Source of the DNA: Burkholderia metallica | GTDB taxonomy: Bacteria > Pseudomonadota > Gammaproteobacteria > Burkholderiales > Burkholderiaceae | Reading direction: 5' to 3' | NCBI RefSeq assembly: GCF_902832845.1 | Contig: NZ_CADFDB010000010.1 | Span: forward strand, 186,001 to 250,000 | DNA: 64,000 nt | Shown here: positions 1 to 64,000 of the stretch, in pieces | Layout: each line of letters opens with the position of its first letter | Position numbering within the stretch: position 1 is the stretch's first letter | Position numbers and translations under genes: made by a program | Notes under the pieces: model-generated | Told to the model about the DNA's origin: nothing | What the model saw: the letters and a program-made list of their open reading frames with translations, nothing else | The model's database searches: none

Positions 1-49
1 GCGTCGAACAAGGCGTTGACTGAAAAGAACGATATTCGGCCAGTAATCG

Positions 50-1486
50 ATGATTGAAAACCAGCAGGAATCAATTTCTCTGCGGCGCGTGTGCGCGTCG
101 CTGGCCATTGCGGCGGCGCTTGCGGGATGCGCGTCGCAACCGGACGCCATCCAGCGGAAAACCGGCTGGATGCGCGCGGAAGTCGCCGACTCCTATATCT
201 ATGCGTATCCGCTCGTGCTGATGGACGTCGCGAAGGAAGCGGCGACGGGTGGCGACGGCGCGCAACCGGGTCAGGCGCCGCTCAACACGCTGCGCCACGC
301 GCAGGCGCTGCCGCCCGTCGGCGCGGTCAATCCGCCGCTGCCGGGCGTCGACACGCTCGACTCGACCGGCTGGCTCGACGTCGCCGCCGAACCCGTGATC
401 GTCACGTTGCCCGACACGCGCGGCCGCTACTGGGACGCACGTGCGCTCGACATGTGGACCAACGTGCTGTGGTCGTCGTCGAGTGTGGCCGCGCGCGGTG
501 CCCGTACCGGCGCGCGATCGCAAACGATTGCCTTCGTCGCGAAGGACTGGCAGGGCGCGCTGCCGAAGGGCGTGGTCCGGGTCGACGTCCCGTCGGCCAA
601 TGCGTGGCTCGAAGTCAGGCTGCAGACGAGCGGCGGGCGCGACCTCACGAACGTGAAGAAACTGCAGCGGGCGATCCGCGTGGTGCCGCTGTCCGTCTAC
701 ACCGGCGCCGAACGCGGCGCGTCGGTCGCGGTGCATGCGGGCAGTGCGCCGTCCGAAGCGGTGGGCGGCGGCACGCCGGCCGAGCAGGTGGCCGCGCTCG
801 ATCCGAAGGCGTTCTTCGCGCGCTTCGCGCAGGCGCTGCAGGACAACCCGGCACCGGCCGACGATGCGCATGCGCAGGAATCGCTCGCCGACATCGGCGT
901 GTCGGCCGGCTACCCGGTGCTGTGGACGGGCGACCGCCTCGCGGCGGCGACGGCCGGCGTCGCCGAGGCGCGCGCGCGGCTCGCGACACCGCCGTCGAAC
1001 CTGCTGAACGCGAACGGCTGGAGCTGGATCGGCGATACGGCGGGCAAGTACGGCCAGGACTACACGCTGCGCGCGTACGCGGCCTACACGCAGTTCGGCA
1101 CCGCGACGCGCGACGACGAAACGCTCGCGGTCGTGCGCGTCGACAGCGACGGCCATCCGCTGAACGGCGCGAACCGCTACGTGCTGCATTTCGCGCCGGG
1201 CGCGCTGCCGCCGGTGCGCGCGTTCTGGACGCTGACGCCCTATACGACGAACGGCGCACTGCCCGACGTCGGGTCGGCGCGCCGCTCGCTCGGCGATCGC
1301 GACCGGCTGCGCCGCAATCACGACGGCTCGATCGACATCGTCGTGTCGGCGTCGCCGGGCGGCACGCACGCGGCCAACTGGTTGCCGGCGCCGCGCGCCG
1401 ATTTCGCACTCGCGCTGCGCCTGTACGCGCCGAAGCCGCAGGCGAGCGACGGGACGTGGATGCCGCCCGTCGTCGTCCGGAAATGA
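50..1486 (+). CDS. DUF1254/DUF1214 family lipoprotein
   Basis: The 478-residue product starts with a basic n-region and a hydrophobic stretch ending in the lipobox LAGC (Cys near residue 27), so it is probably a lipoprotein anchored in the envelope. The mature part matches the DUF1254 then DUF1214 layout: an early YIYAYPLVLMD segment, and a late segment with RAFWTLTPY and a C-terminal NWLPAP stretch typical of DUF1214. The biochemical role of this family is unknown. It is transcribed alone, with 148 bases before the next gene. Family assignment is by motif recognition; the start is the first in-frame ATG that keeps the signal peptide intact. Confidence 0.85.
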   Translation: MIENQQESISLRRVCASLAIAAALAGCASQPDAIQRKTGWMRAEVADSYIYAYPLVLMDVAKEAATGGDGAQPGQAPLNTLRHAQALPPVGAVNPPLPGVDTLDSTGWLDVAAEPVIVTLPDTRGRYWDARALDMWTNVLWSSSSVAARGARTGARSQTIAFVAKDWQGALPKGVVRVDVPSANAWLEVRLQTSGGRDLTNVKKLQRAIRVVPLSVYTGAERGASVAVHAGSAPSEAVGGGTPAEQVAALDPKAFFARFAQALQDNPAPADDAHAQESLADIGVSAGYPVLWTGDRLAAATAGVAEARARLATPPSNLLNANGWSWIGDTAGKYGQDYTLRAYAAYTQFGTATRDDETLAVVRVDSDGHPLNGANRYVLHFAPGALPPVRAFWTLTPYTTNGALPDVGSARRSLGDRDRLRRNHDGSIDIVVSASPGGTHAANWLPAPRADFALALRLYAPKPQASDGTWMPPVVVRK

Positions 1487-1634
1487 ACGGATGATCGTCG
1501 GCGCTGTCCGACCGGCGGGCGCGACCGCGCCCGACCCCCGTACCGTCACCTCCTGAGCCTATACTTTCGGGATAGCGTGCGCGGCCGCCCGGTGCTCCGG
1601 TGCGGCCCGGCATCCCATCCCGAGGCATTCAAGC

Positions 1635-4600
1635 ATGGCAAGCGCAGACAAAGAAACCGTACCCTCGACCCTCCATGCCCTCGGTGGCGTTGCACGTTCG
1701 CGCCGGACCCGGCGCATCGGCATCGGCCTGCTGATCTTCGTCGTTTTATTCGGACTGCTCGGATTCTTCGCGGCGCCGCCGCTGATCCGCCATGTCGCCG
1801 AACAGCAGTTGAGCAAGCAGCTCGACCGCCCCGCGACGATCCAGCGCATCGCGCTGAACCCGTACACGCTGAACCTCGAAGCCGACGGCGTTCATCTCGG
1901 CGAAAAAGGCGGCCAGGGCGACTTCATCGACATCGCGAAGCTCGTCGTGCGGCCGTCGTGGTCGTCGCTGTTTCGCGGCGCGCCGATCGTCAATGAAGTC
2001 CGCCTCGATTCGCCGCGCTTTCATGTGGTTCGCCTCGACGCACAGCGCTTCAACTTCACCGACCTGATCGAGAAGTTCTCCACGCCGTCGCCCAAACCGG
2101 AGAGCAAGCCGACGCAGTTCTCGGTGTCGAACATCCAGGTCAACAACGGCCGGATCGATTTCGACGATCGCCTGCTGAACGAAAAGCACGTCGTCGACAA
2201 CTGGACGCTCGGCATTCCGTACATCGCGACGCTGGCCTCGAAGACCGACATCTTCGTCGAGCCGAAGCTGCGCGCGCGCTTCGACGGCAGCCCGATCGCG
2301 ATCGACGGCAAGACCAAGCCGTTCGCGCAATCGCGCGAATCGGAAATCGCGCTGAAATTCGACGGCCTCGACGTGCCGAAGCTGATTTCATACGTGCCGG
2401 CGAAGCTGCCGGTGGCGGTGACGAGCGGCCTGCTGAGCAGCGACCTCACGGTCAACTTCGTGATGAGCGGCGAGACGCCCGCGCTGCGCGTATCGGGCAC
2501 CGTCGACCTGAAGGACGCGAAGCTGACGGACCGCGCGTCCGCGCCGCTGTTCGCCGCGCGCGGCGTGCACGTCGCGGCGGCCAGCCTCGAGCCGCTGCGC
2601 AACGCGATGCACTTCGACGAGATCCGGATCGACCAGCCGGTGGTCGACCTGTCGCGCGACAAGCAGGGCGTGCTGAACGTCGAGAAGCTCGCCGCGCAGC
2701 CGGCCGCCGCGCCGAAGGCCGCCGACGGCAAGCCCGCGGCGTCGGGCGCCGCGGCGGCTTCCGCCGCTGCCGAAGCGGCCGCCAGCGGCGCGAAGGCTGA
2801 AGCCGGCGCGAAGGAGGCGCCGCCGCTCGACCTGACGATCCGCCATTTCGCGATCGACGGCGGCACGGTCAACGTCGACGACCGCGTGCCGGCGACACCG
2901 ACCGCGCTGTCGCTCACGAAGCTCGCCGCGACGCTCGACGGCTTCTCGATGCAGGGCAAGGCGCCCGCGAAATACACGCTGTCGACGTCGCTGTCGCGCG
3001 GCGGCGACGTGAAGGCCGAAGGCGCATTCAATCTCGCGGGGAAGCAGGCCGGCGGCAAGCTGACGGTCGCCGCGCTCGCGCTGCCGGCGCTGCAGCCGTA
3101 TCTCGGCGAGGCCACGCGTGCGCGCGTGCTTGACGGCACGCTCGGCGCCACCGTCAACGCGAAGGCCGACTGGGGCAAGACGCCGCTCGCCGCGCAGGTC
3201 GCCGACAGCACGGTCAGCCTGAAGTCGCTGAAGATCGCGACACCCGACGCGAAGGCGCCCGCGATCGTGCTGCCCGACGCGAACGCGAAGATCGCGAAGG
3301 TCGACGTTGCCGCGCGCACCGCGGAGATCGCGAGCGTCGACGTCAGCGGTCTCGCGCTCGACGTGCAGCGCCTGAAGGACGGCAAGATCGACCTCGCGGC
3401 GCTGGCCGAGCCGGCGCAGGCGTCGGTGCCGAAGCGCACGGTCGCGCGCAAGGCGCAGGCCGCCGCGCCGTCGTGGCATTACCGGATCGACGCGCTGAAC
3501 GTGAAGGACTCGTCCGCGAACTTCACCGACCTGTCGACGCCGCGCCCGGTGAAGCTGGCGATCAAGCCGCTGGACCTGTCGGTGCAGAAGATCAGCGACG
3601 ACATGACGAAGCCGCTGCCGGTGCAGCTGAAGGCGACGCTGAACCGCAAGGGTTCGCTGAACGTGACGGGCGACGTGACCGCGCAGCCGCTGAAGCTCGG
3701 GCTGAAGATCAACGGCAACCGGCTCGACGCGGCCGCGTTCGAGCCGTACTTCGGCAGTGCGCTGAACGCGACGATCGCGAGCGCGCTGCTCAACGCGCAG
3801 GGCAACCTGACGTTCGCGCAGGTGAAGGACGCGCCGCGCGCGACTTATCGCGGCGACGTCGCGCTCGTCGACGTCCGGATGCTCGACAAGGCAACCTCCG
3901 ACCCGTTCGCGGGCTGGCGCTCGCTCGCGCTGACCAACCTGAAGGCGAACTACGACGAGAAGGGCACCGACGTCGACGCCGCGCGCGTGACGTTCTCGAA
4001 CTTCTACGGCCGCGTGCTGCTCGACGCGCAGGGGCGCCTGAACCTGAATGACGTGGTCGCGAAGGAATCGGGCCCCGCCCAGTCGCTCACGCGTGATGCG
4101 AGCAAGGGCGAGCCGGTGCCGCTGTCGCCGGGCATGACGCCGCCGGCTGCCGCGCAGGCCGCGTCGGCCGCGGCCGCGCAGCAGGCGTCCGCGCCGGCGG
4201 CCGCATCGGCGACGGTGGTCGTGAAGGCCGCACCGCCGCCGCAGCACCCGGTGCGGATGCATTTCGGCGAGTTGCTGCTGCAGAACGGCCGCGTCACGTA
4301 CACCGACAACTTCATCAAGCCGAACTACACGGCGAACCTCGTCGCGATCAAGGGCACGGTCGGCGCGTTCGGCACGGATTCGACCACGTCCGCGCCGGTC
4401 GACGTCGCCGCGAACCTCGCGGGCAACGGGCCGATCTCGATCAAGGGTTCGGTGAATCCGCTGATCGAGAAGCCGGCGCTCGACCTCACCGCGACCGCGC
4501 ACGACATCGAGCTGACCAACCTGACGCCGTACTCGGCGAAGTACGCGGGCTATCCGATCACGAAGGGCAAGCTCAACGTCGATCTGCATTACGCGCTCGC

Positions 4601-5438
4601 GAACGACCAGTTGAAGGCGAACAACCACATCTTCATCGACCAGCTCACGTTCGGCGATCGCGTCGAGAACGACACGGCGACCAAGCTGCCGGTGAAGCTC
4701 GCGATTTCGCTGCTGAAGAACACGCGCGGCCAGATCGACGTGAACCTGCCGGTGTCGGGCTCGCTGTCGAATCCGGAGTTCAGCGTCGGCGGGCTGATCT
4801 GGCGGGCGGTGCTGAACCTGATCGCGAAGGCCGTCACGTCGCCGTTCTCGCTGCTCGCGCATGCGTTCGGCAGCGGCGGCGAGGATCTCGGCTACGTCGA
4901 GTTCGCGCCGGGCTCGTACCGGCTCGACGACGCGCAGCAGAAGAAGCTCGACACGGTCGTGAAGATGCTGACCGAGAAGCCGTCGATCCGTCTCGACCTG
5001 ATCGGCCGCGTCGACCCGGCGAAGGACACGTCGGGGCTCGGCGACGCGTACGTCGACCGGCTCGTGCGCCAGCAGAAGCTGAAGGACGTGATCGGGCAGG
5101 GCGAGAGCGTCGACCCGATGTCGGTGAAGGTCGAACCGGCCGAGTACAGCAAGTACCTGACGCGCGCGTACAAGGCCGCCGACTTCAAGAAGCCGCGCAA
5201 CCTGATCGGCCTGCAGAAGACGCTGCCCGACGCCGACATGAAGAAGGCGCTCGCCGAACATGCGCCGGCCGACGACAACGCGCTGCGTGCGCTCGCGCAG
5301 CAGCGCGCGCAGGCCGTGCGCCAGTATCTCGACGGGAAGATCGATTCGAGCCGCGTGTTCGTCGTCGCGCCGAAGCTCGATGCGAAGGGCATCGAGGACA
5401 AGGGCGCGACGACCCGCGTCGACTTCGGCCTGCAGTAA
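1635..5438 (+). CDS. AsmA-like DUF748 protein with OmpA-like C-terminus
   Basis: This 1267-residue protein has one N-terminal transmembrane helix (about residues 35-55), then a very long beta-rich region of repeated AsmA/DUF748 type. Proteins of this class are inner-membrane-anchored, span the periplasm and are thought to act in lipid transport or outer-membrane homeostasis. Two Ala-rich low-complexity linkers lie near residues 355-395 and 830-865. The last ~180 residues look like an OmpA/MotB-type domain (VEFAPGSYRLDD, then RAQAVRQYLDG), which would bind peptidoglycan. Length and layout suit the bacterial DUF748 family. It is a single-gene unit, closed by a GC hairpin shared with the opposing small gene. 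Confidence 0.88.
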   Translation: MASADKETVPSTLHALGGVARSRRTRRIGIGLLIFVVLFGLLGFFAAPPLIRHVAEQQLSKQLDRPATIQRIALNPYTLNLEADGVHLGEKGGQGDFIDIAKLVVRPSWSSLFRGAPIVNEVRLDSPRFHVVRLDAQRFNFTDLIEKFSTPSPKPESKPTQFSVSNIQVNNGRIDFDDRLLNEKHVVDNWTLGIPYIATLASKTDIFVEPKLRARFDGSPIAIDGKTKPFAQSRESEIALKFDGLDVPKLISYVPAKLPVAVTSGLLSSDLTVNFVMSGETPALRVSGTVDLKDAKLTDRASAPLFAARGVHVAAASLEPLRNAMHFDEIRIDQPVVDLSRDKQGVLNVEKLAAQPAAAPKAADGKPAASGAAAASAAAEAAASGAKAEAGAKEAPPLDLTIRHFAIDGGTVNVDDRVPATPTALSLTKLAATLDGFSMQGKAPAKYTLSTSLSRGGDVKAEGAFNLAGKQAGGKLTVAALALPALQPYLGEATRARVLDGTLGATVNAKADWGKTPLAAQVADSTVSLKSLKIATPDAKAPAIVLPDANAKIAKVDVAARTAEIASVDVSGLALDVQRLKDGKIDLAALAEPAQASVPKRTVARKAQAAAPSWHYRIDALNVKDSSANFTDLSTPRPVKLAIKPLDLSVQKISDDMTKPLPVQLKATLNRKGSLNVTGDVTAQPLKLGLKINGNRLDAAAFEPYFGSALNATIASALLNAQGNLTFAQVKDAPRATYRGDVALVDVRMLDKATSDPFAGWRSLALTNLKANYDEKGTDVDAARVTFSNFYGRVLLDAQGRLNLNDVVAKESGPAQSLTRDASKGEPVPLSPGMTPPAAAQAASAAAAQQASAPAAASATVVVKAAPPPQHPVRMHFGELLLQNGRVTYTDNFIKPNYTANLVAIKGTVGAFGTDSTTSAPVDVAANLAGNGPISIKGSVNPLIEKPALDLTATAHDIELTNLTPYSAKYAGYPITKGKLNVDLHYALANDQLKANNHIFIDQLTFGDRVENDTATKLPVKLAISLLKNTRGQIDVNLPVSGSLSNPEFSVGGLIWRAVLNLIAKAVTSPFSLLAHAFGSGGEDLGYVEFAPGSYRLDDAQQKKLDTVVKMLTEKPSIRLDLIGRVDPAKDTSGLGDAYVDRLVRQQKLKDVIGQGESVDPMSVKVEPAEYSKYLTRAYKAADFKKPRNLIGLQKTLPDADMKKALAEHAPADDNALRALAQQRAQAVRQYLDGKIDSSRVFVVAPKLDAKGIEDKGATTRVDFGLQ

Positions 5439-5448
5439 GCGGGCCATC

Positions 5449-5486
5449 CGCCGCCGCGTCCGTTCATCCGTTCGGGCGCGGCGGCG
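5449..5486. terminator. GC hairpin between convergent genes
   Basis: A perfect 10-bp stem (CGCCGCCGCG at 5449-5458 pairing with CGCGGCGGCG at 5477-5486) lies between two gene ends that face each other. There is no T-tract on either side, so termination function is inferred from position and symmetry only. Confidence 0.45.
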
Positions 5487-5494
5487 CGCAGCCT

Positions 5495-5719
5495 TCAGCG
5501 CGCGGCGATCGCCGGTTCCTCGCGCTTGCCCAGTTCCTTCTTCGCGGCCAGCGGCAGACGCGCGTCGTCCCACTGCGCCAGCCATTCGACTTCCTTCGCC
5601 GTGAATACCTGTCCGTAGTTGCGCAACGCGTACTGCAACGCGTCGACGACGTGATGGCGAATGATTTCGGGGGTGCGTGCATCGTCCAGCACGAACCGGA
5701 GGGCTTCCAGGGTCGACAT
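5495..5719 (-). CDS. small conserved hypothetical protein
   Basis: A 74-residue cytoplasmic protein beginning MSTLEALRFV. I chose the internal ATG at 5719 because residues encoded further upstream are Arg-rich and look like noncoding DNA. The sequence is mostly helical and charged, with a KEVEWLAQWDDARLP segment, and has no signal peptide or membrane helix. I do not recognise a domain. It is convergent with the DUF748 gene and divergent from the phosphodiesterase gene. A real gene is supported by codon bias and by amino-acid composition unlike the flanking frames. Confidence 0.6.
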   Translation of the reverse strand: MSTLEALRFVLDDARTPEIIRHHVVDALQYALRNYGQVFTAKEVEWLAQWDDARLPLAAKKELGKREEPAIAAR

Positions 5720-6012
5720 ACTCGTGCTCCGGGTCAGGGAAAACCCTTTATCACACGCCAATAGTCGCGCGCCAAGCCGGAAAAAAATCGTGTGGCCGCG
5801 GCGCCGCACCCGTTCCGGCCGATGCACCGCGGCGGTGCCCGCAACCGGCGGCGCGCGTCGCATTGCGACTGCTTCGTGTCACTTGCGATTGGTTACGTTT
5901 GACAGAAAACGGAAAGCTCCGCTTCATCCGACCGCCGCACGATCCGGCGATAGTCTGCGCGCCTGATGGCAAGTCACGCAGTTCAACGTCAATCGATGAA
6001 GGTGGGGTGATC

Positions 6013-7686
6013 ATGTCTTTCCTTGGTAAGCAGCGCAGGTGGGTGGCGATGGTGGCGGGCGCGGCGGCGCTCGCAGGCGCGGCTGCGCACGCGGCGCAGC
6101 AGGACGGCAGCAGTCGGGGCGACGAGCGCGGCCATGCGAGCCGCGTCGTGAAGCACGTGCTGCTGATCAGCATCGACGGCCTGCACGAGCAGGATCTCGC
6201 GCGCTGCATCGGCGCGAACACGTGCCCGAACATCGCGGTGCTCGCGCAGAGCGGCGTGACGTACGCGAATGCCTATACGCCTGGCCTGTCGGATTCGTTT
6301 CCGGGGCTCGCCGCGCTCGTGACGGGCGGCTCGCCGAAGACGGCCGGCCTGTTCTACGACGTGTCGTACGACCGCAACCTGTACGCGCCGGGCGACACGA
6401 GCTGCACGGGCAAGCAGGGCTGGAACGTCGTGTTCGACGAGACGACCGGCATCGATGCCGAGAACGGCGGCGCGCTCGTCCACCTGAACGGCGGCGGCGC
6501 ATTCAACCCGCAGGCGATCCCGAACGCGAAGGTCGACGGCAAGTGCGTGCCGGTCTATCCGCACAACTACGTGAAGACCAACACTGTGTTCGAGGCCGTG
6601 AAGGCCGGCATCCCGAACGCGACGACCGCATGGGCCGACAAGCACGCATGGGGCTACGACTGGCTGAACGGGCCGTCGGGCACCGGCGTCGACGATCTCG
6701 CGCGCACCGAGATCAACTCGATCGATCCGGCGACGAAAACGGACTACACGGACGTCTATTCGCACACCGCGCAGTTCGACAACCTGCACGTGCAGGCGCT
6801 GATCAACCAGATCAACGGCCGCGACTCGACGGGCACGAAGCGCGCACCGGTGCCGACGCTGTTCGGCGCCGACTTCCAGACGCTGAGCGTCGCGCAGAAG
6901 GCGGTGGTGACGAAGGGCGGCGGTTACCTGGATGCGAACTTCACGCCGAACGGGCAGGTCGCGAACGCGATCACGTACGTCGACAACGCGATCGGCCACA
7001 TCGTCGCGGCGCTCAAGCAGGCGAACCTGTATTCGTCGACGGCCGTGATCGTCACGTCGAAGCATGGCCAGTCGCCGACCGATCACACGAAGCTCGTGAA
7101 GAACGGCGACACGCTGACCAAGCTGCTCGAAGCGAACGATTACATCGACCCGAACGGCAATTTCGGCCAGAACAACACGAAGACGGGTAACCTGAACGAC
7201 GGCTCCGGCCTCGTCGGCACGGGCTTCGTGCAGACCGACGACGTCGGCCTGATCTGGCTGCGCGACCGCAACCAGCGCACGGCCGTCGTACAGACGCTGA
7301 AGGCGAACCTGGGCTGCAACGCGCCGGGGATCTGCGCGGACGGCGCGCAGGCGTCGATCCTGTACGGCGCGGCGCTCGCCGAGCGCTTCGGCGACCCGGC
7401 CAACGGCCGCACGCCGGACATCATCGTCCAGCCGAATCCGGGTGTGATCTACACGTCGAGCACGAAGAAGGACGAGGAGCACGGCGGCAACGCACCGGAC
7501 GACAGCCACCTCGGCCTGCTCGTGTCGTATCCGGGCCTGCATCGCGCACGCACGGTGACCGACACGGTCGGCACGAAGCAGGTCGCGCCGACGATCCTCG
7601 CGCTGCTCGGCGCGAATCCGCGCCTGCTGCATGCGGTGGTGGCGGAGAATACCGGCGTGCTGCCGGGGCTCGGCATCGATCGCTGA
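6013..7686 (+). CDS. exported type I phosphodiesterase / nucleotide pyrophosphatase
   Basis: This 557-residue protein has an N-terminal Sec signal peptide (cleavage after AAHA, near residue 27) and the alkaline-phosphatase-superfamily core. Metal site residues are visible in ISIDGLHEQD (Asp55), in SKHGQSP and in DEEHGGNAPDDSH. The nucleophile position, in SDSFPGLAALVTGG, is Ser95, where the NPP subfamily usually has Thr; this may shift preference towards monoesters, which is inference. The start at 6013 is preceded by AAGGTGG. It probably hydrolyses phosphodiesters or nucleotides in the periplasm. A GC hairpin follows the stop, and the opposing gene ends 90 bases further on. Confidence 0.85.
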   Translation: MSFLGKQRRWVAMVAGAAALAGAAAHAAQQDGSSRGDERGHASRVVKHVLLISIDGLHEQDLARCIGANTCPNIAVLAQSGVTYANAYTPGLSDSFPGLAALVTGGSPKTAGLFYDVSYDRNLYAPGDTSCTGKQGWNVVFDETTGIDAENGGALVHLNGGGAFNPQAIPNAKVDGKCVPVYPHNYVKTNTVFEAVKAGIPNATTAWADKHAWGYDWLNGPSGTGVDDLARTEINSIDPATKTDYTDVYSHTAQFDNLHVQALINQINGRDSTGTKRAPVPTLFGADFQTLSVAQKAVVTKGGGYLDANFTPNGQVANAITYVDNAIGHIVAALKQANLYSSTAVIVTSKHGQSPTDHTKLVKNGDTLTKLLEANDYIDPNGNFGQNNTKTGNLNDGSGLVGTGFVQTDDVGLIWLRDRNQRTAVVQTLKANLGCNAPGICADGAQASILYGAALAERFGDPANGRTPDIIVQPNPGVIYTSSTKKDEEHGGNAPDDSHLGLLVSYPGLHRARTVTDTVGTKQVAPTILALLGANPRLLHAVVAENTGVLPGLGIDR

Positions 7687-7708
7687 GCGACGCGACGCCG
7701 CAGCACGA

Positions 7709-7731
7709 CCCGCCGCCGGCCGCGCGGCGGG
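7709..7731. terminator. GC hairpin between convergent genes
   Basis: CCCGCCG at 7709-7715 pairs with CGGCGGG at 7725-7731 across a short loop, between the phosphodiesterase stop and the end of the opposing gene. There is no clear T-tract, so this is a probable but unproven terminator. Confidence 0.4.
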
Positions 7732-7775
7732 CCGCTCGTGCGCCGGGCGAGGGGGCTGTGAGGTGCTGTCCGCGC

Positions 7776-8924
7776 TTACTTCGCGAACAGCACCGGCATC
7801 ATTTGCAACGCGCAGTCGTGCATGCGTTTGCCGATCGCCTGCGCGTCCGGCTCGTCCCGCGCCATGAGCGAATCGCCCGCGCGCTTCATCGCCGCGTAGC
7901 TGCCGCGCATCGCCGCATACAACGGAATCGGCGACGTGGCGCCGGGGCTCGGCCCGTCGAAATAGCCGGTTGCGGCGAGTTCGCCCAGGTAGTAGGTGTA
8001 CAGCGCGCCGACGTGGTTCGCCTGCAGCCAGGCCATCAGCTGGATGCGCCGGTAGACCGACACGAGATCGTCTTTCGGGCGCGCGCCGAGCGCGACGAAG
8101 ATCTGCAGTCGCGCGAGCCAGTTGCCTTTGCGCGCGGCCTCGACGAGCGCCGTCCACTGCGCGGGTGTCGTCGAGCCCGGCTCGCGCAGGCTGCGCATGT
8201 AGTCGATCACGGCCTGCTGGTCGGGTGCCGGGCCGATCTGGTCGGGCGACCTGCACACGAAGCGGGATACATCGATGTCGGCGTCACCGAGATGGTCGAG
8301 CTCGTGCTTGATCTTGCCGTACACGTCGTCGAGCTGCTTCTGGACGTCGTCCCTCGACCATTCGGCCGGCAGTGGGCCCAGCCACGCGAGTTCGTCATCA
8401 TGGGCAGCCGCGGCCGCGCGGTAGCGGGCGAGCGCGGCATCGCGGCGCCGGGTGGCGGCGGCCTGCTCGTTGCGCGCGTCGTCGGCCATGCGCTGCGCGA
8501 CCAGGTTGACGGCGTCGTTCAGCTTCGCGCAGCGGGCGAACGCGTCGTCGCGGTACGTCCAGCACGCGGTGTCGACCGTATAGATCCAGCGGGTGTTGAC
8601 GGTCTCCAGCACATAGTGCGTCTCGCCTGCCTGCCGTGCGACGGCGGCGCGTCCCTTGTCATCGGTCACGCCCTCGGCCAGCGTCTTGCCGTTGCGCGTG
8701 GTCCAGCTGTAGGGCTCGTTACTCAGCGGTATTTCGCTGCCGCTGTCGCGGGTCAGGTCGATCGCGTAGCGCGTTGTCGGCTTCGTCTCCGCGTGCGCGA
8801 CGCCGACGGCGGCGAAGGTGGCGCAGGCGGCGAGCGCGACCGCAGCGCAGCGATGCCAGGTTTTGTTCGGGTGCGTGATGACGGGCCGCCGGGTGCGGCC
8901 GCCGGGTGACGACGGGGTGTTCAT
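7776..8924 (-). CDS. exported hypothetical protein
   Basis: The 382-residue product starts MNTPSSPGG and carries a signal peptide with a long basic n-region; cleavage is likely after VAHA near residue 45. The mature part opens with a beta-rich segment (YSWTTRNGKTLAEGVTDDKG) that resembles a small ligand or carbohydrate-binding fold, followed by a long helical Ala/Asp/Arg-rich half. Cys pairs (TACWTYRDDAFARC) suggest disulfides, fitting a periplasmic location. I do not recognise the family. The upstream ATG at 9023 would add an Arg-rich tail and was rejected. Its promoter region is shared with the divergent YqaE gene. Confidence 0.65.
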   Translation of the reverse strand: MNTPSSPGGRTRRPVITHPNKTWHRCAAVALAACATFAAVGVAHAETKPTTRYAIDLTRDSGSEIPLSNEPYSWTTRNGKTLAEGVTDDKGRAAVARQAGETHYVLETVNTRWIYTVDTACWTYRDDAFARCAKLNDAVNLVAQRMADDARNEQAAATRRRDAALARYRAAAAAHDDELAWLGPLPAEWSRDDVQKQLDDVYGKIKHELDHLGDADIDVSRFVCRSPDQIGPAPDQQAVIDYMRSLREPGSTTPAQWTALVEAARKGNWLARLQIFVALGARPKDDLVSVYRRIQLMAWLQANHVGALYTYYLGELAATGYFDGPSPGATSPIPLYAAMRGSYAAMKRAGDSLMARDEPDAQAIGKRMHDCALQMMPVLFAK

Positions 8925-9079
8925 TGCCCTCTTTCTCCGTTGTTGTTGTGGTCGGCTTCGTTTGACGACGCGCGAGTGTAGCAGGCACGCAGCGCGCGAC
9001 GGACGGCTTGAATTCCGCCGCATGCGCCGGCATATTCGCCACGCATCACCCGTTCAACGACACACCGAGAGGTCGGTTC

Positions 9080-9274
9080 ATGCGCCTTCTGCTTGCCCTG
9101 CTGCTGCCGTGGTTCCAGTTCTTCACGATCGGCCGGCCGATCGCCGGGATCATCTGCCTGATCCTGCAGATCACGATCATCGGCTGGCTGCCGGCCGCGA
9201 TCTGGTCGGTGTATGCGCTGAGTCAGTACAAGACGGACCGGAAGATCGACGCCGCGCTGCGCGAGCGTCGCTAG
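9080..9274 (+). CDS. YqaE/Pmp3-family small membrane protein
   Basis: The 64-residue product has two hydrophobic helices (LLALLLPWFQFF, then GIICLILQITIIGWLPAAIWSVYAL) and a short charged tail, the standard layout of the YqaE/Pmp3 (UPF0057) family of stress-associated membrane proteolipids. The ATG at 9080 follows a GAGAGG ribosome-binding site; an upstream ATG would place a hydrophilic stretch before the first helix and was rejected. The gene stands alone and is closed by a hairpin shared with the opposing bd oxidase operon. The role is inferred from the family: membrane potential or salt stress response. Confidence 0.8.
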   Translation: MRLLLALLLPWFQFFTIGRPIAGIICLILQITIIGWLPAAIWSVYALSQYKTDRKIDAALRERR

Positions 9275-9317
9275 ACGGGAGGGGGCGGCGGATTCGGCGG
9301 AACCGGCCGACGATGTG

Positions 9318-9359
9318 AAAACGGCCGCCCGATCGTCGTTCGATCGAAGCGGCCGCTTT
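9318..9359. terminator. bidirectional terminator, yqaE-like gene versus cyd operon
   Basis: CGGCCGC at 9322-9328 pairs with GCGGCCG at 9349-9355, and an inner CGATCG pair extends the stem. AAAA lies on the left and CTTT on the right, so short T-tracts follow the stem on both strands. It sits exactly between two convergent transcription units. Confidence 0.65.
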
Positions 9360-9361
9360 GC

Positions 9362-9541
9362 CTACTTCACCGCAAACAGCGTCAGGTTCATGAAGATCTT
9401 GAACGCATAGCCGAGCGTGACGGCGCCGATCACGCCGCCCGCCCACAGGACGACGAACCACATCCAGCCGCGCATCCGCGACCGTGGCGCGGCGGCGGGG
9501 CGCGCGGCGGAATCAGTGGTGGTAGTAATGCTGGTCTTCAT
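9362..9541 (-). CDS. small membrane subunit of bd oxidase (DUF2474/CydX-like)
   Basis: A 59-residue protein read as MKTSITTTTDSAARP at its start, then one membrane helix (WMWFVVLWAGGVIGAVTLGYAF) and the end LTLFAVK. It overlaps the 3' end of cydB by 29 bases in another frame, so it is translationally tied to the oxidase operon. Very small single-helix proteins at this position (DUF2474, or the functionally similar CydX) bind and stabilise bd-type oxidases. Size, single helix and operon position are seen directly; the stabilising role is inferred from family knowledge. Confidence 0.75.
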   Translation of the reverse strand: MKTSITTTTDSAARPAAAPRSRMRGWMWFVVLWAGGVIGAVTLGYAFKIFMNLTLFAVK

Positions 9542-10520
9542 GGCGCACCTTGCCTCGGAATACCCAGTAACCCATCGTCGTGTAGGCGATGATGATCGGG
9601 AGGATAACCGCTGCGCCGACCAGCGTGAAGGTCTGGCTGGAACGCGGTGCCGCGGCCTCCCAGATCGTCATCGTCTGAGGAATCGCATACGGGAACAGCG
9701 TGACGAGCAGGCCGACGTAGCCGAGCAGCACGAGCGCCAGCGCGAGCACGAACGGCGTCATGTCGTGGCGGGCGCGCACCGCGCGCCGCATCCATACCGC
9801 ACATCCGGCGACCAGGAACGGCACCGGCAGCAGGCGCCAGAACAGCCCCGAATCGAACCAGCGCTGCGCGATGGCCGGGTCCTGCAGCGGCGTCCACAGG
9901 CTGACGACCGCGATGAAGCCGAGCAGCACGACGGTCAGCGGCCACACGACGCGATGCAGGCGTCGCTGCAGGTCGCCTTCGGTCTTCGCGACCAGCCAGC
10001 AGCAGCCGAGCAGCGCGTAGGTGACGATCAGGCCGAGGCCCGTCAGCAGGCTGAACGGCGTGAGCCAGTCGAACGCGTCGCCCGCGAACACGCCGTCCTT
10101 CACGTTGATGCCCTGCAGGAACGCGCCGAGCGCGATGCCCTGGAACAGCGTCGCGCCGGCCGAGCCGCCGATGAACGCGAGGTCCCACAGGTGCTTCGTG
10201 CGCCGCGCCTTCGCGCGGATCTCGAACGATACGCCGCGGAAGATCAGGCAGACCAGCATGAAGATCAGCGGCAGGTACAGCGCCGACAGCACGGTCGAAT
10301 AGACGATCGGGAACACCGCGAACAGCCCGGCGCCGCCGAGCACGAGCCACGTCTCGTTGCCGTCCCACACGGGCGCGACGGTGTTCATCATCAGGTCGCG
10401 CTCCTTCTCGTCCGGGAAGAACGGGAAGACGATGCCGATGCCGAGGTCGAAGCCGTCGAGCACGACGTACATGAAGAGCCCCAATGCGATGATCGCGGCC
10501 CAGATTACGGTGACGTCCAT
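9513..10520 (-). CDS. cydB: cytochrome bd-type quinol oxidase subunit II
   Basis: The 335-residue membrane protein begins MDVTVIWAAIIALGLFMYVVLDGFDLGIG, the hallmark N-terminus of CydB/CioB with its acidic residue in helix 1. About eight hydrophobic helices follow. CydB packs against CydA and completes the quinol:oxygen oxidoreductase that reduces O2 to water without pumping protons. It lies 30 bases downstream of cydA and overlaps the tiny third subunit gene at its 3' end, so the three form one operon. The length matches the CIO/bd family. Confidence 0.95.
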   Translation of the reverse strand: MDVTVIWAAIIALGLFMYVVLDGFDLGIGIVFPFFPDEKERDLMMNTVAPVWDGNETWLVLGGAGLFAVFPIVYSTVLSALYLPLIFMLVCLIFRGVSFEIRAKARRTKHLWDLAFIGGSAGATLFQGIALGAFLQGINVKDGVFAGDAFDWLTPFSLLTGLGLIVTYALLGCCWLVAKTEGDLQRRLHRVVWPLTVVLLGFIAVVSLWTPLQDPAIAQRWFDSGLFWRLLPVPFLVAGCAVWMRRAVRARHDMTPFVLALALVLLGYVGLLVTLFPYAIPQTMTIWEAAAPRSSQTFTLVGAAVILPIIIAYTTMGYWVFRGKVRHEDQHYYHH

Positions 10521-10550
10521 AGGTTTTCTCGTGTGCGGAAAGGGTGGGGC

Positions 10551-11972
10551 TCAGACGGTCTCGAGCGGCTCGTCGACGGCCGACAGCGGGCGGCGCGCGG
10601 TGTGATCGGGGCGCGTGTCGGGCAGGTCGTGCGTCGCGTCGTGCTGCACGTCGGGCAGCGTGGGGCCGGCCTTCATCAGCTTCAGCATGTAGTACACGCC
10701 GGTGCCGAACACGAGGAAGTACACGATCACGAACGTCATCATCGACAGGCTGACCTGCTGCACCGACAGCGGCGACACGGCCTGCGCGGTGCGCATCACG
10801 CCATACACGACCCACGGCTGGCGGCCCGCTTCGGTCGTGACCCAGCCCGCGAGCAGCGACACGAAGCCGGTCGGGCCCATCACGAGCGCGAAGCGCTGGA
10901 ACGCCTTCGATTCATACAGGCGCCCGCGGCGGCGCAGGAACCATGCGAGCGCGGCGAGGCCGATCATCGCGAAGCCGAGGCCGACCATGATCCGGAAGCT
11001 CCAGAACACGACCGTCGAGTTCGGGCGGTCTTCCGGCGGGAATTCCTTCAGCCCGCGGATCTCGCCGTCCCAGCTGTGCGTGAGGATCAGGCTGCCGAGA
11101 TGCGGCACCTTCACCGCGTAGCGGGTGGTTTCGGCCTGCATGTCCGGAATGCCGAACAGGTTCAGCGGCGTGCCGCCCTTCTCGGTTTCCCACAGCCCTT
11201 CGATCGCGGCGATCTTCGCGGGCTGGTGCTTCAGCGTGTTGATCCCGTGCTGGTCGCCGATCACGGCCTGCAGCGGCGCGAGCACGAGCAGCAGCCACAG
11301 CGCCATCGAGAACATCTTCTTCACGCCCTTGTCGCGGCGGCCCTTCAGCAGATGCCATGCGCCGGTCGCGGCCACCACCAGCGCGGCGACGATGAACGCG
11401 GCGATCGCCATGTGGAACAGGCGGTACGGGAACGACGGGTTGAAGATGATCGCGAACCAGTCGGTCGGCACGACGCGGCCGTCGACGATCTCGAAGCCCT
11501 GCGGCGTCTGCATCCAGCTGTTCGACGCGAGAATCCAGAACGTCGAGATCAGCGTGCCGATCGCGACCATCAGCGTCGCGCCGAAGTGCGCGCGCGGGCT
11601 CACGCGGTTCCAGCCGAACAGCATGATGCCGAGGAAGCCGGCCTCGAGGAAGAACGCGGTCATGACCTCGTACATCAGCAGCGGCCCGGTGACGGCGCCG
11701 GCGAAGCTCGAGAAGCCCGACCAGTTCGTGCCGAACTGGTAGCTCATCACGACGCCGGAGACGACACCCATCCCGAACGCGACCGCGAAGATCTTCGACC
11801 AGAACAGGCAGAGGGTTTTGTAGTACTGCTTGCCGGTTTTCAGCCAGCGATATTCGAGCACGGCGATGAAGCTGGCGAGGCCGATGCTCAGCGCCGGAAA
11901 GACGATGTGAAAGGAGACGGTGAACGCGAATTGCAGGCGGGCCAGATCGAGGGCCGAAAGAGCGGTGTCCAT
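10551..11972 (-). CDS. cydA: cytochrome bd-type quinol oxidase subunit I, short Q-loop type
   Basis: The 473-residue protein begins MDTALSALDLARLQFAFTV, with the first haem-ligand region FHIVFPALSIG soon after. GWVTTEAGRQPWVVYG is the conserved motif near the high-spin haem site. It is shorter than the ~520-residue E. coli CydA, which points to the short-Q-loop, cyanide-insensitive (CioA) lineage. The ATG at 11972 was chosen over an upstream in-frame ATG because only Arg/Pro-rich noncoding-like sequence lies between. It uses quinol to reduce oxygen and heads the cydAB operon. A perfect FNR/ANR-type site 160 bases upstream suggests low-oxygen induction. Confidence 0.94.
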   Translation of the reverse strand: MDTALSALDLARLQFAFTVSFHIVFPALSIGLASFIAVLEYRWLKTGKQYYKTLCLFWSKIFAVAFGMGVVSGVVMSYQFGTNWSGFSSFAGAVTGPLLMYEVMTAFFLEAGFLGIMLFGWNRVSPRAHFGATLMVAIGTLISTFWILASNSWMQTPQGFEIVDGRVVPTDWFAIIFNPSFPYRLFHMAIAAFIVAALVVAATGAWHLLKGRRDKGVKKMFSMALWLLLVLAPLQAVIGDQHGINTLKHQPAKIAAIEGLWETEKGGTPLNLFGIPDMQAETTRYAVKVPHLGSLILTHSWDGEIRGLKEFPPEDRPNSTVVFWSFRIMVGLGFAMIGLAALAWFLRRRGRLYESKAFQRFALVMGPTGFVSLLAGWVTTEAGRQPWVVYGVMRTAQAVSPLSVQQVSLSMMTFVIVYFLVFGTGVYYMLKLMKAGPTLPDVQHDATHDLPDTRPDHTARRPLSAVDEPLETV

Positions 11973-12471
11973 ACCAGTTGACCGAGGCTGACGATACCCG
12001 CCGACGGGTGCCGGCGGCCCCCGGCGGACGGGCGTCGGGGTTGGCTGGAGTATGTGCCGCGATGTTGCACCGCGAAATGCGCCAACTCGTCGCAGATGTC
12101 CAGCCCGCCGCGGCCGATCTCGGGATAAATCGTTGATTTGTATCAAGAAGGCGGCTTGCGGCGCGCGCGGCCGCGACGCGGCGGTCTGACGCACGTGCGT
12201 CAATATGGCGCGTCGCGTCATCGGAACGGTTCGGTGCGGCCGCGAACGTCGCGTGCTGCCGGGCGTCGCGGCGCGCGCGCGGTCGAACCGTTGCCGTGCG
12301 TTATCGCGTAACGCATGCGCTCGCGCCGACGGGGCCGGCAGATGGGGTCTGTCACAGAGGTAACGCCGCGCAACATTCGCCAACGCGCCCGTAATGGAAG
12401 CCGGATCGTGTGCGGCGTAGCGTTCCGTATGTCGGGTTCGCATCGACGAACCGCCAGCCGGAGAACGTGAC
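11973..12471. other. 499-base divergent intergenic region (cydA / exported protein)
   Basis: This gene-free stretch holds the FNR/ANR-type palindrome at 12133-12146 facing cydA. I found no credible coding sequence in it. The rest is GC-rich with no repeat that I could support. Confidence 0.6.
12133..12146. promoter_or_regulatory. FNR/ANR-type box upstream of cydA
   Basis: TTGAT-TTGT-ATCAA is a perfect match to the FNR/ANR consensus TTGATNNNNATCAA. It lies 160 bases upstream of the cydA start in a divergent intergenic region. FNR-family regulators activate bd oxidases when oxygen is low. The match is seen directly; binding is inferred. Confidence 0.75.
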
Positions 12472-12798
12472 GTGAATGGATTGAAGCTCGCACTGGGCGC
12501 GGTGGCCGCAGTGGCGATCGCGACGGGCGGCGTGGCGCATGCCGCCCGGGTCGGCGTCTATGTCGGCGCCGGCTACCCGTATTACTACCCCGTCGTCCCC
12601 GCGCCTTACTACTACCCGCCGCCCGTCGTCGCGGTGCCCGTCGATCCGGGGCCCGCGCCCGAGTACGTCGAGAAGGGACAGCCGCAGGACGAAGGCGACG
12701 CGAACCTCTGGTACTACTGCGACGCGTCGAAGCATTACTACCCGTATGTGAAGACCTGCAAGTCGGGCTGGCGATCGGTGCCGGCGCGGCCGCAGTGA
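12472..12798 (+). CDS. exported Tyr/Pro-rich hypothetical protein
   Basis: The 108-residue product uses a GTG start and has a clear signal peptide (cleavage after VAHA, near residue 24). The mature part is a low-complexity Tyr/Pro segment (YPYYYPVVPAPYYYPPP), followed by a compact tail with two Cys (YYCDASKHYYPYVKTCKSGW). Such proteins are common in Burkholderia envelopes, but their function is unknown. The next gene begins 13 bases after its stop, so the two are probably cotranscribed. The tail likely forms one disulfide in the periplasm. Confidence 0.75.
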   Translation: MNGLKLALGAVAAVAIATGGVAHAARVGVYVGAGYPYYYPVVPAPYYYPPPVVAVPVDPGPAPEYVEKGQPQDEGDANLWYYCDASKHYYPYVKTCKSGWRSVPARPQ

Positions 12799-12811
12799 CG
12801 GAGGCGCGACG

Positions 12812-13396
12812 ATGAAATCCGTATTTCGAACCCTGCGCGTGCCGGCCGCGCTGGCGCTGGCCGGCCTGCTCGGCGCGTGTGCATACATGCCGACGGGCCC
12901 GAGCGTGATGGCGCTGCCCGGCACCGGCAAGTCGTTCGACCAGTTTCGCGCCGACGATGCGAACTGCCGTCAATATGCGTTCGAGCAATCGGGCGGCGTG
13001 AGCGCGGGCCAGGCGTCGACCGCGAGCGCGGTCGGCAGCGCGGCGGTCGGCACCGCGCTCGGCGCGGCGGCCGGCGCGGCGTTCAACGGCGGTACGGGCG
13101 CGGCCGTCGGCGCGGGCGCCGGGCTGCTCGCGGGCAGCGTGGTAGGCGCCGGCGCGGCGCAAGGCTCGGCCTACGACATTCAGCGCCGCTACGACTACGG
13201 CTACCTGCAATGCATGTACGCGAGCGGCAACCGCGTGCCGGTGCCGGGCGGGATGAGCGGCGGCGGTGGCGGCGGGTACGGCGGGTACGGCGGGTACGGC
13301 GGGTACGGCGGAGGCGGAGGCGGATATGGCGGCGCACCGCGCGCGGCGCCGCCGATGCCGCCGGCGGGCGTTCAGCCGCCGCCGCCGCGCTACTGA
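12812..13396 (+). CDS. glycine-zipper lipoprotein
   Basis: The 194-residue product has a lipoprotein signal peptide with lipobox LLGAC (Cys22). A Gly/Ala-rich block of glycine-zipper type (about residues 75-115, GTALGAAAGAAFNGG and similar) can insert into or pack against membranes. The C-terminus is a Gly-Tyr repeat made by four exact 9-bp DNA repeats, followed by a Pro-rich end. It is predicted to be anchored in the outer membrane and is probably in one operon with the gene before it. The role is unknown beyond envelope structure. Gene and family type are well supported. Confidence 0.8.
   Translation: MKSVFRTLRVPAALALAGLLGACAYMPTGPSVMALPGTGKSFDQFRADDANCRQYAFEQSGGVSAGQASTASAVGSAAVGTALGAAAGAAFNGGTGAAVGAGAGLLAGSVVGAGAAQGSAYDIQRRYDYGYLQCMYASGNRVPVPGGMSGGGGGGYGGYGGYGGYGGGGGGYGGAPRAAPPMPPAGVQPPPPRY
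13272..13307 (+). repeat. four tandem 9-bp repeats inside the glycine-zipper gene
   Basis: GCGGGTACG occurs four times head to tail and stays in frame, encoding the Gly-Gly-Tyr run near the C-terminus. A 9-bp unit can change copy number without shifting frame. Confidence 0.85.
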
Positions 13397-13563
13397 CGGC
13401 GGCCGGGGCGGCCCGGCCGGCGACCTGCCGCACGGCGTGCCGGTACGTGGTGCGCGTAGCGACCGGCGGTACACATGCGCCGCGTGAATTGCGTACACTC
13501 TGAGTCTCGTTTCGGCAGGGCCGGGCGCATCGGTTCCGGTCCGCGTTAACCCAGGACTCAGCG

Positions 13564-14577
13564 ATGATCGATTTACGCAGCGATACCGTGACACGTCCGA
13601 GCCAGGCAATGCTGGCCGCGATGACTGCCGCCGAAGTCGGCGACGACGTATGGGGTGACGACCCGACCGTGCTGCGCCTGCAGGCGGTGATGGCCGAGCG
13701 GGCCGGCAAGGAAGCGGGCCTGTTCTTCCCGAGCGGCACGCAGAGTAACCTCTCCGCACTGATGGCCCATTGCGAACGCGGCGACGAGTACATCGTCGGC
13801 CAGCTCGCGCACACCTACAAGTACGAAGGCGGCGGCGCGGCCGTGCTGGGCAGCATCCAGCCGCAGCCGATCGAAAATGCGCCCGACGGCACGCTGCCGA
13901 TCGCGAAGATCGCCGCGGCGATCAAGCCGATCGACAATCACTTTGCGCGCACGCGCCTGCTCGCGCTCGAAAACACGATCGGCGGCCAGGTTCTGCCGGA
14001 AAGCTACGTCCAGGAAGCCACCGCGTTCGCGCGCAGCCGCGGTTTGTCCCTGCATCTCGACGGCGCGCGCGTGTGCAACGCGGCCGTCGCGTCGGGCCGT
14101 CCGATCGCCGAGCTGTGCGCGCCGTTCGACACCGTATCGATCTGCTTCTCGAAAGGGCTCGGCGCGCCGGTCGGCTCGGTGCTGGTCGGCAGCCATGCGC
14201 TGATCGAGCGCGCGCAGCGCTGGCGCAAGGTGCTCGGCGGCGCGATGCGGCAGTCGGGCATTCTCGCCGCCGCGTGCCTGTATGCGCTCGACCACAACGT
14301 CGAGCGGCTCGCCGACGATCACGCGAATGCCGCGCATCTCGCCGAAGGTCTCGCGCGCATCGACGCGGTGAAGGTGCTGTCGCATGCGACGAACATGGTG
14401 TTCGCGCAATTCCCCGAAGCCGATTGCGCGCCGCTCGATGCGTGGCTCAAGGCGCGCGGAATCCTCACGCAGATGCTGTACGCATCGCGTTTCGTCACGC
14501 ACTGCGACGTATCGCGCGCGGACATCGACACCTTTATCGACGCGGTCCGCGCGTATTTCGCGCAGCGCCGCGCGTAA
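13564..14577 (+). CDS. ltaE: low-specificity L-threonine aldolase
   Basis: The 337-residue PLP enzyme cleaves L-threonine and L-allo-threonine to glycine and acetaldehyde. The sequence starts MIDLRSDTVTRPS, as E. coli LtaE does. The cofactor lysine is in CFSKGLGAPVG at Lys197, His83 lies in LAHTYKYEGG, and HLDGARVCNA supplies the Asp that contacts the pyridine ring. Length and motif spacing fit the fold-type I family closely. It is transcribed alone from a 167-base upstream region, and no regulator is evident nearby. Confidence 0.95.
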   Translation: MIDLRSDTVTRPSQAMLAAMTAAEVGDDVWGDDPTVLRLQAVMAERAGKEAGLFFPSGTQSNLSALMAHCERGDEYIVGQLAHTYKYEGGGAAVLGSIQPQPIENAPDGTLPIAKIAAAIKPIDNHFARTRLLALENTIGGQVLPESYVQEATAFARSRGLSLHLDGARVCNAAVASGRPIAELCAPFDTVSICFSKGLGAPVGSVLVGSHALIERAQRWRKVLGGAMRQSGILAAACLYALDHNVERLADDHANAAHLAEGLARIDAVKVLSHATNMVFAQFPEADCAPLDAWLKARGILTQMLYASRFVTHCDVSRADIDTFIDAVRAYFAQRRA

Positions 14578-14691
14578 CGCGAATGCGCCGGCCGGCGGGG
14601 GACGCCGGCGCGATAGGGCGCGAAGCAGGATGCGCAGAGGCGACGGGAGCGACGTGGCAACCCGTCTGTCGGGTTCGGGCGAACCGGCGGA

Positions 14692-14904
14692 TTACGCCTG
14701 GCCCGGTGCGTCGGCGGGCGGCGTGCCGTCGTGGAACAGCGTTTTCAGTTGCGTGCGCAGTTCGGTGCTGTCGGCGTGCTGGTGCACGAGCACCGCATGC
14801 TGCACGGCGGCCTCCAGCAGTTCGTCGTCGGAGTCGGCGGAAATCGCGACGGAGCAGTGCGTCGCGCTGGGAAACTCGCGGCAGTCGATATAGCGGCGAG
14901 ACAT
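14692..14904 (-). CDS. DUF1059 small protein
   Basis: The 70-residue cytoplasmic protein has the DUF1059 signature: an N-terminal RRYIDCREFPS with a Cys, a second Cys in HCSVAISADSDDELLEAAVQHAVLVHQH, and a short acidic helix. The ATG at 14904 follows an AGGAG site. The two cysteines and nearby histidines could bind a metal, but the function of this family is unknown. It stands alone between the convergent ltaE gene and the start of the ArgP-like regulator region. Confidence 0.8.
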   Translation of the reverse strand: MSRRYIDCREFPSATHCSVAISADSDDELLEAAVQHAVLVHQHADSTELRTQLKTLFHDGTPPADAPGQA

Positions 14905-15084
14905 GATGTTCTCCTGGCAGAAAAGGGAACGGCCGGATGGGCGTGATCGGCCACGCAGCGCGTTCGCGGGGCCGATGGAAAAAGTATAGGCCGCGCGGCG
15001 GGGAGGCTCGCCGCGATGTGGCCCGACGCGCGCAGCGCGTATCAGGGATTGCGCACCACGCCGGCGAAGTCGATCACACCTGCA

Positions 15085-15990
15085 TCACGGCAGCGGCGCG
15101 AGCAGCCGGCGCGCCGCTTCGACGACCCGCTCGGACAAGGACGCCATCGTCGGCGTCTGCACGGTCCACGCGTGCCAGTACAGCGTGACGTCGGTCGGAT
15201 GCGCGGGCGCGAGATCGACGAGCCCTTGCGTGTCGAGCGGCGCGGTGCCGATCAGCGGCTCCGGCACCATCGCATAGCCGAGCCCGTGCCGCACCGCCGC
15301 GAAATGCGAATGGGTGCCCGGTACGTAGTGGCACGGGTAGGCGCCGTCGGGCAACCCGAACTTTTCCTTCAGGAACGACGACTGCAGCGTATCGCGCCGC
15401 GAATACGCGACGACGGGGGCGTGGCGCGCGCTCGTGCGGTTCAGCCCGCGCGGGAACCAGCGCACCGCGAACGCGGCGGCCGCGAGCAGCCGGTAGCGCA
15501 TCGTGCCGAGCGGTGTCGCGAGGCAGCCGCGCATCGGCTTCGGCTCGGTCGTCACGCAGCCGACCGCCATCCCGCTTTCGAGCAGCGCGAACGTATGGTC
15601 CTGATCCTCGACGATCAACTCGAACAGGATGCGCTCGCCCGCGAGCACCGATGTCAGCGCCGGCAGAAACCAGGTACCGAGGCTGTCGGAATTGAGCGCG
15701 ATCGTGACCGAGATCGGCGATTCGCGTTCGGCCGCGAGCGTGCTTTGCAGGTCGGCCCGCAGCAGCGCGACGCGGCGCAGGTGCTGCAGCACGCGCTGCC
15801 CGGCCACCGTCGGGCGGCACGGCCGCGTGCGCAGCACGAGCGGCGTGCCGAGGCTCGCCTCCAGCGCGCGGACCCGCTGCGTGACGGCAGAGGCGGTCAC
15901 GTGCAGGCGCACGGCCGCCTGCTCGAAGCTGCCCGTGTCGGCGACGGCCAGCAGCGCGGCGGCCTGCTTCGGATCGATCGTCATCGACAT
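15085..15990 (-). CDS. LysR-family regulator, ArgP-like
   Basis: The 301-residue regulator has an N-terminal winged helix (DPKQAAALLAVADTGSFEQAAVRLHVTASAVTQRVRALE) and a LysR substrate-binding domain. The pattern ASAVTQRVRALE and overall length match the ArgP/IciA subfamily, whose classic member senses lysine and arginine and controls the exporter lysE/argO. No exporter lies beside it here. Instead it diverges from a peroxiredoxin gene with 279 bases between, so that gene is its likely target by position. ATG 15990 was chosen over 15984 because the AGGA upstream is closer. Confidence 0.85.
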   Translation of the reverse strand: MSMTIDPKQAAALLAVADTGSFEQAAVRLHVTASAVTQRVRALEASLGTPLVLRTRPCRPTVAGQRVLQHLRRVALLRADLQSTLAAERESPISVTIALNSDSLGTWFLPALTSVLAGERILFELIVEDQDHTFALLESGMAVGCVTTEPKPMRGCLATPLGTMRYRLLAAAAFAVRWFPRGLNRTSARHAPVVAYSRRDTLQSSFLKEKFGLPDGAYPCHYVPGTHSHFAAVRHGLGYAMVPEPLIGTAPLDTQGLVDLAPAHPTDVTLYWHAWTVQTPTMASLSERVVEAARRLLAPLP

Positions 15991-16269
15991 GCCGGTGCAA
16001 TTCCTGTGAACGTAAGACGAGAACAGCCGGTAGTGTAAGGCAGTGCGTTCGGGCGGCCGGGTGCGGCGCATCGTCGTGCCGCCGCGCATGCGTCGCCGGA
16101 ATCGGCCCGGGCCGTCCGCATGCCGGTGGCGCGCGCATTTTGAACTAGGCTATATGAACGCGCGGAACCCGGCATGCGCGATGCCGGCGCCTTCGCGCGC
16201 GGACGATTGCGCGTCACACGCAAGCCGCGGCGCGGGCGTCGTGACGATGTCCCTTTCAAGGAGACGAAC

Positions 16270-16923
16270 ATGACGATTCGACTGGGCGAGGACGCGCCCG
16301 ATTTCACCGCGGAGACCACCGAGGGAACGATCCGCTTTCACGAATGGATCGGCGACCACTGGGCGATCCTGTTTTCCCATCCGAAGGATTTCACGCCGGT
16401 GTGCACGACCGAACTCGGCTACATGGCCGGACTCAAGCCGGAATTCGACAAACGCAACACGAAGATCATCGGGCTGTCGATCGATCCGGTCAGCGATCAC
16501 CGCAAGTGGGTGGCGGATATCGCCGAAACGCAGGGGCACGCGGTCAACTATCCGCTGATCGGCGACGACGAACTGAAGGTCGCGAAGCTGTACGACATGA
16601 TTCATCCGAATGCGAGCGGCGGCCCGCGCACGGCGGTCGACAACGCGACCGTGCGCTCGGTGTTCGTCATCGGGCCGGACAAGAAGGTCAAGGCGATGCT
16701 CGTCTATCCGATGAGTGCGGGACGCAATTTCGACGAGGTGCTGCGCCTGCTCGACGCGCTGCAGCTCAATGCGCGGCACACGGTGGCGACGCCGGTCAAC
16801 TGGAAGCCCGGCGACGATGTCATCATTCCGACGTCGGTGTCGGACGATGCGGCGAAGCAGAAGTATCCGCAGGGCTTCCGGACGCTGAAGCCGTACCTGC
16901 GCTATGTGAAGCAGCCGGGCTGA
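16270..16923 (+). CDS. 1-Cys peroxiredoxin (Prx6/LsfA type)
   Basis: The 217-residue thiol peroxidase reduces hydrogen and organic peroxides. The active site reads HPKDFTPVCTTE, with peroxidatic Cys45 and Thr42. There is no resolving Cys at the usual 2-Cys position, and the long C-terminal extension (VNWKPGDDVIIP) is typical of the Prx6/LsfA group. AAGGAGA sits six bases before the ATG. It leads a same-strand group with a persulfide dioxygenase-rhodanese and a glutathione transferase, all linked to glutathione chemistry. The divergent ArgP-like gene is the candidate regulator. Confidence 0.93.
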   Translation: MTIRLGEDAPDFTAETTEGTIRFHEWIGDHWAILFSHPKDFTPVCTTELGYMAGLKPEFDKRNTKIIGLSIDPVSDHRKWVADIAETQGHAVNYPLIGDDELKVAKLYDMIHPNASGGPRTAVDNATVRSVFVIGPDKKVKAMLVYPMSAGRNFDEVLRLLDALQLNARHTVATPVNWKPGDDVIIPTSVSDDAAKQKYPQGFRTLKPYLRYVKQPG

Positions 16924-17081
16924 CGCGCCGCGTCGGCGCGATGCCGGCCATGCAGGACCAGGACGGGCGGCCCGCGCGCGACTGCAGCGGCGCGGGCCCG
17001 ACAATCCGTACCCGACGCGCGCGACACGCGCGTCAGACACGCATCACCCAAGCATCACCCCGCCGACGGAGCGACCTCGCG

Positions 17082-18152
17082 ATGATCTTCCGGCAACTCT
17101 TCGACCCGCAATCGTCGACGTACACGTACCTGCTTGCCGACCGTGCGTCGGGCGAAGCGCTGCTGATCGATCCCGTGTTCGAGCAGGTACGCCGCGACGC
17201 GGCGCTGCTCGACGAACTCGGGCTGCGGCTCGTCGCGACCGTCGACACGCACGTGCATGCCGATCACGTGACGGGCGCATGGCTGCTGAAACAGCGCACC
17301 GGCAGCACGATCGCGATCTCGGCCGCGAGCGGCGCGCAAGGCGCCGATCGCTACCTGAACGACGGCGACCGCTGCGCGTTCGGCACGCGCTACCTGAGCG
17401 TGCGCGCGACGCCCGGCCATACGGGCGGCTGCATCAGCCTCGTGCTCGACGACGAATCGATGGCGTTCACCGGCGATTGCCTGCTGATCCGCGGCACGGG
17501 CCGCACCGACTTCCAGCAGGGCGACCCGCGCGCGCTGTACCGCGCGGTGCACGGCCGGCTCTTCACGCTGCCGGCCGGGTGCCTGCTGTATCCGGCGCAC
17601 GACTATCGCGGGCTCACGGTGACGAGCGTCGGCGAGGAGCGGCGCTTCAATCCGCGCTTGGGCGGCGATCTGAGCGAAGACGATTTCGCGGGCTACATGC
17701 GCAACCTCGGGCTCGCGCACCCGCGGCAGATCGACGTCGCGGTGCCGGCGAACCTGCAGTGCGGCGTCGCCGCGAACGCGCCCGACGCGCAGGCGGCACC
17801 CGACTGGGCGCCGCTCGTCTATACGTTCGCCGGATTCTGGGAAATCGATCCGCAGTGGCTTGAGGATCATCTGTCGGCGGTCCAGGTCGTCGACGTGCGC
17901 GAGCCCGACGAATTCACGGGCCCGCTCGGGCATCTGCCCGGCGCGACGCCGATTCCGCTCGGCGAACTGGCCGCGCGTGCCGGCGAGATCGCGCGCGACC
18001 GGCCGGTCGTGACCGTGTGCCGCGCCGGCGGCCGATCCGCACAGGCGACCGTGATTCTGCTGAAGGCCGGCTTCGACACGGTCGCGAATCTCGGCGGCGG
18101 GATGCTGCGCTGGCGCGCCGAAGGGCGCGTCGTGCAGGACGGCCGGTCGTAA
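17082..18152 (+). CDS. persulfide dioxygenase-rhodanese fusion
   Basis: This 356-residue protein joins an ETHE1-like metallo-beta-lactamase domain (residues 1-240) to a C-terminal rhodanese domain (about 255-356). The first domain shows THVHADH (His57, His59, Asp61, His62), ATPGHTGG and FTGDC, which supply the iron site that oxidises glutathione persulfide to sulfite. The rhodanese active loop is CRAGGRS, with Cys near 313. This is the PRF architecture described from Paraburkholderia phytofirmans, where the two domains couple thiosulfate and glutathione persulfide. It follows the peroxiredoxin by 158 bases. Confidence 0.93.
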   Translation: MIFRQLFDPQSSTYTYLLADRASGEALLIDPVFEQVRRDAALLDELGLRLVATVDTHVHADHVTGAWLLKQRTGSTIAISAASGAQGADRYLNDGDRCAFGTRYLSVRATPGHTGGCISLVLDDESMAFTGDCLLIRGTGRTDFQQGDPRALYRAVHGRLFTLPAGCLLYPAHDYRGLTVTSVGEERRFNPRLGGDLSEDDFAGYMRNLGLAHPRQIDVAVPANLQCGVAANAPDAQAAPDWAPLVYTFAGFWEIDPQWLEDHLSAVQVVDVREPDEFTGPLGHLPGATPIPLGELAARAGEIARDRPVVTVCRAGGRSAQATVILLKAGFDTVANLGGGMLRWRAEGRVVQDGRS

Positions 18153-18283
18153 CGCGCCGGGCCGGCCCGAGCGCACAAAAAAATTCCGGATCGCTGTCGA
18201 AACGGCCGCGCGCCGTTCGTCGTACTGGTATCCGATCACGTGGCGCCGCATCATGCGGTGCCGAAACCCCGGGAGACCGCACG

Positions 18284-18943
18284 ATGCTGCCGATGTTATA
18301 CGCCCATCCCTTTTCGTCTTACTGCCAGAAGGTGCTGACCGCGCTGTACGAGAACGGCACGCCGTTCGAGTATCGCGTGCTCGCGCACGACGATCCGAAG
18401 CCGATGCAGGAACTGACCGCGCTGTGGCCGCTGAAGCGCTTTCCGGTGCTCGTCGACCGCGGCCGCACGGTGGTCGAGGCGTCGATCATCATCGAGTATC
18501 TCGGCCTGCATCATCCGGGCCCCGTGCGCCTGCTGCCCGACGATCCGCGCGCGGCGCTCGAGGTGCGGTTGATGGATCGCTTCTTCGACAACTACGTGTC
18601 GACGCCACAGCAGAAGGTCGTGCACGACGCGCTGCGGCCGGCTGCCGAGCGCGATGCGCGCGGTGTCGCCGATGCGCGCGCGATGCTGGAGACGTCGTAT
18701 GCGTGGCTGGACAAGACGATGGCCGATCGCGAATGGGCGGCCGGCGACCACTTCAGCCTCGCCGACTGCGGCGCGGCGCCGTTCCTGTTCTACGCGGACT
18801 GGACGCACCGGATCGATCCGAAGTTCGGGAACGTGTTGGCGTACCGCAAGCGTCTGCTGGCGCGGCCGTCGTTCGCGCGCGCGGTCGACGAGGCACGGCC
18901 GTATCGTTCGTTCTTTCCGCTGGGTGCGCCCGATCGCGACTGA
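18284..18943 (+). CDS. glutathione S-transferase family protein
   Basis: The 219-residue protein has a thioredoxin-like N-terminal domain (MLPMLYAHPFSSYCQKVLTALYENG), with FPVLVDRGRTVVEASIIIEYL forming the cis-Pro and glutathione gamma-glutamyl contact, then an all-helical C-terminal domain (about 90-215). The Ser/Cys pair at positions 11-14 could provide the catalytic residue. It conjugates or reduces substrates with glutathione. It is third in line after the peroxiredoxin and persulfide dioxygenase, with a 131-base gap, so a shared glutathione/sulfur context is plausible; cotranscription is not proven. Confidence 0.9.
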   Translation: MLPMLYAHPFSSYCQKVLTALYENGTPFEYRVLAHDDPKPMQELTALWPLKRFPVLVDRGRTVVEASIIIEYLGLHHPGPVRLLPDDPRAALEVRLMDRFFDNYVSTPQQKVVHDALRPAAERDARGVADARAMLETSYAWLDKTMADREWAAGDHFSLADCGAAPFLFYADWTHRIDPKFGNVLAYRKRLLARPSFARAVDEARPYRSFFPLGAPDRD

Positions 18944-19042
18944 CGGGCGCGGCCGTCGCACGGCGTGCCGCTGCCGCGCATGGCCGGCAGCGCGCGCCGG
19001 GGCGACGGAACGATAGCAGCGGCAGCATCGCGCGGGCGTCCG

Positions 19043-19735
19043 TCACATCGTGTGCGTGGCCGACTGCGCGAGCGTCAGCAGTTCGTCGAACTGCGTGATC
19101 AACTCGAAACACAGCAGGAACGCGAGCGTATAGGCGGGCGCGGGGAAGCGCCGGATCATCTCCAGCACCTGAGGCGCAAAGCGCGACCGGATCGCGTCGC
19201 GCGTCATCAGCCATGCGATCGCGATGCCGATCGCGGCGCCGGCGATCAGGTCGGTCGGGTAGTGAAAGCCGAGATACGCGCGCGGCAGGCAGATGAACAC
19301 GACCGAATACAGCAGCGCGACGATGCCGACGCGGCGCGCGATGATGAAGATGCCGGTGGCGATCGCCATCCACAGCATCGCGTGATCGCTCGGAAACGAA
19401 CTCCATGCCTGCAGGGTCGCCGCGCGCAATCCGGCCGACGGGAAGTGCAGGTGCAGGTCGGGGTTGTAGATCGGCCGCACGCGGAACGGCAGCACCTGCG
19501 CCAGCACGCGGCCGACAGCGAGCGCGACGAGCCCGCTCGCGACGGTGGCGACCACCAGCTCGCGTTGCCGCTCGCGATTCGGGCCTGGCTGGAACCACAG
19601 CCAGCACAGCACCGGAACGAGCACGAAGCCCTTGAACGTGTAGAGGCCCGCGATCACGCGGATCGCATGATTCATCAACGGGCCGAACGTCATGTGAGTG
19701 AGAAAGATCTGGATCGTGGTGTCGAAATCGTTCAT
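19043..19735 (-). CDS. PAP2-family membrane phosphatase
   Basis: The 230-residue membrane protein has about six helices and the type 2 phosphatidic-acid phosphatase motifs: an RVRP segment (RVLAQVLPFRVRP), SSFPSDHAM, and PRAYLGFHYPTDLIAG with the catalytic His. Such enzymes dephosphorylate lipid phosphates, including undecaprenyl pyrophosphate, at the outer face of the inner membrane. The start MNDFDTTIQ at 19735 was chosen because upstream residues are basic and lack membrane or signal character. It is transcribed alone, and the substrate is not deducible from sequence. Confidence 0.88.
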   Translation of the reverse strand: MNDFDTTIQIFLTHMTFGPLMNHAIRVIAGLYTFKGFVLVPVLCWLWFQPGPNRERQRELVVATVASGLVALAVGRVLAQVLPFRVRPIYNPDLHLHFPSAGLRAATLQAWSSFPSDHAMLWMAIATGIFIIARRVGIVALLYSVVFICLPRAYLGFHYPTDLIAGAAIGIAIAWLMTRDAIRSRFAPQVLEMIRRFPAPAYTLAFLLCFELITQFDELLTLAQSATHTM

Positions 19736-20159
19736 GTCCTGTGCGACCCGTGCGGACGCGCAGCGCATGACATGCGGTCGGCTGGATCGGAAAGCGCGCT
19801 CGCACGGAGCGCAACGGGGGGCAAGTATGTCACCCGTTATTTCGAAGAAAATGCGAAAAAATACCGGGATTCCCCTGATGAAGCGGGCCAGCATCGCGGG
19901 GCCGGATGGGAGCGCGCCGTGCGGTGCACCACGGTCGAATCGTCCGACGTTTGTGTGCGGGCTGGTCCGGCCGTCAGAAAAATATTTGGGTGAACTGGAC
20001 GATTCGGCAGGCTGCAACGGAACTTGCGCCGCATGAATGATTGCCGTGCCGACGCGGCGTGAATCTGCCGCGCGGCGCAGCACCGTGCGCACCGATCAAA
20101 AATAAAAAAAGCGGGCAAGCCTCGTGGGCTTGCCCGCCAGCGTCACGCGATGCCCGATT
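19736..20159. other. 424-base intergenic region
   Basis: Holds the upstream region of the PAP2 gene on the minus strand and the terminator of the MFS gene at its right end. The middle part is less GC-rich (AAAATGCGAAAAAATACC near 19845-19865). I see no coding sequence that I can support. Confidence 0.5.
20098..20137 (-). terminator. rho-independent terminator of the MFS gene
   Basis: GCGGGCAAGC and GCTTGCCCGC form a perfect 10-bp stem with a short loop. On the minus strand the stem is followed by a T-rich run (the AAAAATAAAAAAA at 20099-20110 on the plus strand). It lies just past the stop of the transporter gene. Confidence 0.9.
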
Positions 20160-21392
20160 TCAGTTGCGCCACATCCGCACGGCGAGCGCGCCCAGCGACG
20201 TCGCGACGGCCAGCGCGGTCACCGCATTCCAGCCCAGTTGCGCGAGCAACGCACTGCCGATCGCGGCGCCGGCTGCCATCCCGATGAACATGCCGACGAA
20301 CAGCACCGCGTTGAGGCGGCTGCGCGACGCGGGATCGATCCGGTAGACGATCGATTGGTGCGCGATCAGCGTGGCCTGTACACCGAGATCGAAGCCGATC
20401 GTCGCGAGTGCGAGCAGGACGAGCTGCGCATGCGGCGACATCAGCGGCGCGGCGGCCATCGACGCGAACGACACCGTCGCGATGCCGATACCGATGCGCG
20501 TGACGCGCTCGGGGCCGTGATGGTCGGCCAGGCGCCCGGCGATCGGCGCGGCCAGCGCGCCGGCTGCGCCTGCGAGGCCGAACGCGCCGGCGGCTGCGCT
20601 GCCGAGATGGAACGGCGCGCCGTGCAGCATCACCGCGAGCGTCGACCAGAACGCACTGAATCCGATGGCCAGCAGCCCCTGTGCGAGCGCGGCGCGGCGC
20701 AGCGCGGGATGGCGGCGCCACAGTTCGCCGAGCGACCCGATCAGCGCGCGGTACGACAGCTGCGTGGTGGGCTCGAAGCGCGGCAGCCCGCGTGCGGCCA
20801 CGACGCCGATGGCGGCGACGCTGACGGCCGCGAGCGCGAACATCGCGCGCCAGCCGGCCGTTTCGGCGACGAACCCGGCCACGACCCGCGACAGCAGGAT
20901 GCCGAGCAGCAGCCCCGTCATCACAGTGCCGACGATGCGGCCGCGATGCGCATCGTGCGCGAGCGTCGCGGCGGCCGGCACGACGTCCTGCGCCATCGTC
21001 GCGGCGAGGCCGATCGCGAAGCTCGCCGCGAGCAGCAGCCCGAGCGACGGCGCGATCGCAGCGAGCAGCAGCGCGACGACCAGCATCGCGGCCTTGGTCA
21101 CGATCACGCGGCGGCGATCGAAGCGGTCGCCGAGCGGCGCGAGCAGCAGGATGCCGAGCGCATAGCCGAGCTGCGTGAGCGTCGGCACGAAGCCGATCGC
21201 GCGCGCCGATGCGCCGAGATCGGGCCCGAGCGCGCCGAGCATCGGCTGCGAGTAGTAGAGCGGCGCGACGCCGAGGCCGGCGGCGGCCGCGAGCAGCAGC
21301 ACGAGCCGGCGATCGGGCATCGAATGGGCGGCCGGGTGAGCCGGGGCGTGAGCGGCGCGAGGCGCGGCGTCGAGTCGAGACGGAGTGGACAT
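20160..21392 (-). CDS. MFS transporter (drug-efflux-like)
   Basis: A protein of about 410 residues with 12 predicted helices and the MFS loop motif GDRFDRRR between helices 2 and 3, typical of the DHA1 efflux branch. It lies divergent from a LysR regulator with ~100 bases between, a frequent arrangement for inducible exporters. The substrate cannot be read from sequence. ATG 21392 (MSTPSRLDAAP) has better spacing to CAGG than ATG 21401. A strong terminator follows the stop. A short cytosolic N-terminal tail precedes the first helix. Confidence 0.9.
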   Translation of the reverse strand: MSTPSRLDAAPRAAHAPAHPAAHSMPDRRLVLLLAAAAGLGVAPLYYSQPMLGALGPDLGASARAIGFVPTLTQLGYALGILLLAPLGDRFDRRRVIVTKAAMLVVALLLAAIAPSLGLLLAASFAIGLAATMAQDVVPAAATLAHDAHRGRIVGTVMTGLLLGILLSRVVAGFVAETAGWRAMFALAAVSVAAIGVVAARGLPRFEPTTQLSYRALIGSLGELWRRHPALRRAALAQGLLAIGFSAFWSTLAVMLHGAPFHLGSAAAGAFGLAGAAGALAAPIAGRLADHHGPERVTRIGIGIATVSFASMAAAPLMSPHAQLVLLALATIGFDLGVQATLIAHQSIVYRIDPASRSRLNAVLFVGMFIGMAAGAAIGSALLAQLGWNAVTALAVATSLGALAVRMWRN

Positions 21393-21493
21393 GGCGTGCA
21401 TCCTGGGTTGGATCGAGGAATGGACGCGAGTGTGGCGGCTGGCGGCCGGCGACGGTAGTGCCGCCTTGCGCAGATTTGTTATACGCTTGGCGA

Positions 21494-22477
21494 ATGACCG
21501 AAAAATTGCCTGTCTCTCCCGCTGTTGGCGGATCTGCGCGCGTTCAGGCGGTGCCGGTGGACGGCGCCGGCTATCGTTTCGAGCTGATGGAAACCTTCGT
21601 ACGCATAGTCGAGGCCGGCAGCCTGTCGGCCGCGGCCGCGCAACTGAACACCACGCAGCCGACGATCAGCCGGCGGCTGCAGGCGCTCGAACGCTCGCTC
21701 GGCATGCGGCTGCTGCAGCGGACCACGCACACGATGCGGCTGACCGTCGACGGCGAGCGCTGCTTCAAGCGCGCGAAGGAGCTGCTGGCGAGCTGGGCGG
21801 CGTTCGAGGCCGATCTGCGCGGCGCGCAGGAGGAGCCCGACGGGCTGCTGCGCGTCGCGGTGCCGCACGCGTTCGGCCAGGAGCGCTTCGTCGAGCCGCT
21901 CGCGCGGTTCCTGCGCGACTATCCGCGCGTGTCGGTCGAATGGCTGCTGCAGGACGAGGTGCGGGATTTCGTCGGCAGCGGCATCGATTGCGCGATCCAG
22001 GTGGGCGAGCCGACCGATCCGGCCGTCGTCGCGATCCGGCTGTCGAAGGTGCCGCGTTTCGTGGTCGCGGCGCCGTCCGTGCTGAACGGCGCCGACGCGC
22101 CGGCCGACCCCGACGCGCTGGCCGCGTTGCCGTGGCTCGCGCTGCGCACGTACTACCGCACCGAGCTGGCGCTCACGCATTCGGTCACCGGCGAGACGCG
22201 GCGCATTGCGATCCGCCCGCGCATCACGACCGCGAACCTGTATGCGCTGCGCAGTGCGGCGCTGCTGGGCGTGGGCGCGTGCGTCGGGTCGTCATGGATG
22301 CTGGCCGATCACCTCGCGCGCGGCGAGCTGGTCCACCTCGCGCCCGAGTGGCAGGCCGCGCCGCTGCCCGTCTACCTGACCTATCCGCACGCGCAGTTCT
22401 ATCCGTCGCGGCTCGTGCGGTTCGCCGCGATGATGCGCGAGGCCGTGCCGCGGCTCGTCGAAGGGCGCGACGTCTGA
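21494..22477 (+). CDS. LysR-family regulator of the divergent MFS gene
   Basis: The 327-residue regulator has a ~30-residue N-terminal extension, then a winged helix (FELMETFVRIVEAGSLSAAA, TTQPTISRRLQALE) and a CrgA-type substrate domain with GIDCAIQVGEPTDPAVVAIRL. It probably controls the divergent MFS transporter, an inference from orientation and the short shared intergenic region. The effector is unknown. The alternative start at MET FVRIVE would remove part of helix 1 and is unlikely. The gene ends 63 bases from the convergent isomerase gene. Confidence 0.9.
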   Translation: MTEKLPVSPAVGGSARVQAVPVDGAGYRFELMETFVRIVEAGSLSAAAAQLNTTQPTISRRLQALERSLGMRLLQRTTHTMRLTVDGERCFKRAKELLASWAAFEADLRGAQEEPDGLLRVAVPHAFGQERFVEPLARFLRDYPRVSVEWLLQDEVRDFVGSGIDCAIQVGEPTDPAVVAIRLSKVPRFVVAAPSVLNGADAPADPDALAALPWLALRTYYRTELALTHSVTGETRRIAIRPRITTANLYALRSAALLGVGACVGSSWMLADHLARGELVHLAPEWQAAPLPVYLTYPHAQFYPSRLVRFAAMMREAVPRLVEGRDV

Positions 22478-22540
22478 CACGGGATGCGCGATGCGCCGCG
22501 CGCCGCGCCGCGCGCCGCGCGGCTGCGGCGCCCTCTGCCG

Positions 22541-23179
22541 TCAACCGCGCCGGATCCCTTCGGGCAGTGTGCTGATGCGGCGCACCTCGGGCGACTCGAG
22601 CCACGCGCGCGATGTCGCGCAGTCGGCGAACATGTCGGTCGCATCCTCGCCCCAGAACAGGTCGCCGTCGAGTTCGAAGGTCGGCACGCCGAATACGCCG
22701 TGTGCGATCGCGTCGTCGGTGTTCGCGCGCAGCGCGTCCTTCACCGGCTGGGCTTCGACGGCCGTCACGCCTTCCGCAAAGCCGACGGCTTCGCACAGCG
22801 CGGCGAAGCCTTCCGGCGTCGACACGTCGTGGCCGTCGCGCCAGATATGCCGGAAGATCCGCCGAATCGCGTCGGGCGAATTGCCCATCGCGATCGCGAG
22901 GCGCAGCGGCCTGATCGGATTGAACGGGTGCGCGGGCGGCATCCGGAACGGAATGCCGAGCTTGTCCGCGCGATATTGCGCGTGGCGATAGGTGAACACG
23001 CGTTTCGCGGCGATCTCGGCCGGCGCTTTCTGGCCCCAGTGCGCGAGCAGCGCGCCGAGCACGATGGGCTTCGGCTCGAACGCGGCGGCGGCCGGCAACC
23101 GGTCGAATTGTTCCTGCTGCAAATAGGCGAACGGCGAAACGAAATCGAAATACCAGGTGGCGGTGCGCGCGGCGTTCAT
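22541..23179 (-). CDS. 2-hydroxychromene-2-carboxylate isomerase-like (DsbA-fold)
   Basis: The 212-residue protein has the kappa-class GST/HCCA isomerase fold. The early motif YFDFVSPFAYL carries the catalytic Ser, and the late motif GVFGVPTFELDGDLFWGEDATDMF is the cis-Pro region plus the family signature. In naphthalene degradation this enzyme isomerises hydroxychromene carboxylate with glutathione, but no aromatic pathway genes lie nearby, so the substrate here is open. ATG 23179 is preceded by GAGGG. The adjacent plus-strand sequence is a decayed amidohydrolase. Confidence 0.88.
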   Translation of the reverse strand: MNAARTATWYFDFVSPFAYLQQEQFDRLPAAAAFEPKPIVLGALLAHWGQKAPAEIAAKRVFTYRHAQYRADKLGIPFRMPPAHPFNPIRPLRLAIAMGNSPDAIRRIFRHIWRDGHDVSTPEGFAALCEAVGFAEGVTAVEAQPVKDALRANTDDAIAHGVFGVPTFELDGDLFWGEDATDMFADCATSRAWLESPEVRRISTLPEGIRRG

Positions 23180-23266
23180 GGTGGTTGCCCTCAAGCGTGT
23201 CCGGTTGGCGGTTGCATGCGCGCGGCATGCCGGCAGGCGGCGCGCGATGCATGCATCGGCGGCTAG

Positions 23267-23509
23267 TGTCGCACGCGACCGTCGTTTTCCATGCAGTTCG
23301 CCAGCGCGGGGAAACCGTGGATGACGACCTGCATCGACGCGTTCGGCCCCGGACGCCGCATGTTCGAGAGCAATTTCCCGGTCGACAAGGGCTCGTATTC
23401 GTTCGTGAACGGCTGGAACGCGTTCAAGCGGCTGACCGCGCAGGCGAGCGCGGACGAGCGCGACGCGCTGTTCCGCGGCACGGTCACGCGCGCGTACCGG
23501 CTCGGCTGA
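23267..23509 (+). pseudogene. C-terminal remnant of an amidohydrolase (TIM-barrel)
   Basis: About 80 in-frame codons between a stop at 23264 and the stop at 23509 read like the C-terminus of an amidohydrolase-2 family enzyme. The stretch WMTTCIDAFGPGRRMFESNFPVDKG with the following WNAFKRL, and the end ALFRGTVTRAYRLG, match that family. The usual protein is ~300 residues; the N-terminal three quarters, with the metal-binding His residues, is absent. ATG 23291 has no clear ribosome-binding site. I read it as a deletion remnant, now wedged between two minus-strand genes. Confidence 0.75.
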
Positions 23510-23524
23510 CGCGCGTGCGCGGCG

Positions 23525-24001
23525 TCACCCGGCCTCCACCAGCGCCGCGAGCCGCGCCAGCGCCATCTGCCAGCCGGTCTCGTTGTCGGTGGCCGGCACA
23601 CCCGGCGGCACTCCGTCGTGCACCGCCTCGACGCGCGTGCCGCCTGCCTCGTCGGACAGCGTGATCGTGATCGTCATTGCGCCGCGCAGCATCGGATCGT
23701 CGGTTTCGAACACGTCGATTTCGACGATCCGCTCGTCGGGCACGAGCGTCACGAAGCGGCCGTGATAGGTGTCGGTGTGCGCGGTGGTCTTGCCGGCGCC
23801 GTCCGACGGTTCGTCGTAGCTCAGCGACACGCGCAGCGCGCCGCCTTCGCGTGCGTCGTAGGCGTGGACGCGGCACGTCATGCCGTCGGGCACCTTCCAT
23901 TGTTCGACCGCGTGCGGGTCGAGCAGCGCACGGTAGACGCGCCCGCGCGGGGCGTTCAGGTGCCGGCTGACCCGGGTCGAATGTGTGTGCGTGTGCAACA
24001 T
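23525..24001 (-). CDS. SRPBCC/AHSA1-family protein
   Basis: The 158-residue protein has the START-like helix-grip fold of the AHSA1 family: RHLNAPRGRVYRALLDPHAVEQWKVPDG near the N-terminus, a beta-sheet with GGALRVSLSYD and ITITLSDEAGGTRVEAVHDGV, and a long C-terminal helix (ETGWQMALARLAALVEAG). Such proteins bind hydrophobic ligands; the ligand here is unknown. GGGAGG precedes ATG 24001. It lies 119 bases downstream of a second AHSA1 protein controlled with an ArsR regulator, so all three may share regulation. Confidence 0.88.
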   Translation of the reverse strand: MLHTHTHSTRVSRHLNAPRGRVYRALLDPHAVEQWKVPDGMTCRVHAYDAREGGALRVSLSYDEPSDGAGKTTAHTDTYHGRFVTLVPDERIVEIDVFETDDPMLRGAMTITITLSDEAGGTRVEAVHDGVPPGVPATDNETGWQMALARLAALVEAG

Positions 24002-24120
24002 GTTGCCTCCCGCGGTGCGCGCACGACGGTGCACGCCGGCGGCCGGCATGTCGTCATGCTTCCTTCAGGAATCCTAGGCGCGCACGACGCGGCATGCAAT
24101 GACCGCGCACCCGGCCGCGC

Positions 24121-24606
24121 TCAGCGCAGCGTGGCCGCGAAGGCGTCGAGCTGCGTGATGCAGGTGTTCCAGCCCTCGAAAAAACCGAGTGCTTCGTGAC
24201 GTTCGCGGGTGGCGGCGTCCGGATGCATCACGCGCGCTTCGTAGCGGCTGCCGGCATCGTCGTCGGCCATCGTGATGATCGCCGTGAAACCCATCCACGG
24301 CGCCTGCGGCCGCCAGCCGCCCGCGAGCATCGACGTGAACACGATGCGCGATTCCGGCACGATTTCGAGGAAGCAGCCGGGATTGTCGCTGGTACCGCCA
24401 TCGGGGCCGCGCATGAACGTGTGGAAGGCGCCGCCCGGGCGCAGGTCGAACGCGCGTACTTCGGTGGTCCACGGTTTCGGGCACCACCATTCCTTCAGCA
24501 GTTCGGGGTCGGTCCACGCACGCCACAGCGCGTGGCGCGGCGCGTGCAGCGTGCGCGTGATGACGAGATCGCGGGCTTCAGCGGGTTCGACGGGGTTGGC
24601 TGACAT
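24121..24606 (-). CDS. SRPBCC/AHSA1-family protein, second copy
   Basis: The 161-residue protein shows the same helix-grip layout: ITRTLHAPRHALWRAWTDPELLKEWWCPKPW, the sheet with GGAFHTFMRGPDGG, and the end FEGWNTCITQLDAFAATLR. AHSA1-like proteins next to ArsR regulators are a common bacterial pairing. Its start lies 29 bases inside the 3' end of the ArsR gene, with AGGAGG just before the ATG, so translation is likely coupled. The ligand and function are unknown. It shares only the fold, not close identity, with the neighbouring AHSA1 protein. Confidence 0.9.
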   Translation of the reverse strand: MSANPVEPAEARDLVITRTLHAPRHALWRAWTDPELLKEWWCPKPWTTEVRAFDLRPGGAFHTFMRGPDGGTSDNPGCFLEIVPESRIVFTSMLAGGWRPQAPWMGFTAIITMADDDAGSRYEARVMHPDAATRERHEALGFFEGWNTCITQLDAFAATLR

Positions 24607-24943
24607 CTTGCTCCTCCTGGTGACGGCGTTCGACGAATTCGACCAGACGGTCGGATCGCGCTTCCCACAGCGCGCGCTGCGCGGCGAGCCATGCTTCGGC
24701 TTCGGTCAGCCGGCTGCCGACCAGCGTGCAGGTGCGCGAGCGGCCGGTTTTGCGGGTCTGCACGAGGCCGCTGCGTTCGAGCACCGCGACGTGCTTCATG
24801 AACGACGGCAGCGCCATGTCGAACGGCGCGGCCAGCGCGGAGACGGTCTGCTCGCCTTGGCCGAGCGCGCTGACGATCGCGCAGCGCGTCGGATCGGCGA
24901 GTGCGTGGAAGACGTCGCTGATGCCGGGTTGAAAGTTAGCCAT
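24578..24943 (-). CDS. ArsR-family repressor
   Basis: The 121-residue winged-helix regulator reads FHALADPTRCAIVSALGQGEQTVSALAAPFDMALPSFMKHVAVLERSGLVQTRKTGR, the ArsR core. It lacks the Cys-Val-Cys metal site of metal sensors, so it more likely belongs to the non-metal group that pairs with AHSA1 proteins. There is no obvious ribosome-binding site; a TATACT element lies about 10 bases upstream, so the mRNA may have a very short leader. It overlaps the following AHSA1 gene by 29 bases and probably represses its own operon. Confidence 0.9.
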   Translation of the reverse strand: MANFQPGISDVFHALADPTRCAIVSALGQGEQTVSALAAPFDMALPSFMKHVAVLERSGLVQTRKTGRSRTCTLVGSRLTEAEAWLAAQRALWEARSDRLVEFVERRHQEEQDVSQPRRTR

Positions 24944-25153
24944 GCGGCTAAGTATAGGGAAAGCGAACGGCGATGCAACGGAAATTTTCGTCGCGTAGGA
25001 TGATGGGGCGGTAACACGCGCCGACCGGGTGCGGCGTTGCCGCGCGCCTGCCGCCGTTGCGCGAGCCGCGGTGGCGTCCGGTGTTCCTTCCGATCCGGAC
25101 GCATGCCGAATTCGCGCGGGCGGCCTACCTGACTACTGGATACCGGAGATGGC

Positions 25154-25684
25154 ATGACCGAACCCGTTACCGTGCGTCGCGTCGACGCCGGGGAAGCGGC
25201 GACCTGCATCGATGCGCTGGCCGACGTGCTGATCGATTGCGTCGAGGGCGGTGCGTCCGTCAGCTTCATGTTGCCGATCGAGCGGGCGACCGCCGTCGCG
25301 TTCTGGACGAAGGTCGCCGACGGCATCGCAAGCGGCGAGCGCATTTTGCTCGTTGCCGAGGACGCGGCCGGCCGGATCGTCGGCACCGTGCAGGTCGTCA
25401 CCGCGCAGCCCGAGAACCAGCCGCATCGCGCGGACATCTCGAAGATGCTCGTGTCGCGCCACGCGCGCCGGCAGGGCATTGCCGCGCGGCTGATGGCGGC
25501 CGCCGACGCGGCCGCGCGCGAGGCCGGCAAGACCGTGCTGGTGCTCGACACCGTGACGGGCGGCGACGCCGAGCGGCTGTACGAGCGGGCCGGCTGGCAG
25601 CGCGTGGGTGTCGTGCCGAACTATGCGCTGATGCCCGACGGCACGCCCTGCGCGACGACGTATTTCCACAAGCAACTCGCGTAG
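25154..25684 (+). CDS. GNAT-family N-acetyltransferase
   Basis: The 176-residue protein has the GNAT core. The acetyl-CoA binding loop is seen in KMLVSRHARRQGIAARLMAAADAAARE (RxxGxA pattern), followed by TVLVLDTVTGGDAERLYERAGWQRVGVVPNYAL, which carries the beta-5 strand and the Tyr/Gly turn. It transfers an acetyl group from acetyl-CoA to an amine substrate that sequence does not reveal. GGAG precedes the start. The following membrane gene starts 11 bases after its stop, so the two are likely one operon. Confidence 0.9.
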   Translation: MTEPVTVRRVDAGEAATCIDALADVLIDCVEGGASVSFMLPIERATAVAFWTKVADGIASGERILLVAEDAAGRIVGTVQVVTAQPENQPHRADISKMLVSRHARRQGIAARLMAAADAAAREAGKTVLVLDTVTGGDAERLYERAGWQRVGVVPNYALMPDGTPCATTYFHKQLA

Positions 25685-25695
25685 CCGGGCGCGTC

Positions 25696-26481
25696 ATGCA
25701 TCGCGTTGCGCCGGTGCTCGTGTGGGTCACGCTCGCGACCGGCCTCGTCGCGCTGCTCGCGCCTGCGTGGCTCGCGACCGCGTGGCGGCGCCGCACGCAG
25801 GTGCCGTGGCGCGTGTTCTTCTACGGAATGCTGACCTTCTTCGTGTTCCAGCCGGTATTGCGCATGTCCTGGCAGATTCCGCTGTACCGCTGGCTCGCGC
25901 ACGACCCACGCTGGCACTTGCCGATGCTCGTGTTCGCGGCGTTGACGGCCGGGCTCTTCGAGGAATGCGGACGCTGGGTTGCCTTCCGCTATCTGCTGCC
26001 GAAGCGGCATGACGCGCCGACGGCCGTGATGCTCGGGCTCGGGCACGGCGGGCTGGAGGCGATGCTGCTGGTCGGCGTCGGGTTTCTCGCGCTCGGTACG
26101 GGCTATCTGCTCGCCCACGCGGGCGTCGTGATACCCGAGGGCGCGCAGTCGCTGATCGGCGCGCAGTTCGCGGGCATGACGCTCGCGTCACCGTTTCTCG
26201 CGCTGTGCGAGCGCGCGAGCGCGATGGCCGTGCACGTCGCGCTGTCGCTGATCGTGCTGCAGGCGTTCGTCCGAGGCACGAAGCGGTGGCTCGCGTATGC
26301 GATCGCATTCCACTTCCTGTTCGACCTTGCTGCCGTGCTGCTGACGCGGTATTGGCACGTCAATACCGTGCTGGTCGAGGTGCTCCTGTTCGTGTGCGGT
26401 GTCGCGCTTCTGTGGCTGGGCCTGCGCTGGAGCCGCCGCGAAGCGGGTGCCGGCGGTGCGCGCAATGAGCGCGCCACGTGA
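25696..26481 (+). CDS. YhfC-family intramembrane protease candidate
   Basis: The 261-residue protein has seven or eight membrane helices. Conserved polar residues lie inside them: FEECGRW (Glu89, Glu90), GLGHGGLEA (His117, Glu121) and AIAFHFLFD. These fit the YhfC (DUF2324) family, which is related to CPBP/PrsW-type intramembrane endopeptidases with paired Glu and His residues. The substrate is unknown, and proteolysis is inferred from the family. It follows the acetyltransferase by 11 bases and has no clear ribosome-binding site of its own, which suggests coupled translation. Confidence 0.82.
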   Translation: MHRVAPVLVWVTLATGLVALLAPAWLATAWRRRTQVPWRVFFYGMLTFFVFQPVLRMSWQIPLYRWLAHDPRWHLPMLVFAALTAGLFEECGRWVAFRYLLPKRHDAPTAVMLGLGHGGLEAMLLVGVGFLALGTGYLLAHAGVVIPEGAQSLIGAQFAGMTLASPFLALCERASAMAVHVALSLIVLQAFVRGTKRWLAYAIAFHFLFDLAAVLLTRYWHVNTVLVEVLLFVCGVALLWLGLRWSRREAGAGGARNERAT

Positions 26482-26785
26482 ACGGGACGGCCGGCGTCAG
26501 CGTCGCGGGGCCGGGTTCGGCACGCGGAGGGGCGAACGGCCGTGGCGGGCGGGTAGAGGGCAAGATTGCGGTGCGCCCGCTGATCCGACCAATAGGTTAT
26601 TCAGGCGATATTGAGTCGCAAAAACGCTTTACGCATGCGGCTCGCGAGCGCGCGAGGGCAAGCGCCCGAATGGCTTCGTCGTTGCGCGAATGCCGGACGG
26701 TAACCGCGCCCGGGCCGGGAAGGAAGCCGGTCCGATATATTCATGCAGGAAGACCCCCGCAGAACGCCCCGGAATCGTCGCCTCG
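26482..26785. other. 304-base intergenic region
   Basis: Contains an A/T-richer patch near 26590-26640 that could hold the promoter of the next gene. I find no repeat, terminator or open reading frame that I would support. Confidence 0.5.
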
Positions 26786-27364
26786 ATGAAACGCTCCCAT
26801 GTCGCTTTCGCCCTCACGGGCCTGCTCGTCGCGCTGCCGATCGTCGCGTATGCGCTCGTCAAGCCGCTGCGCGTCGTCGCGCCCGCGCTGCTTCCCGGCG
26901 TGTCGTGTCCGAGCGCCGACATCTGCACGGACGACGCCGCGAAGCTCGGCGACGCGCGGCAACTCTATCGCGACGGCTATGCGCGCGCGGCGGCGGCCGT
27001 CGGTGCTTTTCAGGAGGCGCCGCGCGTGGTGTTCTGCTCGACGCGCGCATGCGCGGATGCATTCGGCCTCGGCCAACGCGCGGCGCTGACGCTCGGGAAT
27101 TTCGGCGTGGTCGTCGCGCCGCGCGGCTGGCTGACCTACTTTCCCGCGCACGAACTGATCCATCACCGCCAGGCGGAAGTGCTCGGCAACCTGGCCGTCG
27201 CAACGAAGCCGCGCTGGCTGATCGAAGGGATGGCGTATTCGCTCAGCGGCGATCCGCGCCATCCGCTCGCGCAGCCGTTCGACGCGTGGCGCGCGCGTTT
27301 CGACGCGTGGCAGGCGACGCTGGGCGGGCAGCCGCTGTGGGAGGCCGCGCGGGCGGTCGAATAG
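26786..27364 (+). CDS. membrane-anchored HExxH protein, putative metallopeptidase
   Basis: The 192-residue protein has one N-terminal membrane segment or signal anchor (about residues 7-25) and an exported domain. AHELIHHRQAE gives an HExxH zinc motif (His122, Glu123, His126), and PRWLIEGMAYSLSG places a Glu (147) 21 residues after the second His, as in gluzincins of clan MA. Four Cys residues (CPSADIC, FCSTRAC) could form two disulfides. I do not recognise a named family. It is short for a peptidase, and activity is inferred from the motif alone. It stands alone and converges on a TetR gene. Confidence 0.75.
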   Translation: MKRSHVAFALTGLLVALPIVAYALVKPLRVVAPALLPGVSCPSADICTDDAAKLGDARQLYRDGYARAAAAVGAFQEAPRVVFCSTRACADAFGLGQRAALTLGNFGVVVAPRGWLTYFPAHELIHHRQAEVLGNLAVATKPRWLIEGMAYSLSGDPRHPLAQPFDAWRARFDAWQATLGGQPLWEAARAVE

Positions 27365-27440
27365 CGCGGCGGCGCGCGGACGGGGCGGCCGCGCGCGCCG
27401 GGGCGCGATCGCGCGATTGCGTGGTCGCGCGGTGACGCCT

Positions 27441-28025
27441 TTACGCCCGCTCGCCCCGATCGTCGCGTTCGACGACGAGCGTGTCCCGCCCCGCTGCGAG
27501 GATTTCGTCGGCCAGCGCGGGATCGGTGCCGGCGATCGCGCGCGACAGCACGAGCGCGCCGACCATCTGGCTGAAGACGGCGATCGCATCGCGACGCGTC
27601 TGCGCCGGCGTCGCGCCTTCCACGGTCATCATCTGCGCCAGCCGATCGAGATACGTGGCGAGGCCGCGCGTATAGCACGAGCGTGCCGCATCGGTCAGTC
27701 GCGGCGCATCGCCCGCGAAACCTGACAGCGGGCAGCCGGCCTCGACGTTGTCGCGATGCGCGGCCGACAGGTATAGCGCCACCTGCGCGTCGAGACTGCC
27801 GGCGTTCGGCGAATCCGCGCGGTCCTGCATGGCCTTTTCCATCACCTCGGAGACTAGCGCGTCCTTCGACTTGAAGTGGTTGTAGAAGCCGCCCTGCGTG
27901 AAGCCGGCCTCCTTCATCAACTCCGTGAGCCCCACCGCGTCGACGCCGCGCACGCGGAACAGCCGCTCGGCGGCCGCGACGATCGCGCTCCGGTTCTCGG
28001 CAGCCTGCTGTCTTGAAACGCCCAT
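27441..28025 (-). CDS. TetR-family repressor
   Basis: The 194-residue regulator has the TetR helix-turn-helix (RSAIVAAAERLFRVRGVDAVGLTELMKEAGFTQGGFYNHFKSKDAL) and a ligand domain of the type found in Burkholderia and rhizobial repressors of short-chain dehydrogenases. GGGAGG precedes ATG 28025. It diverges from an SDR gene across 342 bases that contain a perfect 6-6-6 inverted repeat and a degenerate second copy, so it very likely represses both itself and the SDR. The inducer is unknown. Confidence 0.92.
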   Translation of the reverse strand: MGVSRQQAAENRSAIVAAAERLFRVRGVDAVGLTELMKEAGFTQGGFYNHFKSKDALVSEVMEKAMQDRADSPNAGSLDAQVALYLSAAHRDNVEAGCPLSGFAGDAPRLTDAARSCYTRGLATYLDRLAQMMTVEGATPAQTRRDAIAVFSQMVGALVLSRAIAGTDPALADEILAAGRDTLVVERDDRGERA

Positions 28026-28367
28026 CGATCCCTCCCTGATTTTGCCGATCGCGTCGATTGAAAAACACAATGGCGTTCACCATTGACATGCGCGGACGGC
28101 GAGAACACAATGCACCGCAAAGACGATGGTGATCGACATTGACATATCGAGTGTAGCCGACTTGGCGGAGGACGCAAAGCCGCGGCGGCAACGGCGGATG
28201 GCGATCGGTCGGGGTCTTTGGCGCCGCAGGTCGCGGGCAGCGGGCTGCTCGCCGTCTGCCGGCAGCGGCGCCACGGTTCGGTACGCAAGGGCAGCCTGGT
28301 TTTTCACCGGATCTCACGCGCGCGGCGAGCCGGCGCGCATGCGATTCATCATGCGAAAGGAATGAAC
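28026..28367. other. 342-base divergent promoter region (TetR / SDR)
   Basis: The half next to the TetR gene contains the duplicated operator elements at 28064-28145. The half next to the SDR gene holds GAAAGGA, its ribosome-binding site, and otherwise GC-rich sequence with no coding sequence that I support. Confidence 0.6.
28068..28085. promoter_or_regulatory. perfect inverted repeat, probable TetR operator
   Basis: CAATGG-N6-CCATTG, 43 bases upstream of the TetR start. A second, imperfect copy (CGATGG-N6-ACATTG) lies at 28124-28141. The 9-mers AACACAATG and CATTGACAT are also both repeated in this region. Confidence 0.65.
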
Positions 28368-29072
28368 ATGAAGATCGAAGGTGCAGTCGTTTTCATCACC
28401 GGCGCGAACCGCGGGCTCGGGCTCGAATTCGCGAAGCAGGCGCTCGCGAGAGGGGCGCGCAAGGTCTATGCGGCGGCGCGCGATCCGGCCACCGTGACGC
28501 TGCCGGGCGTCGTGCCGGTGAAGCTCGACGTGACCGATCCGTCGGCCGTCGCCGCGGCGGCCGACGCGGCGCGCGACGTCACGCTGCTGATCAACAACGC
28601 GGGCATCGCACGGCTCGGCAGCCTCGTGGACGAAGGCGCGCCCGACGCATTGCGCGCTCACTTCGAAACCAACGTGTTCGGGATGCTGTCGATGTCGCGC
28701 GCATTCGCAGGCACCCTCGCCGGCCACGGCGGCGGCGCGATCCTGAACATCCTGTCGGTCGCGAGCTGGGTGAACCGGCCGATCCTGTCGGGCTACGGCG
28801 TGTCGAAATCGGCCGCGTGGGCGCTGACCAACGGGCTGCGCCATTCGCTGCGCGAGCAGCGCACGCAGGTCGTCGGGCTGCACGCCGGCTTCATCGACAC
28901 CGACCTGACGGCCGGCCTCGACGTGCCGAAGGCGACGCCGGCCGACGTCGTGAGCCAGGCGTACGACGCGATCGAAGCGGGAGAGGAGGAAGTGTCGACC
29001 GACGCGTTCACGCGGGAGGTGAAGGCCGCGCTGTCGTCGGGCGTCTATCTGGAGGAACCGGCGCCGCGTTGA
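28368..29072 (+). CDS. SDR-family oxidoreductase
   Basis: The 234-residue short-chain dehydrogenase has a cofactor motif TGANRGLG near residue 11, LLINNAGIA, and the catalytic Ser (SVAS) with YGVSKSA (Tyr and Lys). It catalyses an NAD(P)-dependent alcohol/carbonyl interconversion with unknown substrate. Two ATGs are possible; 28368 is better spaced (six bases) from the GAAAGGA site than 28362. It diverges from the TetR gene, which probably represses it. A GC hairpin separates its stop from the convergent fabV. Confidence 0.92.
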   Translation: MKIEGAVVFITGANRGLGLEFAKQALARGARKVYAAARDPATVTLPGVVPVKLDVTDPSAVAAAADAARDVTLLINNAGIARLGSLVDEGAPDALRAHFETNVFGMLSMSRAFAGTLAGHGGGAILNILSVASWVNRPILSGYGVSKSAAWALTNGLRHSLREQRTQVVGLHAGFIDTDLTAGLDVPKATPADVVSQAYDAIEAGEEEVSTDAFTREVKAALSSGVYLEEPAPR

Positions 29073-29096
29073 TGCCGCCGGGAACGGGCGTCCGCC

Positions 29097-29129
29097 GCCC
29101 GCCGCATGCGCAGCGCGCACGCGGCGGGC
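29097..29129. terminator. GC hairpin between SDR and fabV
   Basis: GCCCGCCGC at 29097-29105 pairs perfectly with GCGGCGGGC at 29121-29129, between two convergent genes. There is no T-tract, so terminator function is inferred from position. Confidence 0.45.
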
Positions 29130-29136
29130 CGGGCCG

Positions 29137-30342
29137 TCAGGCCGTCGTGGTGTCGATGACGCCCGGGATCTTCACGTCCGGGTTCACGTCCGCGTCGTAG
29201 TCGACGCCGGCGATCTCGAAGCCGAACAGGCGCAGGAAGTCGGTCTTGTAGCCGGCGAAGTCGGTCATCTCGTACAGGTTGTCGTTCGTGACGTGATCCC
29301 ACATCGCGACGACCTTCTGCTGGACCTGCGGGTCGAGTTCCTTGTAGTCCGCGCGCAGACGGCCTTCTTCGTCGACGTGCGGCGTCGCGCCGTACAGGCT
29401 GTCCTTGAAGAGCCCGTAGACCTGCTCGATGCAGCCTTCGTGCGTCCCGCCTTCCTTCATCACCTTGAACAGCAGCGACAGGTACAGCGGCATCATCGGG
29501 ATCGCCGAGCTCGCCTGCGTGACGACGGCCTTCAGCACCGACACGCGCGCGTCGCCGCCATGCGCGGCCAGCTTGTCGCGAATCGACAGCACCTTCTTGT
29601 CGAGATCCTTCTTCGCTTCGCCGATCGTCCCGTTCCAGTAGATGTCGTGCGTGATCTGCTCGCCGAGATACGTGAACGCGGTGGTCTTCGCGCCGTCGGC
29701 CAGCACGCCGGCTTCGGCGAGCGCGTCGATCCACATCTGCCAGTCCTCGCCCCCCATCACCGTGACCGTGCCGTCGATCTCTTCCTGCGTCGCCGCATCG
29801 AGCGACACTTCGCGGATCACTTCCTTGTCGGTGTCGAGGCCGCGGAACGTGACCGACTTGCCGATCGGCTTGAGCGTCGAGCTGACGGTTTCGCCCGTCG
29901 TCGGGAGCGTGCGGCGCGGTGCCGCGAGGCTGTAGACCACGAGATCGACCTTGCCGAGATCCTGCTTGATGGTGTCGATCGTGACCTGCTTCACGTGGTC
30001 GGAGAACGCGTCGCCATTGATGCTGCGCGCATAGCGACCCTTTTCCTTCGCGAACTTCTCGAACGCGGCACTGTTGTACCAGCCGGCCGTGCCCGGCTTC
30101 GTTTCGCTGCCCGCGCGCTCGAAGAACACGCCGAGCGTGTCGGCGTCCGAGCCGAAGGCGGCCGAGATCCGGGCGGCGAGGCCGTAGCCGGTCGACGCGC
30201 CGATCACGAGCACCTTTTTCGGGCCGTTGGCGATCGGGCCGTGCGAAGTCACGTAGTCGATCTGTTCCTTGACGTTGGCTTCGCAGCCGACCGGATGAGT
30301 CGTCACGCAGATGAAGCCACGCACGCGCGGTTTGATGATCAT
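29137..30342 (-). CDS. fabV: FabV-type NADH-dependent enoyl-ACP reductase
   Basis: The 401-residue enzyme performs the last reduction of the fatty acid elongation cycle (trans-2-enoyl to acyl). The start [20 protein letters not shown] and the cofactor region [14 protein letters not shown] are diagnostic. The active-site pattern Y-x8-K is present as Tyr235 with Lys244 and Lys245, the same numbering as in the studied Burkholderia mallei enzyme. FabV enzymes are much less sensitive to triclosan than FabI. AGAGG precedes the ATG. Its upstream region is shared with a divergent GbsR-like regulator and contains one of that regulator's boxes. Confidence 0.97.
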
Positions 30343-30396
30343 GGAAACCTCTAGTCAGAAAGGCGGAGACGGCCTGAAATCGGAAAAATCCCGCGC

Positions 30397-30402
30397 ATTG
30401 TA
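30397..30402 (-). promoter_or_regulatory. candidate -10 element for fabV
   Basis: On the minus strand TACAAT lies 55-60 bases upstream of the fabV ATG, inside the divergent region. The -35 is not clear, so this is a weak call. Confidence 0.3.
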
Positions 30403-30443
30403 ATGGAAGCGGGCGGGCGCGGCCGGAACCCGGCGGTCTCCGG

Positions 30444-30467
30444 TTATTTCTCTCTTGACAGAAATAA
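30444..30467. promoter_or_regulatory. inverted-repeat operator, copy 1
   Basis: TTATTTCT-N8-AGAAATAA, a 24-bp palindromic site immediately before the regulator start and 102 bases from the fabV start. It matches copy 2 (31070-31093) in length, arms and flank (both are followed by CTG), which supports a single binding protein. Confidence 0.75.
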
Positions 30468-30472
30468 CTGAA

Positions 30473-31024
30473 ATGAATAAATTTCCCGACATGGAACTCA
30501 CACCGATTGCCGAACGATTCATTCTCCACTGGGGCGAAATGGGCTCGCGGTGGGGCGTCAACCGCACCGTCTCGCAGATTCACGCGCTGCTCTATCTGGC
30601 CGGCCGGCCGGTCGCGGCCGACGAGATCGCCGAGACGCTCAACGTCGCGCGCTCCAACGTCAGCACCAGCCTGAAGGAGCTGCAGGCGTGGCGGCTGGCG
30701 AAGGTCGTGCACGTGCTGGGCGACCGCCGCGACCACTTCGAGACGTCGACCGACATCTGGGAGCTGTTCAAGCTGATCGTCGAAGGGCGGCGTCAGCGCG
30801 AGATCGAGCCGACGCTCACGGTGCTGCGCGACTGCCTGACGAGCCCGGAGATCGCGAACGAGAGCCGCGAGACCGAGCAGCGCATTCGCGACACGCTGCA
30901 GTTCGTCGAGACGCTCACGACCTGGTCGGACGAGATGCTGCGGCTCAAGCCCGATACGCTGATGAAGGCGCTCGGCATCGGCGCGAAGATCAGCCAGACG
31001 GTCAGGCGCAAGCCGTCGAAGTAA
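30473..31024 (+). CDS. GbsR/MarR-family transcriptional regulator
   Basis: A 183-residue winged-helix protein of the GbsR branch: ELTPIAERFILHWGEMGSRWGVNRTVSQIHALLYLAGRPVAADEIAETLNVARSNVSTSLKELQAWRLAKVVHVLGDRRDHFE, followed by a long helical dimerisation tail. The ATG at 30473 was chosen because an upstream TTG (30455) lies within the operator palindrome. A 24-bp inverted repeat sits directly upstream and recurs before the next operon, so it probably represses itself and the four genes behind it. The effector is unknown. A strong terminator follows. Confidence 0.9.
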   Translation: MNKFPDMELTPIAERFILHWGEMGSRWGVNRTVSQIHALLYLAGRPVAADEIAETLNVARSNVSTSLKELQAWRLAKVVHVLGDRRDHFETSTDIWELFKLIVEGRRQREIEPTLTVLRDCLTSPEIANESRETEQRIRDTLQFVETLTTWSDEMLRLKPDTLMKALGIGAKISQTVRRKPSK

Positions 31025-31038
31025 GCGGGACGCGCAGT

Positions 31039-31061
31039 GCGGGCAGACAGCCCGCTTTTTT
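31039..31061 (+). terminator. rho-independent terminator of the GbsR-like gene
   Basis: GCGGGC-AGACA-GCCCGC followed by six T residues, 15 bases after the stop. It separates the regulator from the downstream operon. Confidence 0.92.
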
Positions 31062-31069
31062 CGGGGTTT

Positions 31070-31093
31070 TTATTTCTGTCTGTACAGAAATAA
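31070..31093. promoter_or_regulatory. inverted-repeat operator, copy 2
   Basis: TTATTTCTGT-N4-ACAGAAATAA, a perfect 10-4-10 palindrome just before the operon start at 31113 and just after the regulator's terminator. It is the stronger of two copies of the same site. Confidence 0.8.
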
Positions 31094-31112
31094 CTGTAAA
31101 TAGAGGATGAAA

Positions 31113-32420
31113 ATGAACACCGCCTTGTCGCCGACCCGCCTGCCTGGCCGCACCGGCGCGCGCAGCATGACCGTCCTCGTGTGCGGCGCGAACGGCTTCA
31201 TCGGACGCGCGCTGTGCGCGCGGCTCGAAGCCGACGGGCATCGCGTGCTGCGCGGCGTGCGTCACGCCGAGGGCCCGCGCGACGTCGCGATCGACTTCGC
31301 GAAGGACGTCGATCCCGACGTGTGGCTCGCGCGGCTCGCGGGCGTCGACGTCGTGATCAATGCGGTCGGCATCCTCGCCGACCGGCGCGGCGCGACGCTC
31401 GACGCCGTGCATCGCGCCGCGCCGTGCGCGCTCTTCACCGCGTGCTGCCGCGTCGGCGTGCGGCGCGTGATCCAGATCTCGGCGCTCGGCGTCGAGCGCG
31501 GCGATACGCGCTACTTCGCCAGCAAGCACGCCGCCGACAGCTTCCTGCAGACGCTGCCGATCGACTTCCGGATCGTGCGGCCCGCGCTCGTCTACGGCAC
31601 GGACGGCGCGTCCGCGCGGTTGTTCCGGATGCTCGCGAGCCTGCCCGTGCACGTGCTGCCGGCGGGCGGCCAGCAGCGGCTGCGCCCCGTGCACGTCGAC
31701 GATCTCGCCGAAGTCGTCGCGCGCTGCGTCGATGCGCGGGCGGCCGGCCGCCCGGTGATCGAGGTCGTCGGCCGCGACGAAGTCGAATACCGCGAGATGC
31801 TGGCCCGCTACCGCGCCGCGCTGGGGTTTGTGCCGGCCGCCCGCGTGACGCTCGCGGGCACGCTGGCCGGCGCGGCGGCCGCGCTGCTCGGTATGTTGCC
31901 GGGCGCGATGTTCACGCGCGACACGTGGGCCATGCTGCGCGGCGGGAACACCGGCGATCCGGCCGCCGTCACGGCGATGCTCGGCCGCGCGCCGCGCGGG
32001 ATCGACGGCTTCATCGGCGCGCAGGCCGCCGCGCTGCGTCACGAGGCGCTCGCGATGTGGCGCGGCCCGCTGCTGCGCGGCGCGCTCGCGATCGTGTGGA
32101 TCTGGACGGCCATCGCCAGCGCGTTCATCCATCCGCTGCACGCGAGCCTCGCGCTGCTCGCGCCCGCGCACCTGACCGGGCTGCCTGCGCTGATCGCGCT
32201 GTATGCGGCCAGCGCGCTGGACTTCGCGTTCGGCATCGCGACCGTCGCCGCGCCGTCGCGCCGCCTGTGGGTCGCGCAAGCGGTGCTGATCGTCGCGTAT
32301 TCGGCGGTCATCGCGGTCACGATGCCCGGCCTGCTCGCCGAACCGTTCGGCCCCGTGCTCAAGAACGTCCCGATTCTCGCGATCCTGTTGATCCTTTTTT
32401 CAGAAGAAGAACGCACATGA
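31113..32420 (+). CDS. SDR/epimerase with C-terminal DoxX-like membrane domain
   Basis: A 435-residue fusion. The N-terminal half is an extended-SDR Rossmann domain (VLVCGANGFIG, Gly25-Gly31; NAVGILAD; a FASKHAAD segment with the SDR lysine). The C-terminal ~130 residues are four hydrophobic helices of DoxX-like type. ATG 31113 is better spaced from AGAGG than 31107. It is first in an operon; the next gene starts inside its stop codon (ATGA overlap). Probable role: NAD(P)-dependent chemistry on a membrane-bound substrate, which is inference. Confidence 0.88.
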   Translation: MNTALSPTRLPGRTGARSMTVLVCGANGFIGRALCARLEADGHRVLRGVRHAEGPRDVAIDFAKDVDPDVWLARLAGVDVVINAVGILADRRGATLDAVHRAAPCALFTACCRVGVRRVIQISALGVERGDTRYFASKHAADSFLQTLPIDFRIVRPALVYGTDGASARLFRMLASLPVHVLPAGGQQRLRPVHVDDLAEVVARCVDARAAGRPVIEVVGRDEVEYREMLARYRAALGFVPAARVTLAGTLAGAAAALLGMLPGAMFTRDTWAMLRGGNTGDPAAVTAMLGRAPRGIDGFIGAQAAALRHEALAMWRGPLLRGALAIVWIWTAIASAFIHPLHASLALLAPAHLTGLPALIALYAASALDFAFGIATVAAPSRRLWVAQAVLIVAYSAVIAVTMPGLLAEPFGPVLKNVPILAILLILFSEEERT

Positions 32421-32887
32421 ACACCTATCTCGTCGTCAAGGCGCTTCACATCCTGTCCTCGGTGCTGCTGGTCGGCACGGGGTTCGGCACCGCGTTCTAC
32501 CTGTTCTTCGCGAACCGCACGCGCTCGGTGCCCGCGATCGCGGCCGTGTCGCGGCTCGTGGTGCGCGCGGACTGGTGGTTCACGACGCCGGCCGTGATCT
32601 TTCAACCGGCGTCCGGGCTCTGGCTCGCGCATACGGCCGGCTGGCCGTGGCATACGCCGTGGCTCGTCGCGTCGGTCGTGCTGTATGCGATCGCCGGTGC
32701 ATGCTGGCTGCCGGTGGTATGGCTGCAGATCGAACTGGCCGCGATGGCGAAGCGCGCGCACGCGAACGGCGCTGCCGCGCTGCCGCAGCGGTACTGGCGC
32801 TATGCGAAGCGCTGGGAGTTGCTCGGCTATCCGGCGTTCTTCGCGATGCTGAGCGTCTACTTCCTGATGGTGCTCAAGCCGATGTGA
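32417..32887 (+). CDS. DUF2269-family membrane protein
   Basis: The 156-residue integral membrane protein has four helices and resembles DUF2269 (MNTYLVVKALHILSSVLLVGTGFGTAFYLFFANRT). A conserved His in the first helix (KALHILSS) recalls haem or quinone-linked small membrane proteins such as the CopD/HemJ group, but no haem site is proven. It starts in an ATGA overlap with the SDR-DoxX gene, so translation is coupled. The next gene follows after 101 bases. Confidence 0.85.
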   Translation: MNTYLVVKALHILSSVLLVGTGFGTAFYLFFANRTRSVPAIAAVSRLVVRADWWFTTPAVIFQPASGLWLAHTAGWPWHTPWLVASVVLYAIAGACWLPVVWLQIELAAMAKRAHANGAAALPQRYWRYAKRWELLGYPAFFAMLSVYFLMVLKPM

Positions 32888-32988
32888 GCGCGCCGCCGCC
32901 GCGCGGGAGCGGCGAGGCGGCGATGCGGTGTTCGAGCGGGCAGTCGTTCGATTCATGATGCATGCGACAACAAGAAGGAGTGCGAATC

Positions 32989-33855
32989 ATGAGTTCAAGG
33001 GAACTGGTGCTGTACTTCGACGGACGATGTCCGTTATGCGTGGCGCAGATCAAGCGTCTCAAGGTGCGCGACGCACAACAGCGGCTGGCGTTCGTCGATA
33101 TCGCCGAGCCGGGCTTCGATCCCGCGCCGCTGGGTATCGACCTGCCCGCGCTGAACCGCGAGATGCACGCGCGCCTGCCCGACGGGCGCATGCTGACCGG
33201 CGTGGACGGCATCCTGGCCGCCCATGCGCTGACCGGGCGCCGCTGGCTCGCCCGTCTGCTTCGCGTGCCGGTCGTGCGTGACGCACTTGCGCCGCTGTAT
33301 CGATGCGTCGCGCGCAACCGCCACGCCGTTTCGCGCCGGCTCGGCTATCGGATCGAAGCGCCGTGCGACGAGGTGGCGTGCGGTAGCGGCCGTGCCGCCG
33401 AAACCACGGCGGATCATCCGTCGGGAGACGCGGCGCGCCGCATCGTGGTTGCGTGGATGTATGGCGCCGCGATCGCGCACCTGCTCGTCGGCGTGGTCGT
33501 GCCATGGGTTGCCGGTGCGCGCTGGCTCGACGCGTATCACCGCGTCGTCGAGCTGCATTTCTGGGCGGGAACGGCACCCGGCGCCGCGCGCGCCCAGCAG
33601 ATCTGGTGGATGTCGCTGATCGGCGCGACGGTGCAATGCGCGGCGGTCTGGATGCTGGCGCTCGTCCATCTCGGCAGCCGGCTGCGCCGCCGCGAAGTGT
33701 GGGGATGGCTGCTGGCCGGCCTGCTGATCTGGGCGCCGCAGGACCTGCTGCTTTCGATGCAGGCCCATGTGGCGGGCCACGTGGCGATCGACGCGGCGGC
33801 ACTCGTCGCGATGGTGCCGCCGCTCGTCTGGCTGTGGAGGAGGGACACCGAATGA
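32989..33855 (+). CDS. DUF393 thiol-disulfide protein with membrane domain
   Basis: The 288-residue protein starts with a DUF393 (DCC family) thioredoxin-like domain, LVLYFDGRCPLCVAQIKRL, with a CPLC redox pair (Cys14, Cys17). From about residue 145 it continues into four membrane helices, which is longer than the usual ~130-residue DCC protein. AAGGAG lies eight bases before the ATG at 32989. Its stop overlaps the start of the next gene (ATGA). It could move reducing equivalents at the membrane, which is inference. Confidence 0.88.
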   Translation: MSSRELVLYFDGRCPLCVAQIKRLKVRDAQQRLAFVDIAEPGFDPAPLGIDLPALNREMHARLPDGRMLTGVDGILAAHALTGRRWLARLLRVPVVRDALAPLYRCVARNRHAVSRRLGYRIEAPCDEVACGSGRAAETTADHPSGDAARRIVVAWMYGAAIAHLLVGVVVPWVAGARWLDAYHRVVELHFWAGTAPGAARAQQIWWMSLIGATVQCAAVWMLALVHLGSRLRRREVWGWLLAGLLIWAPQDLLLSMQAHVAGHVAIDAAALVAMVPPLVWLWRRDTE

Positions 33856-35351
33856 ACACCTTGCCTGCTTTCGACTGGGCGCTCAACCTGCTGATCGTGC
33901 AGGGCGCGATGGGTGCAATCGATACGCTCTATCACCACGAACTCACGCAGGATCTGCCGCACAGCCCGCGCGCGCGGCTCGAGCTGGCGATTCACGCGGT
34001 GCGTTCCGTGCTTTACGGTTTCGTGTTCGCATCGATCGCGCACGTCGCGTTTCACGGGGCATGGGTCGTGGCCGTCGCGGCGGTGGTGGTCGTCGAGGTC
34101 GGGCTGACGTTGTGGGATTTCGTCGTCGAGGACCGGAGCCGCAAGTTGCCGGCGACCGAGCGCGTGCTGCACACGCTGCTGGCCGTCAACGGCGGCGCGC
34201 TGTTCGGGATGATCGCGATGCAACTGGCCGCGTGGGCGCACGAGCCGACCGCGCTGCAGATGCTCGATCCCGGCTGGCGCGGCTGGGTGTTGAGCCTGTT
34301 TGCCGTTGGCGTGGCGGTATCGGGTATCCGCGACGGGATCGCGGCCTGCCGGATCGCCTGTCGCGCGCCGGCTGCCAATCCGTTCGCGGGACAGCCGCCG
34401 GGGAACGTGTTCGTGACCGGCGGGACCGGCTTCATCGGCGAAACGCTCGTGAACCAGCTGCTCGATGCGGGTCATGCGGTCACGTTGCTGGCGCGCGATC
34501 CGCTGCGCGCGGCCTACCTGTTTCGCGGCCGCGTGCGCAGCGTGACGTCCGTCGAACAGCTGCGGCCGCACGAGCGTTTCGACACGGTCATCAATCTCGC
34601 GGGTGCGCCGGTGCTGGGCGCGCGCTGGAGCAAGCGCCGCCAGGCGTTGCTGCTCGCCAGCCGGGTCGGTGTCACGGAATCGCTGATGCGCTGGGTCGAG
34701 ACCGCCGAGGTCAAGCCGCGCACGTGGATTCAGGCTTCGGCGATCGGCTACTACGGTGTGCGTCCCGCCGACGAGCGGCTCGACGAGCGCAGCAGCGCGG
34801 GCACCGGCTTCATGTCGGCGCTGTGTCGGCAGTGGGAGCAGTCCGCGCAACCGCTGGAGCGTCACGGCGTGCGCACGGTCGTGCTGAGGCTGGGCGTCGT
34901 GTTCGGCCCCGGCGGCGCGTTGCGCCCGATGCTGCTGCCGCATTACTTCGGGATGGGCGGCCGATTCGGCGACGGCGCGCAGGTGATGAGCTGGATCCAC
35001 CGCGACGACGTGCTGCGCATCGTCGCACGTGCGATTGGGCACCCGGACATGCGCGGCGTCTACAACGCGGTCGCACCCGCGCCGCTGACGCAGCGCGAAT
35101 TCGTGCAGGTCGTGTCGAAGGTGCTGCGGCGTCCGGCCTGGCTGCACGTGCCGGCCGCGCCGTTGCGCGTTGCGCTGGGCGAGATGGCCGGGCTGCTGGT
35201 GGACGGGCAGCGGGTGATGCCGGCGCGGCTGCATCAGGACGGATTCATGTTCCGGTTCCCGACGGCCGAATACGCGCTGCGTGACCTGACGAATCGGCCG
35301 CACGCGGATTTTCCGCGCACGGCCTGTCGTTTGCCCCGAGGTCGTGTATAA
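33852..35351 (+). CDS. membrane domain fused to TIGR01777 (YfcH-like) epimerase
   Basis: A 499-residue fusion. Residues 1-165 carry four membrane helices and an early His pair (DTLYHHELTQDLPHS). Residues 185-499 are a TIGR01777-family NAD(P)-binding epimerase: VFVTGGTGFIG (Gly190-Gly196), NLAGAPVLGARW, ASAIGYYG, and MSWIHRDDVLRI. The family has no settled function. Most members are ~300-residue soluble proteins, so the N-terminal membrane part is unusual. It is last in the operon, with ATGA overlap to the DUF393 gene. Confidence 0.9.
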   Translation: MNTLPAFDWALNLLIVQGAMGAIDTLYHHELTQDLPHSPRARLELAIHAVRSVLYGFVFASIAHVAFHGAWVVAVAAVVVVEVGLTLWDFVVEDRSRKLPATERVLHTLLAVNGGALFGMIAMQLAAWAHEPTALQMLDPGWRGWVLSLFAVGVAVSGIRDGIAACRIACRAPAANPFAGQPPGNVFVTGGTGFIGETLVNQLLDAGHAVTLLARDPLRAAYLFRGRVRSVTSVEQLRPHERFDTVINLAGAPVLGARWSKRRQALLLASRVGVTESLMRWVETAEVKPRTWIQASAIGYYGVRPADERLDERSSAGTGFMSALCRQWEQSAQPLERHGVRTVVLRLGVVFGPGGALRPMLLPHYFGMGGRFGDGAQVMSWIHRDDVLRIVARAIGHPDMRGVYNAVAPAPLTQREFVQVVSKVLRRPAWLHVPAAPLRVALGEMAGLLVDGQRVMPARLHQDGFMFRFPTAEYALRDLTNRPHADFPRTACRLPRGRV

Positions 35352-35423
35352 ATTCGGCGTGACCGCGTTCGGGACGTGTCGTGCGTCCCGGGCGCTCCGC
35401 ATCCGACCTCACAAGGAGACAGC

Positions 35424-36047
35424 ATGCTGCGCATCCTCGGCAAGATTCCTTCCATCAACGTCCGCAAGGTGCTGTGGCTGTGCACCGAACTGAACCTGCC
35501 GTTCGAACAGGAAGACTGGGGCGCGGGCTTTCGCACGACCAACGATCCGGCCTATCTCGCGCTGAATCCGAACGGGCTCGTGCCGGTCATCAAGGACGAC
35601 GATTTCGTGCTCTGGGAGTCGAACACGATCATCCGCTACCTCGCGAACCGCTATGGCGGCGACGCGCTCTATCCGGCCGAGCCGCACGCGCGCGCGCGGG
35701 TCGATCAATGGATCGACTGGCAGGGCGCCGACCTGAACCGCTCATGGGTCGGCGCGTTCCTCGGCCTCGTGCGCAAATCGCCCGATCATCAGGATCCGGC
35801 CGGCATCGCGCAGTCGATCGCGGGCTGGACGAAGCACATGCAGGTGCTGAATGCGCACCTCGAAGCGACCGGTGCATACGTGGCCGGCAACCGCTTCACG
35901 CTCGCGGACATTCCGATCGGCCTGTCGGTGAACCGCTGGTTCGGCACGCCGTTCGAGCATCCGGATTTCCCGGCGGTGTCGCGCTATATCGAGCGACTCG
36001 CGACGCGCGAAGGCTTCCAGAAGTACGCCGGCAGCGCGAACCCGTGA
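35424..36047 (+). CDS. glutathione S-transferase family protein
   Basis: The 207-residue protein begins [33 protein letters not shown], with a Ser in the first active-site loop (SINVRKV) as in beta/theta-like GSTs. [24 protein letters not shown] gives the cis-Pro and Glu-Ser glutathione contact, and the helical C-terminal domain follows. CAAGGAGA precedes the ATG. It lies 72 bases after the redox membrane operon on the same strand, so it may be read through from it, but it has its own ribosome-binding site and space for a promoter. It shares little with the GST at 18284. Confidence 0.92.
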
Positions 36048-36063
36048 TGCGTGCCGGATGATG

Positions 36064-36100
36064 CATGACGCGGCGGCGCGGCAAGCCCCGCCGCGTCATG
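36064..36100. terminator. 13-bp perfect hairpin between convergent genes
   Basis: CATGACGCGGCGG at 36064-36076 pairs with CCGCCGCGTCATG at 36088-36100. It lies between the GST and serine hydrolase stops and has no T-tract. Long perfect symmetry supports a bidirectional terminator. Confidence 0.55.
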
Positions 36101-36136
36101 GCCGGCATCGAGAGCCCGCGAGCCCGATGTCGGCGT

Positions 36137-37567
36137 TCACGCGCCGGGCGCCGGCACCGCGTCGAGCACGCGCGCGAGAAACGCCTCGTGATTCCACGCG
36201 GATTCCGGCCGCGACAGCCCGAGCCGCACGACCACCAGTTGACGGCTCGGCACCACGCTCACGAACTGGCCTTCATGGCCGACCGCATGAAACGCGTCGG
36301 CCGGCATCGCGACCGCATGCGGATCGCGATCGTTGAACGGTTCCGGCACCTTGACCCACAGCTGCGCGCCGTACTCCTGGCGCGACGATTGCGGCGTCGG
36401 CCGCGTCAGGTAGCGCACCCAGCCTTCCGGCAGCAGGCGCTGCCCGTCCCACACGCCGTCCTGCAGCAGCAACTGCCCGAAGCGCGCCCAGTCGCGTGCA
36501 CTTGCGTACAGGTACGACGGACTGACGAGCGTGCCGGACGCATCGGGCTCGAACACCGCGCTGCGCATCCCGAGCGGCGCGAACAGCGCGCGGCGCGGAA
36601 ACGCAAGATAGTCGGCCTCGCTGCCGCCCAGCGCTTCGCGCATCACGCGCGCGACGATCGCACTCGTGCCGCTCGAGTATGCCCACTGCGTGCCGGGTGT
36701 CGCGGCGAGCGGCTTCGCGGACGCGAAGCGCGCGGTATCAGGGTGCGCATACAGCATCAACACGACGTCGGACAGCGGGTCGTCGTAGTCTTCGTTGAAT
36801 TGCAGGCCGCTCGTCATCCGCAGCAGCTCGTCGAGCGTGATCGCCGCGCGCGGATCGCCGTTGCCGCGCCATTCGGGCAGCAGCGCGGACGCATCGGGCG
36901 TCAGCTTGTGCTGCGCGACGAGCGCGCCGACCAGCGCGGCCGTCACGGTCTTCGTCATCGACCAGCCGGGCAGCGGCATGTCGGCCGTGAAGCCGGGCGC
37001 GTAGCGCTCGGCGATCACCTGGCCGCGCCACATCACGACCACCGCGCGCGTGCGCCGCGGCCGTGCCGGATCGGGCTCGTCGAACGCGCTATCGAGTGCG
37101 GTCTGCAGCTTCTGCGCGTCAATGCCGGCGGGCGGCACGGCCGGCGCAGGTTGCGCGGGCGGCGAATCGGCAAACGGCGGCAACGCGGCGGGCAAACCGG
37201 CCGGGAGTGCGACCGCGGCCGCGGCAGAGCCGGGCGACTGCCCGATCGCGAGCGTGCAGCCGAGCCCGGGACGGAAGTCGGCTTCGCGCTCGGCGAAGCC
37301 TGCGAACGTCGCCGTCGCACGATGATGGTCGGGATCGATCGACGGGCGCACCAGTTTCAGCAGCGGATGCACGCCGGCCATGATGTCGACGTCGATCACG
37401 GACGTCGCCGGGCGGCCCGATACGTACACGCCCGAACACAGCGCCTTCGCCGCATAGCCGGTCGCGATCGGCGCGAGCCGGGACAGCATGTAGCCCGTAT
37501 AGCCGATCGCGGCGACGGCCGCGAGCGCGACGCCGCGCAGGATCAGCTTCTTGAAGGGGATCGTCAT
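36137..37567 (-). CDS. class C beta-lactamase-like serine hydrolase, membrane-anchored
   Basis: The 476-residue protein has an N-terminal membrane helix (about 8-28), a ~120-residue spacer with a Pro/Ala-rich linker, and a beta-lactamase/transpeptidase-like domain. PGWSMTKTVTAALVG carries the SxxK pair (Ser203, Lys206), and TQWAYSSGTS supplies the Tyr motif. This resembles 6-aminohexanoate-dimer hydrolases and EstB-type esterases more than true AmpC. It probably faces the periplasm and cleaves an ester or amide; the substrate is unknown. ATG 37567 gives the clean membrane anchor. Confidence 0.88.
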   Translation of the reverse strand: MTIPFKKLILRGVALAAVAAIGYTGYMLSRLAPIATGYAAKALCSGVYVSGRPATSVIDVDIMAGVHPLLKLVRPSIDPDHHRATATFAGFAEREADFRPGLGCTLAIGQSPGSAAAAVALPAGLPAALPPFADSPPAQPAPAVPPAGIDAQKLQTALDSAFDEPDPARPRRTRAVVVMWRGQVIAERYAPGFTADMPLPGWSMTKTVTAALVGALVAQHKLTPDASALLPEWRGNGDPRAAITLDELLRMTSGLQFNEDYDDPLSDVVLMLYAHPDTARFASAKPLAATPGTQWAYSSGTSAIVARVMREALGGSEADYLAFPRRALFAPLGMRSAVFEPDASGTLVSPSYLYASARDWARFGQLLLQDGVWDGQRLLPEGWVRYLTRPTPQSSRQEYGAQLWVKVPEPFNDRDPHAVAMPADAFHAVGHEGQFVSVVPSRQLVVVRLGLSRPESAWNHEAFLARVLDAVPAPGA

Positions 37568-37829
37568 GCGCGAGCGTCCTCGGTGGTATGCCGGCAGGCA
37601 GCGATCAGGCAGTGTCGCAGGTTCCGGCGATGCGTTGCAATCGCGGCGGCGTGACGCGCGAGGGCGGCCCGGCAGCGGCCGGTGCGCGACGCGTCGTGCA
37701 TTCCGCGTTCCGCGTAACGATTCGGCCACCATCGCACGGTGAACGAGTTGGCATCGGTCCCGCCGTCGGCCGATAATCGTCCGGCATCGCTTGCCCACTC
37801 TCCCAGTCCAACCGTTATCGGAAAACGCC

Positions 37830-38249
37830 ATGTCCTACGACAACAACAACCCGTTCGCCAAAATCCTGCGCGGCGAACTGCCGTGCGTGAAGGTCGCGGA
37901 AGACGACGCGACCCTCGCGATCATGGACCTCATGCCGCAGGCCGACGGCCACGTGCTCGTGATTCCGAAGGAGCCGGCCGCGCAGATCTTCGAGCTGTCC
38001 GGCGACGCCGCCGCGGCAGGCATCCGCATGACGCAGCGCGTCGCCGCAGCGGTGCGCGCGGCGCTCGAGCCGGACGGCGTGTTCATCGGCCAGTTCAACG
38101 GCGCGGCAGCCGGCCAGACCGTTCCGCACGTGCACTTCCACGTGATCCCGCGCTGGGAAGGCGCCGAGTTGCGCATGCATGCGCGCGAGATCGCCGATGC
38201 GGCGACGCTCGAAACGCTCGCGCAGCGCATTCGCGCGCGCTTCGTGTAA
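37830..38249 (+). CDS. HIT-family nucleotide hydrolase
   Basis: The 139-residue protein has the HIT fold. The histidine triad reads HVHFHVIP (His100, His102, His104), where the middle His is the nucleophile, and the N-terminal FAKILRGELPCVKVAEDD is typical of Hint-like enzymes. These hydrolyse nucleoside phosphoramidates or dinucleotides. GGAAAACGCC precedes the ATG at 37830 without a strong ribosome-binding site. It is a single gene that diverges from the serine hydrolase across 262 bases. Confidence 0.93.
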   Translation: MSYDNNNPFAKILRGELPCVKVAEDDATLAIMDLMPQADGHVLVIPKEPAAQIFELSGDAAAAGIRMTQRVAAAVRAALEPDGVFIGQFNGAAAGQTVPHVHFHVIPRWEGAELRMHAREIADAATLETLAQRIRARFV

Positions 38250-38508
38250 CGCGCCGGTCGCGGGCGGCGTGGTCCGATTACGCACGCCGCAACGGTCGGC
38301 CGCCGCGCCGTCGACTGTTTCAGCGGTCATGCGAGGTAACACGTGTAACCGCCGGCGAAACTCGGCCCGGCCCACCCGGCGCTAGACTCGGCGCATTGTT
38401 TCATCGAGCGACAGGAAGGGCGAATCGCCTCTTCGTGCCGGCCGCCGCAGCCCGCGGCGGCGCGGCTTTCGCGAGGTGCCATTCGACTTTCGCGCCGGGA
38501 ATCGAGCC

Positions 38509-38673
38509 ATGTCCAGACTTCTCATCACGCTTGCCCTGATCGGCGGCCTGTCCGGCTGCTACGTCGCGCCGCCGTACGGCTACGCGCCAGCGCCGGCCTA
38601 CTACGGCTATGCGCCGGCGTATTACGCGCCGCCCGTCAGCGTCGGGATCGGCGGCAACTTCCGCATCCGCTGA
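38509..38673 (+). CDS. very small Tyr-rich lipoprotein
   Basis: A 54-residue product, MSRLLITLALIGGLSGC and onward, with lipobox LSGC at Cys17 and a mature part of only ~37 residues made of Tyr/Pro/Ala repeats (YGYAPAPAYYGYAP), ending GGNFRIR. It is predicted to be lipid-anchored in the envelope. The function is unknown; similar micro-lipoproteins are frequent in Burkholderia. The start was chosen for the signal peptide. A GC hairpin-rich 258-base stretch precedes it. Confidence 0.7.
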   Translation: MSRLLITLALIGGLSGCYVAPPYGYAPAPAYYGYAPAYYAPPVSVGIGGNFRIR

Positions 38674-38838
38674 TCCGGCACCGCGCGCATCGGGCGCTGG
38701 CCACATCGGGCCGGCGCGCCGCGTTGCGCCGGACGTTCATCGCGGATTCGCTCGCCGCATGACGGCGGTGGGCGGCGCAGCGTGCGCGCGGTTCCTATAC
38801 TTCACAGGAAAACGCATTCCGCGTCCGGTGAGGCAGTC

Positions 38839-39498
38839 ATGACAGTCACCCGCAAGGTCGCCGTCCTGTCGGGCATTTCCACGCTTGTCTATCTGGGGCT
38901 CGCCGTGCTCGGCAGCGGCGGGTTCGCGGCGTTCTTTTCGCATCCGCCGCTGACCGTCCTCGTCGTCGCGACGTTCGCGATGGCCGTCGCCGCGATGTTC
39001 ACCGAAGGCAACCTGAGCAGCGGCGAGCGCGAGAACCGCGACAACCGCTGGGTGCTCGCCGCGTTTGCAGTGAGCGGCTTCCTGCTCGCTTACCTGCCCG
39101 CGCTGACCGACCGGCTCGATGTCTGGACCTTCGGCGGCGACGCGGTGCGCTGGACCGGCGTCGCGCTGTACGTCGCGGGCGGCGTGCTGCGCATCTGGCC
39201 CGTATTCGTGCTCGGCAAGCGCTTCAGCGGGCTCGTTGCGATCCAGCCGGGCCATACGCTCGCGACCGACGGCATCTATCGGCGCATCCGCAATCCGAGC
39301 TATCTCGGCCTGATCGTCAATTCGGTCGGCTGGGCGCTCGCGTTCCGCTCGGGCGTCGGCCTGCTGCTGGTCGTGCTGACGATGGTGCCGCTCGTCGCGC
39401 GCATCCGCTCCGAGGAAGTGCTGCTGCGTGCGCAATTCGGCGCCGAATACGACGCATATTGCGCGCGGACCTGGCGGCTGCTCCCCGGCATGTACTGA
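38839..39498 (+). CDS. ICMT-family membrane methyltransferase
   Basis: The 219-residue protein has about five membrane helices and the isoprenylcysteine-carboxyl-methyltransferase (PEMT/ICMT) C-terminal signature: GHTLATDGIYRRIRNPSYLGLIVNSVGWAL, then EEVLLRAQFGAEYDAYCARTWRLLPGMY. It likely transfers a methyl group from S-adenosylmethionine to a lipid-like substrate in the membrane. Bacterial members lack prenylated protein targets and their substrates are largely unknown. ATG 38839 leads straight into the first helix. It is transcribed alone. Confidence 0.88.
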   Translation: MTVTRKVAVLSGISTLVYLGLAVLGSGGFAAFFSHPPLTVLVVATFAMAVAAMFTEGNLSSGERENRDNRWVLAAFAVSGFLLAYLPALTDRLDVWTFGGDAVRWTGVALYVAGGVLRIWPVFVLGKRFSGLVAIQPGHTLATDGIYRRIRNPSYLGLIVNSVGWALAFRSGVGLLLVVLTMVPLVARIRSEEVLLRAQFGAEYDAYCARTWRLLPGMY

Positions 39499-39877
39499 CC
39501 CTTTCGTTTGTTTCCCGCTCGTTGCTGTCGCGGCTCGCCCACGATCCGTTCCCGATGTGTTGCCACGTGTGTCGCAAACGGGAGACGCCGCGCCCGGCCG
39601 CCTCTCTGTCCGGCCCAGCCTGACCATCGTCGAAGCCAATACCGGCGCGGGTTTGCGGGCATTCCGGTGCCTGGGTTCGAGCTTGCGTATTCGTAAACAA
39701 CTTGTTACCAGAATGTCGACAGCAAGGATGCGGGACCGGTGCTATTCTTCGCCGCAAGCTCAATGAAATGAATTGGTCCGCGGTTCGGCACAATGCCTTA
39801 TCCGACGTCGATCGATTCAGATCGTCGTACCGAGCGGACCTTCAATAACCAGATTGCGAACAAGGAAGAATACGGGA
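39499..39877. other. 379-base intergenic region
   Basis: Lower GC toward its right end, with CAAGGAAGAATACGGGA as the leader of the glycine-zipper gene. I see no terminator or coding sequence that I can support; it most likely holds the promoter of the next gene. Confidence 0.5.
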
Positions 39878-40312
39878 ATGTGGAAGAAAATCGCCCCCGC
39901 TCTCGTCGTCGCCGCGCTGACCGGCACGACTGCTCTGCCGGCTCTGGCAGGTGACATGAACAACGCGCTTGGCGGCGCGCTCGGCGGGGTAGCCGGCGCA
40001 GCGGTCGGCGGTGCGCTCGGCGGCAGCACGGGCTCGGTGATCGGCGGCGCCATCGGCGGCGGCGCGGGCGGCGCGGTGACGTCGAACCGTCGCGAGCGCA
40101 CCGGTGCCATCATCGGCGGCGCGCTCGGCGGCGGTGCGGGTACCGCGGCCGGCAACGCGATGGGCGGCCGCACGGGCGGCCTGCTGGGTGCGGCCGTCGG
40201 CGGCGGCGCCGGCGCGGCGCTCGGCGGCAACATGTCGCGCAGCTCGTACGAGCGCGACCACGGCGGCGGCTATCGCCACCGCAAGCATCGCCACCATCGC
40301 GACTGGGACTGA
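39878..40312 (+). CDS. glycine-zipper periplasmic protein
   Basis: The 144-residue product has a signal peptide (cleavage after PALA, near residue 24) and is almost wholly built from GGALGG/GGAIGG-type glycine-zipper repeats (about residues 30-118). The tail is His/Arg-rich (YRHRKHRHHRDWD). Glycine-zipper proteins oligomerise in or at membranes. Unlike the one at 12812 it has no lipobox. The His-rich end could bind metal, which is inference. AAGGAAGA precedes ATG 39878. A terminator follows ~100 bases after the stop. Confidence 0.82.
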   Translation: MWKKIAPALVVAALTGTTALPALAGDMNNALGGALGGVAGAAVGGALGGSTGSVIGGAIGGGAGGAVTSNRRERTGAIIGGALGGGAGTAAGNAMGGRTGGLLGAAVGGGAGAALGGNMSRSSYERDHGGGYRHRKHRHHRDWD

Positions 40313-41186
40313 TCGCCGCGGGCGCGGCACGGTGCGCGAATGGCGCACCGGCGCGCCGACGGCGTCGGTACCCGACGCGAAATTCGGCCCGGCGGCCTGC
40401 CGGGCCGCCATCGCCGGCCAGACCGGCGATTTTTTCGGCTTCGACAGCCACTGCCGGATGCCCGGATCGACGGGCCGGCACGTTTCCCGCCTCGCTGTAT
40501 TTCTCCGTTTTCCGACTCCATCCTCCATCGTCACTCGCGACCGAATGCGTCCACGTAGGTCGATCTCATGCGCGTTCCACGTTCGATGTTCGTTGGCCCG
40601 GTTCGGCCCGGCCGGACGGCGGCACATGATCGACGGGGTGCGGCTTGCTGCCGTGCGCGATGCGTCGCTCGCCAATTCGTATCACCGGACGTATCGCGAC
40701 GACCCGCATGGCCGCAGCTTCTCGCCGGCACGCGTCGAGCGTTCCGGAACGCATATGCATTGCCCGTGCCGTCAGGATTTCCCTGATAGCCAGGCCAACG
40801 TGCCGGGCTTCCTTACCGCCTGTCGCGGCTGCCCGATGGTAGTGGGAAATCGAATGGAATCCATCGCAACATTTAATTGGTCGATTGCGAACCACTTCGC
40901 TATCGTCGGCGATGCTCGCGTACGGTATCGCACCGTGCCGCTGGCCGCGCCTCGCCGCATGGATCGCGAGCGCCACGGCCCGGTCGCCGGCCCCACCACC
41001 ATGGGCCGCCGCGTCCGCTGAACCGGACGAACCCGTCGCGAAGCCTGGCCGACCGAACGAAGGCGCGTGCGCCTTCAAGCCACCCCGGCAACGATATCCC
41101 GCCGCCGCATGCGTGCCTCACGCGCGTGCATGCCGCCCGATGCCGTTGGCGCCCGGGGCCGGACCAACCCATTGCCTGGATGCACT
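40313..41186. other. 874-base region without a supported gene
   Basis: The left end holds the terminator of the glycine-zipper gene. The rest has several short open frames of Arg/His-rich composition on both strands, none with a good ribosome-binding site or a recognisable protein. An A/T-richer patch near 40845-40915 may be part of the upstream region of the ureidoglycine aminohydrolase gene. Confidence 0.5.
40410..40435 (+). terminator. rho-independent terminator after the glycine-zipper gene
   Basis: ATCGCCGG-CCAGA-CCGGCGAT followed by five further T residues. A second GC hairpin (GGCCCGGC with GCCGGGCC) lies directly before it. Confidence 0.85.
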
Positions 41187-42023
41187 ATGTCTAAGACAAC
41201 GTATTACGCGCCGCATGGCGGCCACCCGCCGCAGACCGATCTGCTGACGGATCGCGCGATGTTCACCGAGGCGTACGCGGTGATCCCGAAGGGTGTGATG
41301 CGCGACATCGTCACGAGCTGGCTGCCGTTCTGGACGAACACGCGCCTGTGGGTGATCGCTCGCCCGCTGTCGGGTTTCGCCGAAACCTTCTCGCAGTACA
41401 TCGTCGAAGTGAACCCGGGCGGCGGCAGCGACAAGCCCGAGCAGGACAAGAACGCCGAAGCCGTGCTGTTCGTCGTCGAAGGCGAAGCCGAGCTGACGCT
41501 GCAGGGCACGAAGCACGTGCTGAAGCCGGGCGGCTATGCGTTCATTCCGCCGGGCGCGGACTGGACGCTGCACAACGTCAGCGATGCCGCGGTGCGTTTC
41601 CACTGGGTACGCAAGCACTACCAGGCCGTCGACGGCATTCCGCTGCCGGAAGCGTTCGTGACCAACGAGCAGGACGTCGAGCCGATCCCGATGCCGGGCA
41701 CCAACGGCGCATGGGTGACGACGCGCTTCGTCGACATGAGCGACATGCGTCACGACATGCACGTGAACATCGTGACGTTCGAGCCGGGCGGCGTGATTCC
41801 GTTCGCCGAAACGCACGTGATGGAGCACGGGCTGTACGTGCTCGAAGGCAAGGCGGTGTATCGGCTGAATCAGGACTGGGTCGAGGTGGAGGCGGGCGAC
41901 TTCATGTGGCTGCGCGCATTCTGCCCGCAGGCATGCTATTCGGGTGGGCCTGGGCGCTTCCGTTACCTGCTTTACAAAGACGTGAACCGTCACATGAACC
42001 TGTTGCTGAATCCGGCGCGATAA
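41187..42023 (+). CDS. allE: (S)-ureidoglycine aminohydrolase
   Basis: The 278-residue bicupin enzyme hydrolyses S-ureidoglycine to S-ureidoglycolate and ammonia in purine/allantoin breakdown. The sequence starts MSKTTYYAPHGGHPPQTDLLTDRAMFTEAYAVIPKGVMRDIVTS, matching AllE/YlbA. The metal-binding second cupin is seen in EPGGVIPFAETHVMEHGLYVLEGKAVYRLN (Glu, His and His ligands). No other allantoin genes lie in the window, and its upstream region is long. The ribosome-binding site is weak. A strong terminator follows. Confidence 0.92.
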   Translation: MSKTTYYAPHGGHPPQTDLLTDRAMFTEAYAVIPKGVMRDIVTSWLPFWTNTRLWVIARPLSGFAETFSQYIVEVNPGGGSDKPEQDKNAEAVLFVVEGEAELTLQGTKHVLKPGGYAFIPPGADWTLHNVSDAAVRFHWVRKHYQAVDGIPLPEAFVTNEQDVEPIPMPGTNGAWVTTRFVDMSDMRHDMHVNIVTFEPGGVIPFAETHVMEHGLYVLEGKAVYRLNQDWVEVEAGDFMWLRAFCPQACYSGGPGRFRYLLYKDVNRHMNLLLNPAR

Positions 42024-42408
42024 GCGTCGTTCGAGCAGTTGGATGTGAGAAAGCCCGCCGGCGAATGTCGGCGGGATTTTTTTTGGACTATTCGTGGGTC
42101 GATGGGGGTGTCGCTTGCCGACCGAGGCTGTGTGCAAGCACGTTACTCGGCGTCGGCGGGCGCAGATCCGTGCCGCATTTTGCGAAACGAGCAAGAGGTA
42201 GCCTCACTTGACCTCGACTGTCTTCGCGTGCGTGCGGCTTGCCATGAAGCGCACACGACGCGATTCGATGGTGCGGTCTGCTTTCGATACCGTGTGCCAG
42301 CTTCGATCAGTCCACCGATGTCAGATCAATATCGAGCAGTTATAATTCGGAGTACATATCTAGTGCTGCATTCGCACAGCAACGGAAGCGTCGCTTCTCA
42401 CCCCTTCT
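42024..42408. other. 385-base intergenic region
   Basis: After the allE terminator the sequence turns lower in GC. A TATAAT hexamer lies at 42341-42346 on the plus strand but without a matching -35 or a downstream plus-strand gene. No coding sequence is supported. Confidence 0.45.
42054..42084 (+). terminator. rho-independent terminator of allE
   Basis: CCCGCCG-N8-CGGCGGG followed by A and eight T residues, 30 bases after the stop. Confidence 0.92.
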
Positions 42409-42906
42409 CTAGATTTTCACCGAACGGCTATCCTGCGGTTTCCTGCGAAGATAAAGCGCTTGAGCGATCAGCCCCAGAACGAGCGCGACGAGGAGCGCGG
42501 CTTGGGCACCGAGAAGCAGTGGCGACTTCGGATCGCTGACCAGCGGATGTCCGTCGGGCACACGCTTCAGTATTTCGGTAACCGTGGGAACCATCAGCAC
42601 GAACGCCGTCAACGTCAGACAGAAGGTTTCCAGGTAGAGACCGGCTCGACCGGGCAGCGGCAGATACGCAACGCCATATCCAGCCAGTAGCAGCACGACG
42701 GCCCCGACGCCGATGACGTAGCCGATACCTTGATGCGCTATGGCGAACACGGTCAGAGAACCAATCAACATGGTGACGAAGTACACTCTCCCGGCAACGG
42801 ACCGCGGAACGATCCTGCCGTAACGCGCGAACATGTACACGGCCATGGGGATCGCGGGTAGACTGCCGAGAGTGTGTATCCAGCCGAGCGGCGAAATTCC
42901 AAACAT
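42409..42906 (-). CDS. small membrane protein in low-GC islet
   Basis: The 165-residue product has four to five hydrophobic helices (GWIHTLGSLPAIPMAVYMFARYG, VYFVTMLIGSLTVFAIAHQG, VIGVGAVVLLLAGYGVAYLPL, LETFCLTLTAFVLMVPTVTEI, and a last one near 140-155). I do not recognise a family; the pattern loosely recalls DUF2306-like proteins. Base composition is clearly lower in GC than the neighbours. It diverges from an AraC regulator with 73 bases between, so that regulator is its likely controller. Confidence 0.75.
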   Translation of the reverse strand: MFGISPLGWIHTLGSLPAIPMAVYMFARYGRIVPRSVAGRVYFVTMLIGSLTVFAIAHQGIGYVIGVGAVVLLLAGYGVAYLPLPGRAGLYLETFCLTLTAFVLMVPTVTEILKRVPDGHPLVSDPKSPLLLGAQAALLVALVLGLIAQALYLRRKPQDSRSVKI

Positions 42907-42979
42907 GGTTCCAGTCCTTTGCTTGCGTGATTTCGTTGGTTGTCGACGCTTACTTTAGGCTCACGAAACCCGAATTGAC

Positions 42980-43876
42980 ATGACTGAACCTGGGAAAAAC
43001 TTGACCATTTTTCCGGATCGGGCGCTTGCTGGTCTGGCCAACGGCGATCTCCTGTCTCAGGTTCTTGCACGTATGCGCATGACAGGCGACCGCGTCTTTA
43101 CGTCGATGCTGCAGCCATTCGCGCAGTTGGACATGTCCGCGCGGGCGGCGCACGCGTACGCAGTCATGGAAGGCGTGGTGCAAATTGCCGACGATGAGGC
43201 AGACACTTCCGAGATTCGAGCCGGCGAGCTGCTCCTGTTGCCGCGCGGCCCCGACGGCCTGCGCATTTCCGCCCTGGACCAACCGGCGAACGTCGTCGTC
43301 TGCCACTTCTGGTTTGATCCGGCGAGCCAGCCGGAACTGCTTCTGACGTTACCCGTCATGATCCACCTTCGCCAGCCGGAGACATTCGACTGGCTGCCGC
43401 ACATCATGCAGTTTCTTCTGCATGAAGCGGACAATGACGACGCGGGATCGGCGTTGATGGTCTCCCGCATGATCGATCTCGTGGTGGTGCGTGCGCTGCG
43501 TGCCTGGGTTCATCACGGTCATGCATCGAACTGGTTAGGCGGATTGGCAGACAAGCGCATTGCCCGCGCCTTGAAGGCAATCCATGAGCAGTCGCCACGT
43601 AGTTTGACAATCGATAGTCTCGCTTCCGTCGCGGGCATGTCCCGCTCCAACTTTTGCGAACGTTTCAATGCGCTCGTCGGCAAGTCTCCGCTGCGTTACC
43701 GCAACGAATGGCGCCTGAGCGTCGCCCGGGACATGCTGACCAAAGGTGACGCGCGCGTAGGCGACGTTGGAAGGTCGGTTGGTTACGAGTCGGAGGCCGC
43801 TTTCAGTCGTGCGTACAAGGCCTACTTCGGCCATGCACCTCGAGAAGCGAAGCCCTCTGTCACGCCCGCTGAATGA
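42980..43876 (+). CDS. AraC-family regulator with cupin domain
   Basis: The 298-residue regulator has an N-terminal cupin of the AraC_binding_2/cupin_6 type and a C-terminal double helix-turn-helix (ARALKAIHEQSPRSLTIDSLASVAGMSRSNFCERFNALVGKSPLRYRNEWRLSVARDMLTKG, then VGYESEAAFSRAYKAYFGHAPRE). It diverges from a small membrane protein gene and shares its lower GC. It probably activates or represses that gene. The effector is unknown. Confidence 0.92.
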   Translation: MTEPGKNLTIFPDRALAGLANGDLLSQVLARMRMTGDRVFTSMLQPFAQLDMSARAAHAYAVMEGVVQIADDEADTSEIRAGELLLLPRGPDGLRISALDQPANVVVCHFWFDPASQPELLLTLPVMIHLRQPETFDWLPHIMQFLLHEADNDDAGSALMVSRMIDLVVVRALRAWVHHGHASNWLGGLADKRIARALKAIHEQSPRSLTIDSLASVAGMSRSNFCERFNALVGKSPLRYRNEWRLSVARDMLTKGDARVGDVGRSVGYESEAAFSRAYKAYFGHAPREAKPSVTPAE

Positions 43877-44193
43877 CGGCGCTGCCCACGACGCGATGCG
43901 GTCGCTTCGCGCCGTCGAGCTGCCTGCAAAAAAATTTCGCTGGCGCGTCATTTTCATGCCGCTCCGGTCATTGCGAGACTTTCGCGAGCCGAATAGCGGG
44001 CTCATCAGCCAGCTAGTTGTAGCGCGACTCGATCCTCCTTCCCGAGCCGCTTGATCGTGGCGATCCCCGATACGCGGATCGCCACCCATCCAGGATTCGT
44101 TGTCGAGCGCCACGAACCGGCCGATAGCCGTCGGTCATCCTCGCGTTACTTGGAAGTTTGCAACGAACTTGTTTTCACGGGCGACGCGTACTG
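43877..44193. other. 317-base intergenic region with an inverted repeat
   Basis: Lower GC in its first half. A perfect inverted repeat GTGGCGATCC-N9-GGATCGCCAC lies at 44057-44085. No supported gene; a minus-strand frame here has a few residues reminiscent of mobile-element proteins, but this is too weak to call. Confidence 0.5.
44057..44085. repeat. 10-bp perfect inverted repeat
   Basis: GTGGCGATCC and GGATCGCCAC separated by nine bases, at the right edge of the low-GC islet. It could be an operator, a terminator stem without a T-tract, or a junction scar. Confidence 0.6.
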
Positions 44194-45000
44194 CTACAGG
44201 CCGAGCGCAGTCGCCGCCAGCGTCGCGACCTGCAGCCGCGTATCGGGCAGCAGCCCGTCTTCGATCAGCCACACCGCCGACAATCCCGACCACGCGAGAA
44301 TCCACTGCAGCAGCCGGCGGCGGTCGAGCTGCGCCGCGTCGGCCACGATCGTGACACGTCGTTCGAAGCGCACCGGATCGACCGCAATATCATGCGTCGG
44401 ATTGCAGAACAGGTTCGCGTAGTCGAACGCACGCTCGCCGCGCAACCCCTTCGGATCGATCGCCCGCCATCCGCGTTCGCCGAAGTTGAGAATGTTGCCG
44501 TGATGAATGTCGCCGTGCAGGACGACTTCGTCGCCCTCCGGCGCGGCGAGCAATTGGCGTGCGACCGTCGCGGAGCGGCGCAGCACGTCGCTGCCTGAGG
44601 CGTCCGACAACAGTGAATTGAACCAGTCGTGCAGCGGCACGACCTCCGGCGGCTCCGTCGGCGCCGGCGCACGATACGCATGCAGTCGCGCGACGACATC
44701 ACACGCAATGCGCATCGCATCGTCGTCGTGCCCCGATGCCGAAAAGCCGGCCAGCGTCGGCGCCGGCTGCGCCCGTTCGAGCAGGATCGCGTCGCCGTCG
44801 CGCTGCCACACCTGCGCGGTGCCGTGCCCGTTCCACCACGCGATCAACGCATTGCCACGCCGCTCTTCGTCGCAGGTCGCGACCTTCAACATCGCGGGCC
44901 GGCCCTGCCAGACGACCGGCAACAGGCCGCCGCTCGCGGTCAGGATCGGGCCGCCGTCGGAAACGAGGCCCCACAGGCCGAGGTATCGATCGAACATCAC
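44194..45000 (-). CDS. StrB-like aminoglycoside/hydroxyurea phosphotransferase
   Basis: The 268-residue kinase-like protein has the APH active site VLHGDIHHGNILNFG (catalytic Asp164, Asn169) and the metal site AIDPKGLRGERAFDYANLF (Asp182), with the P-loop-like N-lobe (TASGGLLPVVWQGRPAMLKV). The pattern fits the StrB/hydroxyurea-resistance family (APH(6)-like), which phosphorylates streptomycin or hydroxyurea. The chromosomal Burkholderia copy could have another physiological substrate. It is a single gene. ATG 45000 or 44997 could be the start. Confidence 0.9.
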   Translation of the reverse strand: MMFDRYLGLWGLVSDGGPILTASGGLLPVVWQGRPAMLKVATCDEERRGNALIAWWNGHGTAQVWQRDGDAILLERAQPAPTLAGFSASGHDDDAMRIACDVVARLHAYRAPAPTEPPEVVPLHDWFNSLLSDASGSDVLRRSATVARQLLAAPEGDEVVLHGDIHHGNILNFGERGWRAIDPKGLRGERAFDYANLFCNPTHDIAVDPVRFERRVTIVADAAQLDRRRLLQWILAWSGLSAVWLIEDGLLPDTRLQVATLAATALGL

Positions 45001-45107
45001 ACGATGCTACCGCCGAACCGGCCCGCGTGCAGCGGGGTTTGCCCAACGGTGCGTCACGCGGCCGCAGGTACGACATGAACGGCCGCAACGCGCTTTCCTA
45101 AATAAAA

Positions 45108-45132
45108 TTTAGCCTGCCAAACTTTGGCTAAA
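45108..45132. promoter_or_regulatory. nested palindrome upstream of the penicillin-binding protein gene
   Basis: Outer arms TTTAGCC (45108-45114) and GGCTAAA (45126-45132) enclose a second, overlapping palindrome GCCAAA-C-TTTGGC (45116-45128). It lies 104 bases before the gene start in an A/T-rich patch, a likely operator or promoter region. Confidence 0.5.
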
Positions 45133-45235
45133 GAATGTTCCGGTTTCGCGCCATCCCTTCGACAATGCGCGCCTTTCGTGACCGCTCGGTGCCGCTCACG
45201 CACCCGTCGTCACAGCATCGAAGAAGGAGCCCGAC

Positions 45236-47359
45236 ATGACCGACCACCCCGCATCCCCTCCGCCGCCGGCCGCGCCGCCGCCGCGCCGCCGCCGAGTGTG
45301 GCGCACGCTCGCGGGCGCGCTGCTCGGCCTGACGCTCGCGTGCGCGGGCATCGGCGCGTGGACGATCCAGCGGATCTGGACGCAGTTGCCGTCCGTCGAG
45401 CACCTCGCCGTCTATCGTCCCGCGCTGCCGCTGCGGATCTTTTCGCGCGACGGCGATCTGCTGGCCGAATACGGTGTCGAGCGGCGCGAGTTCGTGCCGC
45501 TCGAACGCATCCCGCCGCTGATGCGGCAGGCGCTGCTCGCGGCCGAGGACGCGAAGTTCTACCAGCACGGCGCGGTCGATTTCGCCGGCCTCGCGCGCGC
45601 GACGTTCGCGAACGTCGTGACCGGGCAGCCGGGGCAGGGCGGCAGCACGATCACGATGCAGGTCGCGCGCAACTTCTACCTGACGCGCGACAAGGTGCTG
45701 AGCCGCAAGCTCGCCGAGATCCTGATGGCGACCAAGCTCGAACGCGAATACAGCAAGGACAAGCTGCTCGAGCTGTACATGAACGAAATCTATCTGGGCG
45801 AGCGCGCGTACGGTTTCGCAGCGGCCGCGAACGTGTATTTCGGCAAACCGCTCGACGCGCTGAGCGCGGGCGAGGCGGCCGTGCTCGCGGGGCTGCCGAA
45901 GGCGCCGTCCGCGTTCAACCCGGTCGTCAATCCGGCACGCGCGACCGCGCGGCGCAACTACGTACTCGGCCGCATGCATGCGCTCGGCCAGCTCGACGAT
46001 GCCGCGTATCGCGCGGCGGTCGATGCGCCGATCGCGCTGGCGACCACGCCGCCGCCCGGGATCATCGCGGCGCCGTACGTCGCCGAGCGCGCGCGCCGGA
46101 TGATGGTCGAGCGCTTTCACGACGACGCCTACACGCTCGGCCTCGACGTGACGACGACGATTTCGATGCGCGACCAGCGTGCGGCCGAGGCGTCGCTCGA
46201 ACGTACGCTGAGCCGCCAGTCGCGCGCGAAGCGCGATGCGCGCAACGGGCTCGAAGGCGCGCTGGTGTCGCTCGACGCGGCAACGGGCGACATGCTCGCG
46301 CTCGTCGGCGGCGCGGATTTCAACCGCAACGTGTTCGACCATGCGCTGCAGGCGTATCGCCAGCCCGGGTCGAGCTTCAAGCCGTTCGTCTATTCGGCGG
46401 CGCTGGAAAAGGGCTACTTCCCGGGCGTGCTCGTCGACGATACGCAGCGCACGCTCACCCATGCGGAAACCGGCGCGCGGTCGTGGCGCCCGCGCAATTT
46501 CGCCAACAACTACGAGGGGTTCATCCCGGTTCGGCGCGGGCTCGTGCGCTCGAAGAACCTCGTCGCGGTCAGCTTGATGCAGGCCACCGACGCGCGCTAT
46601 GTGCAGCAGCACGCGGTGCACTTCGGCTTCGACGCGCAGCGCAATCCGGCGTCGCTGCCGCTCGCGCTCGGCGCGGGGGCCGTGACGCCGCTCGAACTGG
46701 CGAGCGCGTACAGCGTATTCGCGAACCGCGGTACGCGGATGGAGCCGCGCCTGATCCTGTCGGTGAAGCAGCGTCACGGCGGCGCGATGTACGAGGCGAC
46801 GGCGCCGGCCGGCGAGCGCGTCGTGTCGGCCCGCAACGCGTTCGTGATGGACAGCATGCTGCGCGACGTCGTGAAGTCCGGTACCGCGCGCGGTGCGCTC
46901 GCGCTGCGCCGCGACGACGCGGCCGGCAAGACGGGCACGTCGAACGGATCGAAGGACGTGTGGTTCGCCGGCTATTCGTCGGGCATCGTCGCGGTCGCGT
47001 GGCTCGGCTATGACACGCCGCATCCGATGGGGCGCGCGACCGGCGCGACGCTGGCGCTGCCGGTCTGGCTCGACTACATGAAGACGGCCGTCGACGGGCG
47101 TACGCCGGTCGAGGCAACGCCGCCGCAGGACGTCGCGCTCGTCGACGGCGACTTCGTGTACGCCGAATACACGCGCGGCACGTGCACGGCCGACGTGCCG
47201 TCGTATATTCGCAGCCGCTTCGCGTGCGGCGGCGCGGCGACGGCGACCGATGCGCCCGCCGCGCCGGCCGACAACGGCAGGCCGGCCGAGCCGATGCCCG
47301 CCGCGGTCGATGCGGCCGAGCGCGAGCGCGTACTCGACCTGTTCCGGACGGATGACTGA
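45236..47359 (+). CDS. class A penicillin-binding protein (PBP1a type)
   Basis: The 707-residue bifunctional cell-wall synthase has a Pro-rich cytosolic tail, one membrane helix (about 23-43), a GT51 glycosyltransferase domain with catalytic Glu104 (AAEDAKFYQH) and QGGSTITMQVARN, and a transpeptidase domain with SSFK (Ser379, Lys382), SKN (439-441) and KTGTS (565-569). It polymerises and cross-links peptidoglycan. It is shorter than the main ~800-residue PBP1a, so it may be a paralogue. AAGGAG precedes the start. The TRIC gene follows within eight bases, so they are one operon. Confidence 0.94.
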   Translation: MTDHPASPPPPAAPPPRRRRVWRTLAGALLGLTLACAGIGAWTIQRIWTQLPSVEHLAVYRPALPLRIFSRDGDLLAEYGVERREFVPLERIPPLMRQALLAAEDAKFYQHGAVDFAGLARATFANVVTGQPGQGGSTITMQVARNFYLTRDKVLSRKLAEILMATKLEREYSKDKLLELYMNEIYLGERAYGFAAAANVYFGKPLDALSAGEAAVLAGLPKAPSAFNPVVNPARATARRNYVLGRMHALGQLDDAAYRAAVDAPIALATTPPPGIIAAPYVAERARRMMVERFHDDAYTLGLDVTTTISMRDQRAAEASLERTLSRQSRAKRDARNGLEGALVSLDAATGDMLALVGGADFNRNVFDHALQAYRQPGSSFKPFVYSAALEKGYFPGVLVDDTQRTLTHAETGARSWRPRNFANNYEGFIPVRRGLVRSKNLVAVSLMQATDARYVQQHAVHFGFDAQRNPASLPLALGAGAVTPLELASAYSVFANRGTRMEPRLILSVKQRHGGAMYEATAPAGERVVSARNAFVMDSMLRDVVKSGTARGALALRRDDAAGKTGTSNGSKDVWFAGYSSGIVAVAWLGYDTPHPMGRATGATLALPVWLDYMKTAVDGRTPVEATPPQDVALVDGDFVYAEYTRGTCTADVPSYIRSRFACGGAATATDAPAAPADNGRPAEPMPAAVDAAERERVLDLFRTDD

Positions 47360-47367
47360 CGCGCGCC

Positions 47368-47979
47368 ATGCATACGCTCTATCTGATTGCGATCGTCGCG
47401 GAAGCGATGTCGGGGGCGCTGATGGGCATGCGTCGCGGGATGGACCGCTTCGGCCTCGCGCTCGTCGGCGCGGTGACGGCGCTCGGCGGCGGCACCGTGC
47501 GCGACGTGCTGCTCGGCCACTATCCGCTCGGCTGGATCGCGCATCCCGAATACCTGGTGATCACGCTCGTCGCGGCGACCGTCGCGTCGTGGGTCGCACG
47601 GCATGTCGCGCGGATGAAGGCGCTGTTCGTCACCGTCGATGCGATCGGCCTCGCGGCGTTTACGATCATCGGCTGCGACATCGGCGCGTCGACGGGCACC
47701 GCGCCGATCATCGTCGTGCTGGCCGGCGCGATCACGGGCGTCTGCGGCGGGATGCTGCGCGACCTGCTGTGCAACGAGATGCCGCTGATCTTGCGCGAGG
47801 AACTGTACGCGAGCGTCGCGTTCGTCACGGGCGCGCTCTACGTCGGGATGCAGTATCTCGGCATCGATGCGGCCGTCGCGACGGTCGTCGCGCTGGCGTG
47901 CGGCTTCTCGATGCGGATGCTCGCCGTGCGGCTCGGATGGAAGATGCGGACCTTCGGCGCGGCCGACCTCGAGCATTGA
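47368..47979 (+). CDS. TRIC-type cation channel (UPF0126)
   Basis: The 203-residue membrane protein has seven helices arranged as two repeats plus one. Each repeat carries the kinked Gly motif: GGGTVRDVLLG (Gly40-Asp46) and VCGGMLRDLLCNE near residues 125-135. These define the UPF0126/TRIC family, in which bacterial members form trimers conducting potassium or similar cations; E. coli YadS-like members are implicated in glycine uptake. It lies eight bases after the penicillin-binding protein gene. No functional link to cell-wall synthesis is known. Confidence 0.93.
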   Translation: MHTLYLIAIVAEAMSGALMGMRRGMDRFGLALVGAVTALGGGTVRDVLLGHYPLGWIAHPEYLVITLVAATVASWVARHVARMKALFVTVDAIGLAAFTIIGCDIGASTGTAPIIVVLAGAITGVCGGMLRDLLCNEMPLILREELYASVAFVTGALYVGMQYLGIDAAVATVVALACGFSMRMLAVRLGWKMRTFGAADLEH

Positions 47980-48000
47980 GCGCTCGCGCCGCGCGGGCAG

Positions 48001-48384
48001 TCAATCCCGCTGCATGACCTGAAAGACGTTGCCTTCCGGATCGATGCCGTCGTACATCCGGTACGGGAAGCCGTCGTAGCGCTTGAGATCGCGCACGGTC
48101 ACGCCGTCGCGCGCGAGCCGGGCCCGATGCGCGTCGATATCGGCGTCGATCGCGAACACGAGCTTCACGTTGCTCGTGTGTGCCGTCGTGCTCGCGGAAG
48201 CGGGGGCGTGGCGGGATGCCGGGCCGGCGCGATGCAGCGCCAGTTCGATCGCGCCGGCGTCGAGCACGACCCATTCGCCGTCGATTTCCTCGATGACGGG
48301 AAGATCGAAGTAGCGGCGATAGAACGCCTTCAGCAACGCGGCTTCCCGGACGTACAGGAGGATGCGGGTCATCGGAAGCGGCAC
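48001..48384 (-). CDS. VOC-family (glyoxalase-like) protein
   Basis: The 127-residue protein has one pair of beta-alpha-beta-beta-beta modules: TRILLYVREAALLKAFYRRYFDLPVIEE, then VKLVFAIDADIDAHRARLARDGV and GIDPEGNVFQVMQRD with a C-terminal metal-side Gln/Glu region. A GTG start at 48384 is preceded by AGGGG with six-base spacing, which favours it over ATG 48372. Substrate unknown; VOC proteins act as lyases, dioxygenases or binding proteins. It converges on the TRIC gene with 21 bases between. Confidence 0.87.
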   Translation of the reverse strand: MPLPMTRILLYVREAALLKAFYRRYFDLPVIEEIDGEWVVLDAGAIELALHRAGPASRHAPASASTTAHTSNVKLVFAIDADIDAHRARLARDGVTVRDLKRYDGFPYRMYDGIDPEGNVFQVMQRD

Positions 48385-48506
48385 GTGAATCCCCTGGAGC
48401 GGAATGCGCGAAGTGCGAATGACGGGATGTAAAAACCGTTGCTATCGAGCAGGCAGGAGCAGGCAGGACGTCGAGCGACGCATCGCTCATGCGTCACGCG
48501 CCCGCG

Positions 48507-49337
48507 CTACGCAGGCACCATCACCGGCGGCGCACCGTCGCCGGTATCGACCATCTTTACCGCGAAGCCGTAGCACTGCGCGATATGGGCGGGCGTCATC
48601 ACGTCGCGCGGCCTGCCGTGCGCGACGATCGTGCCGTCGGCGAGCATCGCGATCGTATCCGCGTGCCGGGCGGCGAGATTCGGATCGTGGACGATCGCGA
48701 GCACGCCGAGCTGCCATTCGCGCGCGACCGCGCGCACGGTGTCGAGCAGACGATGCTGGTGCGCGAGGTCGAGCGCGGCGGTGGGCTCGTCGAGCAGCAG
48801 ATAGCGCGGGCCGTTGTCCGGTGCATCGTCGTCCGGCCACAGCTGCGCGAGCACACGGGCGAACTGCACACGGGCGAGTTCGCCGCCCGACAGCGTCGTC
48901 ACGTCGCGGCCGACGAGCGCATCGGCGCCCGCGCGTTCGAGCGCGCGCCACGCGATGTCGCGATCGCGGTGCGCGATCACGTGCCGCGCACCGCTGCGCC
49001 GCGCGTGCGGATAGCGGCCGAGCAGCACGATTTCGTCGACGCTGAACGGGAACGCCGGCTGCGCGGCCTGCGGCAGCACCGCGCGCAGGCAGGCGAGCCG
49101 CGGCGCGTCGATGCGCGCGAGCGGTTCGCCGTTCAGCGTGACGTCGCCGCTCATGCGCACGCCGTTCGGCGCGCCGCCGCCGGTCAGTTCGCCGGCGAAC
49201 GTCTTCAGCAGCGTGCTCTTGCCCGCGCCGTTGCGGCCGAGCAGCGCGGTCACGCGGCCCGGTTCGATCGACAGCGTCAGGTTGCGCAGGATCGTAGTGT
49301 GTCGGCGGGCGACGTCGAGGTGATGAGCGGTCAGCAT
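48507..49337 (-). CDS. hmuV: haem ABC transporter ATP-binding protein
   Basis: The 276-residue ATPase has Walker [10 protein letters not shown] (34-42), a signature [16 protein letters not shown], and Walker [13 protein letters not shown]. It powers haem import through HmuU. It is the last gene of hmuRSTUV, 19 bases after hmuU. HmuV proteins are of the FecE-like type, and the C-terminal residues match this subfamily's length. Expression should follow the Fur-controlled operon promoter upstream of hmuR. Confidence 0.95.
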
Positions 49338-49356
49338 GGTCGTCGTGACGAAAAGG

Positions 49357-50445
49357 TTAGCCGCCGAGTGCGCCGCGGCTCTTCCACAGCAGCGCGAGGA
49401 AAAACGGCGCGCCGAGCAGCGCGGTCAGCACGCCGAGCGGAATCTCGGCGGGCGCAGCAACAGTACGCGCGGCGAGATCGGCGGCAAGCGTCAGCAGCGC
49501 GCCGAGCAGCGCGGCGCCGGGCAGCACGATGCGCTGGTCGGGGCCGCACGCGAGGCGCACGCAGTGCGGCGCCACGAGCCCGATGAAGCCGATGATGCCC
49601 GCGCACGACACGAGCGCACCGACCGCGAGCGCGACCGCGACGAGCACGCGCCGCTTCAGTCGCTGCACGGGCACGCCGAGATGCAGCGCCTCGGTTTCGC
49701 CGAGCTGCAACGCATTCAGCGCGTCGCGTTCGCGCGCGAGCAGCACGCAGCCGATCGCGACACACGGCGCGACGGCCGCCAGCGCGGACCATTGCGCGCC
49801 GCCGAGACTGCCGAGGCTCCAGAAGGTCAGCGAGCGCAACTGCGCGTCGTCGGCGACGAACGTGAGCAGCCCGATCGCCGCGCCGACCAGCGCGTTGATC
49901 GCGATGCCGGCGAGCAGCAGCAGCGGCAGCGCGAGCCGGCCGCGTGACGCGGCAAGCCGGTAGACGAGCGCCGCGACCGCGAGCGCGCCGCCGAATGCGG
50001 CGACGGGCAATGCGGCCGCGCTCACGTGCGCGGCAAAGAGCGCGGGGCCGAGCACGATCGTCGTCGTTGCGCCGAGCGCGGCGCCGCTCGACACGCCGAC
50101 GAGCCCCGGATCGGCGAGCGGATTGCGGAACAGCGCCTGCATCGCGGCGCCGGTCGCGCCGAAGCCGCCGCCCACCAGCAACGCGAGCGCGACGCGCGGC
50201 GCGCGAATATCGAACAGCACCGCGCGCGCCTGCTGCGCGGCCGCGTCGCCGGTCAGCGCGGCCCACGCTTGCGCGAGCGGAATGCGGTACGCGCCGACGC
50301 ACAGCGCGGCGACGGACATCGCGCCGACGAGCACGGCGAGCGCGGCCAGCGCGAACGGGGCGAGGCGGCGCGACGTGCCGATGCGCGAGGCGCCGGAGCG
50401 CGACGCGGACGACGGTGCGGGAAAAGGCGAGGCGTGAGCGGGCAT
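49357..50445 (-). CDS. hmuU: haem ABC transporter permease (FecCD family)
   Basis: The 362-residue permease has about ten helices and FecCD family motifs: [35 protein letters not shown] and [25 protein letters not shown]. It forms the inner-membrane channel for haem with HmuV and the binding protein HmuT. A ~30-residue Ser/Ala-rich tail precedes the first helix. It lies 15 bases after hmuT and before hmuV in one operon. Confidence 0.95.
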
Positions 50446-50460
50446 CGGGGTGGTCCGGAA

Positions 50461-51369
50461 TCAGGCGAGCGCATCCGACAGGCGTCGGTGCAGGGTCGTG
50501 ACGGCGAGCGGCAGGCGCGGGCCGAAGCCGAGCAGGAACAATGCGTCGAGCGATACGACGCGCTGCGCGCGGCCGGCCGGCGTCGCGCCGAAGCCGGGCG
50601 TGGACAGCAGCGCGGCGCGGCCGCCGACGGCCGCGAGCCCCTCGTCGGAGATCAGCACGACGTCGGGCGCGGCGGCTGCCAGCGCTTCGGTCGTCAGCGG
50701 CTTGTAGTGATCGAAACCCTGCATCGCGTTGCGCGCGCCCGCGTAGCGGATCATCGCGTCGGCGGCCGTGCGCTGGCCGGCGACAAGAGCCTGGTTGCCG
50801 GTGTGGTTCAGCACGAACAGCACGCGCGGCGGCTGCGCGCCGTCGGGCGCGCGGGCGGCGACTGCGTCGCGCGCGGCCTGCCAGTCGCGGTCGAAGCGCT
50901 GCAGCAGCGCAGCGCCCGCATCGCGCATGTCGAGCGCCTGCGCGACGCCGGTGATCTTCGCGCGCACCGATTCGACGTCGTGGCGCTCGTCGAACGTCGT
51001 CACCGCGACGCCGGCGCGCTTGACCTGCGCGATCGCAGTGGGCGGGCCGGCTTCCGCCGACGCGAGCACGAGATCGGGCCGCAACGACAACAGCCCCTCG
51101 GCCGACAGCGCGCGCTGGTAGCCGACTTTCGGCAGCCGCTTCGCGGCGTCGGGGTACGTGCAGGTCGTATCCGCGCCGACGAGCCGGTAGCGCGGCGTCT
51201 CGGCACCGCCGAGCGCGAACGCGGTTTCGGCAAGCGCGCCGCCGATCACGACCACGCGTTTCGGCGCTGCCTGCGCGAGCACGCTACCGGGCAGCGCGCC
51301 CGCGAGCGCGCCGGCCGCCGCGCCCGCCAGCATCGCGCGGCGGCGCGGATCGAACGATCGCGCGCTCAC
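50461..51369 (-). CDS. hmuT: periplasmic haem-binding protein
   Basis: The 302-residue binding protein has a basic n-region DPRRRAMLAG with a hydrophobic stretch ending SVLAQA, possibly a Tat-like signal. The mature part matches class III periplasmic binding proteins: KRVVVIGGALAETAFALGG, PKVGYQRALSAEGLLSLRPDLVLAS with the conserved Tyr that binds haem iron, and PDVVLISDEGL. It passes haem from HmuR to HmuUV. Its start overlaps the hmuS stop (ATGA). Confidence 0.94.
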   Translation of the reverse strand: MSARSFDPRRRAMLAGAAAGALAGALPGSVLAQAAPKRVVVIGGALAETAFALGGAETPRYRLVGADTTCTYPDAAKRLPKVGYQRALSAEGLLSLRPDLVLASAEAGPPTAIAQVKRAGVAVTTFDERHDVESVRAKITGVAQALDMRDAGAALLQRFDRDWQAARDAVAARAPDGAQPPRVLFVLNHTGNQALVAGQRTAADAMIRYAGARNAMQGFDHYKPLTTEALAAAAPDVVLISDEGLAAVGGRAALLSTPGFGATPAGRAQRVVSLDALFLLGFGPRLPLAVTTLHRRLSDALA

Positions 51370-52457
51370 CGTGCGCCTCCGCGTGCGGCGGCCGGCAGCG
51401 TCGCGACGAGCGCGCGCCAGTCGTCGCGCTCGACCTTGCCGGGCTTGCGCTCGCCGAACAGCAGCGCGACGTGGTCGCCCTGCCGGTCAAACAGTTCGAG
51501 CGACGTGACGATGCCGTCGCTGGTCGGCTTCTTCACGACCCACGCGGCGGCGATGAGATCCTCGCGCACGTGCAGGTTGAAGCCCGGATCGAGCACGTTG
51601 ATCCACGCACCGACCTCGCGCACGTTCGCGACGGGGCCCGTATGGATCTGGATCATCCCCGCGTTGCCGACGAACACCATGATCGGCTGGCCGCTCTGCG
51701 CAGCCTGTTCGAGCACGTGACGCAGCGCACGCGCGGTTTCGACCGGATACGCATACTGCGGATCGGCGAGCCGCAGCGCCTGCATGCGGCTCACGCCGAA
51801 GCGCCGGGTGATGCCGAAGAACTGATGCGTGTCGGTCATGGCGTCCCACGCGGCGCGAAAGCCCGCGACGTCGATCTCGGTATCGGCGCGCTCGGGCGTT
51901 TTCGGCGCGGCGGGCGCGATCTCGAGGCCCGGCTCCTGCGACGGCGCGCGCCAGCGTTCGACGAACGCGTCGTACGCGGCGTGGTCGCTGTGCGCGCGCA
52001 GATAGACCTTGTGGATCGCGTGGCCCTGTGCGTCGAAGAACTGCAGGCTCTTCAGCGGGCCGTGCGCGGTTTCGTCGCGCACCGCGAACGCCGACACCCA
52101 GTGCCGATAGAAGATGCGCAGGTCGATATCGCCGAGCGCGAGGCCGACGGGGCCGTCGTGGCTCATCTGCGCATATTCGCCGTCCTTTTCGTGAACGGCC
52201 GTGTCGTTGCGCGTCAGCGCCATCACGCGGCCGAGGCGCGGCATTTCCTCGAACATCGCCGGAAAGCGCGCGTCGAGGCGCACGACATGCTCGCCGACGA
52301 ACGCGGCGAGCGCTTCGCCTTCGCTGACGCCGAGCGCCTGCGCGACGTCGCGGTTGCGCAGCTGGCGCTCGGTCTTGAGCTTGATGAACGCGTCGCGCAA
52401 TGCGGCGGCTGCGCGGGCCGGCGTGGCCGGTTGACCGGGAAGGGCGGATTGCATCAT
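51366..52457 (-). CDS. hmuS: haem-degrading / haem-trafficking factor (HmuS/ChuS)
   Basis: The 363-residue cytosolic protein consists of two related halves of the HemS/ChuS type (first half with RFPAMFEEMPRLGRVMALTRNDTAVHEKDGEY, second half with FFGITRRFGVSRMQALRLADPQYAYPV). It binds incoming haem and may degrade it to release iron. ATG 52457 (MMQSALPG) follows AAGGAG with good spacing, while ATG 52472 lies upstream of that site. It is second in hmuRSTUV, 49 bases after hmuR. Confidence 0.93.
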   Translation of the reverse strand: MMQSALPGQPATPARAAAALRDAFIKLKTERQLRNRDVAQALGVSEGEALAAFVGEHVVRLDARFPAMFEEMPRLGRVMALTRNDTAVHEKDGEYAQMSHDGPVGLALGDIDLRIFYRHWVSAFAVRDETAHGPLKSLQFFDAQGHAIHKVYLRAHSDHAAYDAFVERWRAPSQEPGLEIAPAAPKTPERADTEIDVAGFRAAWDAMTDTHQFFGITRRFGVSRMQALRLADPQYAYPVETARALRHVLEQAAQSGQPIMVFVGNAGMIQIHTGPVANVREVGAWINVLDPGFNLHVREDLIAAAWVVKKPTSDGIVTSLELFDRQGDHVALLFGERKPGKVERDDWRALVATLPAAARGGAR

Positions 52458-52506
52458 GTCGGACTCCTTCAAGAATCGGTTGGGGTGGTTGCGCGGGCGA
52501 CGCGCA

Positions 52507-54774
52507 TCAGAAATCCACTTTCATGCTGACGGCGACCGTGCGGCCGGGCGACGAATACGCATCGAGCACCTGCGAATCGGCCGCGATGCCGCGCACGTCC
52601 GACCAGTTCCAGTATCTGCGGTCGAACAGGTTGCGGATGCCGATCGTCGCGCTCACGTGCTTGTTGAAGCGGTAGCCGCCGCGCAGGTCGACGACGAACG
52701 AGGACGGCGGCGTGAAGCACGCCTTGTTCGAACAGTCCGACTTGTCGACGTCCTTGTCGCGCTTCGAGGCCTGGAACAGCAGGTCGGTCTGCACGAACCA
52801 GCGTTCGCCCGGCTCGTAGCGCACGCCGAACACGGCCGAGAACGGGTTGACGGTGTTCAGCGGCTGGCTCGCGGCGCCGTCGTTCTGCGTCGAGCCCTTC
52901 GTGAACGCCATCGCCGTCTTCAGTGTGATGCCGTTGGGCATCACCCATTCGGCGCGGCCTTCGAGACCGTGGATGCGCGCGTCGGCGAAGTTCACGTACT
53001 GGAACACGAACGGGTCGACCGGCCGGCCGCTGCCGGCGATCGTCGTGCGCGAGATGAAGTTGCGATAGCGACCGGTGAACGCCGCCGCGCTGTAGCGCAC
53101 GACGCCGTAGCCGGTGCCGGCCTTGCCGCGCAGGCCGGCTTCGAACGTGTCGCTGGTTTCTGGCTTCAGGTTCGGATTGCCGATCGACGTGTAGCCGTAC
53201 ACGGGGTTCGAGAAGCTGCTGTTCACCTGGTCCGGCGTCGGCGCACGGAAGCCGTGCGCGTACTGCACGTACGGAATGACCGCGGGCGTGATCTCGTAGA
53301 GCACGGCGACGCGCGGCGACAGTTCGTTCGCGCTCGTCGACACGGCCTTGCCGGTGAACAGCGGATCGTTTTCGGTCGGGCTCAGCCGGTACGTGTCGAA
53401 GCGCAGGCCCGGCGCGACGAGCAGGCGGCCGTAGCCGATCTGGTCCTGGACGAACGCGCCGAACAGCGTGTAGTCGGTGTCGGGGAACGCCTTGTTCGGG
53501 AACGCCTCGCCGACGCCCGGCACCGTGCCGTCGCGCAGGTTCGTCACGCGCGACACGCTGCCGTCGACGCCGTACAGCAGCTTGTGCGCGAACGGGTCGG
53601 TGGAGAAGCCGCTTTCGGCGAACGCGGAGCCGCCGAACGTGCGCTCCTTGTACTGGTTGTCTCGCGAACGCGAGGCGGCTCTGCCGCGCGTCTCGAACGC
53701 GTACTGGTCCTGCTTCGCGTCCTGGTAGTAGAACTGCACGTGTGCGGTCTGGAACCAGCGGAACGCGTCGTCGCGGAAGTCGTAGTCGACGCTGAAGCGG
53801 TTGCGTTCGAGCCGGTCGTAGGTCGTGAGGCCGAGCGTGGTCGGCGGGCTGATCGCCGACAGCACGTCGGTGCTCACGCGGCGCTGCACCGTTTCGGCGG
53901 TGAACCTGATCGTGTCGCGCGTGGTCGGCGTCAGCACGAGCTTGCCGAGCAGCGATTCCGAATAGACGTCCTGCGGGTTCGACGTGGTGCGCAGCGTGCT
54001 CGCCGAGTTGTTGCCGCCGCGCGTGTCGACCTCGTGGCCGCGCCGGCCGTCGGCGATGATCATCCCCTGGACGCGATCGTTGCCGCCCGCGGCCGACACG
54101 GTCGCGCCGATGCTGCGGTCGGTCGAGTCGTAGCTCGGCCGGAACGAGAAGTAGGTGGACTTGCCGTAGATCGACAGCAGGTCGCGCGGATCCTTCGTGA
54201 TGAAGTTCACCGCGCCGGTCAGGCCATCGCTGCCGTAGAGCGCCGAGGCCGGCCCGCGCAGGATCTCGATGCGCTTGAGCGTATCGAGATCGGCGTAGTC
54301 GCCGCGCCCCGCTTCGAGCGGGCCGAATGAAAACGCGTTCGGCAGGCGGATGCCGTCTTCCATCAGCAGCACGCGATTGCCTTCGAGGCCGCGGATGTTG
54401 ATGCTCGAATCGCCGTCGCGGCCGCCGCCGAGCGCGGCGCTGCCGGGCCGGTACGCGGTGCGGCGCACCGTGACGCCCGGCTCGTAGCGCAGCGCGTCCT
54501 TGATGTTGGTGGCCTGCTGTTCTTCGAGATCCTCGTCGGTGATCACCGACACGGACGCCGCCGTGCGGCTCGCGGCCGTGGCGGTGCGGTTGGCCGTGAC
54601 GGTCACGGGGTCGAGCAGCGCCGCATCGGCGCGCGTGGACGCGGTGACGATAAGGCGGGAAGGCGGGGTGACGCGTTGCGGCGTCGAATCGGCGTGAGCC
54701 GGGGCGGCGGACAGGCCGAACGCGCCGAACAGTGCGGCACAGATCGGCCGCCGCGCCAGCGTATAGCAATGCAC
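52507..54774 (-). CDS. hmuR: TonB-dependent haem/haemoglobin receptor
   Basis: The 755-residue outer-membrane receptor has a signal peptide (cleavage after AHA, near residue 28), a TonB-box-like segment (DPVTVTA, 55-61), a plug domain (VSVITDEDLEEQQATNIKDALRYEPGV) and a 22-strand barrel ending in VDF with terminal Phe. The FRAP (509-512) and NPNL (533-536) signatures of haem receptors are present. No His lies between them, where the classic receptors keep a haem-ligand His; a YGY pair is there instead. It heads hmuRSTUV under a Fur box. Confidence 0.95.
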   Translation of the reverse strand: MHCYTLARRPICAALFGAFGLSAAPAHADSTPQRVTPPSRLIVTASTRADAALLDPVTVTANRTATAASRTAASVSVITDEDLEEQQATNIKDALRYEPGVTVRRTAYRPGSAALGGGRDGDSSINIRGLEGNRVLLMEDGIRLPNAFSFGPLEAGRGDYADLDTLKRIEILRGPASALYGSDGLTGAVNFITKDPRDLLSIYGKSTYFSFRPSYDSTDRSIGATVSAAGGNDRVQGMIIADGRRGHEVDTRGGNNSASTLRTTSNPQDVYSESLLGKLVLTPTTRDTIRFTAETVQRRVSTDVLSAISPPTTLGLTTYDRLERNRFSVDYDFRDDAFRWFQTAHVQFYYQDAKQDQYAFETRGRAASRSRDNQYKERTFGGSAFAESGFSTDPFAHKLLYGVDGSVSRVTNLRDGTVPGVGEAFPNKAFPDTDYTLFGAFVQDQIGYGRLLVAPGLRFDTYRLSPTENDPLFTGKAVSTSANELSPRVAVLYEITPAVIPYVQYAHGFRAPTPDQVNSSFSNPVYGYTSIGNPNLKPETSDTFEAGLRGKAGTGYGVVRYSAAAFTGRYRNFISRTTIAGSGRPVDPFVFQYVNFADARIHGLEGRAEWVMPNGITLKTAMAFTKGSTQNDGAASQPLNTVNPFSAVFGVRYEPGERWFVQTDLLFQASKRDKDVDKSDCSNKACFTPPSSFVVDLRGGYRFNKHVSATIGIRNLFDRRYWNWSDVRGIAADSQVLDAYSSPGRTVAVSMKVDF

Positions 54775-54903
54775 AGGTGGTCTCCCGTTGAAGATGACAA
54801 GCCCGAAGGCTGGCTGGGTGACGCGTTCACCTGGCTGGCCCGCCCGCGCACGAAAACGGCGGGCGGCGATTTGAAAGGCAACTGATAACTTTACCAGTGT
54901 AAA

Positions 54904-54918
54904 TGAGAATTATTATCA
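54904..54918. promoter_or_regulatory. Fur box upstream of hmuR
   Basis: On the minus strand TGATAAT-A-ATTCTCA matches the 7-1-7 Fur core (TGATAATNATTATCA) at all but one position. It lies ~130 bases upstream of hmuR in an A/T-rich patch, as expected for iron-repressed haem uptake. Confidence 0.8.
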
Positions 54919-55011
54919 ATACAAGGATGCGAAGCGGCTCGTGCGGGCGAGCGCTCGCGGGCGCGGCTCCGGCGAGCCGCGGCGGGATATACGGGAAAAA
55001 CGCGGGCCGGG

Positions 55012-55239
55012 CTACGCGAGCGCTTCGATGCGGATCAGCAGGTTGCGCGCATGCGCGATGAACGCATCGTGCGTCGCGCGATCGCCGTGGCCGTCGAGGC
55101 CGGCCTCTTCGGCGAACTTGATCTGATCGGTGTAGAGATCGACGAGCGCGCGGCGCGTGTCAGGGGGAAGCGCGCGGATCATCGACACGATCAGCAGTTC
55201 CTGCGCGCGAAGCGTGCCGGACAGCGTCTGGACGTTCAT
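55012..55239 (-). CDS. small helical hypothetical protein
   Basis: The 75-residue product (MNVQTLSGTLRAQELLIVSMIRALPPDTR and on) is all-helical, charged and cytosolic. It reads like a small Burkholderia conserved protein with no assigned domain. ATG 55239 is preceded by GAGGAGG; a longer frame upstream is Pro/Ser-rich and was rejected. It lies between the hmu promoter and the DUF6232-like gene, on the same strand as both. Confidence 0.65.
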   Translation of the reverse strand: MNVQTLSGTLRAQELLIVSMIRALPPDTRRALVDLYTDQIKFAEEAGLDGHGDRATHDAFIAHARNLLIRIEALA

Positions 55240-55452
55240 GCTGGCCTCCTCGGACGATGCGGCGCCACGCCGCTCTTTCCATACTAGGCGGTCGACGTAC
55301 GCTGCGCAGGGATGATGCGGGGGAGGCAGAGAGGGAACGTGATCCGGCGAGGCAGGCGGCGATGCCGTTGCCGCGTCAAGCAATGCATCGCGGCGCGGGC
55401 GGGCACAGCGAACCGCGCGTGGAGTATCGAAGCGTGCAGGGGCCGAACGGAA

Positions 55453-55836
55453 TCAGCCGGTCGTCGTTGCGGCCCGTGCATCGCGCACGACCTGCGCGAC
55501 GCGTTCGACGAATTCGACATCGACGCTCGACAGCGCTTCGCGCTTGCCGTCGGGCATCTCGACCATCAGGCGATAGGTGACGTCCTGCGTGGTCCACGCG
55601 AGATAGCCGACGACGGCGAGCATCACGCCGACGACGATCGCGGCGCTCGACGAAGCAATGCCGCCCGCGACGGCGGCGGCCACGCCGATCAGCGAGATCA
55701 GCGACGGCACGAGACGGTTCTTCGGAATCTTGACGACATCGACCTGGCGGATGTCGCGCAGCGCGAATACTTGCCCCGCGACCGACAGGCCGTTGCGCGT
55801 GATCATCACGCCGCGTTCGTTGAATGCGTTTTCCAT
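55453..55836 (-). CDS. DUF6232-like small membrane protein
   Basis: The 127-residue product starts MENAFNERGVMITRNGLSVAGQVFALRDIRQVDVVKIPKNR, then two adjacent membrane helices (LVPSLISLIGVAAAVAGG and AAIVVGVMLAVVGYLAW), then a soluble beta tail (YRLMVEMPDGKREALSSVDVEFVERV). This beta-TM-TM-beta layout is that of DUF6232, function unknown. ATG 55836 was chosen because upstream frame residues are not conserved-looking. It is one of three small minus-strand genes between hmuR and the porin. Confidence 0.75.
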   Translation of the reverse strand: MENAFNERGVMITRNGLSVAGQVFALRDIRQVDVVKIPKNRLVPSLISLIGVAAAVAGGIASSSAAIVVGVMLAVVGYLAWTTQDVTYRLMVEMPDGKREALSSVDVEFVERVAQVVRDARAATTTG

Positions 55837-55960
55837 CGTGTGTTGCGTGGACGAAAACGCGAAGCGTAGCAGGTTTCGCTGCTGCATCAAACGAGACCGA
55901 CTGCCGCACGAAGCGTGCGGCGCGGGCGGAAGGCGGGAAGCGGGTGGCGCGGGAATGCGT

Positions 55961-56224
55961 TCAGAACTGCAGCCGGCCGTCGCCGTAAAGCCGGCCCGGC
56001 ACGTGCGACGCGACGACTTCGGCGATCTCTTCGTCGGTCGATTCGGCCGGCACGATCTGGCGCCGCGCGGGTGCATCGAGATGCATCGTCCATTCGACGA
56101 GACGATACGGCCGCCCCCACGGGCGCTGCATTTCGACCGATACGCGGCAGCTCTGGACCGGCATCGAGTGTTGGCACGTGAGAATCGCGTGCAGATGGCT
56201 GAAAACGGTATCTTCGATCATCAT
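55961..56224 (-). CDS. small hypothetical protein
   Basis: The 87-residue product (MMIEDTVFSHLHAILTCQHSMPVQSCRVSVEMQRPWGRPYRLVEWTMHLDAPARR and on) is soluble, with two Cys and an amphipathic C-terminal helix (DEEIAEVVASHVPGRLYGDGRLQF). I do not recognise a domain. A GAGGCC site precedes the paired ATGs at 56224 and 56221. It may be cotranscribed with the DUF6232-like gene 124 bases downstream. A minus-strand terminator lies just upstream at 56274-56303, so it must have its own promoter. Confidence 0.65.
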   Translation of the reverse strand: MMIEDTVFSHLHAILTCQHSMPVQSCRVSVEMQRPWGRPYRLVEWTMHLDAPARRQIVPAESTDEEIAEVVASHVPGRLYGDGRLQF

Positions 56225-56273
56225 GGCCTCCGATTCTCTCTTCCGGGCAATCGATGGCGGCGCCGTCGGCATT

Positions 56274-56303
56274 TAAAAAAAAAGCCGCCGATGCTCAGGC
56301 GGC
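56274..56303 (-). terminator. second minus-strand terminator below the porin
   Basis: On the minus strand GCCGCC-N8-GGCGGC is followed by about nine T residues. It lies 125 bases past the porin stop, behind another terminator. Confidence 0.75.
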
Positions 56304-56362
56304 CAACAGGGGGGGTGAGAGCATCCTCTCAGCCCAGAATTAAGCGAAACTTAAAAGCACAT

Positions 56363-56393
56363 AAAAAAGCGCCCCGCATGGAGCGGGGCGCTT
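56363..56393 (-). terminator. rho-independent terminator of the porin gene
   Basis: On the minus strand AGCGCCCCGC-N5-GCGGGGCGCT is followed by TTTTTAT, 35 bases after the porin stop. Strong, perfect stem. Confidence 0.93.
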
Positions 56394-56427
56394 CTTGCCG
56401 TCGTGATCCGCGAGTTAAGCGGATGCT

Positions 56428-57585
56428 TTAGAACTTGTGACGGATACCGATACGTGCGGCGATCTGGTTCTTCGAACCGGTACCCGACGTGTTGAAGTAG
56501 CTCGTGCTCGAGCCGATCTGCGCTTGCACGCCCTTGCCCGAAGCCTGCTGGTACACGACCAGGCCGTACACGTCCGTACGCTTGCTGAGTGCGTAGTCGG
56601 CGATACCGTTGACCTGGTTCCAGTGCCACGAGTTGCCGTTCTGCGTCGCGTTCGTGTACGTGTAGCCGACGCCGCCCGACAGCGCCGGGGTGAACGCGTA
56701 CTTCGCGCCTGCTTCGTACGCGTTGTAGAACGTGCCGCCCGCGCCCGAAACGGTCGAGAACTGCGTACGCGTCCACAGCAGCCATGCCGTTGCCGGGCCC
56801 CAGACGTAGCGGCCGCCCACGCCGTACGTGCGCAGGTCGCGCACGTTGCCCGTGCTCAGGTTCGCGATCGTCGTCGAGAATGCCGGCGTCGACTGGCTCG
56901 GGAAGCGGATGTCCGTGTAAGCGGCGCCGAGCGAGAACGGGCCGTTCGCGTAGTTCAGGCCGAAGCTGTAGGCGCGCGACGAGCCTGCCGTCGTCGTCGT
57001 GCCCGTCGTCGTCGCGGGTGCGCCGGCGAAGTCCGTCGAGTTCGAGAAGCCGTACAACGCGCCGAACGTGAAGCCCGAGTAGTTCGCGCTCTGGAACTTC
57101 ACCGCGTTGTTGATGCGGCTCGACGTGAGCTGGTCGATGTCGTTCACGTGGTACGCGTAGTTACCCGCGACCGTGTTGCCGCCCGTCGAGTAGTTCGAGC
57201 CGAGGATGTCGGTCGAGAACGAATACTGGCGGCCGAACGTGACCGTGCCGTATTGCGACTGGCTCAGGCCGACGTAAGCCTGGCGACCGAAGATCGCGCC
57301 GCCCTGACCGATCGTGCCGTTACCGCTGTTGAAGCCGTTTTCGAGCACGAAGATCGCCTTCAGGCCGCCGCCGAGGTCTTCGGTGCCGCGCAGGCCCCAA
57401 CGGCTGCCCTGGGCGACGCCGTCGTCGTACTTGAACAGCTTGCCCGTGCCGCCGTTGGCGGTCTTGCTGTGGTTCACGTAGCTGATACCGGCATCGATGA
57501 CGCCGTACAGCGTGACGCTGCTTTGTGCGTGTGCCGTGCCGGCCGTTGCTGCCAGGGCGGCGATGGTCAACAGTTTCTTGTTCAA
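56428..57585 (-). CDS. Gram-negative porin (OmpC-type trimeric)
   Basis: The 385-residue outer-membrane porin has a signal peptide (cleavage after AHA, near residue 20), then QSSVTLYGVIDAGISYVNHS, the usual Burkholderia porin N-terminus, RWGLRGTEDLGGGLKAIFVLENGFN, the long loop region, and a C-terminal barrel strand ending IRHKF with terminal Phe. It forms a 16-strand general diffusion channel. AGAATCCTTT precedes the ATG weakly. A strong terminator follows. The upstream region shared with metQ is rich in palindromes. Confidence 0.95.
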   Translation of the reverse strand: MNKKLLTIAALAATAGTAHAQSSVTLYGVIDAGISYVNHSKTANGGTGKLFKYDDGVAQGSRWGLRGTEDLGGGLKAIFVLENGFNSGNGTIGQGGAIFGRQAYVGLSQSQYGTVTFGRQYSFSTDILGSNYSTGGNTVAGNYAYHVNDIDQLTSSRINNAVKFQSANYSGFTFGALYGFSNSTDFAGAPATTTGTTTTAGSSRAYSFGLNYANGPFSLGAAYTDIRFPSQSTPAFSTTIANLSTGNVRDLRTYGVGGRYVWGPATAWLLWTRTQFSTVSGAGGTFYNAYEAGAKYAFTPALSGGVGYTYTNATQNGNSWHWNQVNGIADYALSKRTDVYGLVVYQQASGKGVQAQIGSSTSYFNTSGTGSKNQIAARIGIRHKF

Positions 57586-57689
57586 AGGATTCTCCGAGCG
57601 AATGAATGGCGTGTCCAGTTGCGGTTCCGGCGCTCTCTACGGGCGCTTTCACGGACCGGCGGCAACTTTATCGAGGGGCCACGTAATGA

Positions 57690-57710
57690 ATATGACAGCG
57701 ACTGTCATAT
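57690..57710. promoter_or_regulatory. 9-3-9 perfect palindrome, probable operator
   Basis: ATATGACAG-CGA-CTGTCATAT, 105 bases upstream of the porin start in an A/T-rich patch. Such symmetry is typical of a dimeric regulator site. The binding protein is unknown. Confidence 0.6.
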
Positions 57711-57738
57711 GAAGAATGTGTGGCGCCGATACGACATT

Positions 57739-57792
57739 GGGCCTGCTTGCCTACGGAACGTGCGCCTGTCCGTTCCCTGTGCAAGCAGGCCC
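57739..57792. repeat. 54-base two-stem inverted repeat
   Basis: Outer 12-bp perfect arms GGGCCTGCTTGC (57739-57750) and GCAAGCAGGCCC (57781-57792) enclose 4-base bulges and an inner 6-bp stem GGAACG/CGTTCC with a 10-base loop. No T-tract follows on either strand. Confidence 0.75.
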
Positions 57793-57948
57793 TGAATTCT
57801 GCCCGGTTGCGTTGCCGGGAGTTATACCGAATTCGGCTGAGAATCGATCCGTATCGGGAATATGCACATGAAATAAGCTTGGTTGGCGGCGTTCCGGCCC
57901 CGTGCCACGATCCGTGCTCCAACAAACGACACGGGACGAGAGGACACC

Positions 57949-58755
57949 ATGCGACGTTCATTCCTGACCGGCCTCGGCGCCCTTGCCGCGGCGCTGGCCT
58001 TCGCGGCGCCCGGCGCGCACGCCGACCCCCAAACGCTGAAGATCGGCACGATGAGCGGGCCGGACGCGCAGATCTGGACCGAGGTGACGAAGGTCGCCGC
58101 GCGCAACGGTCTCGCGATCAAGGTCATCGAATTCAACGACTACGTGCAGCCGAACGCGGCGCTCGATTCCGGCGATCTCGACGCGAACGGCTTCCAGCAC
58201 CAGCCGTTCCTCGACAGCCAGATCAAGCAACGCGGCTACAAGATCGTCAACGTCGGGCTCACGTACACGGCGCCAATGGGCTTCTATTCGAAGAAGCTCA
58301 AGTCGCTGAAGGACCTGCCGACGGGTGCGAAGGTCGGGATCCAGAACGATCCGTCGAACGGCAACCGCGCGCTGCTGCTGTTGCAGAAATACGGCGTGAT
58401 CAAGCTGAAGGCGGGCGCCGGCACGAACGGCGCGAACGCGACGCCGCTCGACGTCGTCGAGAACCCGAAGAAGATCAAGATCGTCGAGCTCGACGCCGCG
58501 CAACTGCCGCGTGCGCTGCCCGATCTGGATGCCGCGTCGATCAACACCGACTACGCGGTGAAGGCCGGGCTCACGCCGGTGAAGGATGCGATCGCGATCG
58601 AGGATCTGCGCGGGCCGTACGCGAACCTGATCGCGGTACGCGCGCAGGACAAGGACAAGCCGTGGGTGAAGAAGCTCGTCGCGGCCTATGAATCGGACGA
58701 CGTGCGCAAGTTCATCGATCAGAAGTTCGGCGGCGCGATCGTGCCGGCGTTCTGA
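57949..58755 (+). CDS. metQ: MetQ/NlpA-family methionine-binding protein
   Basis: The 268-residue substrate-binding protein has a signal peptide (cleavage after AHA, near residue 25), then LKIGTMSGPDAQIWTEVTKVAARNGLAIKVIEFNDYVQPNAALDSGDLDANGFQHQPFLD, the NlpA/MetQ signature. GAGAGGA precedes ATG 57949. No lipobox Cys is seen, unlike E. coli MetQ. It delivers methionine or a related amino acid to MetNI, but no metN or metI is in the window, so this is an orphan copy. A hairpin terminator follows. Confidence 0.92.
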   Translation: MRRSFLTGLGALAAALAFAAPGAHADPQTLKIGTMSGPDAQIWTEVTKVAARNGLAIKVIEFNDYVQPNAALDSGDLDANGFQHQPFLDSQIKQRGYKIVNVGLTYTAPMGFYSKKLKSLKDLPTGAKVGIQNDPSNGNRALLLLQKYGVIKLKAGAGTNGANATPLDVVENPKKIKIVELDAAQLPRALPDLDAASINTDYAVKAGLTPVKDAIAIEDLRGPYANLIAVRAQDKDKPWVKKLVAAYESDDVRKFIDQKFGGAIVPAF

Positions 58756-58815
58756 ACGTCTTCCCGAAGCGGCCCGCCGATTGCCGGCTAGCCGCCAAGC
58801 AACGATCCGGAAAGC

Positions 58816-58841
58816 AAATCGCCCGCGCAAGCGGGCGATTT
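58816..58841. terminator. bidirectional terminator, metQ versus AstE-like gene
   Basis: AAATCGCCCGC-GCAA-GCGGGCGATTT, a perfect 11-bp stem with a GNRA-type tetraloop between two convergent genes. T/A ends on both sides support activity in both directions. Confidence 0.85.
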
Positions 58842-58896
58842 CGTTGGGGCGCGCGGGTTTGCAAGCGCGGCGCGACCCGGCGCGCGGGCCGGCCGT

Positions 58897-60012
58897 TCAG
58901 GCCGACAGCAGCGAGCCCGTGCGGATCGCGGTCGCGCCGGCGATCCGGGCGACTTCCATGCCGGCCGTCGCGAAGCGCACGATCTGGCGCGCGTACAGCA
59001 CGCCCGACACGCTGCTCTTCAGCGTGACGACGCGATCGGTCAGCGGATCGACGATGTCGGCCACGGCCTGGCCGGCCTCGATCATCACGCCCACCGGCGT
59101 ACGGAACACGATCACGCCCGACACGGGCGCGACGAGCGGATCGGTGCCCGCGAGCGGCGTGGCCGGATGCGCGAGCGGCGGCAGCGGCGCAGGCGTGCCG
59201 TCGACGATGCCTCGCTCGGTCAGGTATTCGACGATCGCCTGCGCATCCTTTTCGGCGAATTCGTACGACACGTCGCGCTCGCTGCGCAGTTCGACCGTGA
59301 CGGAAATCGCGCCGTTCGGGATCGGGAAGCGGTCGCCGAAGCGGTTGCGCAGATCCGACCAGCAGAAGCTGTGGATCTCGTCGAACGGATTGCCGACCGA
59401 ATTCAGCGCGAGCAGCGACGCCTGCGCGTCGAGATAGCGCGCGAGCGGCTCGACGTCGGGCCACAGATCGGGATTCGTGTAGAGGTGCATCACCGCATCG
59501 CTGTCGCAGTGCAGGTCGAGCACGATATCGGCGTCGAACGACAGCTTCTGCAGCGCGAGGCGCTGCGAGTCGAGTTCGGTGCGCGGCATCTGCTCGTCGA
59601 GCGCTTCGCGCATCGCGGTGCGTACGGCGACGAGGTTGTGCTGCGCGTCGTGCGTGAGGCGGCTTTCGACGCGCGGCAGCACGAGCGCCGCGAGATCGTA
59701 GAAATTGCGGTTGAAGTTCTGCATCGAGCCGAGCTCGAAGCGGCCGAGATGATCGCCGAACACGTGCTGCGACAGGCCGATCGGGTTCGGCACGGGCACG
59801 ATGACGATTTCGCCGCGCAGCTTGCCGGCCGTCTCGAGCGCGGCGATCTTGCGACGCAGCAGGGTGGCGACCAGCATGCCGGGCAGCTCGTCCGCGTGCA
59901 GCGACGACTGGATGTAGACCTTCTTGCCACCGCGCGGGCCGTAGTGAAAGCTCGTGATGTGGCGCTCGGTACCGACGGCGGGGGAAATCAGCGGATGGGT
60001 CTGCGTTTGCAT
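58897..60012 (-). CDS. AstE/aspartoacylase-family zinc deacylase
   Basis: The 371-residue protein belongs to the succinylglutamate desuccinylase/aspartoacylase family (M14-like). The zinc site is seen in YIQSSLHADELPG (His39, Glu42) and DIVLDLHCDSD (second His). A C-terminal beta domain (ATPLAGTDPLVAPVSGVIVFRTPVG and on) of biotinyl-lipoyl-like type follows, as in many AstE-like proteins. It deacylates an N-acyl amino acid or peptide; the exact substrate is unknown. It lies downstream of an amino-acid-binding protein gene, behind that gene's terminator. Confidence 0.88.
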   Translation of the reverse strand: MQTQTHPLISPAVGTERHITSFHYGPRGGKKVYIQSSLHADELPGMLVATLLRRKIAALETAGKLRGEIVIVPVPNPIGLSQHVFGDHLGRFELGSMQNFNRNFYDLAALVLPRVESRLTHDAQHNLVAVRTAMREALDEQMPRTELDSQRLALQKLSFDADIVLDLHCDSDAVMHLYTNPDLWPDVEPLARYLDAQASLLALNSVGNPFDEIHSFCWSDLRNRFGDRFPIPNGAISVTVELRSERDVSYEFAEKDAQAIVEYLTERGIVDGTPAPLPPLAHPATPLAGTDPLVAPVSGVIVFRTPVGVMIEAGQAVADIVDPLTDRVVTLKSSVSGVLYARQIVRFATAGMEVARIAGATAIRTGSLLSA

Positions 60013-60174
60013 GATGGGGGAGTGCGGCGCAGCCGCGAATGATCCGGTGTGCGTGGAGGATCGATTGTACGTTGCCTTCCTCGCCGCCATCAAACCGGCG
60101 CCAGAACGTGCAGAATTTCGTTGAGAATCATTAGCTTGGCGCGGAAAAAATAATGCTTCCGGCGGCGCGCGCGC

Positions 60175-60204
60175 AAAAAAAACGGGCGCCTCGCGGCGCC
60201 CGTT
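60175..60204 (-). terminator. rho-independent terminator of the amino-acid-binding protein gene
   Basis: On the minus strand AACGGGCGCC-GCGA-GGCGCCCGTT is followed by a run of T residues, 35 bases past the stop. Confidence 0.92.
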
Positions 60205-60238
60205 CGGGGGGAGGCGGGGCGGGTGCCCGCCTCGCGGA

Positions 60239-61021
60239 TTACTTGCCGTACACGTCGAAATCGAAGTATTTCTTCGCGATCTTGTCGTACGTGCCGTCCT
60301 TGCGCATGCCGGCGATCGCGCCGTCGATCTTCGCCTTCAGGTCGGTGTCTTCCTTGCGCAGACCGATACCGGCGCCGTTGCCGAGCGTCTTCGGATCGTC
60401 GATGTCCTTGCCGGCGAAATCGAAGTTCGCGCCGCGCGGGGTCTTCAGGAAGCCGATCTCGGCCTGCACCGCGTCCTGCAGCGCGCCGTCCAGACGGCCG
60501 GAGATCAGGTCGGCGTAGACCTGGTCCTGGTTCTGGTAAGGCACGACGTTCACGCCCTTCGACGCCCAGTACGTCTTCGCATAGGTTTCCTGGATCGTGC
60601 CCTGCTCGACGCCGACCGACTTGCCCTTCAGCGATTCGGCCGTCGGCATCAGGCCGGCGCCCTTCTTCGTGACGAGGCGCGTCGGCGTGTTGAACAGCTT
60701 CGCGGAGAACGCGATCTGTTCCTGACGCGCCGGCGTCATCGACATCGACGACAGCACGCCGTCGAACTTGCGGGCCTTCAGGGCCGGAATCATCCCGTCG
60801 AAGTCGTTTTCGATCCACACGCACTTCGCGTTCATGCGGCGGCAGATTTCGTTGCCGAGGTCGACGTCGAAACCGACAACCTTGCCGTCAGCGCCTTTCG
60901 ATTCGAAAGGCGGGTAGCTTGCGTCGACGCCGAACCGCACGGTCGTCCAGTCCTTCGCGTACGCGCTGCCGGCCGATACGGCGAGCAGGGCCACGGTCAC
61001 AGCCGCAAGAATCTTTTTCAC
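60239..61021 (-). CDS. periplasmic basic-amino-acid-binding protein (ArgT/HisJ type)
   Basis: The 260-residue protein has a signal peptide (cleavage after AYA, near residue 22), then WTTVRFGVDASYPPFESKGADGKVVGFDVDLGNEICRRMNAKCVWIENDFDGMIPALKARKFDGVLSSMSMTPARQEQIAFS, the lysine/arginine/ornithine and histidine binding protein pattern with one disulfide (the two Cys flanking MNAK). No permease or ATPase gene lies nearby. It captures a basic amino acid in the periplasm. A terminator separates it from the AstE-like gene, so cotranscription would be partial. Confidence 0.93.
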   Translation of the reverse strand: MKKILAAVTVALLAVSAGSAYAKDWTTVRFGVDASYPPFESKGADGKVVGFDVDLGNEICRRMNAKCVWIENDFDGMIPALKARKFDGVLSSMSMTPARQEQIAFSAKLFNTPTRLVTKKGAGLMPTAESLKGKSVGVEQGTIQETYAKTYWASKGVNVVPYQNQDQVYADLISGRLDGALQDAVQAEIGFLKTPRGANFDFAGKDIDDPKTLGNGAGIGLRKEDTDLKAKIDGAIAGMRKDGTYDKIAKKYFDFDVYGK

Positions 61022-61247
61022 TCGGTGACTCCTCGTTTTGTTCGATGGGTGCGCGGTTGTGCCGCGCCGTAAGCCTTCGGCCCGGCGCGGCTTCGCGTCG
61101 GGCTGTCCGTTTCGCCCACCCGATGCGGGCGCGCGACGTGCGCAAGATTATCAAGACAAAATACCGGCAGGGCGCCTAGGACAAGCCCCGATACCGGGCC
61201 CGGCGGCGGCGCGCAACGGGCGCCACCGTTTCACACACAGGAACGAT

Positions 61248-62168
61248 TCAACCGAGCGTTTCGTTGACTGCACGCCGCAGGCACGTGACGAACTGCGTGA
61301 CGGCGGGCGTCGGCAGCAGATCGCGCCGCGCGATGATCGACAGGTCGAAGCGCGGCATGCTTTCGTCGAGGTCGGCCGTGCGGATGCCGAGCGGCGCGAC
61401 CACCGCGGCGAGCGGGCGCGTGAAGCAGCCGATCACGTCCGAGCGCGCGACGAGCCCGAGCGTCACCGCGAACGACATCGGCGAGCGCAGCAAACGTTTG
61501 GGCAGCGGCAGCCCGTGCGCCTCGAACATTCCGACCATCACACTGTGCGGAAACTGCTCGGCGCCGACGGTGACGATCCACTCGGCATCGAGCAATTCCT
61601 CTAACCGGCGTGCACGCGCGAGCGGATGACCTTCACGCATCACGACCGTGAATTCGGTCGACAGCAGCGGCGATTGCGTGAAATCGCGATCGAGCGCGGG
61701 CACATGGTGCATCGCAGCGATGTCGAGCGTGCCGTTGCGCAACTGCGCGAGGGCGTCGGGCACCGTCACTTCCTCGAGATGCAGGCTCACGTTCGGCATC
61801 GACTGGCGGAAGGCCGTCACCGCGCGCGGCAGGGCGGTCAGCGCGATCGACGGCATCGTGCCGACCGCGACGCGCCCCGACATCTCGCCTTTCACGTGCT
61901 CGACGGCCTCGACCGTGCGGCGGATGTCGCCGAGCAGTTGCTCGGCGCGCGGCAGCAGCGCCTGGCCGCATGCGGTCAGCTCGACGCCGCGCACGCTGCG
62001 CGCGAGCAGTTCCGCGTTGAGCGCCGTTTCGAGTTCGCGGATCGTATGCGTGATCGCGGGCTGCGTGACGCCGAGTTCGCGCGCGGCGGCGCGCAGGCTC
62101 TTGTGATGCGCGGCGGAGACGAACGCCTGGAGCTGCGCAATGTTCAGGGGATTGCGGATGCGGGTCAT
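61248..62168 (-). CDS. LysR-family regulator
   Basis: The 306-residue regulator has a winged helix (NIAQLQAFVSAAHHKSLRAAARELGVTQPAITHTIRELETALNAELLARS) and a substrate domain with VAVGTMPSIALTALPRAVTAFRQSMPNVSLHLEEV, resembling TsaR- or aromatic/amino-acid-type LTTRs. It lies upstream of and in line with the amino-acid-binding protein gene (226 bases between), so it may control it; this is inference by position. ATG 62168 was chosen over a far upstream start with noncoding-like residues. Confidence 0.9.
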   Translation of the reverse strand: MTRIRNPLNIAQLQAFVSAAHHKSLRAAARELGVTQPAITHTIRELETALNAELLARSVRGVELTACGQALLPRAEQLLGDIRRTVEAVEHVKGEMSGRVAVGTMPSIALTALPRAVTAFRQSMPNVSLHLEEVTVPDALAQLRNGTLDIAAMHHVPALDRDFTQSPLLSTEFTVVMREGHPLARARRLEELLDAEWIVTVGAEQFPHSVMVGMFEAHGLPLPKRLLRSPMSFAVTLGLVARSDVIGCFTRPLAAVVAPLGIRTADLDESMPRFDLSIIARRDLLPTPAVTQFVTCLRRAVNETLG

Positions 62169-62316
62169 CGGTCGGGTCCGGTTGGCGCGATACGGTGGCG
62201 GGCGGCGGGGTGGGGCGGCATTCTGTAGCGATCCTGACGGTTGCGTGCGCAGGGTTGTGCGCCGCTGCGTGGACGTATCGCGAGCCGGCGCGCGGTGGCC
62301 GGCGACGAGGCGATCG

Positions 62317-63264
62317 TCACGAGCCGGACCGTGCGCGGAAGGTGTGACGATACCGCTGCGGCGACGTACCGACGATACGCGCGAAACGCTCGCGAAACGC
62401 GGTGACCGAGCCGAAGCCGGCCTCCGTCGCGACACGCTCGATCGACAGCTCCGTGACCTCCAGCAACTGCTGCGCATGCCTGACGCGCGCGGTCTGCAGC
62501 CATTGCCGCGGCGACGTGCCCGTCTGCTCGTGGAAGCGCCGCGTCAGCGTGCGCACGCTCGTCGATGCGCGGCGGGCCATCGCGTCGAGCGTGAGCGGCT
62601 TGCGCAGGTTGGCCTGCAGCCAGTCCATCAGGTCCTGCAGGCCGTCGCTGCCGCCCGGCCATTCCGGTGCGATGAACTGCGCCTGCCCGCCTTCGCGGAC
62701 GCGCGGCGCCACCGCGCAGCGGGCGGCGTCGACGGCGACCGCCGCACCGTAGTCGGCCTGGATCATGTGCAGGCACAGATCGAGGCCGGCCGCCGCGCCG
62801 GCCGACGTCAGTATCTGCCCGTTGTCGACGAACAGCACGTTCGGATCGACCGTCACGCGCGGATGGCGGCGCGCGAGTTCGGCGGCCGCGAGCCAGTGCG
62901 TGGTTGCGCGCAGGCCGTCGAGCAGCCCGGCTTCCGCGAGCACGAACGCGCCGGTGCAGATCGACGCGATCCGGCAGCCGCGCGCGGCCGCCGTGCGCAA
63001 TGCGGCCGTCACGTGGCGCGACGTGGGCGCGAGCGGCACCGACGTGCCGGGAACGACGATCGTATCGGCGTCGGCGAACGCATCGAGGCGAAACGGAGGC
63101 CGCAATTCGAACAGGTCGCCCGCGACCCGCGCGTGTTCGCTGCACACGCGCACGCGATACGGCTGCGCGACGTCGGGCGAACGCACGCGTGCGAACGTGT
63201 CGCATGCCATGCCCAGATCGAACGGGACGACATCGGGCAGGGCGAGAACGGCGACCGTATGCAT
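62317..63264 (-). CDS. GlxA-family AraC-type regulator
   Basis: The 315-residue regulator has an N-terminal DJ-1/PfpI-like domain (VAVLALPDVVPFDLGMACDTFARV, and SICTGAFVLAEAGLLDGLRATTHW with the Cys at the elbow) and a C-terminal AraC DNA-binding domain (RRASTSVRTLTRRFHEQTGTSPRQWLQTARVRHAQQLLEVTELSIERVATEAGFGSVTAFRERF). GlxA-type regulators often sense carnitine, choline or arginine metabolites. No catabolic operon is beside it; it diverges from a DUF3817 gene. Confidence 0.93.
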   Translation of the reverse strand: MHTVAVLALPDVVPFDLGMACDTFARVRSPDVAQPYRVRVCSEHARVAGDLFELRPPFRLDAFADADTIVVPGTSVPLAPTSRHVTAALRTAAARGCRIASICTGAFVLAEAGLLDGLRATTHWLAAAELARRHPRVTVDPNVLFVDNGQILTSAGAAAGLDLCLHMIQADYGAAVAVDAARCAVAPRVREGGQAQFIAPEWPGGSDGLQDLMDWLQANLRKPLTLDAMARRASTSVRTLTRRFHEQTGTSPRQWLQTARVRHAQQLLEVTELSIERVATEAGFGSVTAFRERFARIVGTSPQRYRHTFRARSGS

Positions 63265-63370
63265 GGCGTTCGGCGGCTTGGCCAGAATCCGTTGAAAGAT
63301 GTCATTTTAGCCAATGGTCCGGAACGGCACCACACGCGACAATCGCAGCCGACCCGACTGGAGGCTGCCG

Positions 63371-63679
63371 ATGCAACAAGACGATCGCGATGCGCTGCGG
63401 AACCTGCAATACCTGTCGTTGCTGGAGGCGACCACGCTCGTCGTGCTCGTGTGCGTCGCCGTGCCGCTCAAGCACCTGGCCGGCTATCCGGCCGCGGTAT
63501 CGATCATGGGGCCGGTGCACGGCATCGCGTTCGCGATGTACGTGTGGGCGGTCGTCGGCACCGCGTCGAGCGGGCTGTGGCGCAAGGCCGAAGTCGCGCG
63601 GCTCGTGCTGGCGGCCGTCGTGCCGTTCGTCGGCCTGACGAGCGCCGGATGGATCGCGCGCAGGCGGCACGCGCGATGA
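63371..63679 (+). CDS. DUF3817 small membrane protein
   Basis: The 102-residue product has three membrane helices with the DUF3817 pattern: LRNLQYLSLLEATTLVVLVCVAVPLKHLAGYP, GPVHGIAFAMYVWAVVG (with the conserved His) and VARLVLAAVVPFVGLTSAGWIA. GGAGG precedes ATG 63371. The next membrane gene begins inside its stop codon (ATGA overlap), so the two are cotranslated. Function is unknown; the divergent GlxA-type regulator is a possible controller. Confidence 0.9.
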   Translation: MQQDDRDALRNLQYLSLLEATTLVVLVCVAVPLKHLAGYPAAVSIMGPVHGIAFAMYVWAVVGTASSGLWRKAEVARLVLAAVVPFVGLTSAGWIARRRHAR

Positions 63680-64000
63680 TCTACCTCTGGATCAAGGCCG
63701 TTCACGTCGCGGCCGTCGTCACGTTCGTCGGCGGCCTGTTGATGCTGGCCGTCGGCGTGCGTATCGCGAACCTCGCCGTGCATCGCGCGGTGCGTCGCTG
63801 GGATCGCACGGTGACGGCGCCCGCGCTCGCGCTCGTCTGGATCGCGGGCATCGCGCTTGCGCTGAACGGTCACTGGTTCGGCGCGGCGTGGCTGTCGGTG
63901 AAGTTCGTGGTGGTGGCCGCGCTGTCGGTGCTGCACGGGTTGCTGGCCGGCACGCTGCGGCGCATGGAACGCGACGATCTCGTCGTCGTGCCGGCGTCGT
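63676..64000 (+). CDS. CopD-like membrane protein, cut by the window edge
   Basis: The first 108 residues are present (MIYLWIKAVHVAAVVTFVGG at the start, then three more helices). The His in the first helix (KAVHVAAVV) and the overall spacing resemble CopD/HemJ-type membrane proteins. It starts in an ATGA overlap with the DUF3817 gene and runs off the right edge, so the C-terminus is not seen. A copper or haem-related role is a family-level guess. Confidence 0.7.
   Translation, partial: MIYLWIKAVHVAAVVTFVGGLLMLAVGVRIANLAVHRAVRRWDRTVTAPALALVWIAGIALALNGHWFGAAWLSVKFVVVAALSVLHGLLAGTLRRMERDDLVVVPAS

Follow-up and report, generated by a model that had tools for sequence, protein, structure and literature searches.

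In the 64-kb stretch of DNA analyzed here (the window), a gene for a GbsR-like regulator is followed by four genes encoding an SDR-DoxX fusion, a DUF2269 protein, a DCC1-like (DUF393) protein, and a TIGR01777 protein. This arrangement raises the question of whether the regulator controls these genes as one regulon, and which reaction such a module would carry out in the membrane.

Organization of the locus

The gene for the regulator, assigned to the GbsR type of the MarR superfamily by Pfam and NCBIfam matches and by a clade tree, spans positions 30491..31024 on the + strand. An alternative ATG lies at 30473, and the start at 30491 is preferred from the upstream bases and is also where the relative in genome G014 begins. 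A FabV gene is divergent from the regulator. Behind the regulator, a hairpin with six G-C pairs followed by a T run occupies 31039..31061 (+), the scan itself placing hairpin and T run at 31039-31055. The original prediction took it for a strong terminator; the hairpin and T run are present, but a terminator scan returned 4 terminator-like sites in 7 kb against 3.9 in shuffled sequences, and a terminator function is plausible here, the hairpin being no proof of it.

The operon starts with the gene for an NDUFA9-like SDR fused to DoxX_3 (31113..32420, +; Pfam and PDB matches), for which the upstream bases favor ATG 31113 over the start also listed at 31107. It continues with the DUF2269 gene (32417..32887, +; Pfam), whose product has four long predicted helices, and the gene for the DCC1-like protein (32989..33855, +; Pfam), which consists of a thioredoxin-type domain with a CPLC motif and a C-terminal hydrophobic part. 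The last product combines an N-terminal membrane domain with five predicted helices and invariant residues (33852..34388, +) and a TIGR01777 SDR with DUF1731, a relative of SDR39U1/ThyD (34407..35351, +; Pfam and NCBIfam). The Pfam and NCBIfam domains of the locus thus follow the order MarR_2, NAD_binding_10/Epimerase with DoxX_3, DUF2269, DCC1-like, and TIGR01777 with DUF1731. Two joins are ATGA overlaps, as had been predicted: the SDR-DoxX gene ends at 32420 and the DUF2269 ATG is at 32417, and the DCC1-like gene ends at 33855 and the TIGR01777 ATG is at 33852. The DUF2269 stop codon is separated by 101 bases from ATG 32989, where the upstream bases place the DCC1-like start.

A shared operator before the regulator and the operon

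Two inverted repeats of 24 bp mark the locus. Operator 1 (TTATTTCTCTCTTGACAGAAATAA, 30444..30467) carries a TTGACA -35 element (30455-30460) inside its right half, and TAAATT (30478-30483) could serve as the -10 element, while operator 2 (TTATTTCTGTCTGTACAGAAATAA, 31070..31093) lies 13 or 19 bp upstream of the first operon start codon (31107 or 31113). A search for the operon's own promoter found no -10 element at the proper spacing from the TGTACA of operator 2. Each repeat self-pairs at 10 of 12 positions, and the two agree at 21 of 24 (manual count). The pattern TTTC-N10-GAAA occurs in the 64 kb just at these two operators (first-order Markov mean of 0.29), and with up to three mismatches allowed they are the only matches in the 7.55-Mb genome, the reversed control giving 0. 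The inverted repeat claimed to stand ahead of both regulator and operon is therefore real, as two near-identical sites unique in the genome. Among 65 genomes of the genus, 47 had the operator along with SDR-DoxX (counted from strong matches, E below 1e-90), 2 had the operator alone, 1 had SDR-DoxX alone, and 15 had neither; within this tally SDR-DoxX is in pieces in G025 and G057, and G020 also has one reversed-control match.

The same pattern extends to 80 named regulator loci, where a TTTC-N10-GAAA site is found upstream in 76 and downstream in 69, with a total of 150 sites in 24 kb of promoter windows versus 19 in 973 kb elsewhere. The TTGACA core is nearly fixed among the 81 upstream sites of these loci. 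When sites distant from a regulator were taken as the starting point, all four (in G014, G078, G198, and G283) stood upstream of module-type genes. When the search started from membrane-TIGR01777 genes without an adjoining regulator, a site was present at one of three (L211) and none was found at L210 and L212. Comparison across genomes joins regulator and operon into a regulon, and control of the module by the regulator is well supported by these sequence comparisons. Repression by the regulator of its own gene and of the operon through the operators, together with membership of the module, is very probable on this basis.

The regulator groups beside cytochrome bd-linked regulators

The regulator matches MarR_2 in Pfam (7.3e-10), and it has invariant motifs in common with cydA-linked regulators, a group counted as GbsR-type in PMC6207618. 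The prediction of a GbsR-like regulator is confirmed by this MarR-type HTH and these motifs. In a tree of 140 sequences, one branch (100/100) parts 104 module-linked from 17 cydA-linked rows, with 19 unlabelled; the tree, built without the CydE and CioR proteins themselves, points to the module-linked clade as sister to the cytochrome bd-linked CydE/CioR kind. On the module side, W14, H31, and A53 are found in 128, 127, and 129 of 129 regulators, respectively, while the cydA-linked side has F, Y, and S at the corresponding positions (20, 20, and 22 of 22).

A GbsR-type regulator could indicate a classical osmoprotectant system that senses choline or glycine betaine, and the regulator does match the model of the choline regulator CudC (1.8e-12). 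That match scores 47 bits where the model's cut-off is 218, the scanned window neighbors include no transporter or betaine gene, and the regulator groups beside the cytochrome bd-linked regulators, which leaves this explanation the least probable of all. The idea of a photolyase or light regulon was dropped, the partners of ~457 and ~340 residues beside the sister regulators being cytochrome bd subunits.

CydE of Alishewanella is described as a GbsR-type repressor of cydEAB (PMC6096048), and CioR of Chromobacterium violaceum is a repressor of cioRAB (PMC11837568); the reported signals differ, being sulfate for CydE and cyanide for CioR. Like them, the regulator is of the GbsR-type MarR kind and has an 18-bp TTTC-N10-GAAA palindrome near its own start (for CydE, as taken from the footprint sequence). 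However, the consensus site of the module side is TTTCTGT-N4-ACAGAAA (18-bp core), whereas that of the cydA-linked sisters is of the TTTCAG type and the CydE/CioR sites read TTTCAG..CTGAAA; the window sites TTTCTCTCTTGACAGAAA and TTTCTGTCTGTACAGAAA are not of the TTTCAG-N6-CTGAAA type. The cyd-type site of L062 agrees at 17 of 18 positions with the CydE footprint TATTTCAGAAATTTCTGAAAGTTCA (PMC6096048) over its 18-bp core. The regulators also differ in what they front, the module here and cytochrome bd in CydE and CioR. Site typing covered 155 loci having a regulator, with some stretches present twice: 113 module-linked loci gave 104 module-type sites, no cyd-type site, and 9 without a site, and 20 cydA-linked loci gave 15 cyd-type sites, no module-type site, and 5 without a site. 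The other 22 loci are unlabelled; at some, no module gene was found with the regulator, which counts against the reading. The paired operators make it possible to test cleanly how separate regulons are maintained by two paralogous repressors. In the window genome no second regulator of this kind was found at E <= 1e-20, so this genome gives no case of co-regulation with cytochrome bd, and no cytochrome bd genes are among the scanned window neighbors.

Composition of the module across lineages

Module genes, counted by best hit since the SDR families otherwise cross-hit, are present in 77 of the 80 named loci. The original prediction treated the four genes as one undescribed unit. The set is real and widely conserved, and a literature search by family names returned no description of it, but all four genes stand behind the regulator in only 4 of the 80 loci, every one from Burkholderia (L052 likewise has all four). 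The conserved core is SDR-DoxX with DUF2269 and not the four-gene set; of 20 DUF2269 loci sampled across the phylum, 14 have SDR-DoxX as the neighbor. The DCC1-like and TIGR01777 genes are variable, or lie elsewhere behind their own operator, and other lineages add genes for FA_desaturase, DUF4166 (labelled with our own model built from three proteins, two of them Pfam-confirmed), a methyltransferase, or an unnamed protein of ~125 residues. For the latter, none of the copies tried had a significant Pfam match, the one copy run against NCBIfam matched no family, and the window genome holds no convincing copy (E of 0.23). The gene finder used for the locus maps drops some genes, and absences there were not scored as losses.

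Such strong variation in operon make-up between lineages, and the lack of a site at two of three unlinked membrane-TIGR01777 genes, would fit a promoter region shared by descent among genes with no joint function. This is very improbable, as the same families recur behind the same operator in other orders, divergently, or unlinked. Many Pseudomonadota carry the regulator, the operator, and the module families, Lysobacter and Psychrobacter as well as Burkholderia among them, and a common job thereby becomes testable.

Predicted functions of the module proteins

The SDR half of SDR-DoxX retains GxxGxxG and YxxxK. Its top PDB match, 9g83_P (5.7e-18), is named only as an NAD-dependent epimerase/dehydratase, and 10 of its 13 matches are named complex I 39-kDa/NDUFA9 subunits, the best of these at 3.5e-12. 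NDUFA9 is presented in PMC11495197 as the closest higher-eukaryote relative of COQ11, which acts in coenzyme Q metabolism. The likeness to these atypical SDRs, yeast COQ11 among them, is judged from NDUFA9 chains; the window protein differs in its fusion to DoxX_3 and its retained YxxxK, and the NDUFA9 likeness need not imply quinone chemistry. DoxDA of the thiosulfate:quinone oxidoreductase has a DoxX-type membrane domain in name. Only DoxX_3 was found in the window, and thiosulfate chemistry is without support here.

DUF2269 gave no PDB fold match by Foldseek at E <= 0.001 and no match to PF03653 (HemJ) at 0.001. A weak profile alignment with HemJ (hhalign 48%, E of 1.8e-4) covers the KALHI/KAFHI helix, compared with 0.15% for an unrelated control, and H11 of DUF2269 is near-invariant. 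Both observations would suit a maturation system that assembles or supplies heme or disulfide parts of respiratory oxidases, in which DUF2269 is a HemJ/CopD-like heme or metal protein and the DCC1-like protein a thiol reductant; one locus also has SDR-DoxX/DUF2269 directly upstream of the gene for cytochrome bd subunit I. We consider it improbable, given the weak profile score, the lack of a fold match, a HemJ encoded elsewhere in the window genome, and maps of the cydA-linked regulator loci that show no module gene (the gene finder drops some).

The DCC1-like domain matches PF04134 (1.2e-22), with CxxC in 59 of 59 rows. It shares domain and motif with DCC1-like oxidoreductases such as Arabidopsis AT1G52590, which PMC12587418 places among plastoglobule core genes, and differs in its hydrophobic C-terminal part and a second conserved pair, C125/C130 (numbered without Met). 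The search for solved relatives gave just chance matches, mostly streptavidin.

The TIGR01777 domain scores 309 bits against a curated NCBIfam cut-off of 207, does not reach the ThyD cut-off, and matches 4b4o and 3oh8 in the PDB. The full TIGR01777 domain with DUF1731 is shared with SDR39U1 and ThyD; the window protein adds the N-terminal membrane domain, in which D24, H29, E30, E44, H48, R51, E82, D89, E93, D94, R97, E103, R104, and H107 are invariant. This domain matched no Pfam family and, by Foldseek at E <= 0.001, no PDB entry. Its invariant His, Asp, and Glu residues may hold a metal, and this part of the protein could represent a new membrane enzyme. No substrate is indicated by DoxX, DUF2269, or the membrane domain.

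These invariant acidic and His residues also bear on a reading without quinones, namely membrane acyl-lipid oxidation or desaturation, in which the membrane domain (in Psychrobacter, the desaturases) would oxygenate or desaturate the lipid, the product would be reduced or oxidized by the SDRs, and the repressor would sense the state of membrane or lipid. In Psychrobacter L178, the regulator is followed by two FA_desaturase genes as well as TIGR01777 and DCC1-like genes, and the one gene tested in L187 is also an FA_desaturase; desaturase genes in the operon point to acyl lipids rather than quinone, which counts against our best reading. DUF4166, methyltransferase, and weak SRPBCC-type matches in other loci, and FabV divergent from the window regulator, fit as well. 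On the other side, desaturases were sought in Psychrobacter only, the four operon proteins of the window have no Pfam desaturase match, and the nearest kin of the regulator front a quinol oxidase. We regard this quinone-free reading as rather unlikely.

Proposed mechanism

In our best reading, to which we give an even chance, the locus is an autorepressed regulon that answers respiratory or redox stress and serves to modify or repair a membrane quinone or lipid by NAD(P)H- and thiol-linked chemistry. The repressor would bind TTTCTGT-N4-ACAGAAA over its own -35 element and just upstream of the operon, thereby limiting its own synthesis and keeping the operon low. By analogy with CydE and CioR, cyanide, sulfide, a metal, or a redox change might release it; release by a signal that disturbs respiration has somewhat less than an even chance. 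SDR-DoxX and DUF2269 would then form the NAD(P)H-dependent core of a membrane redox module, with the DCC1-like protein supplying thiol-disulfide exchange and the TIGR01777 protein contributing a second NAD(P)-binding SDR and the His/Asp/Glu-rich, perhaps metal-holding, membrane domain. A hydrophobic substrate, either a respiratory quinone or a membrane lipid, would be modified, turned over, or repaired when normal electron flow is blocked, a job that we propose tentatively. Signal, substrate, and chemistry are inferred, as is the original reading of lipid or quinone modification, which now has more circumstantial support.

The regulon provides one regulatory handle for DUF2269, DCC1-like, membrane TIGR01777, SDR-DoxX, and DUF4166 proteins across many Pseudomonadota, tying families of unknown or unclear function to the repressor family of cytochrome bd, the oxidase that withstands cyanide and sulfide. 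It is conceivable, though doubtful, that it represents a widespread undescribed membrane redox pathway, controlled by a repressor lineage that branched off from the cytochrome bd repressors. In such a pathway, a novel intramembrane metal-binding domain joined to a TIGR01777 reductase would act with the NDUFA9-like SDR-DoxX/DUF2269 pair and a thioredoxin-like partner to alter the pool of quinones or lipids, or repair it, under respiratory poisoning. In the window, the module is followed by a glutathione S-transferase gene (35424..36047, +; Pfam), a possible read-through member into which the operon may extend.

A regulator and its paired operators precede the membrane redox operon

In the window, the GbsR-type regulator of the MarR family (30491-31024) is followed by a G-C hairpin and T run, behind which lie, in order, genes for SDR-DoxX, DUF2269, a DCC1-like (DUF393) protein whose C-terminal part is hydrophobic, and a TIGR01777-domain membrane protein. 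From our reading of the upstream bases, the preferred start codons are at 30491, 31113, 32417, 32989, and 33852, and both ATGA joins claimed in the original prediction are present in the sequence. The 24-bp inverted repeat proposed to stand before the regulator and before the operon was confirmed in two copies (operators, 30444-30467 and 31070-31093), each paired at 10 of 12 positions; no third copy was found in the 7.55-Mb, 37-contig genome at up to three mismatches, and reversed controls gave 0 matches. The centre of the upstream site reads TTGACA in nearly all copies (positions 9-14: T76, T77, G75, A81, C78, and A76 in 81 sites), and in the window TAAATT lies 17 bases past this hexamer. Judging from these positions, repressor on the upstream site would cover the -35 element of its own promoter, with a predicted transcription start at about the regulator ATG. 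The closest named loci are from Burkholderia, with a regulator identity of 99%.

A FabV-type enoyl-ACP reductase gene (29137-30342, minus strand) is divergent from the regulator, starts ~100 bp from operator 1, and may be controlled jointly with the regulator; the two genes also adjoin in G010, another genome of the genus. A GST gene (35424-36047, plus strand) begins 72 bp past the TIGR01777 stop, a gap in which the terminator scan detected no candidate; in G010 the GST gene directly follows DUF2269. At the window end, a second HemJ-like (UPF0093) ORF is cut off (63677-64000, plus strand; PF03653, 8.8e-12), and a stronger HemJ is present elsewhere in the genome.

The regulator is linked to a variable module

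Sequence comparisons strongly suggest that the regulator controls the module via the paired sites. By our tally of 65 genus genomes, strong SDR-DoxX matches (E below 1e-90) accompanied the operator in 47, and neither was found in 15; the reversed control pattern matched once, in G020. The operator was found without SDR-DoxX in G014 and G050, and SDR-DoxX without the operator in G010. A contig end falls within the operon in G050, while G010 retains a weaker site with the regulator, SDR-DoxX, and DUF2269. G014, the only genome with more than two sites by per-genome counts, retains the regulator with two sites, and its third, unlinked site precedes a DCC1-like/TIGR01777 pair. SDR-DoxX is fragmented in G025 and G057; in G025 (C2, 2033121-2034439) it lies in two overlapping frames, perhaps through a frameshift or assembly error.

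Among named bacterial and archaeal genomes, a scan confirmed at least 573 relatives; the best 80 loci, taken in order of similarity to the regulator, form the set described here, and many of them are near relatives. They include Burkholderia, Paraburkholderia, Caballeronia, Pandoraea, Achromobacter, Bordetella, Cupriavidus, Azoarcus, Chromobacterium, Undibacterium, Variovorax, Lysobacter, and Psychrobacter, among others, and metagenome bins labelled Magnetococcales and Zetaproteobacteria. With our own profiles (best hit per gene), a module family was located within 6 kb downstream on the same strand in 73/80 and anywhere in the stretch in 77/80, the loci lacking one being L130 and L151 (contigs of ~7 kb) and L170. 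SDR-DoxX was found in 56 loci, DUF2269 in 47 (always accompanied by SDR-DoxX), DCC1-like in 45, DUF4166-type in 16, a small unnamed protein in 14, and TIGR01777 in 12. The four genes do not form the conserved unit originally envisaged: all four lie behind the regulator in 4/80 best loci, all Burkholderia, and additionally in L052. Sites were observed upstream in 76/80, downstream in 69/80, and on both sides in 65/80, with 150 in 24 kb of promoter windows versus 19 in 973 kb outside. The class-level genome sample is less biased than this similarity-ranked set; it contained the regulator (E <= 1e-25) in 28/369 genomes, the window's own included, and the 28 loci from the other 27 comprised 12 module-linked, 7 cydA-linked (beside cytochrome bd genes), and 9 neither, among which L080 carries the membrane domain on its contig.

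Sister regulators beside cytochrome bd genes form a separate group

Sister regulators with 33-52% identity to the window's regulator precede cytochrome bd genes, which were established by Pfam in L062 and L073 and by the subunit I profile in the rest. Their sites are of the TTTCAGAAATTCCTGAAA or TTTCAGTAATTACTGAAA kind, the former differing by one mismatch in 18 bases from the footprint core of CydE, the Alishewanella cytochrome bd repressor. In excerpts of the CydE report, the footprinted site contains TATTTCAGAAATTTCTGAAAGTTCA and sulfate releases the protein (PMC6096048). The window's sites share the 18-bp TTTC-N10-GAAA frame with the CydE site but differ in the inner bases. The report on CioR of Chromobacterium violaceum describes a repressor of the cyanide-inducible cioRAB (PMC11837568). 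Passages of a family review group GbsR-type genes by neighbours, with CydE as the cytochrome bd group (PMC6207618); the word DoxX is absent from its text.

In a tree of 140 regulators, built without the CydE and CioR proteins, a 100/100 branch parts 104 module-linked and 14 unlabelled regulators from 17 cydA-linked and 5 unlabelled ones. Among 155 loci, which contain some duplicate stretches (e.g. L039/L133 and L085/L207), sites were assigned to the nearest consensus, some cyd sites being borderline (L071). Module-linked loci carried 104 module-type (TTTCTGT-N4-ACAGAAA), 0 cyd-type (TTTCAG..CTGAAA), and 9 no sites; of the cydA-linked loci, 15 carried cyd-type sites, 0 module-type sites, and 5 no site; of the 22 unlabelled loci, 14 carried module-type sites, 2 cyd-type sites, and 6 no site. 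With sides assigned by hand from the tree, W14, H31, and A53 mark the module side (128, 127, and 129 of 129), whereas F, Y, and S mark the other (20, 20, and 22 of 22); residue 53 adjoins the invariant R54-S55-N56. Both kinds coexist in several genomes (G084, G126, G234, and G283).

Sites distant from the regulator precede module-type genes

Sites were present in 27/27 genomes, all selected for carrying the regulator, and the reversed pattern gave no match. Three of these sites lie far from any detected regulator, and all three were inspected: two precede DCC1-like genes, one of them encoding 290 aa, and the third a saccharopine-dehydrogenase-type SDR, counted as module-type because the same type adjoins DUF2269 in L037 and L049. 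With G014 included, 4/4 regulator-distant sites precede module-type genes. For the opposite direction, from genes to sites, there are three membrane-TIGR01777 genes whose stretch lacks the regulator. In L211, where separate genes encode the membrane domain and TIGR01777 and the regulator is on a different contig, a site lies immediately 5' of the membrane-TIGR01777 gene; L210 and L212 have none within ~1.5 kb, and no regulator was detected in the L212 genome at E <= 1e-25. In L120 (4211-6495; G698, a genome from a different class within the phylum), the genes for the small unnamed protein, SDR-DoxX, and DUF2269 are preceded by a TTTCTGTTATTACAGAAA site, and the 12-kb stretch contains no regulator match.

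Module proteins and their possible substrates

The SDR half of SDR-DoxX matched 13 solved chains at 1e-4, 10 of them named complex I 39-kDa/NDUFA9 subunits (best 3.5e-12); the top match, 9g83_P (5.7e-18), is named only NAD-dependent epimerase/dehydratase. GxxGxxG and YxxxK are retained (Y136 in 72/78 and K140 in 73/78). Among higher-eukaryote proteins, NDUFA9 is the one most closely related to yeast COQ11, which acts in coenzyme Q metabolism (PMC11495197). DUF2269 exceeded the cut-off in 67/299 genomes across the phylum; SDR-DoxX adjoins it at 14/20 sampled places, and at one a cytochrome bd subunit I gene comes next. Its predicted structure has four long helices (pLDDT 96.5), with no PDB match at E <= 0.001. 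The DCC1-like CxxC is present in 59/59 rows, and a second Cys pair is formed by C125 (56/58) and C130 (57/58).

The N-terminal domain of the window's TIGR01777 protein has no Pfam match; five helices are predicted (pLDDT 90.4), and no fold in the PDB matched at E <= 0.001. In a 19-row alignment, D24, H29, E30, E44, H48, R51, E82, D89, E93, D94, R97, E103, R104, and H107 are invariant. Two pairs of the ExxxH form, with acidic residues spread over four helices, are suggestive of a metal site. The domain occurs in 7/274 class genomes, the window's own included, and the regulator is also present in 5 of the 6 others.

The repressor's kinship, the likeness of the SDR to NDUFA9, and the single cytochrome bd neighbour point, with modest odds, to action of the module on the respiratory quinone pool. 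A literature search by family name found no paper on the module set; it covered open papers and so is not proof of novelty. The desaturase and lipid-type partners would instead fit action on acyl lipids: in Psychrobacter, the only loci in which desaturases were sought, FA_desaturase genes (two in L178, one tested in L187) lie behind the regulator with TIGR01777 and DCC1-like genes at ~7100-11900. Variovorax loci carry a DCC1-like gene, with a methyltransferase in L180 and a weak, below-cut-off SRPBCC-type match in L181 and L197. An extra module member, in our reading, is a hydrophobic protein of ~125 aa that has a CGx4AxFW motif and lies behind the regulator in several lineages. Copies include those of L038 (6996-7370) and L079 (7010-7384), both in the regulator's + orientation, and L120 (4354-4734), among others. 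The copies tried matched no Pfam family, and no convincing copy was found in the window's genome. In loci of Paraburkholderia, Caballeronia, Pandoraea, and Trinickia (L133-L137), the DCC gene is divergent, and the shared promoter region carries an additional site.
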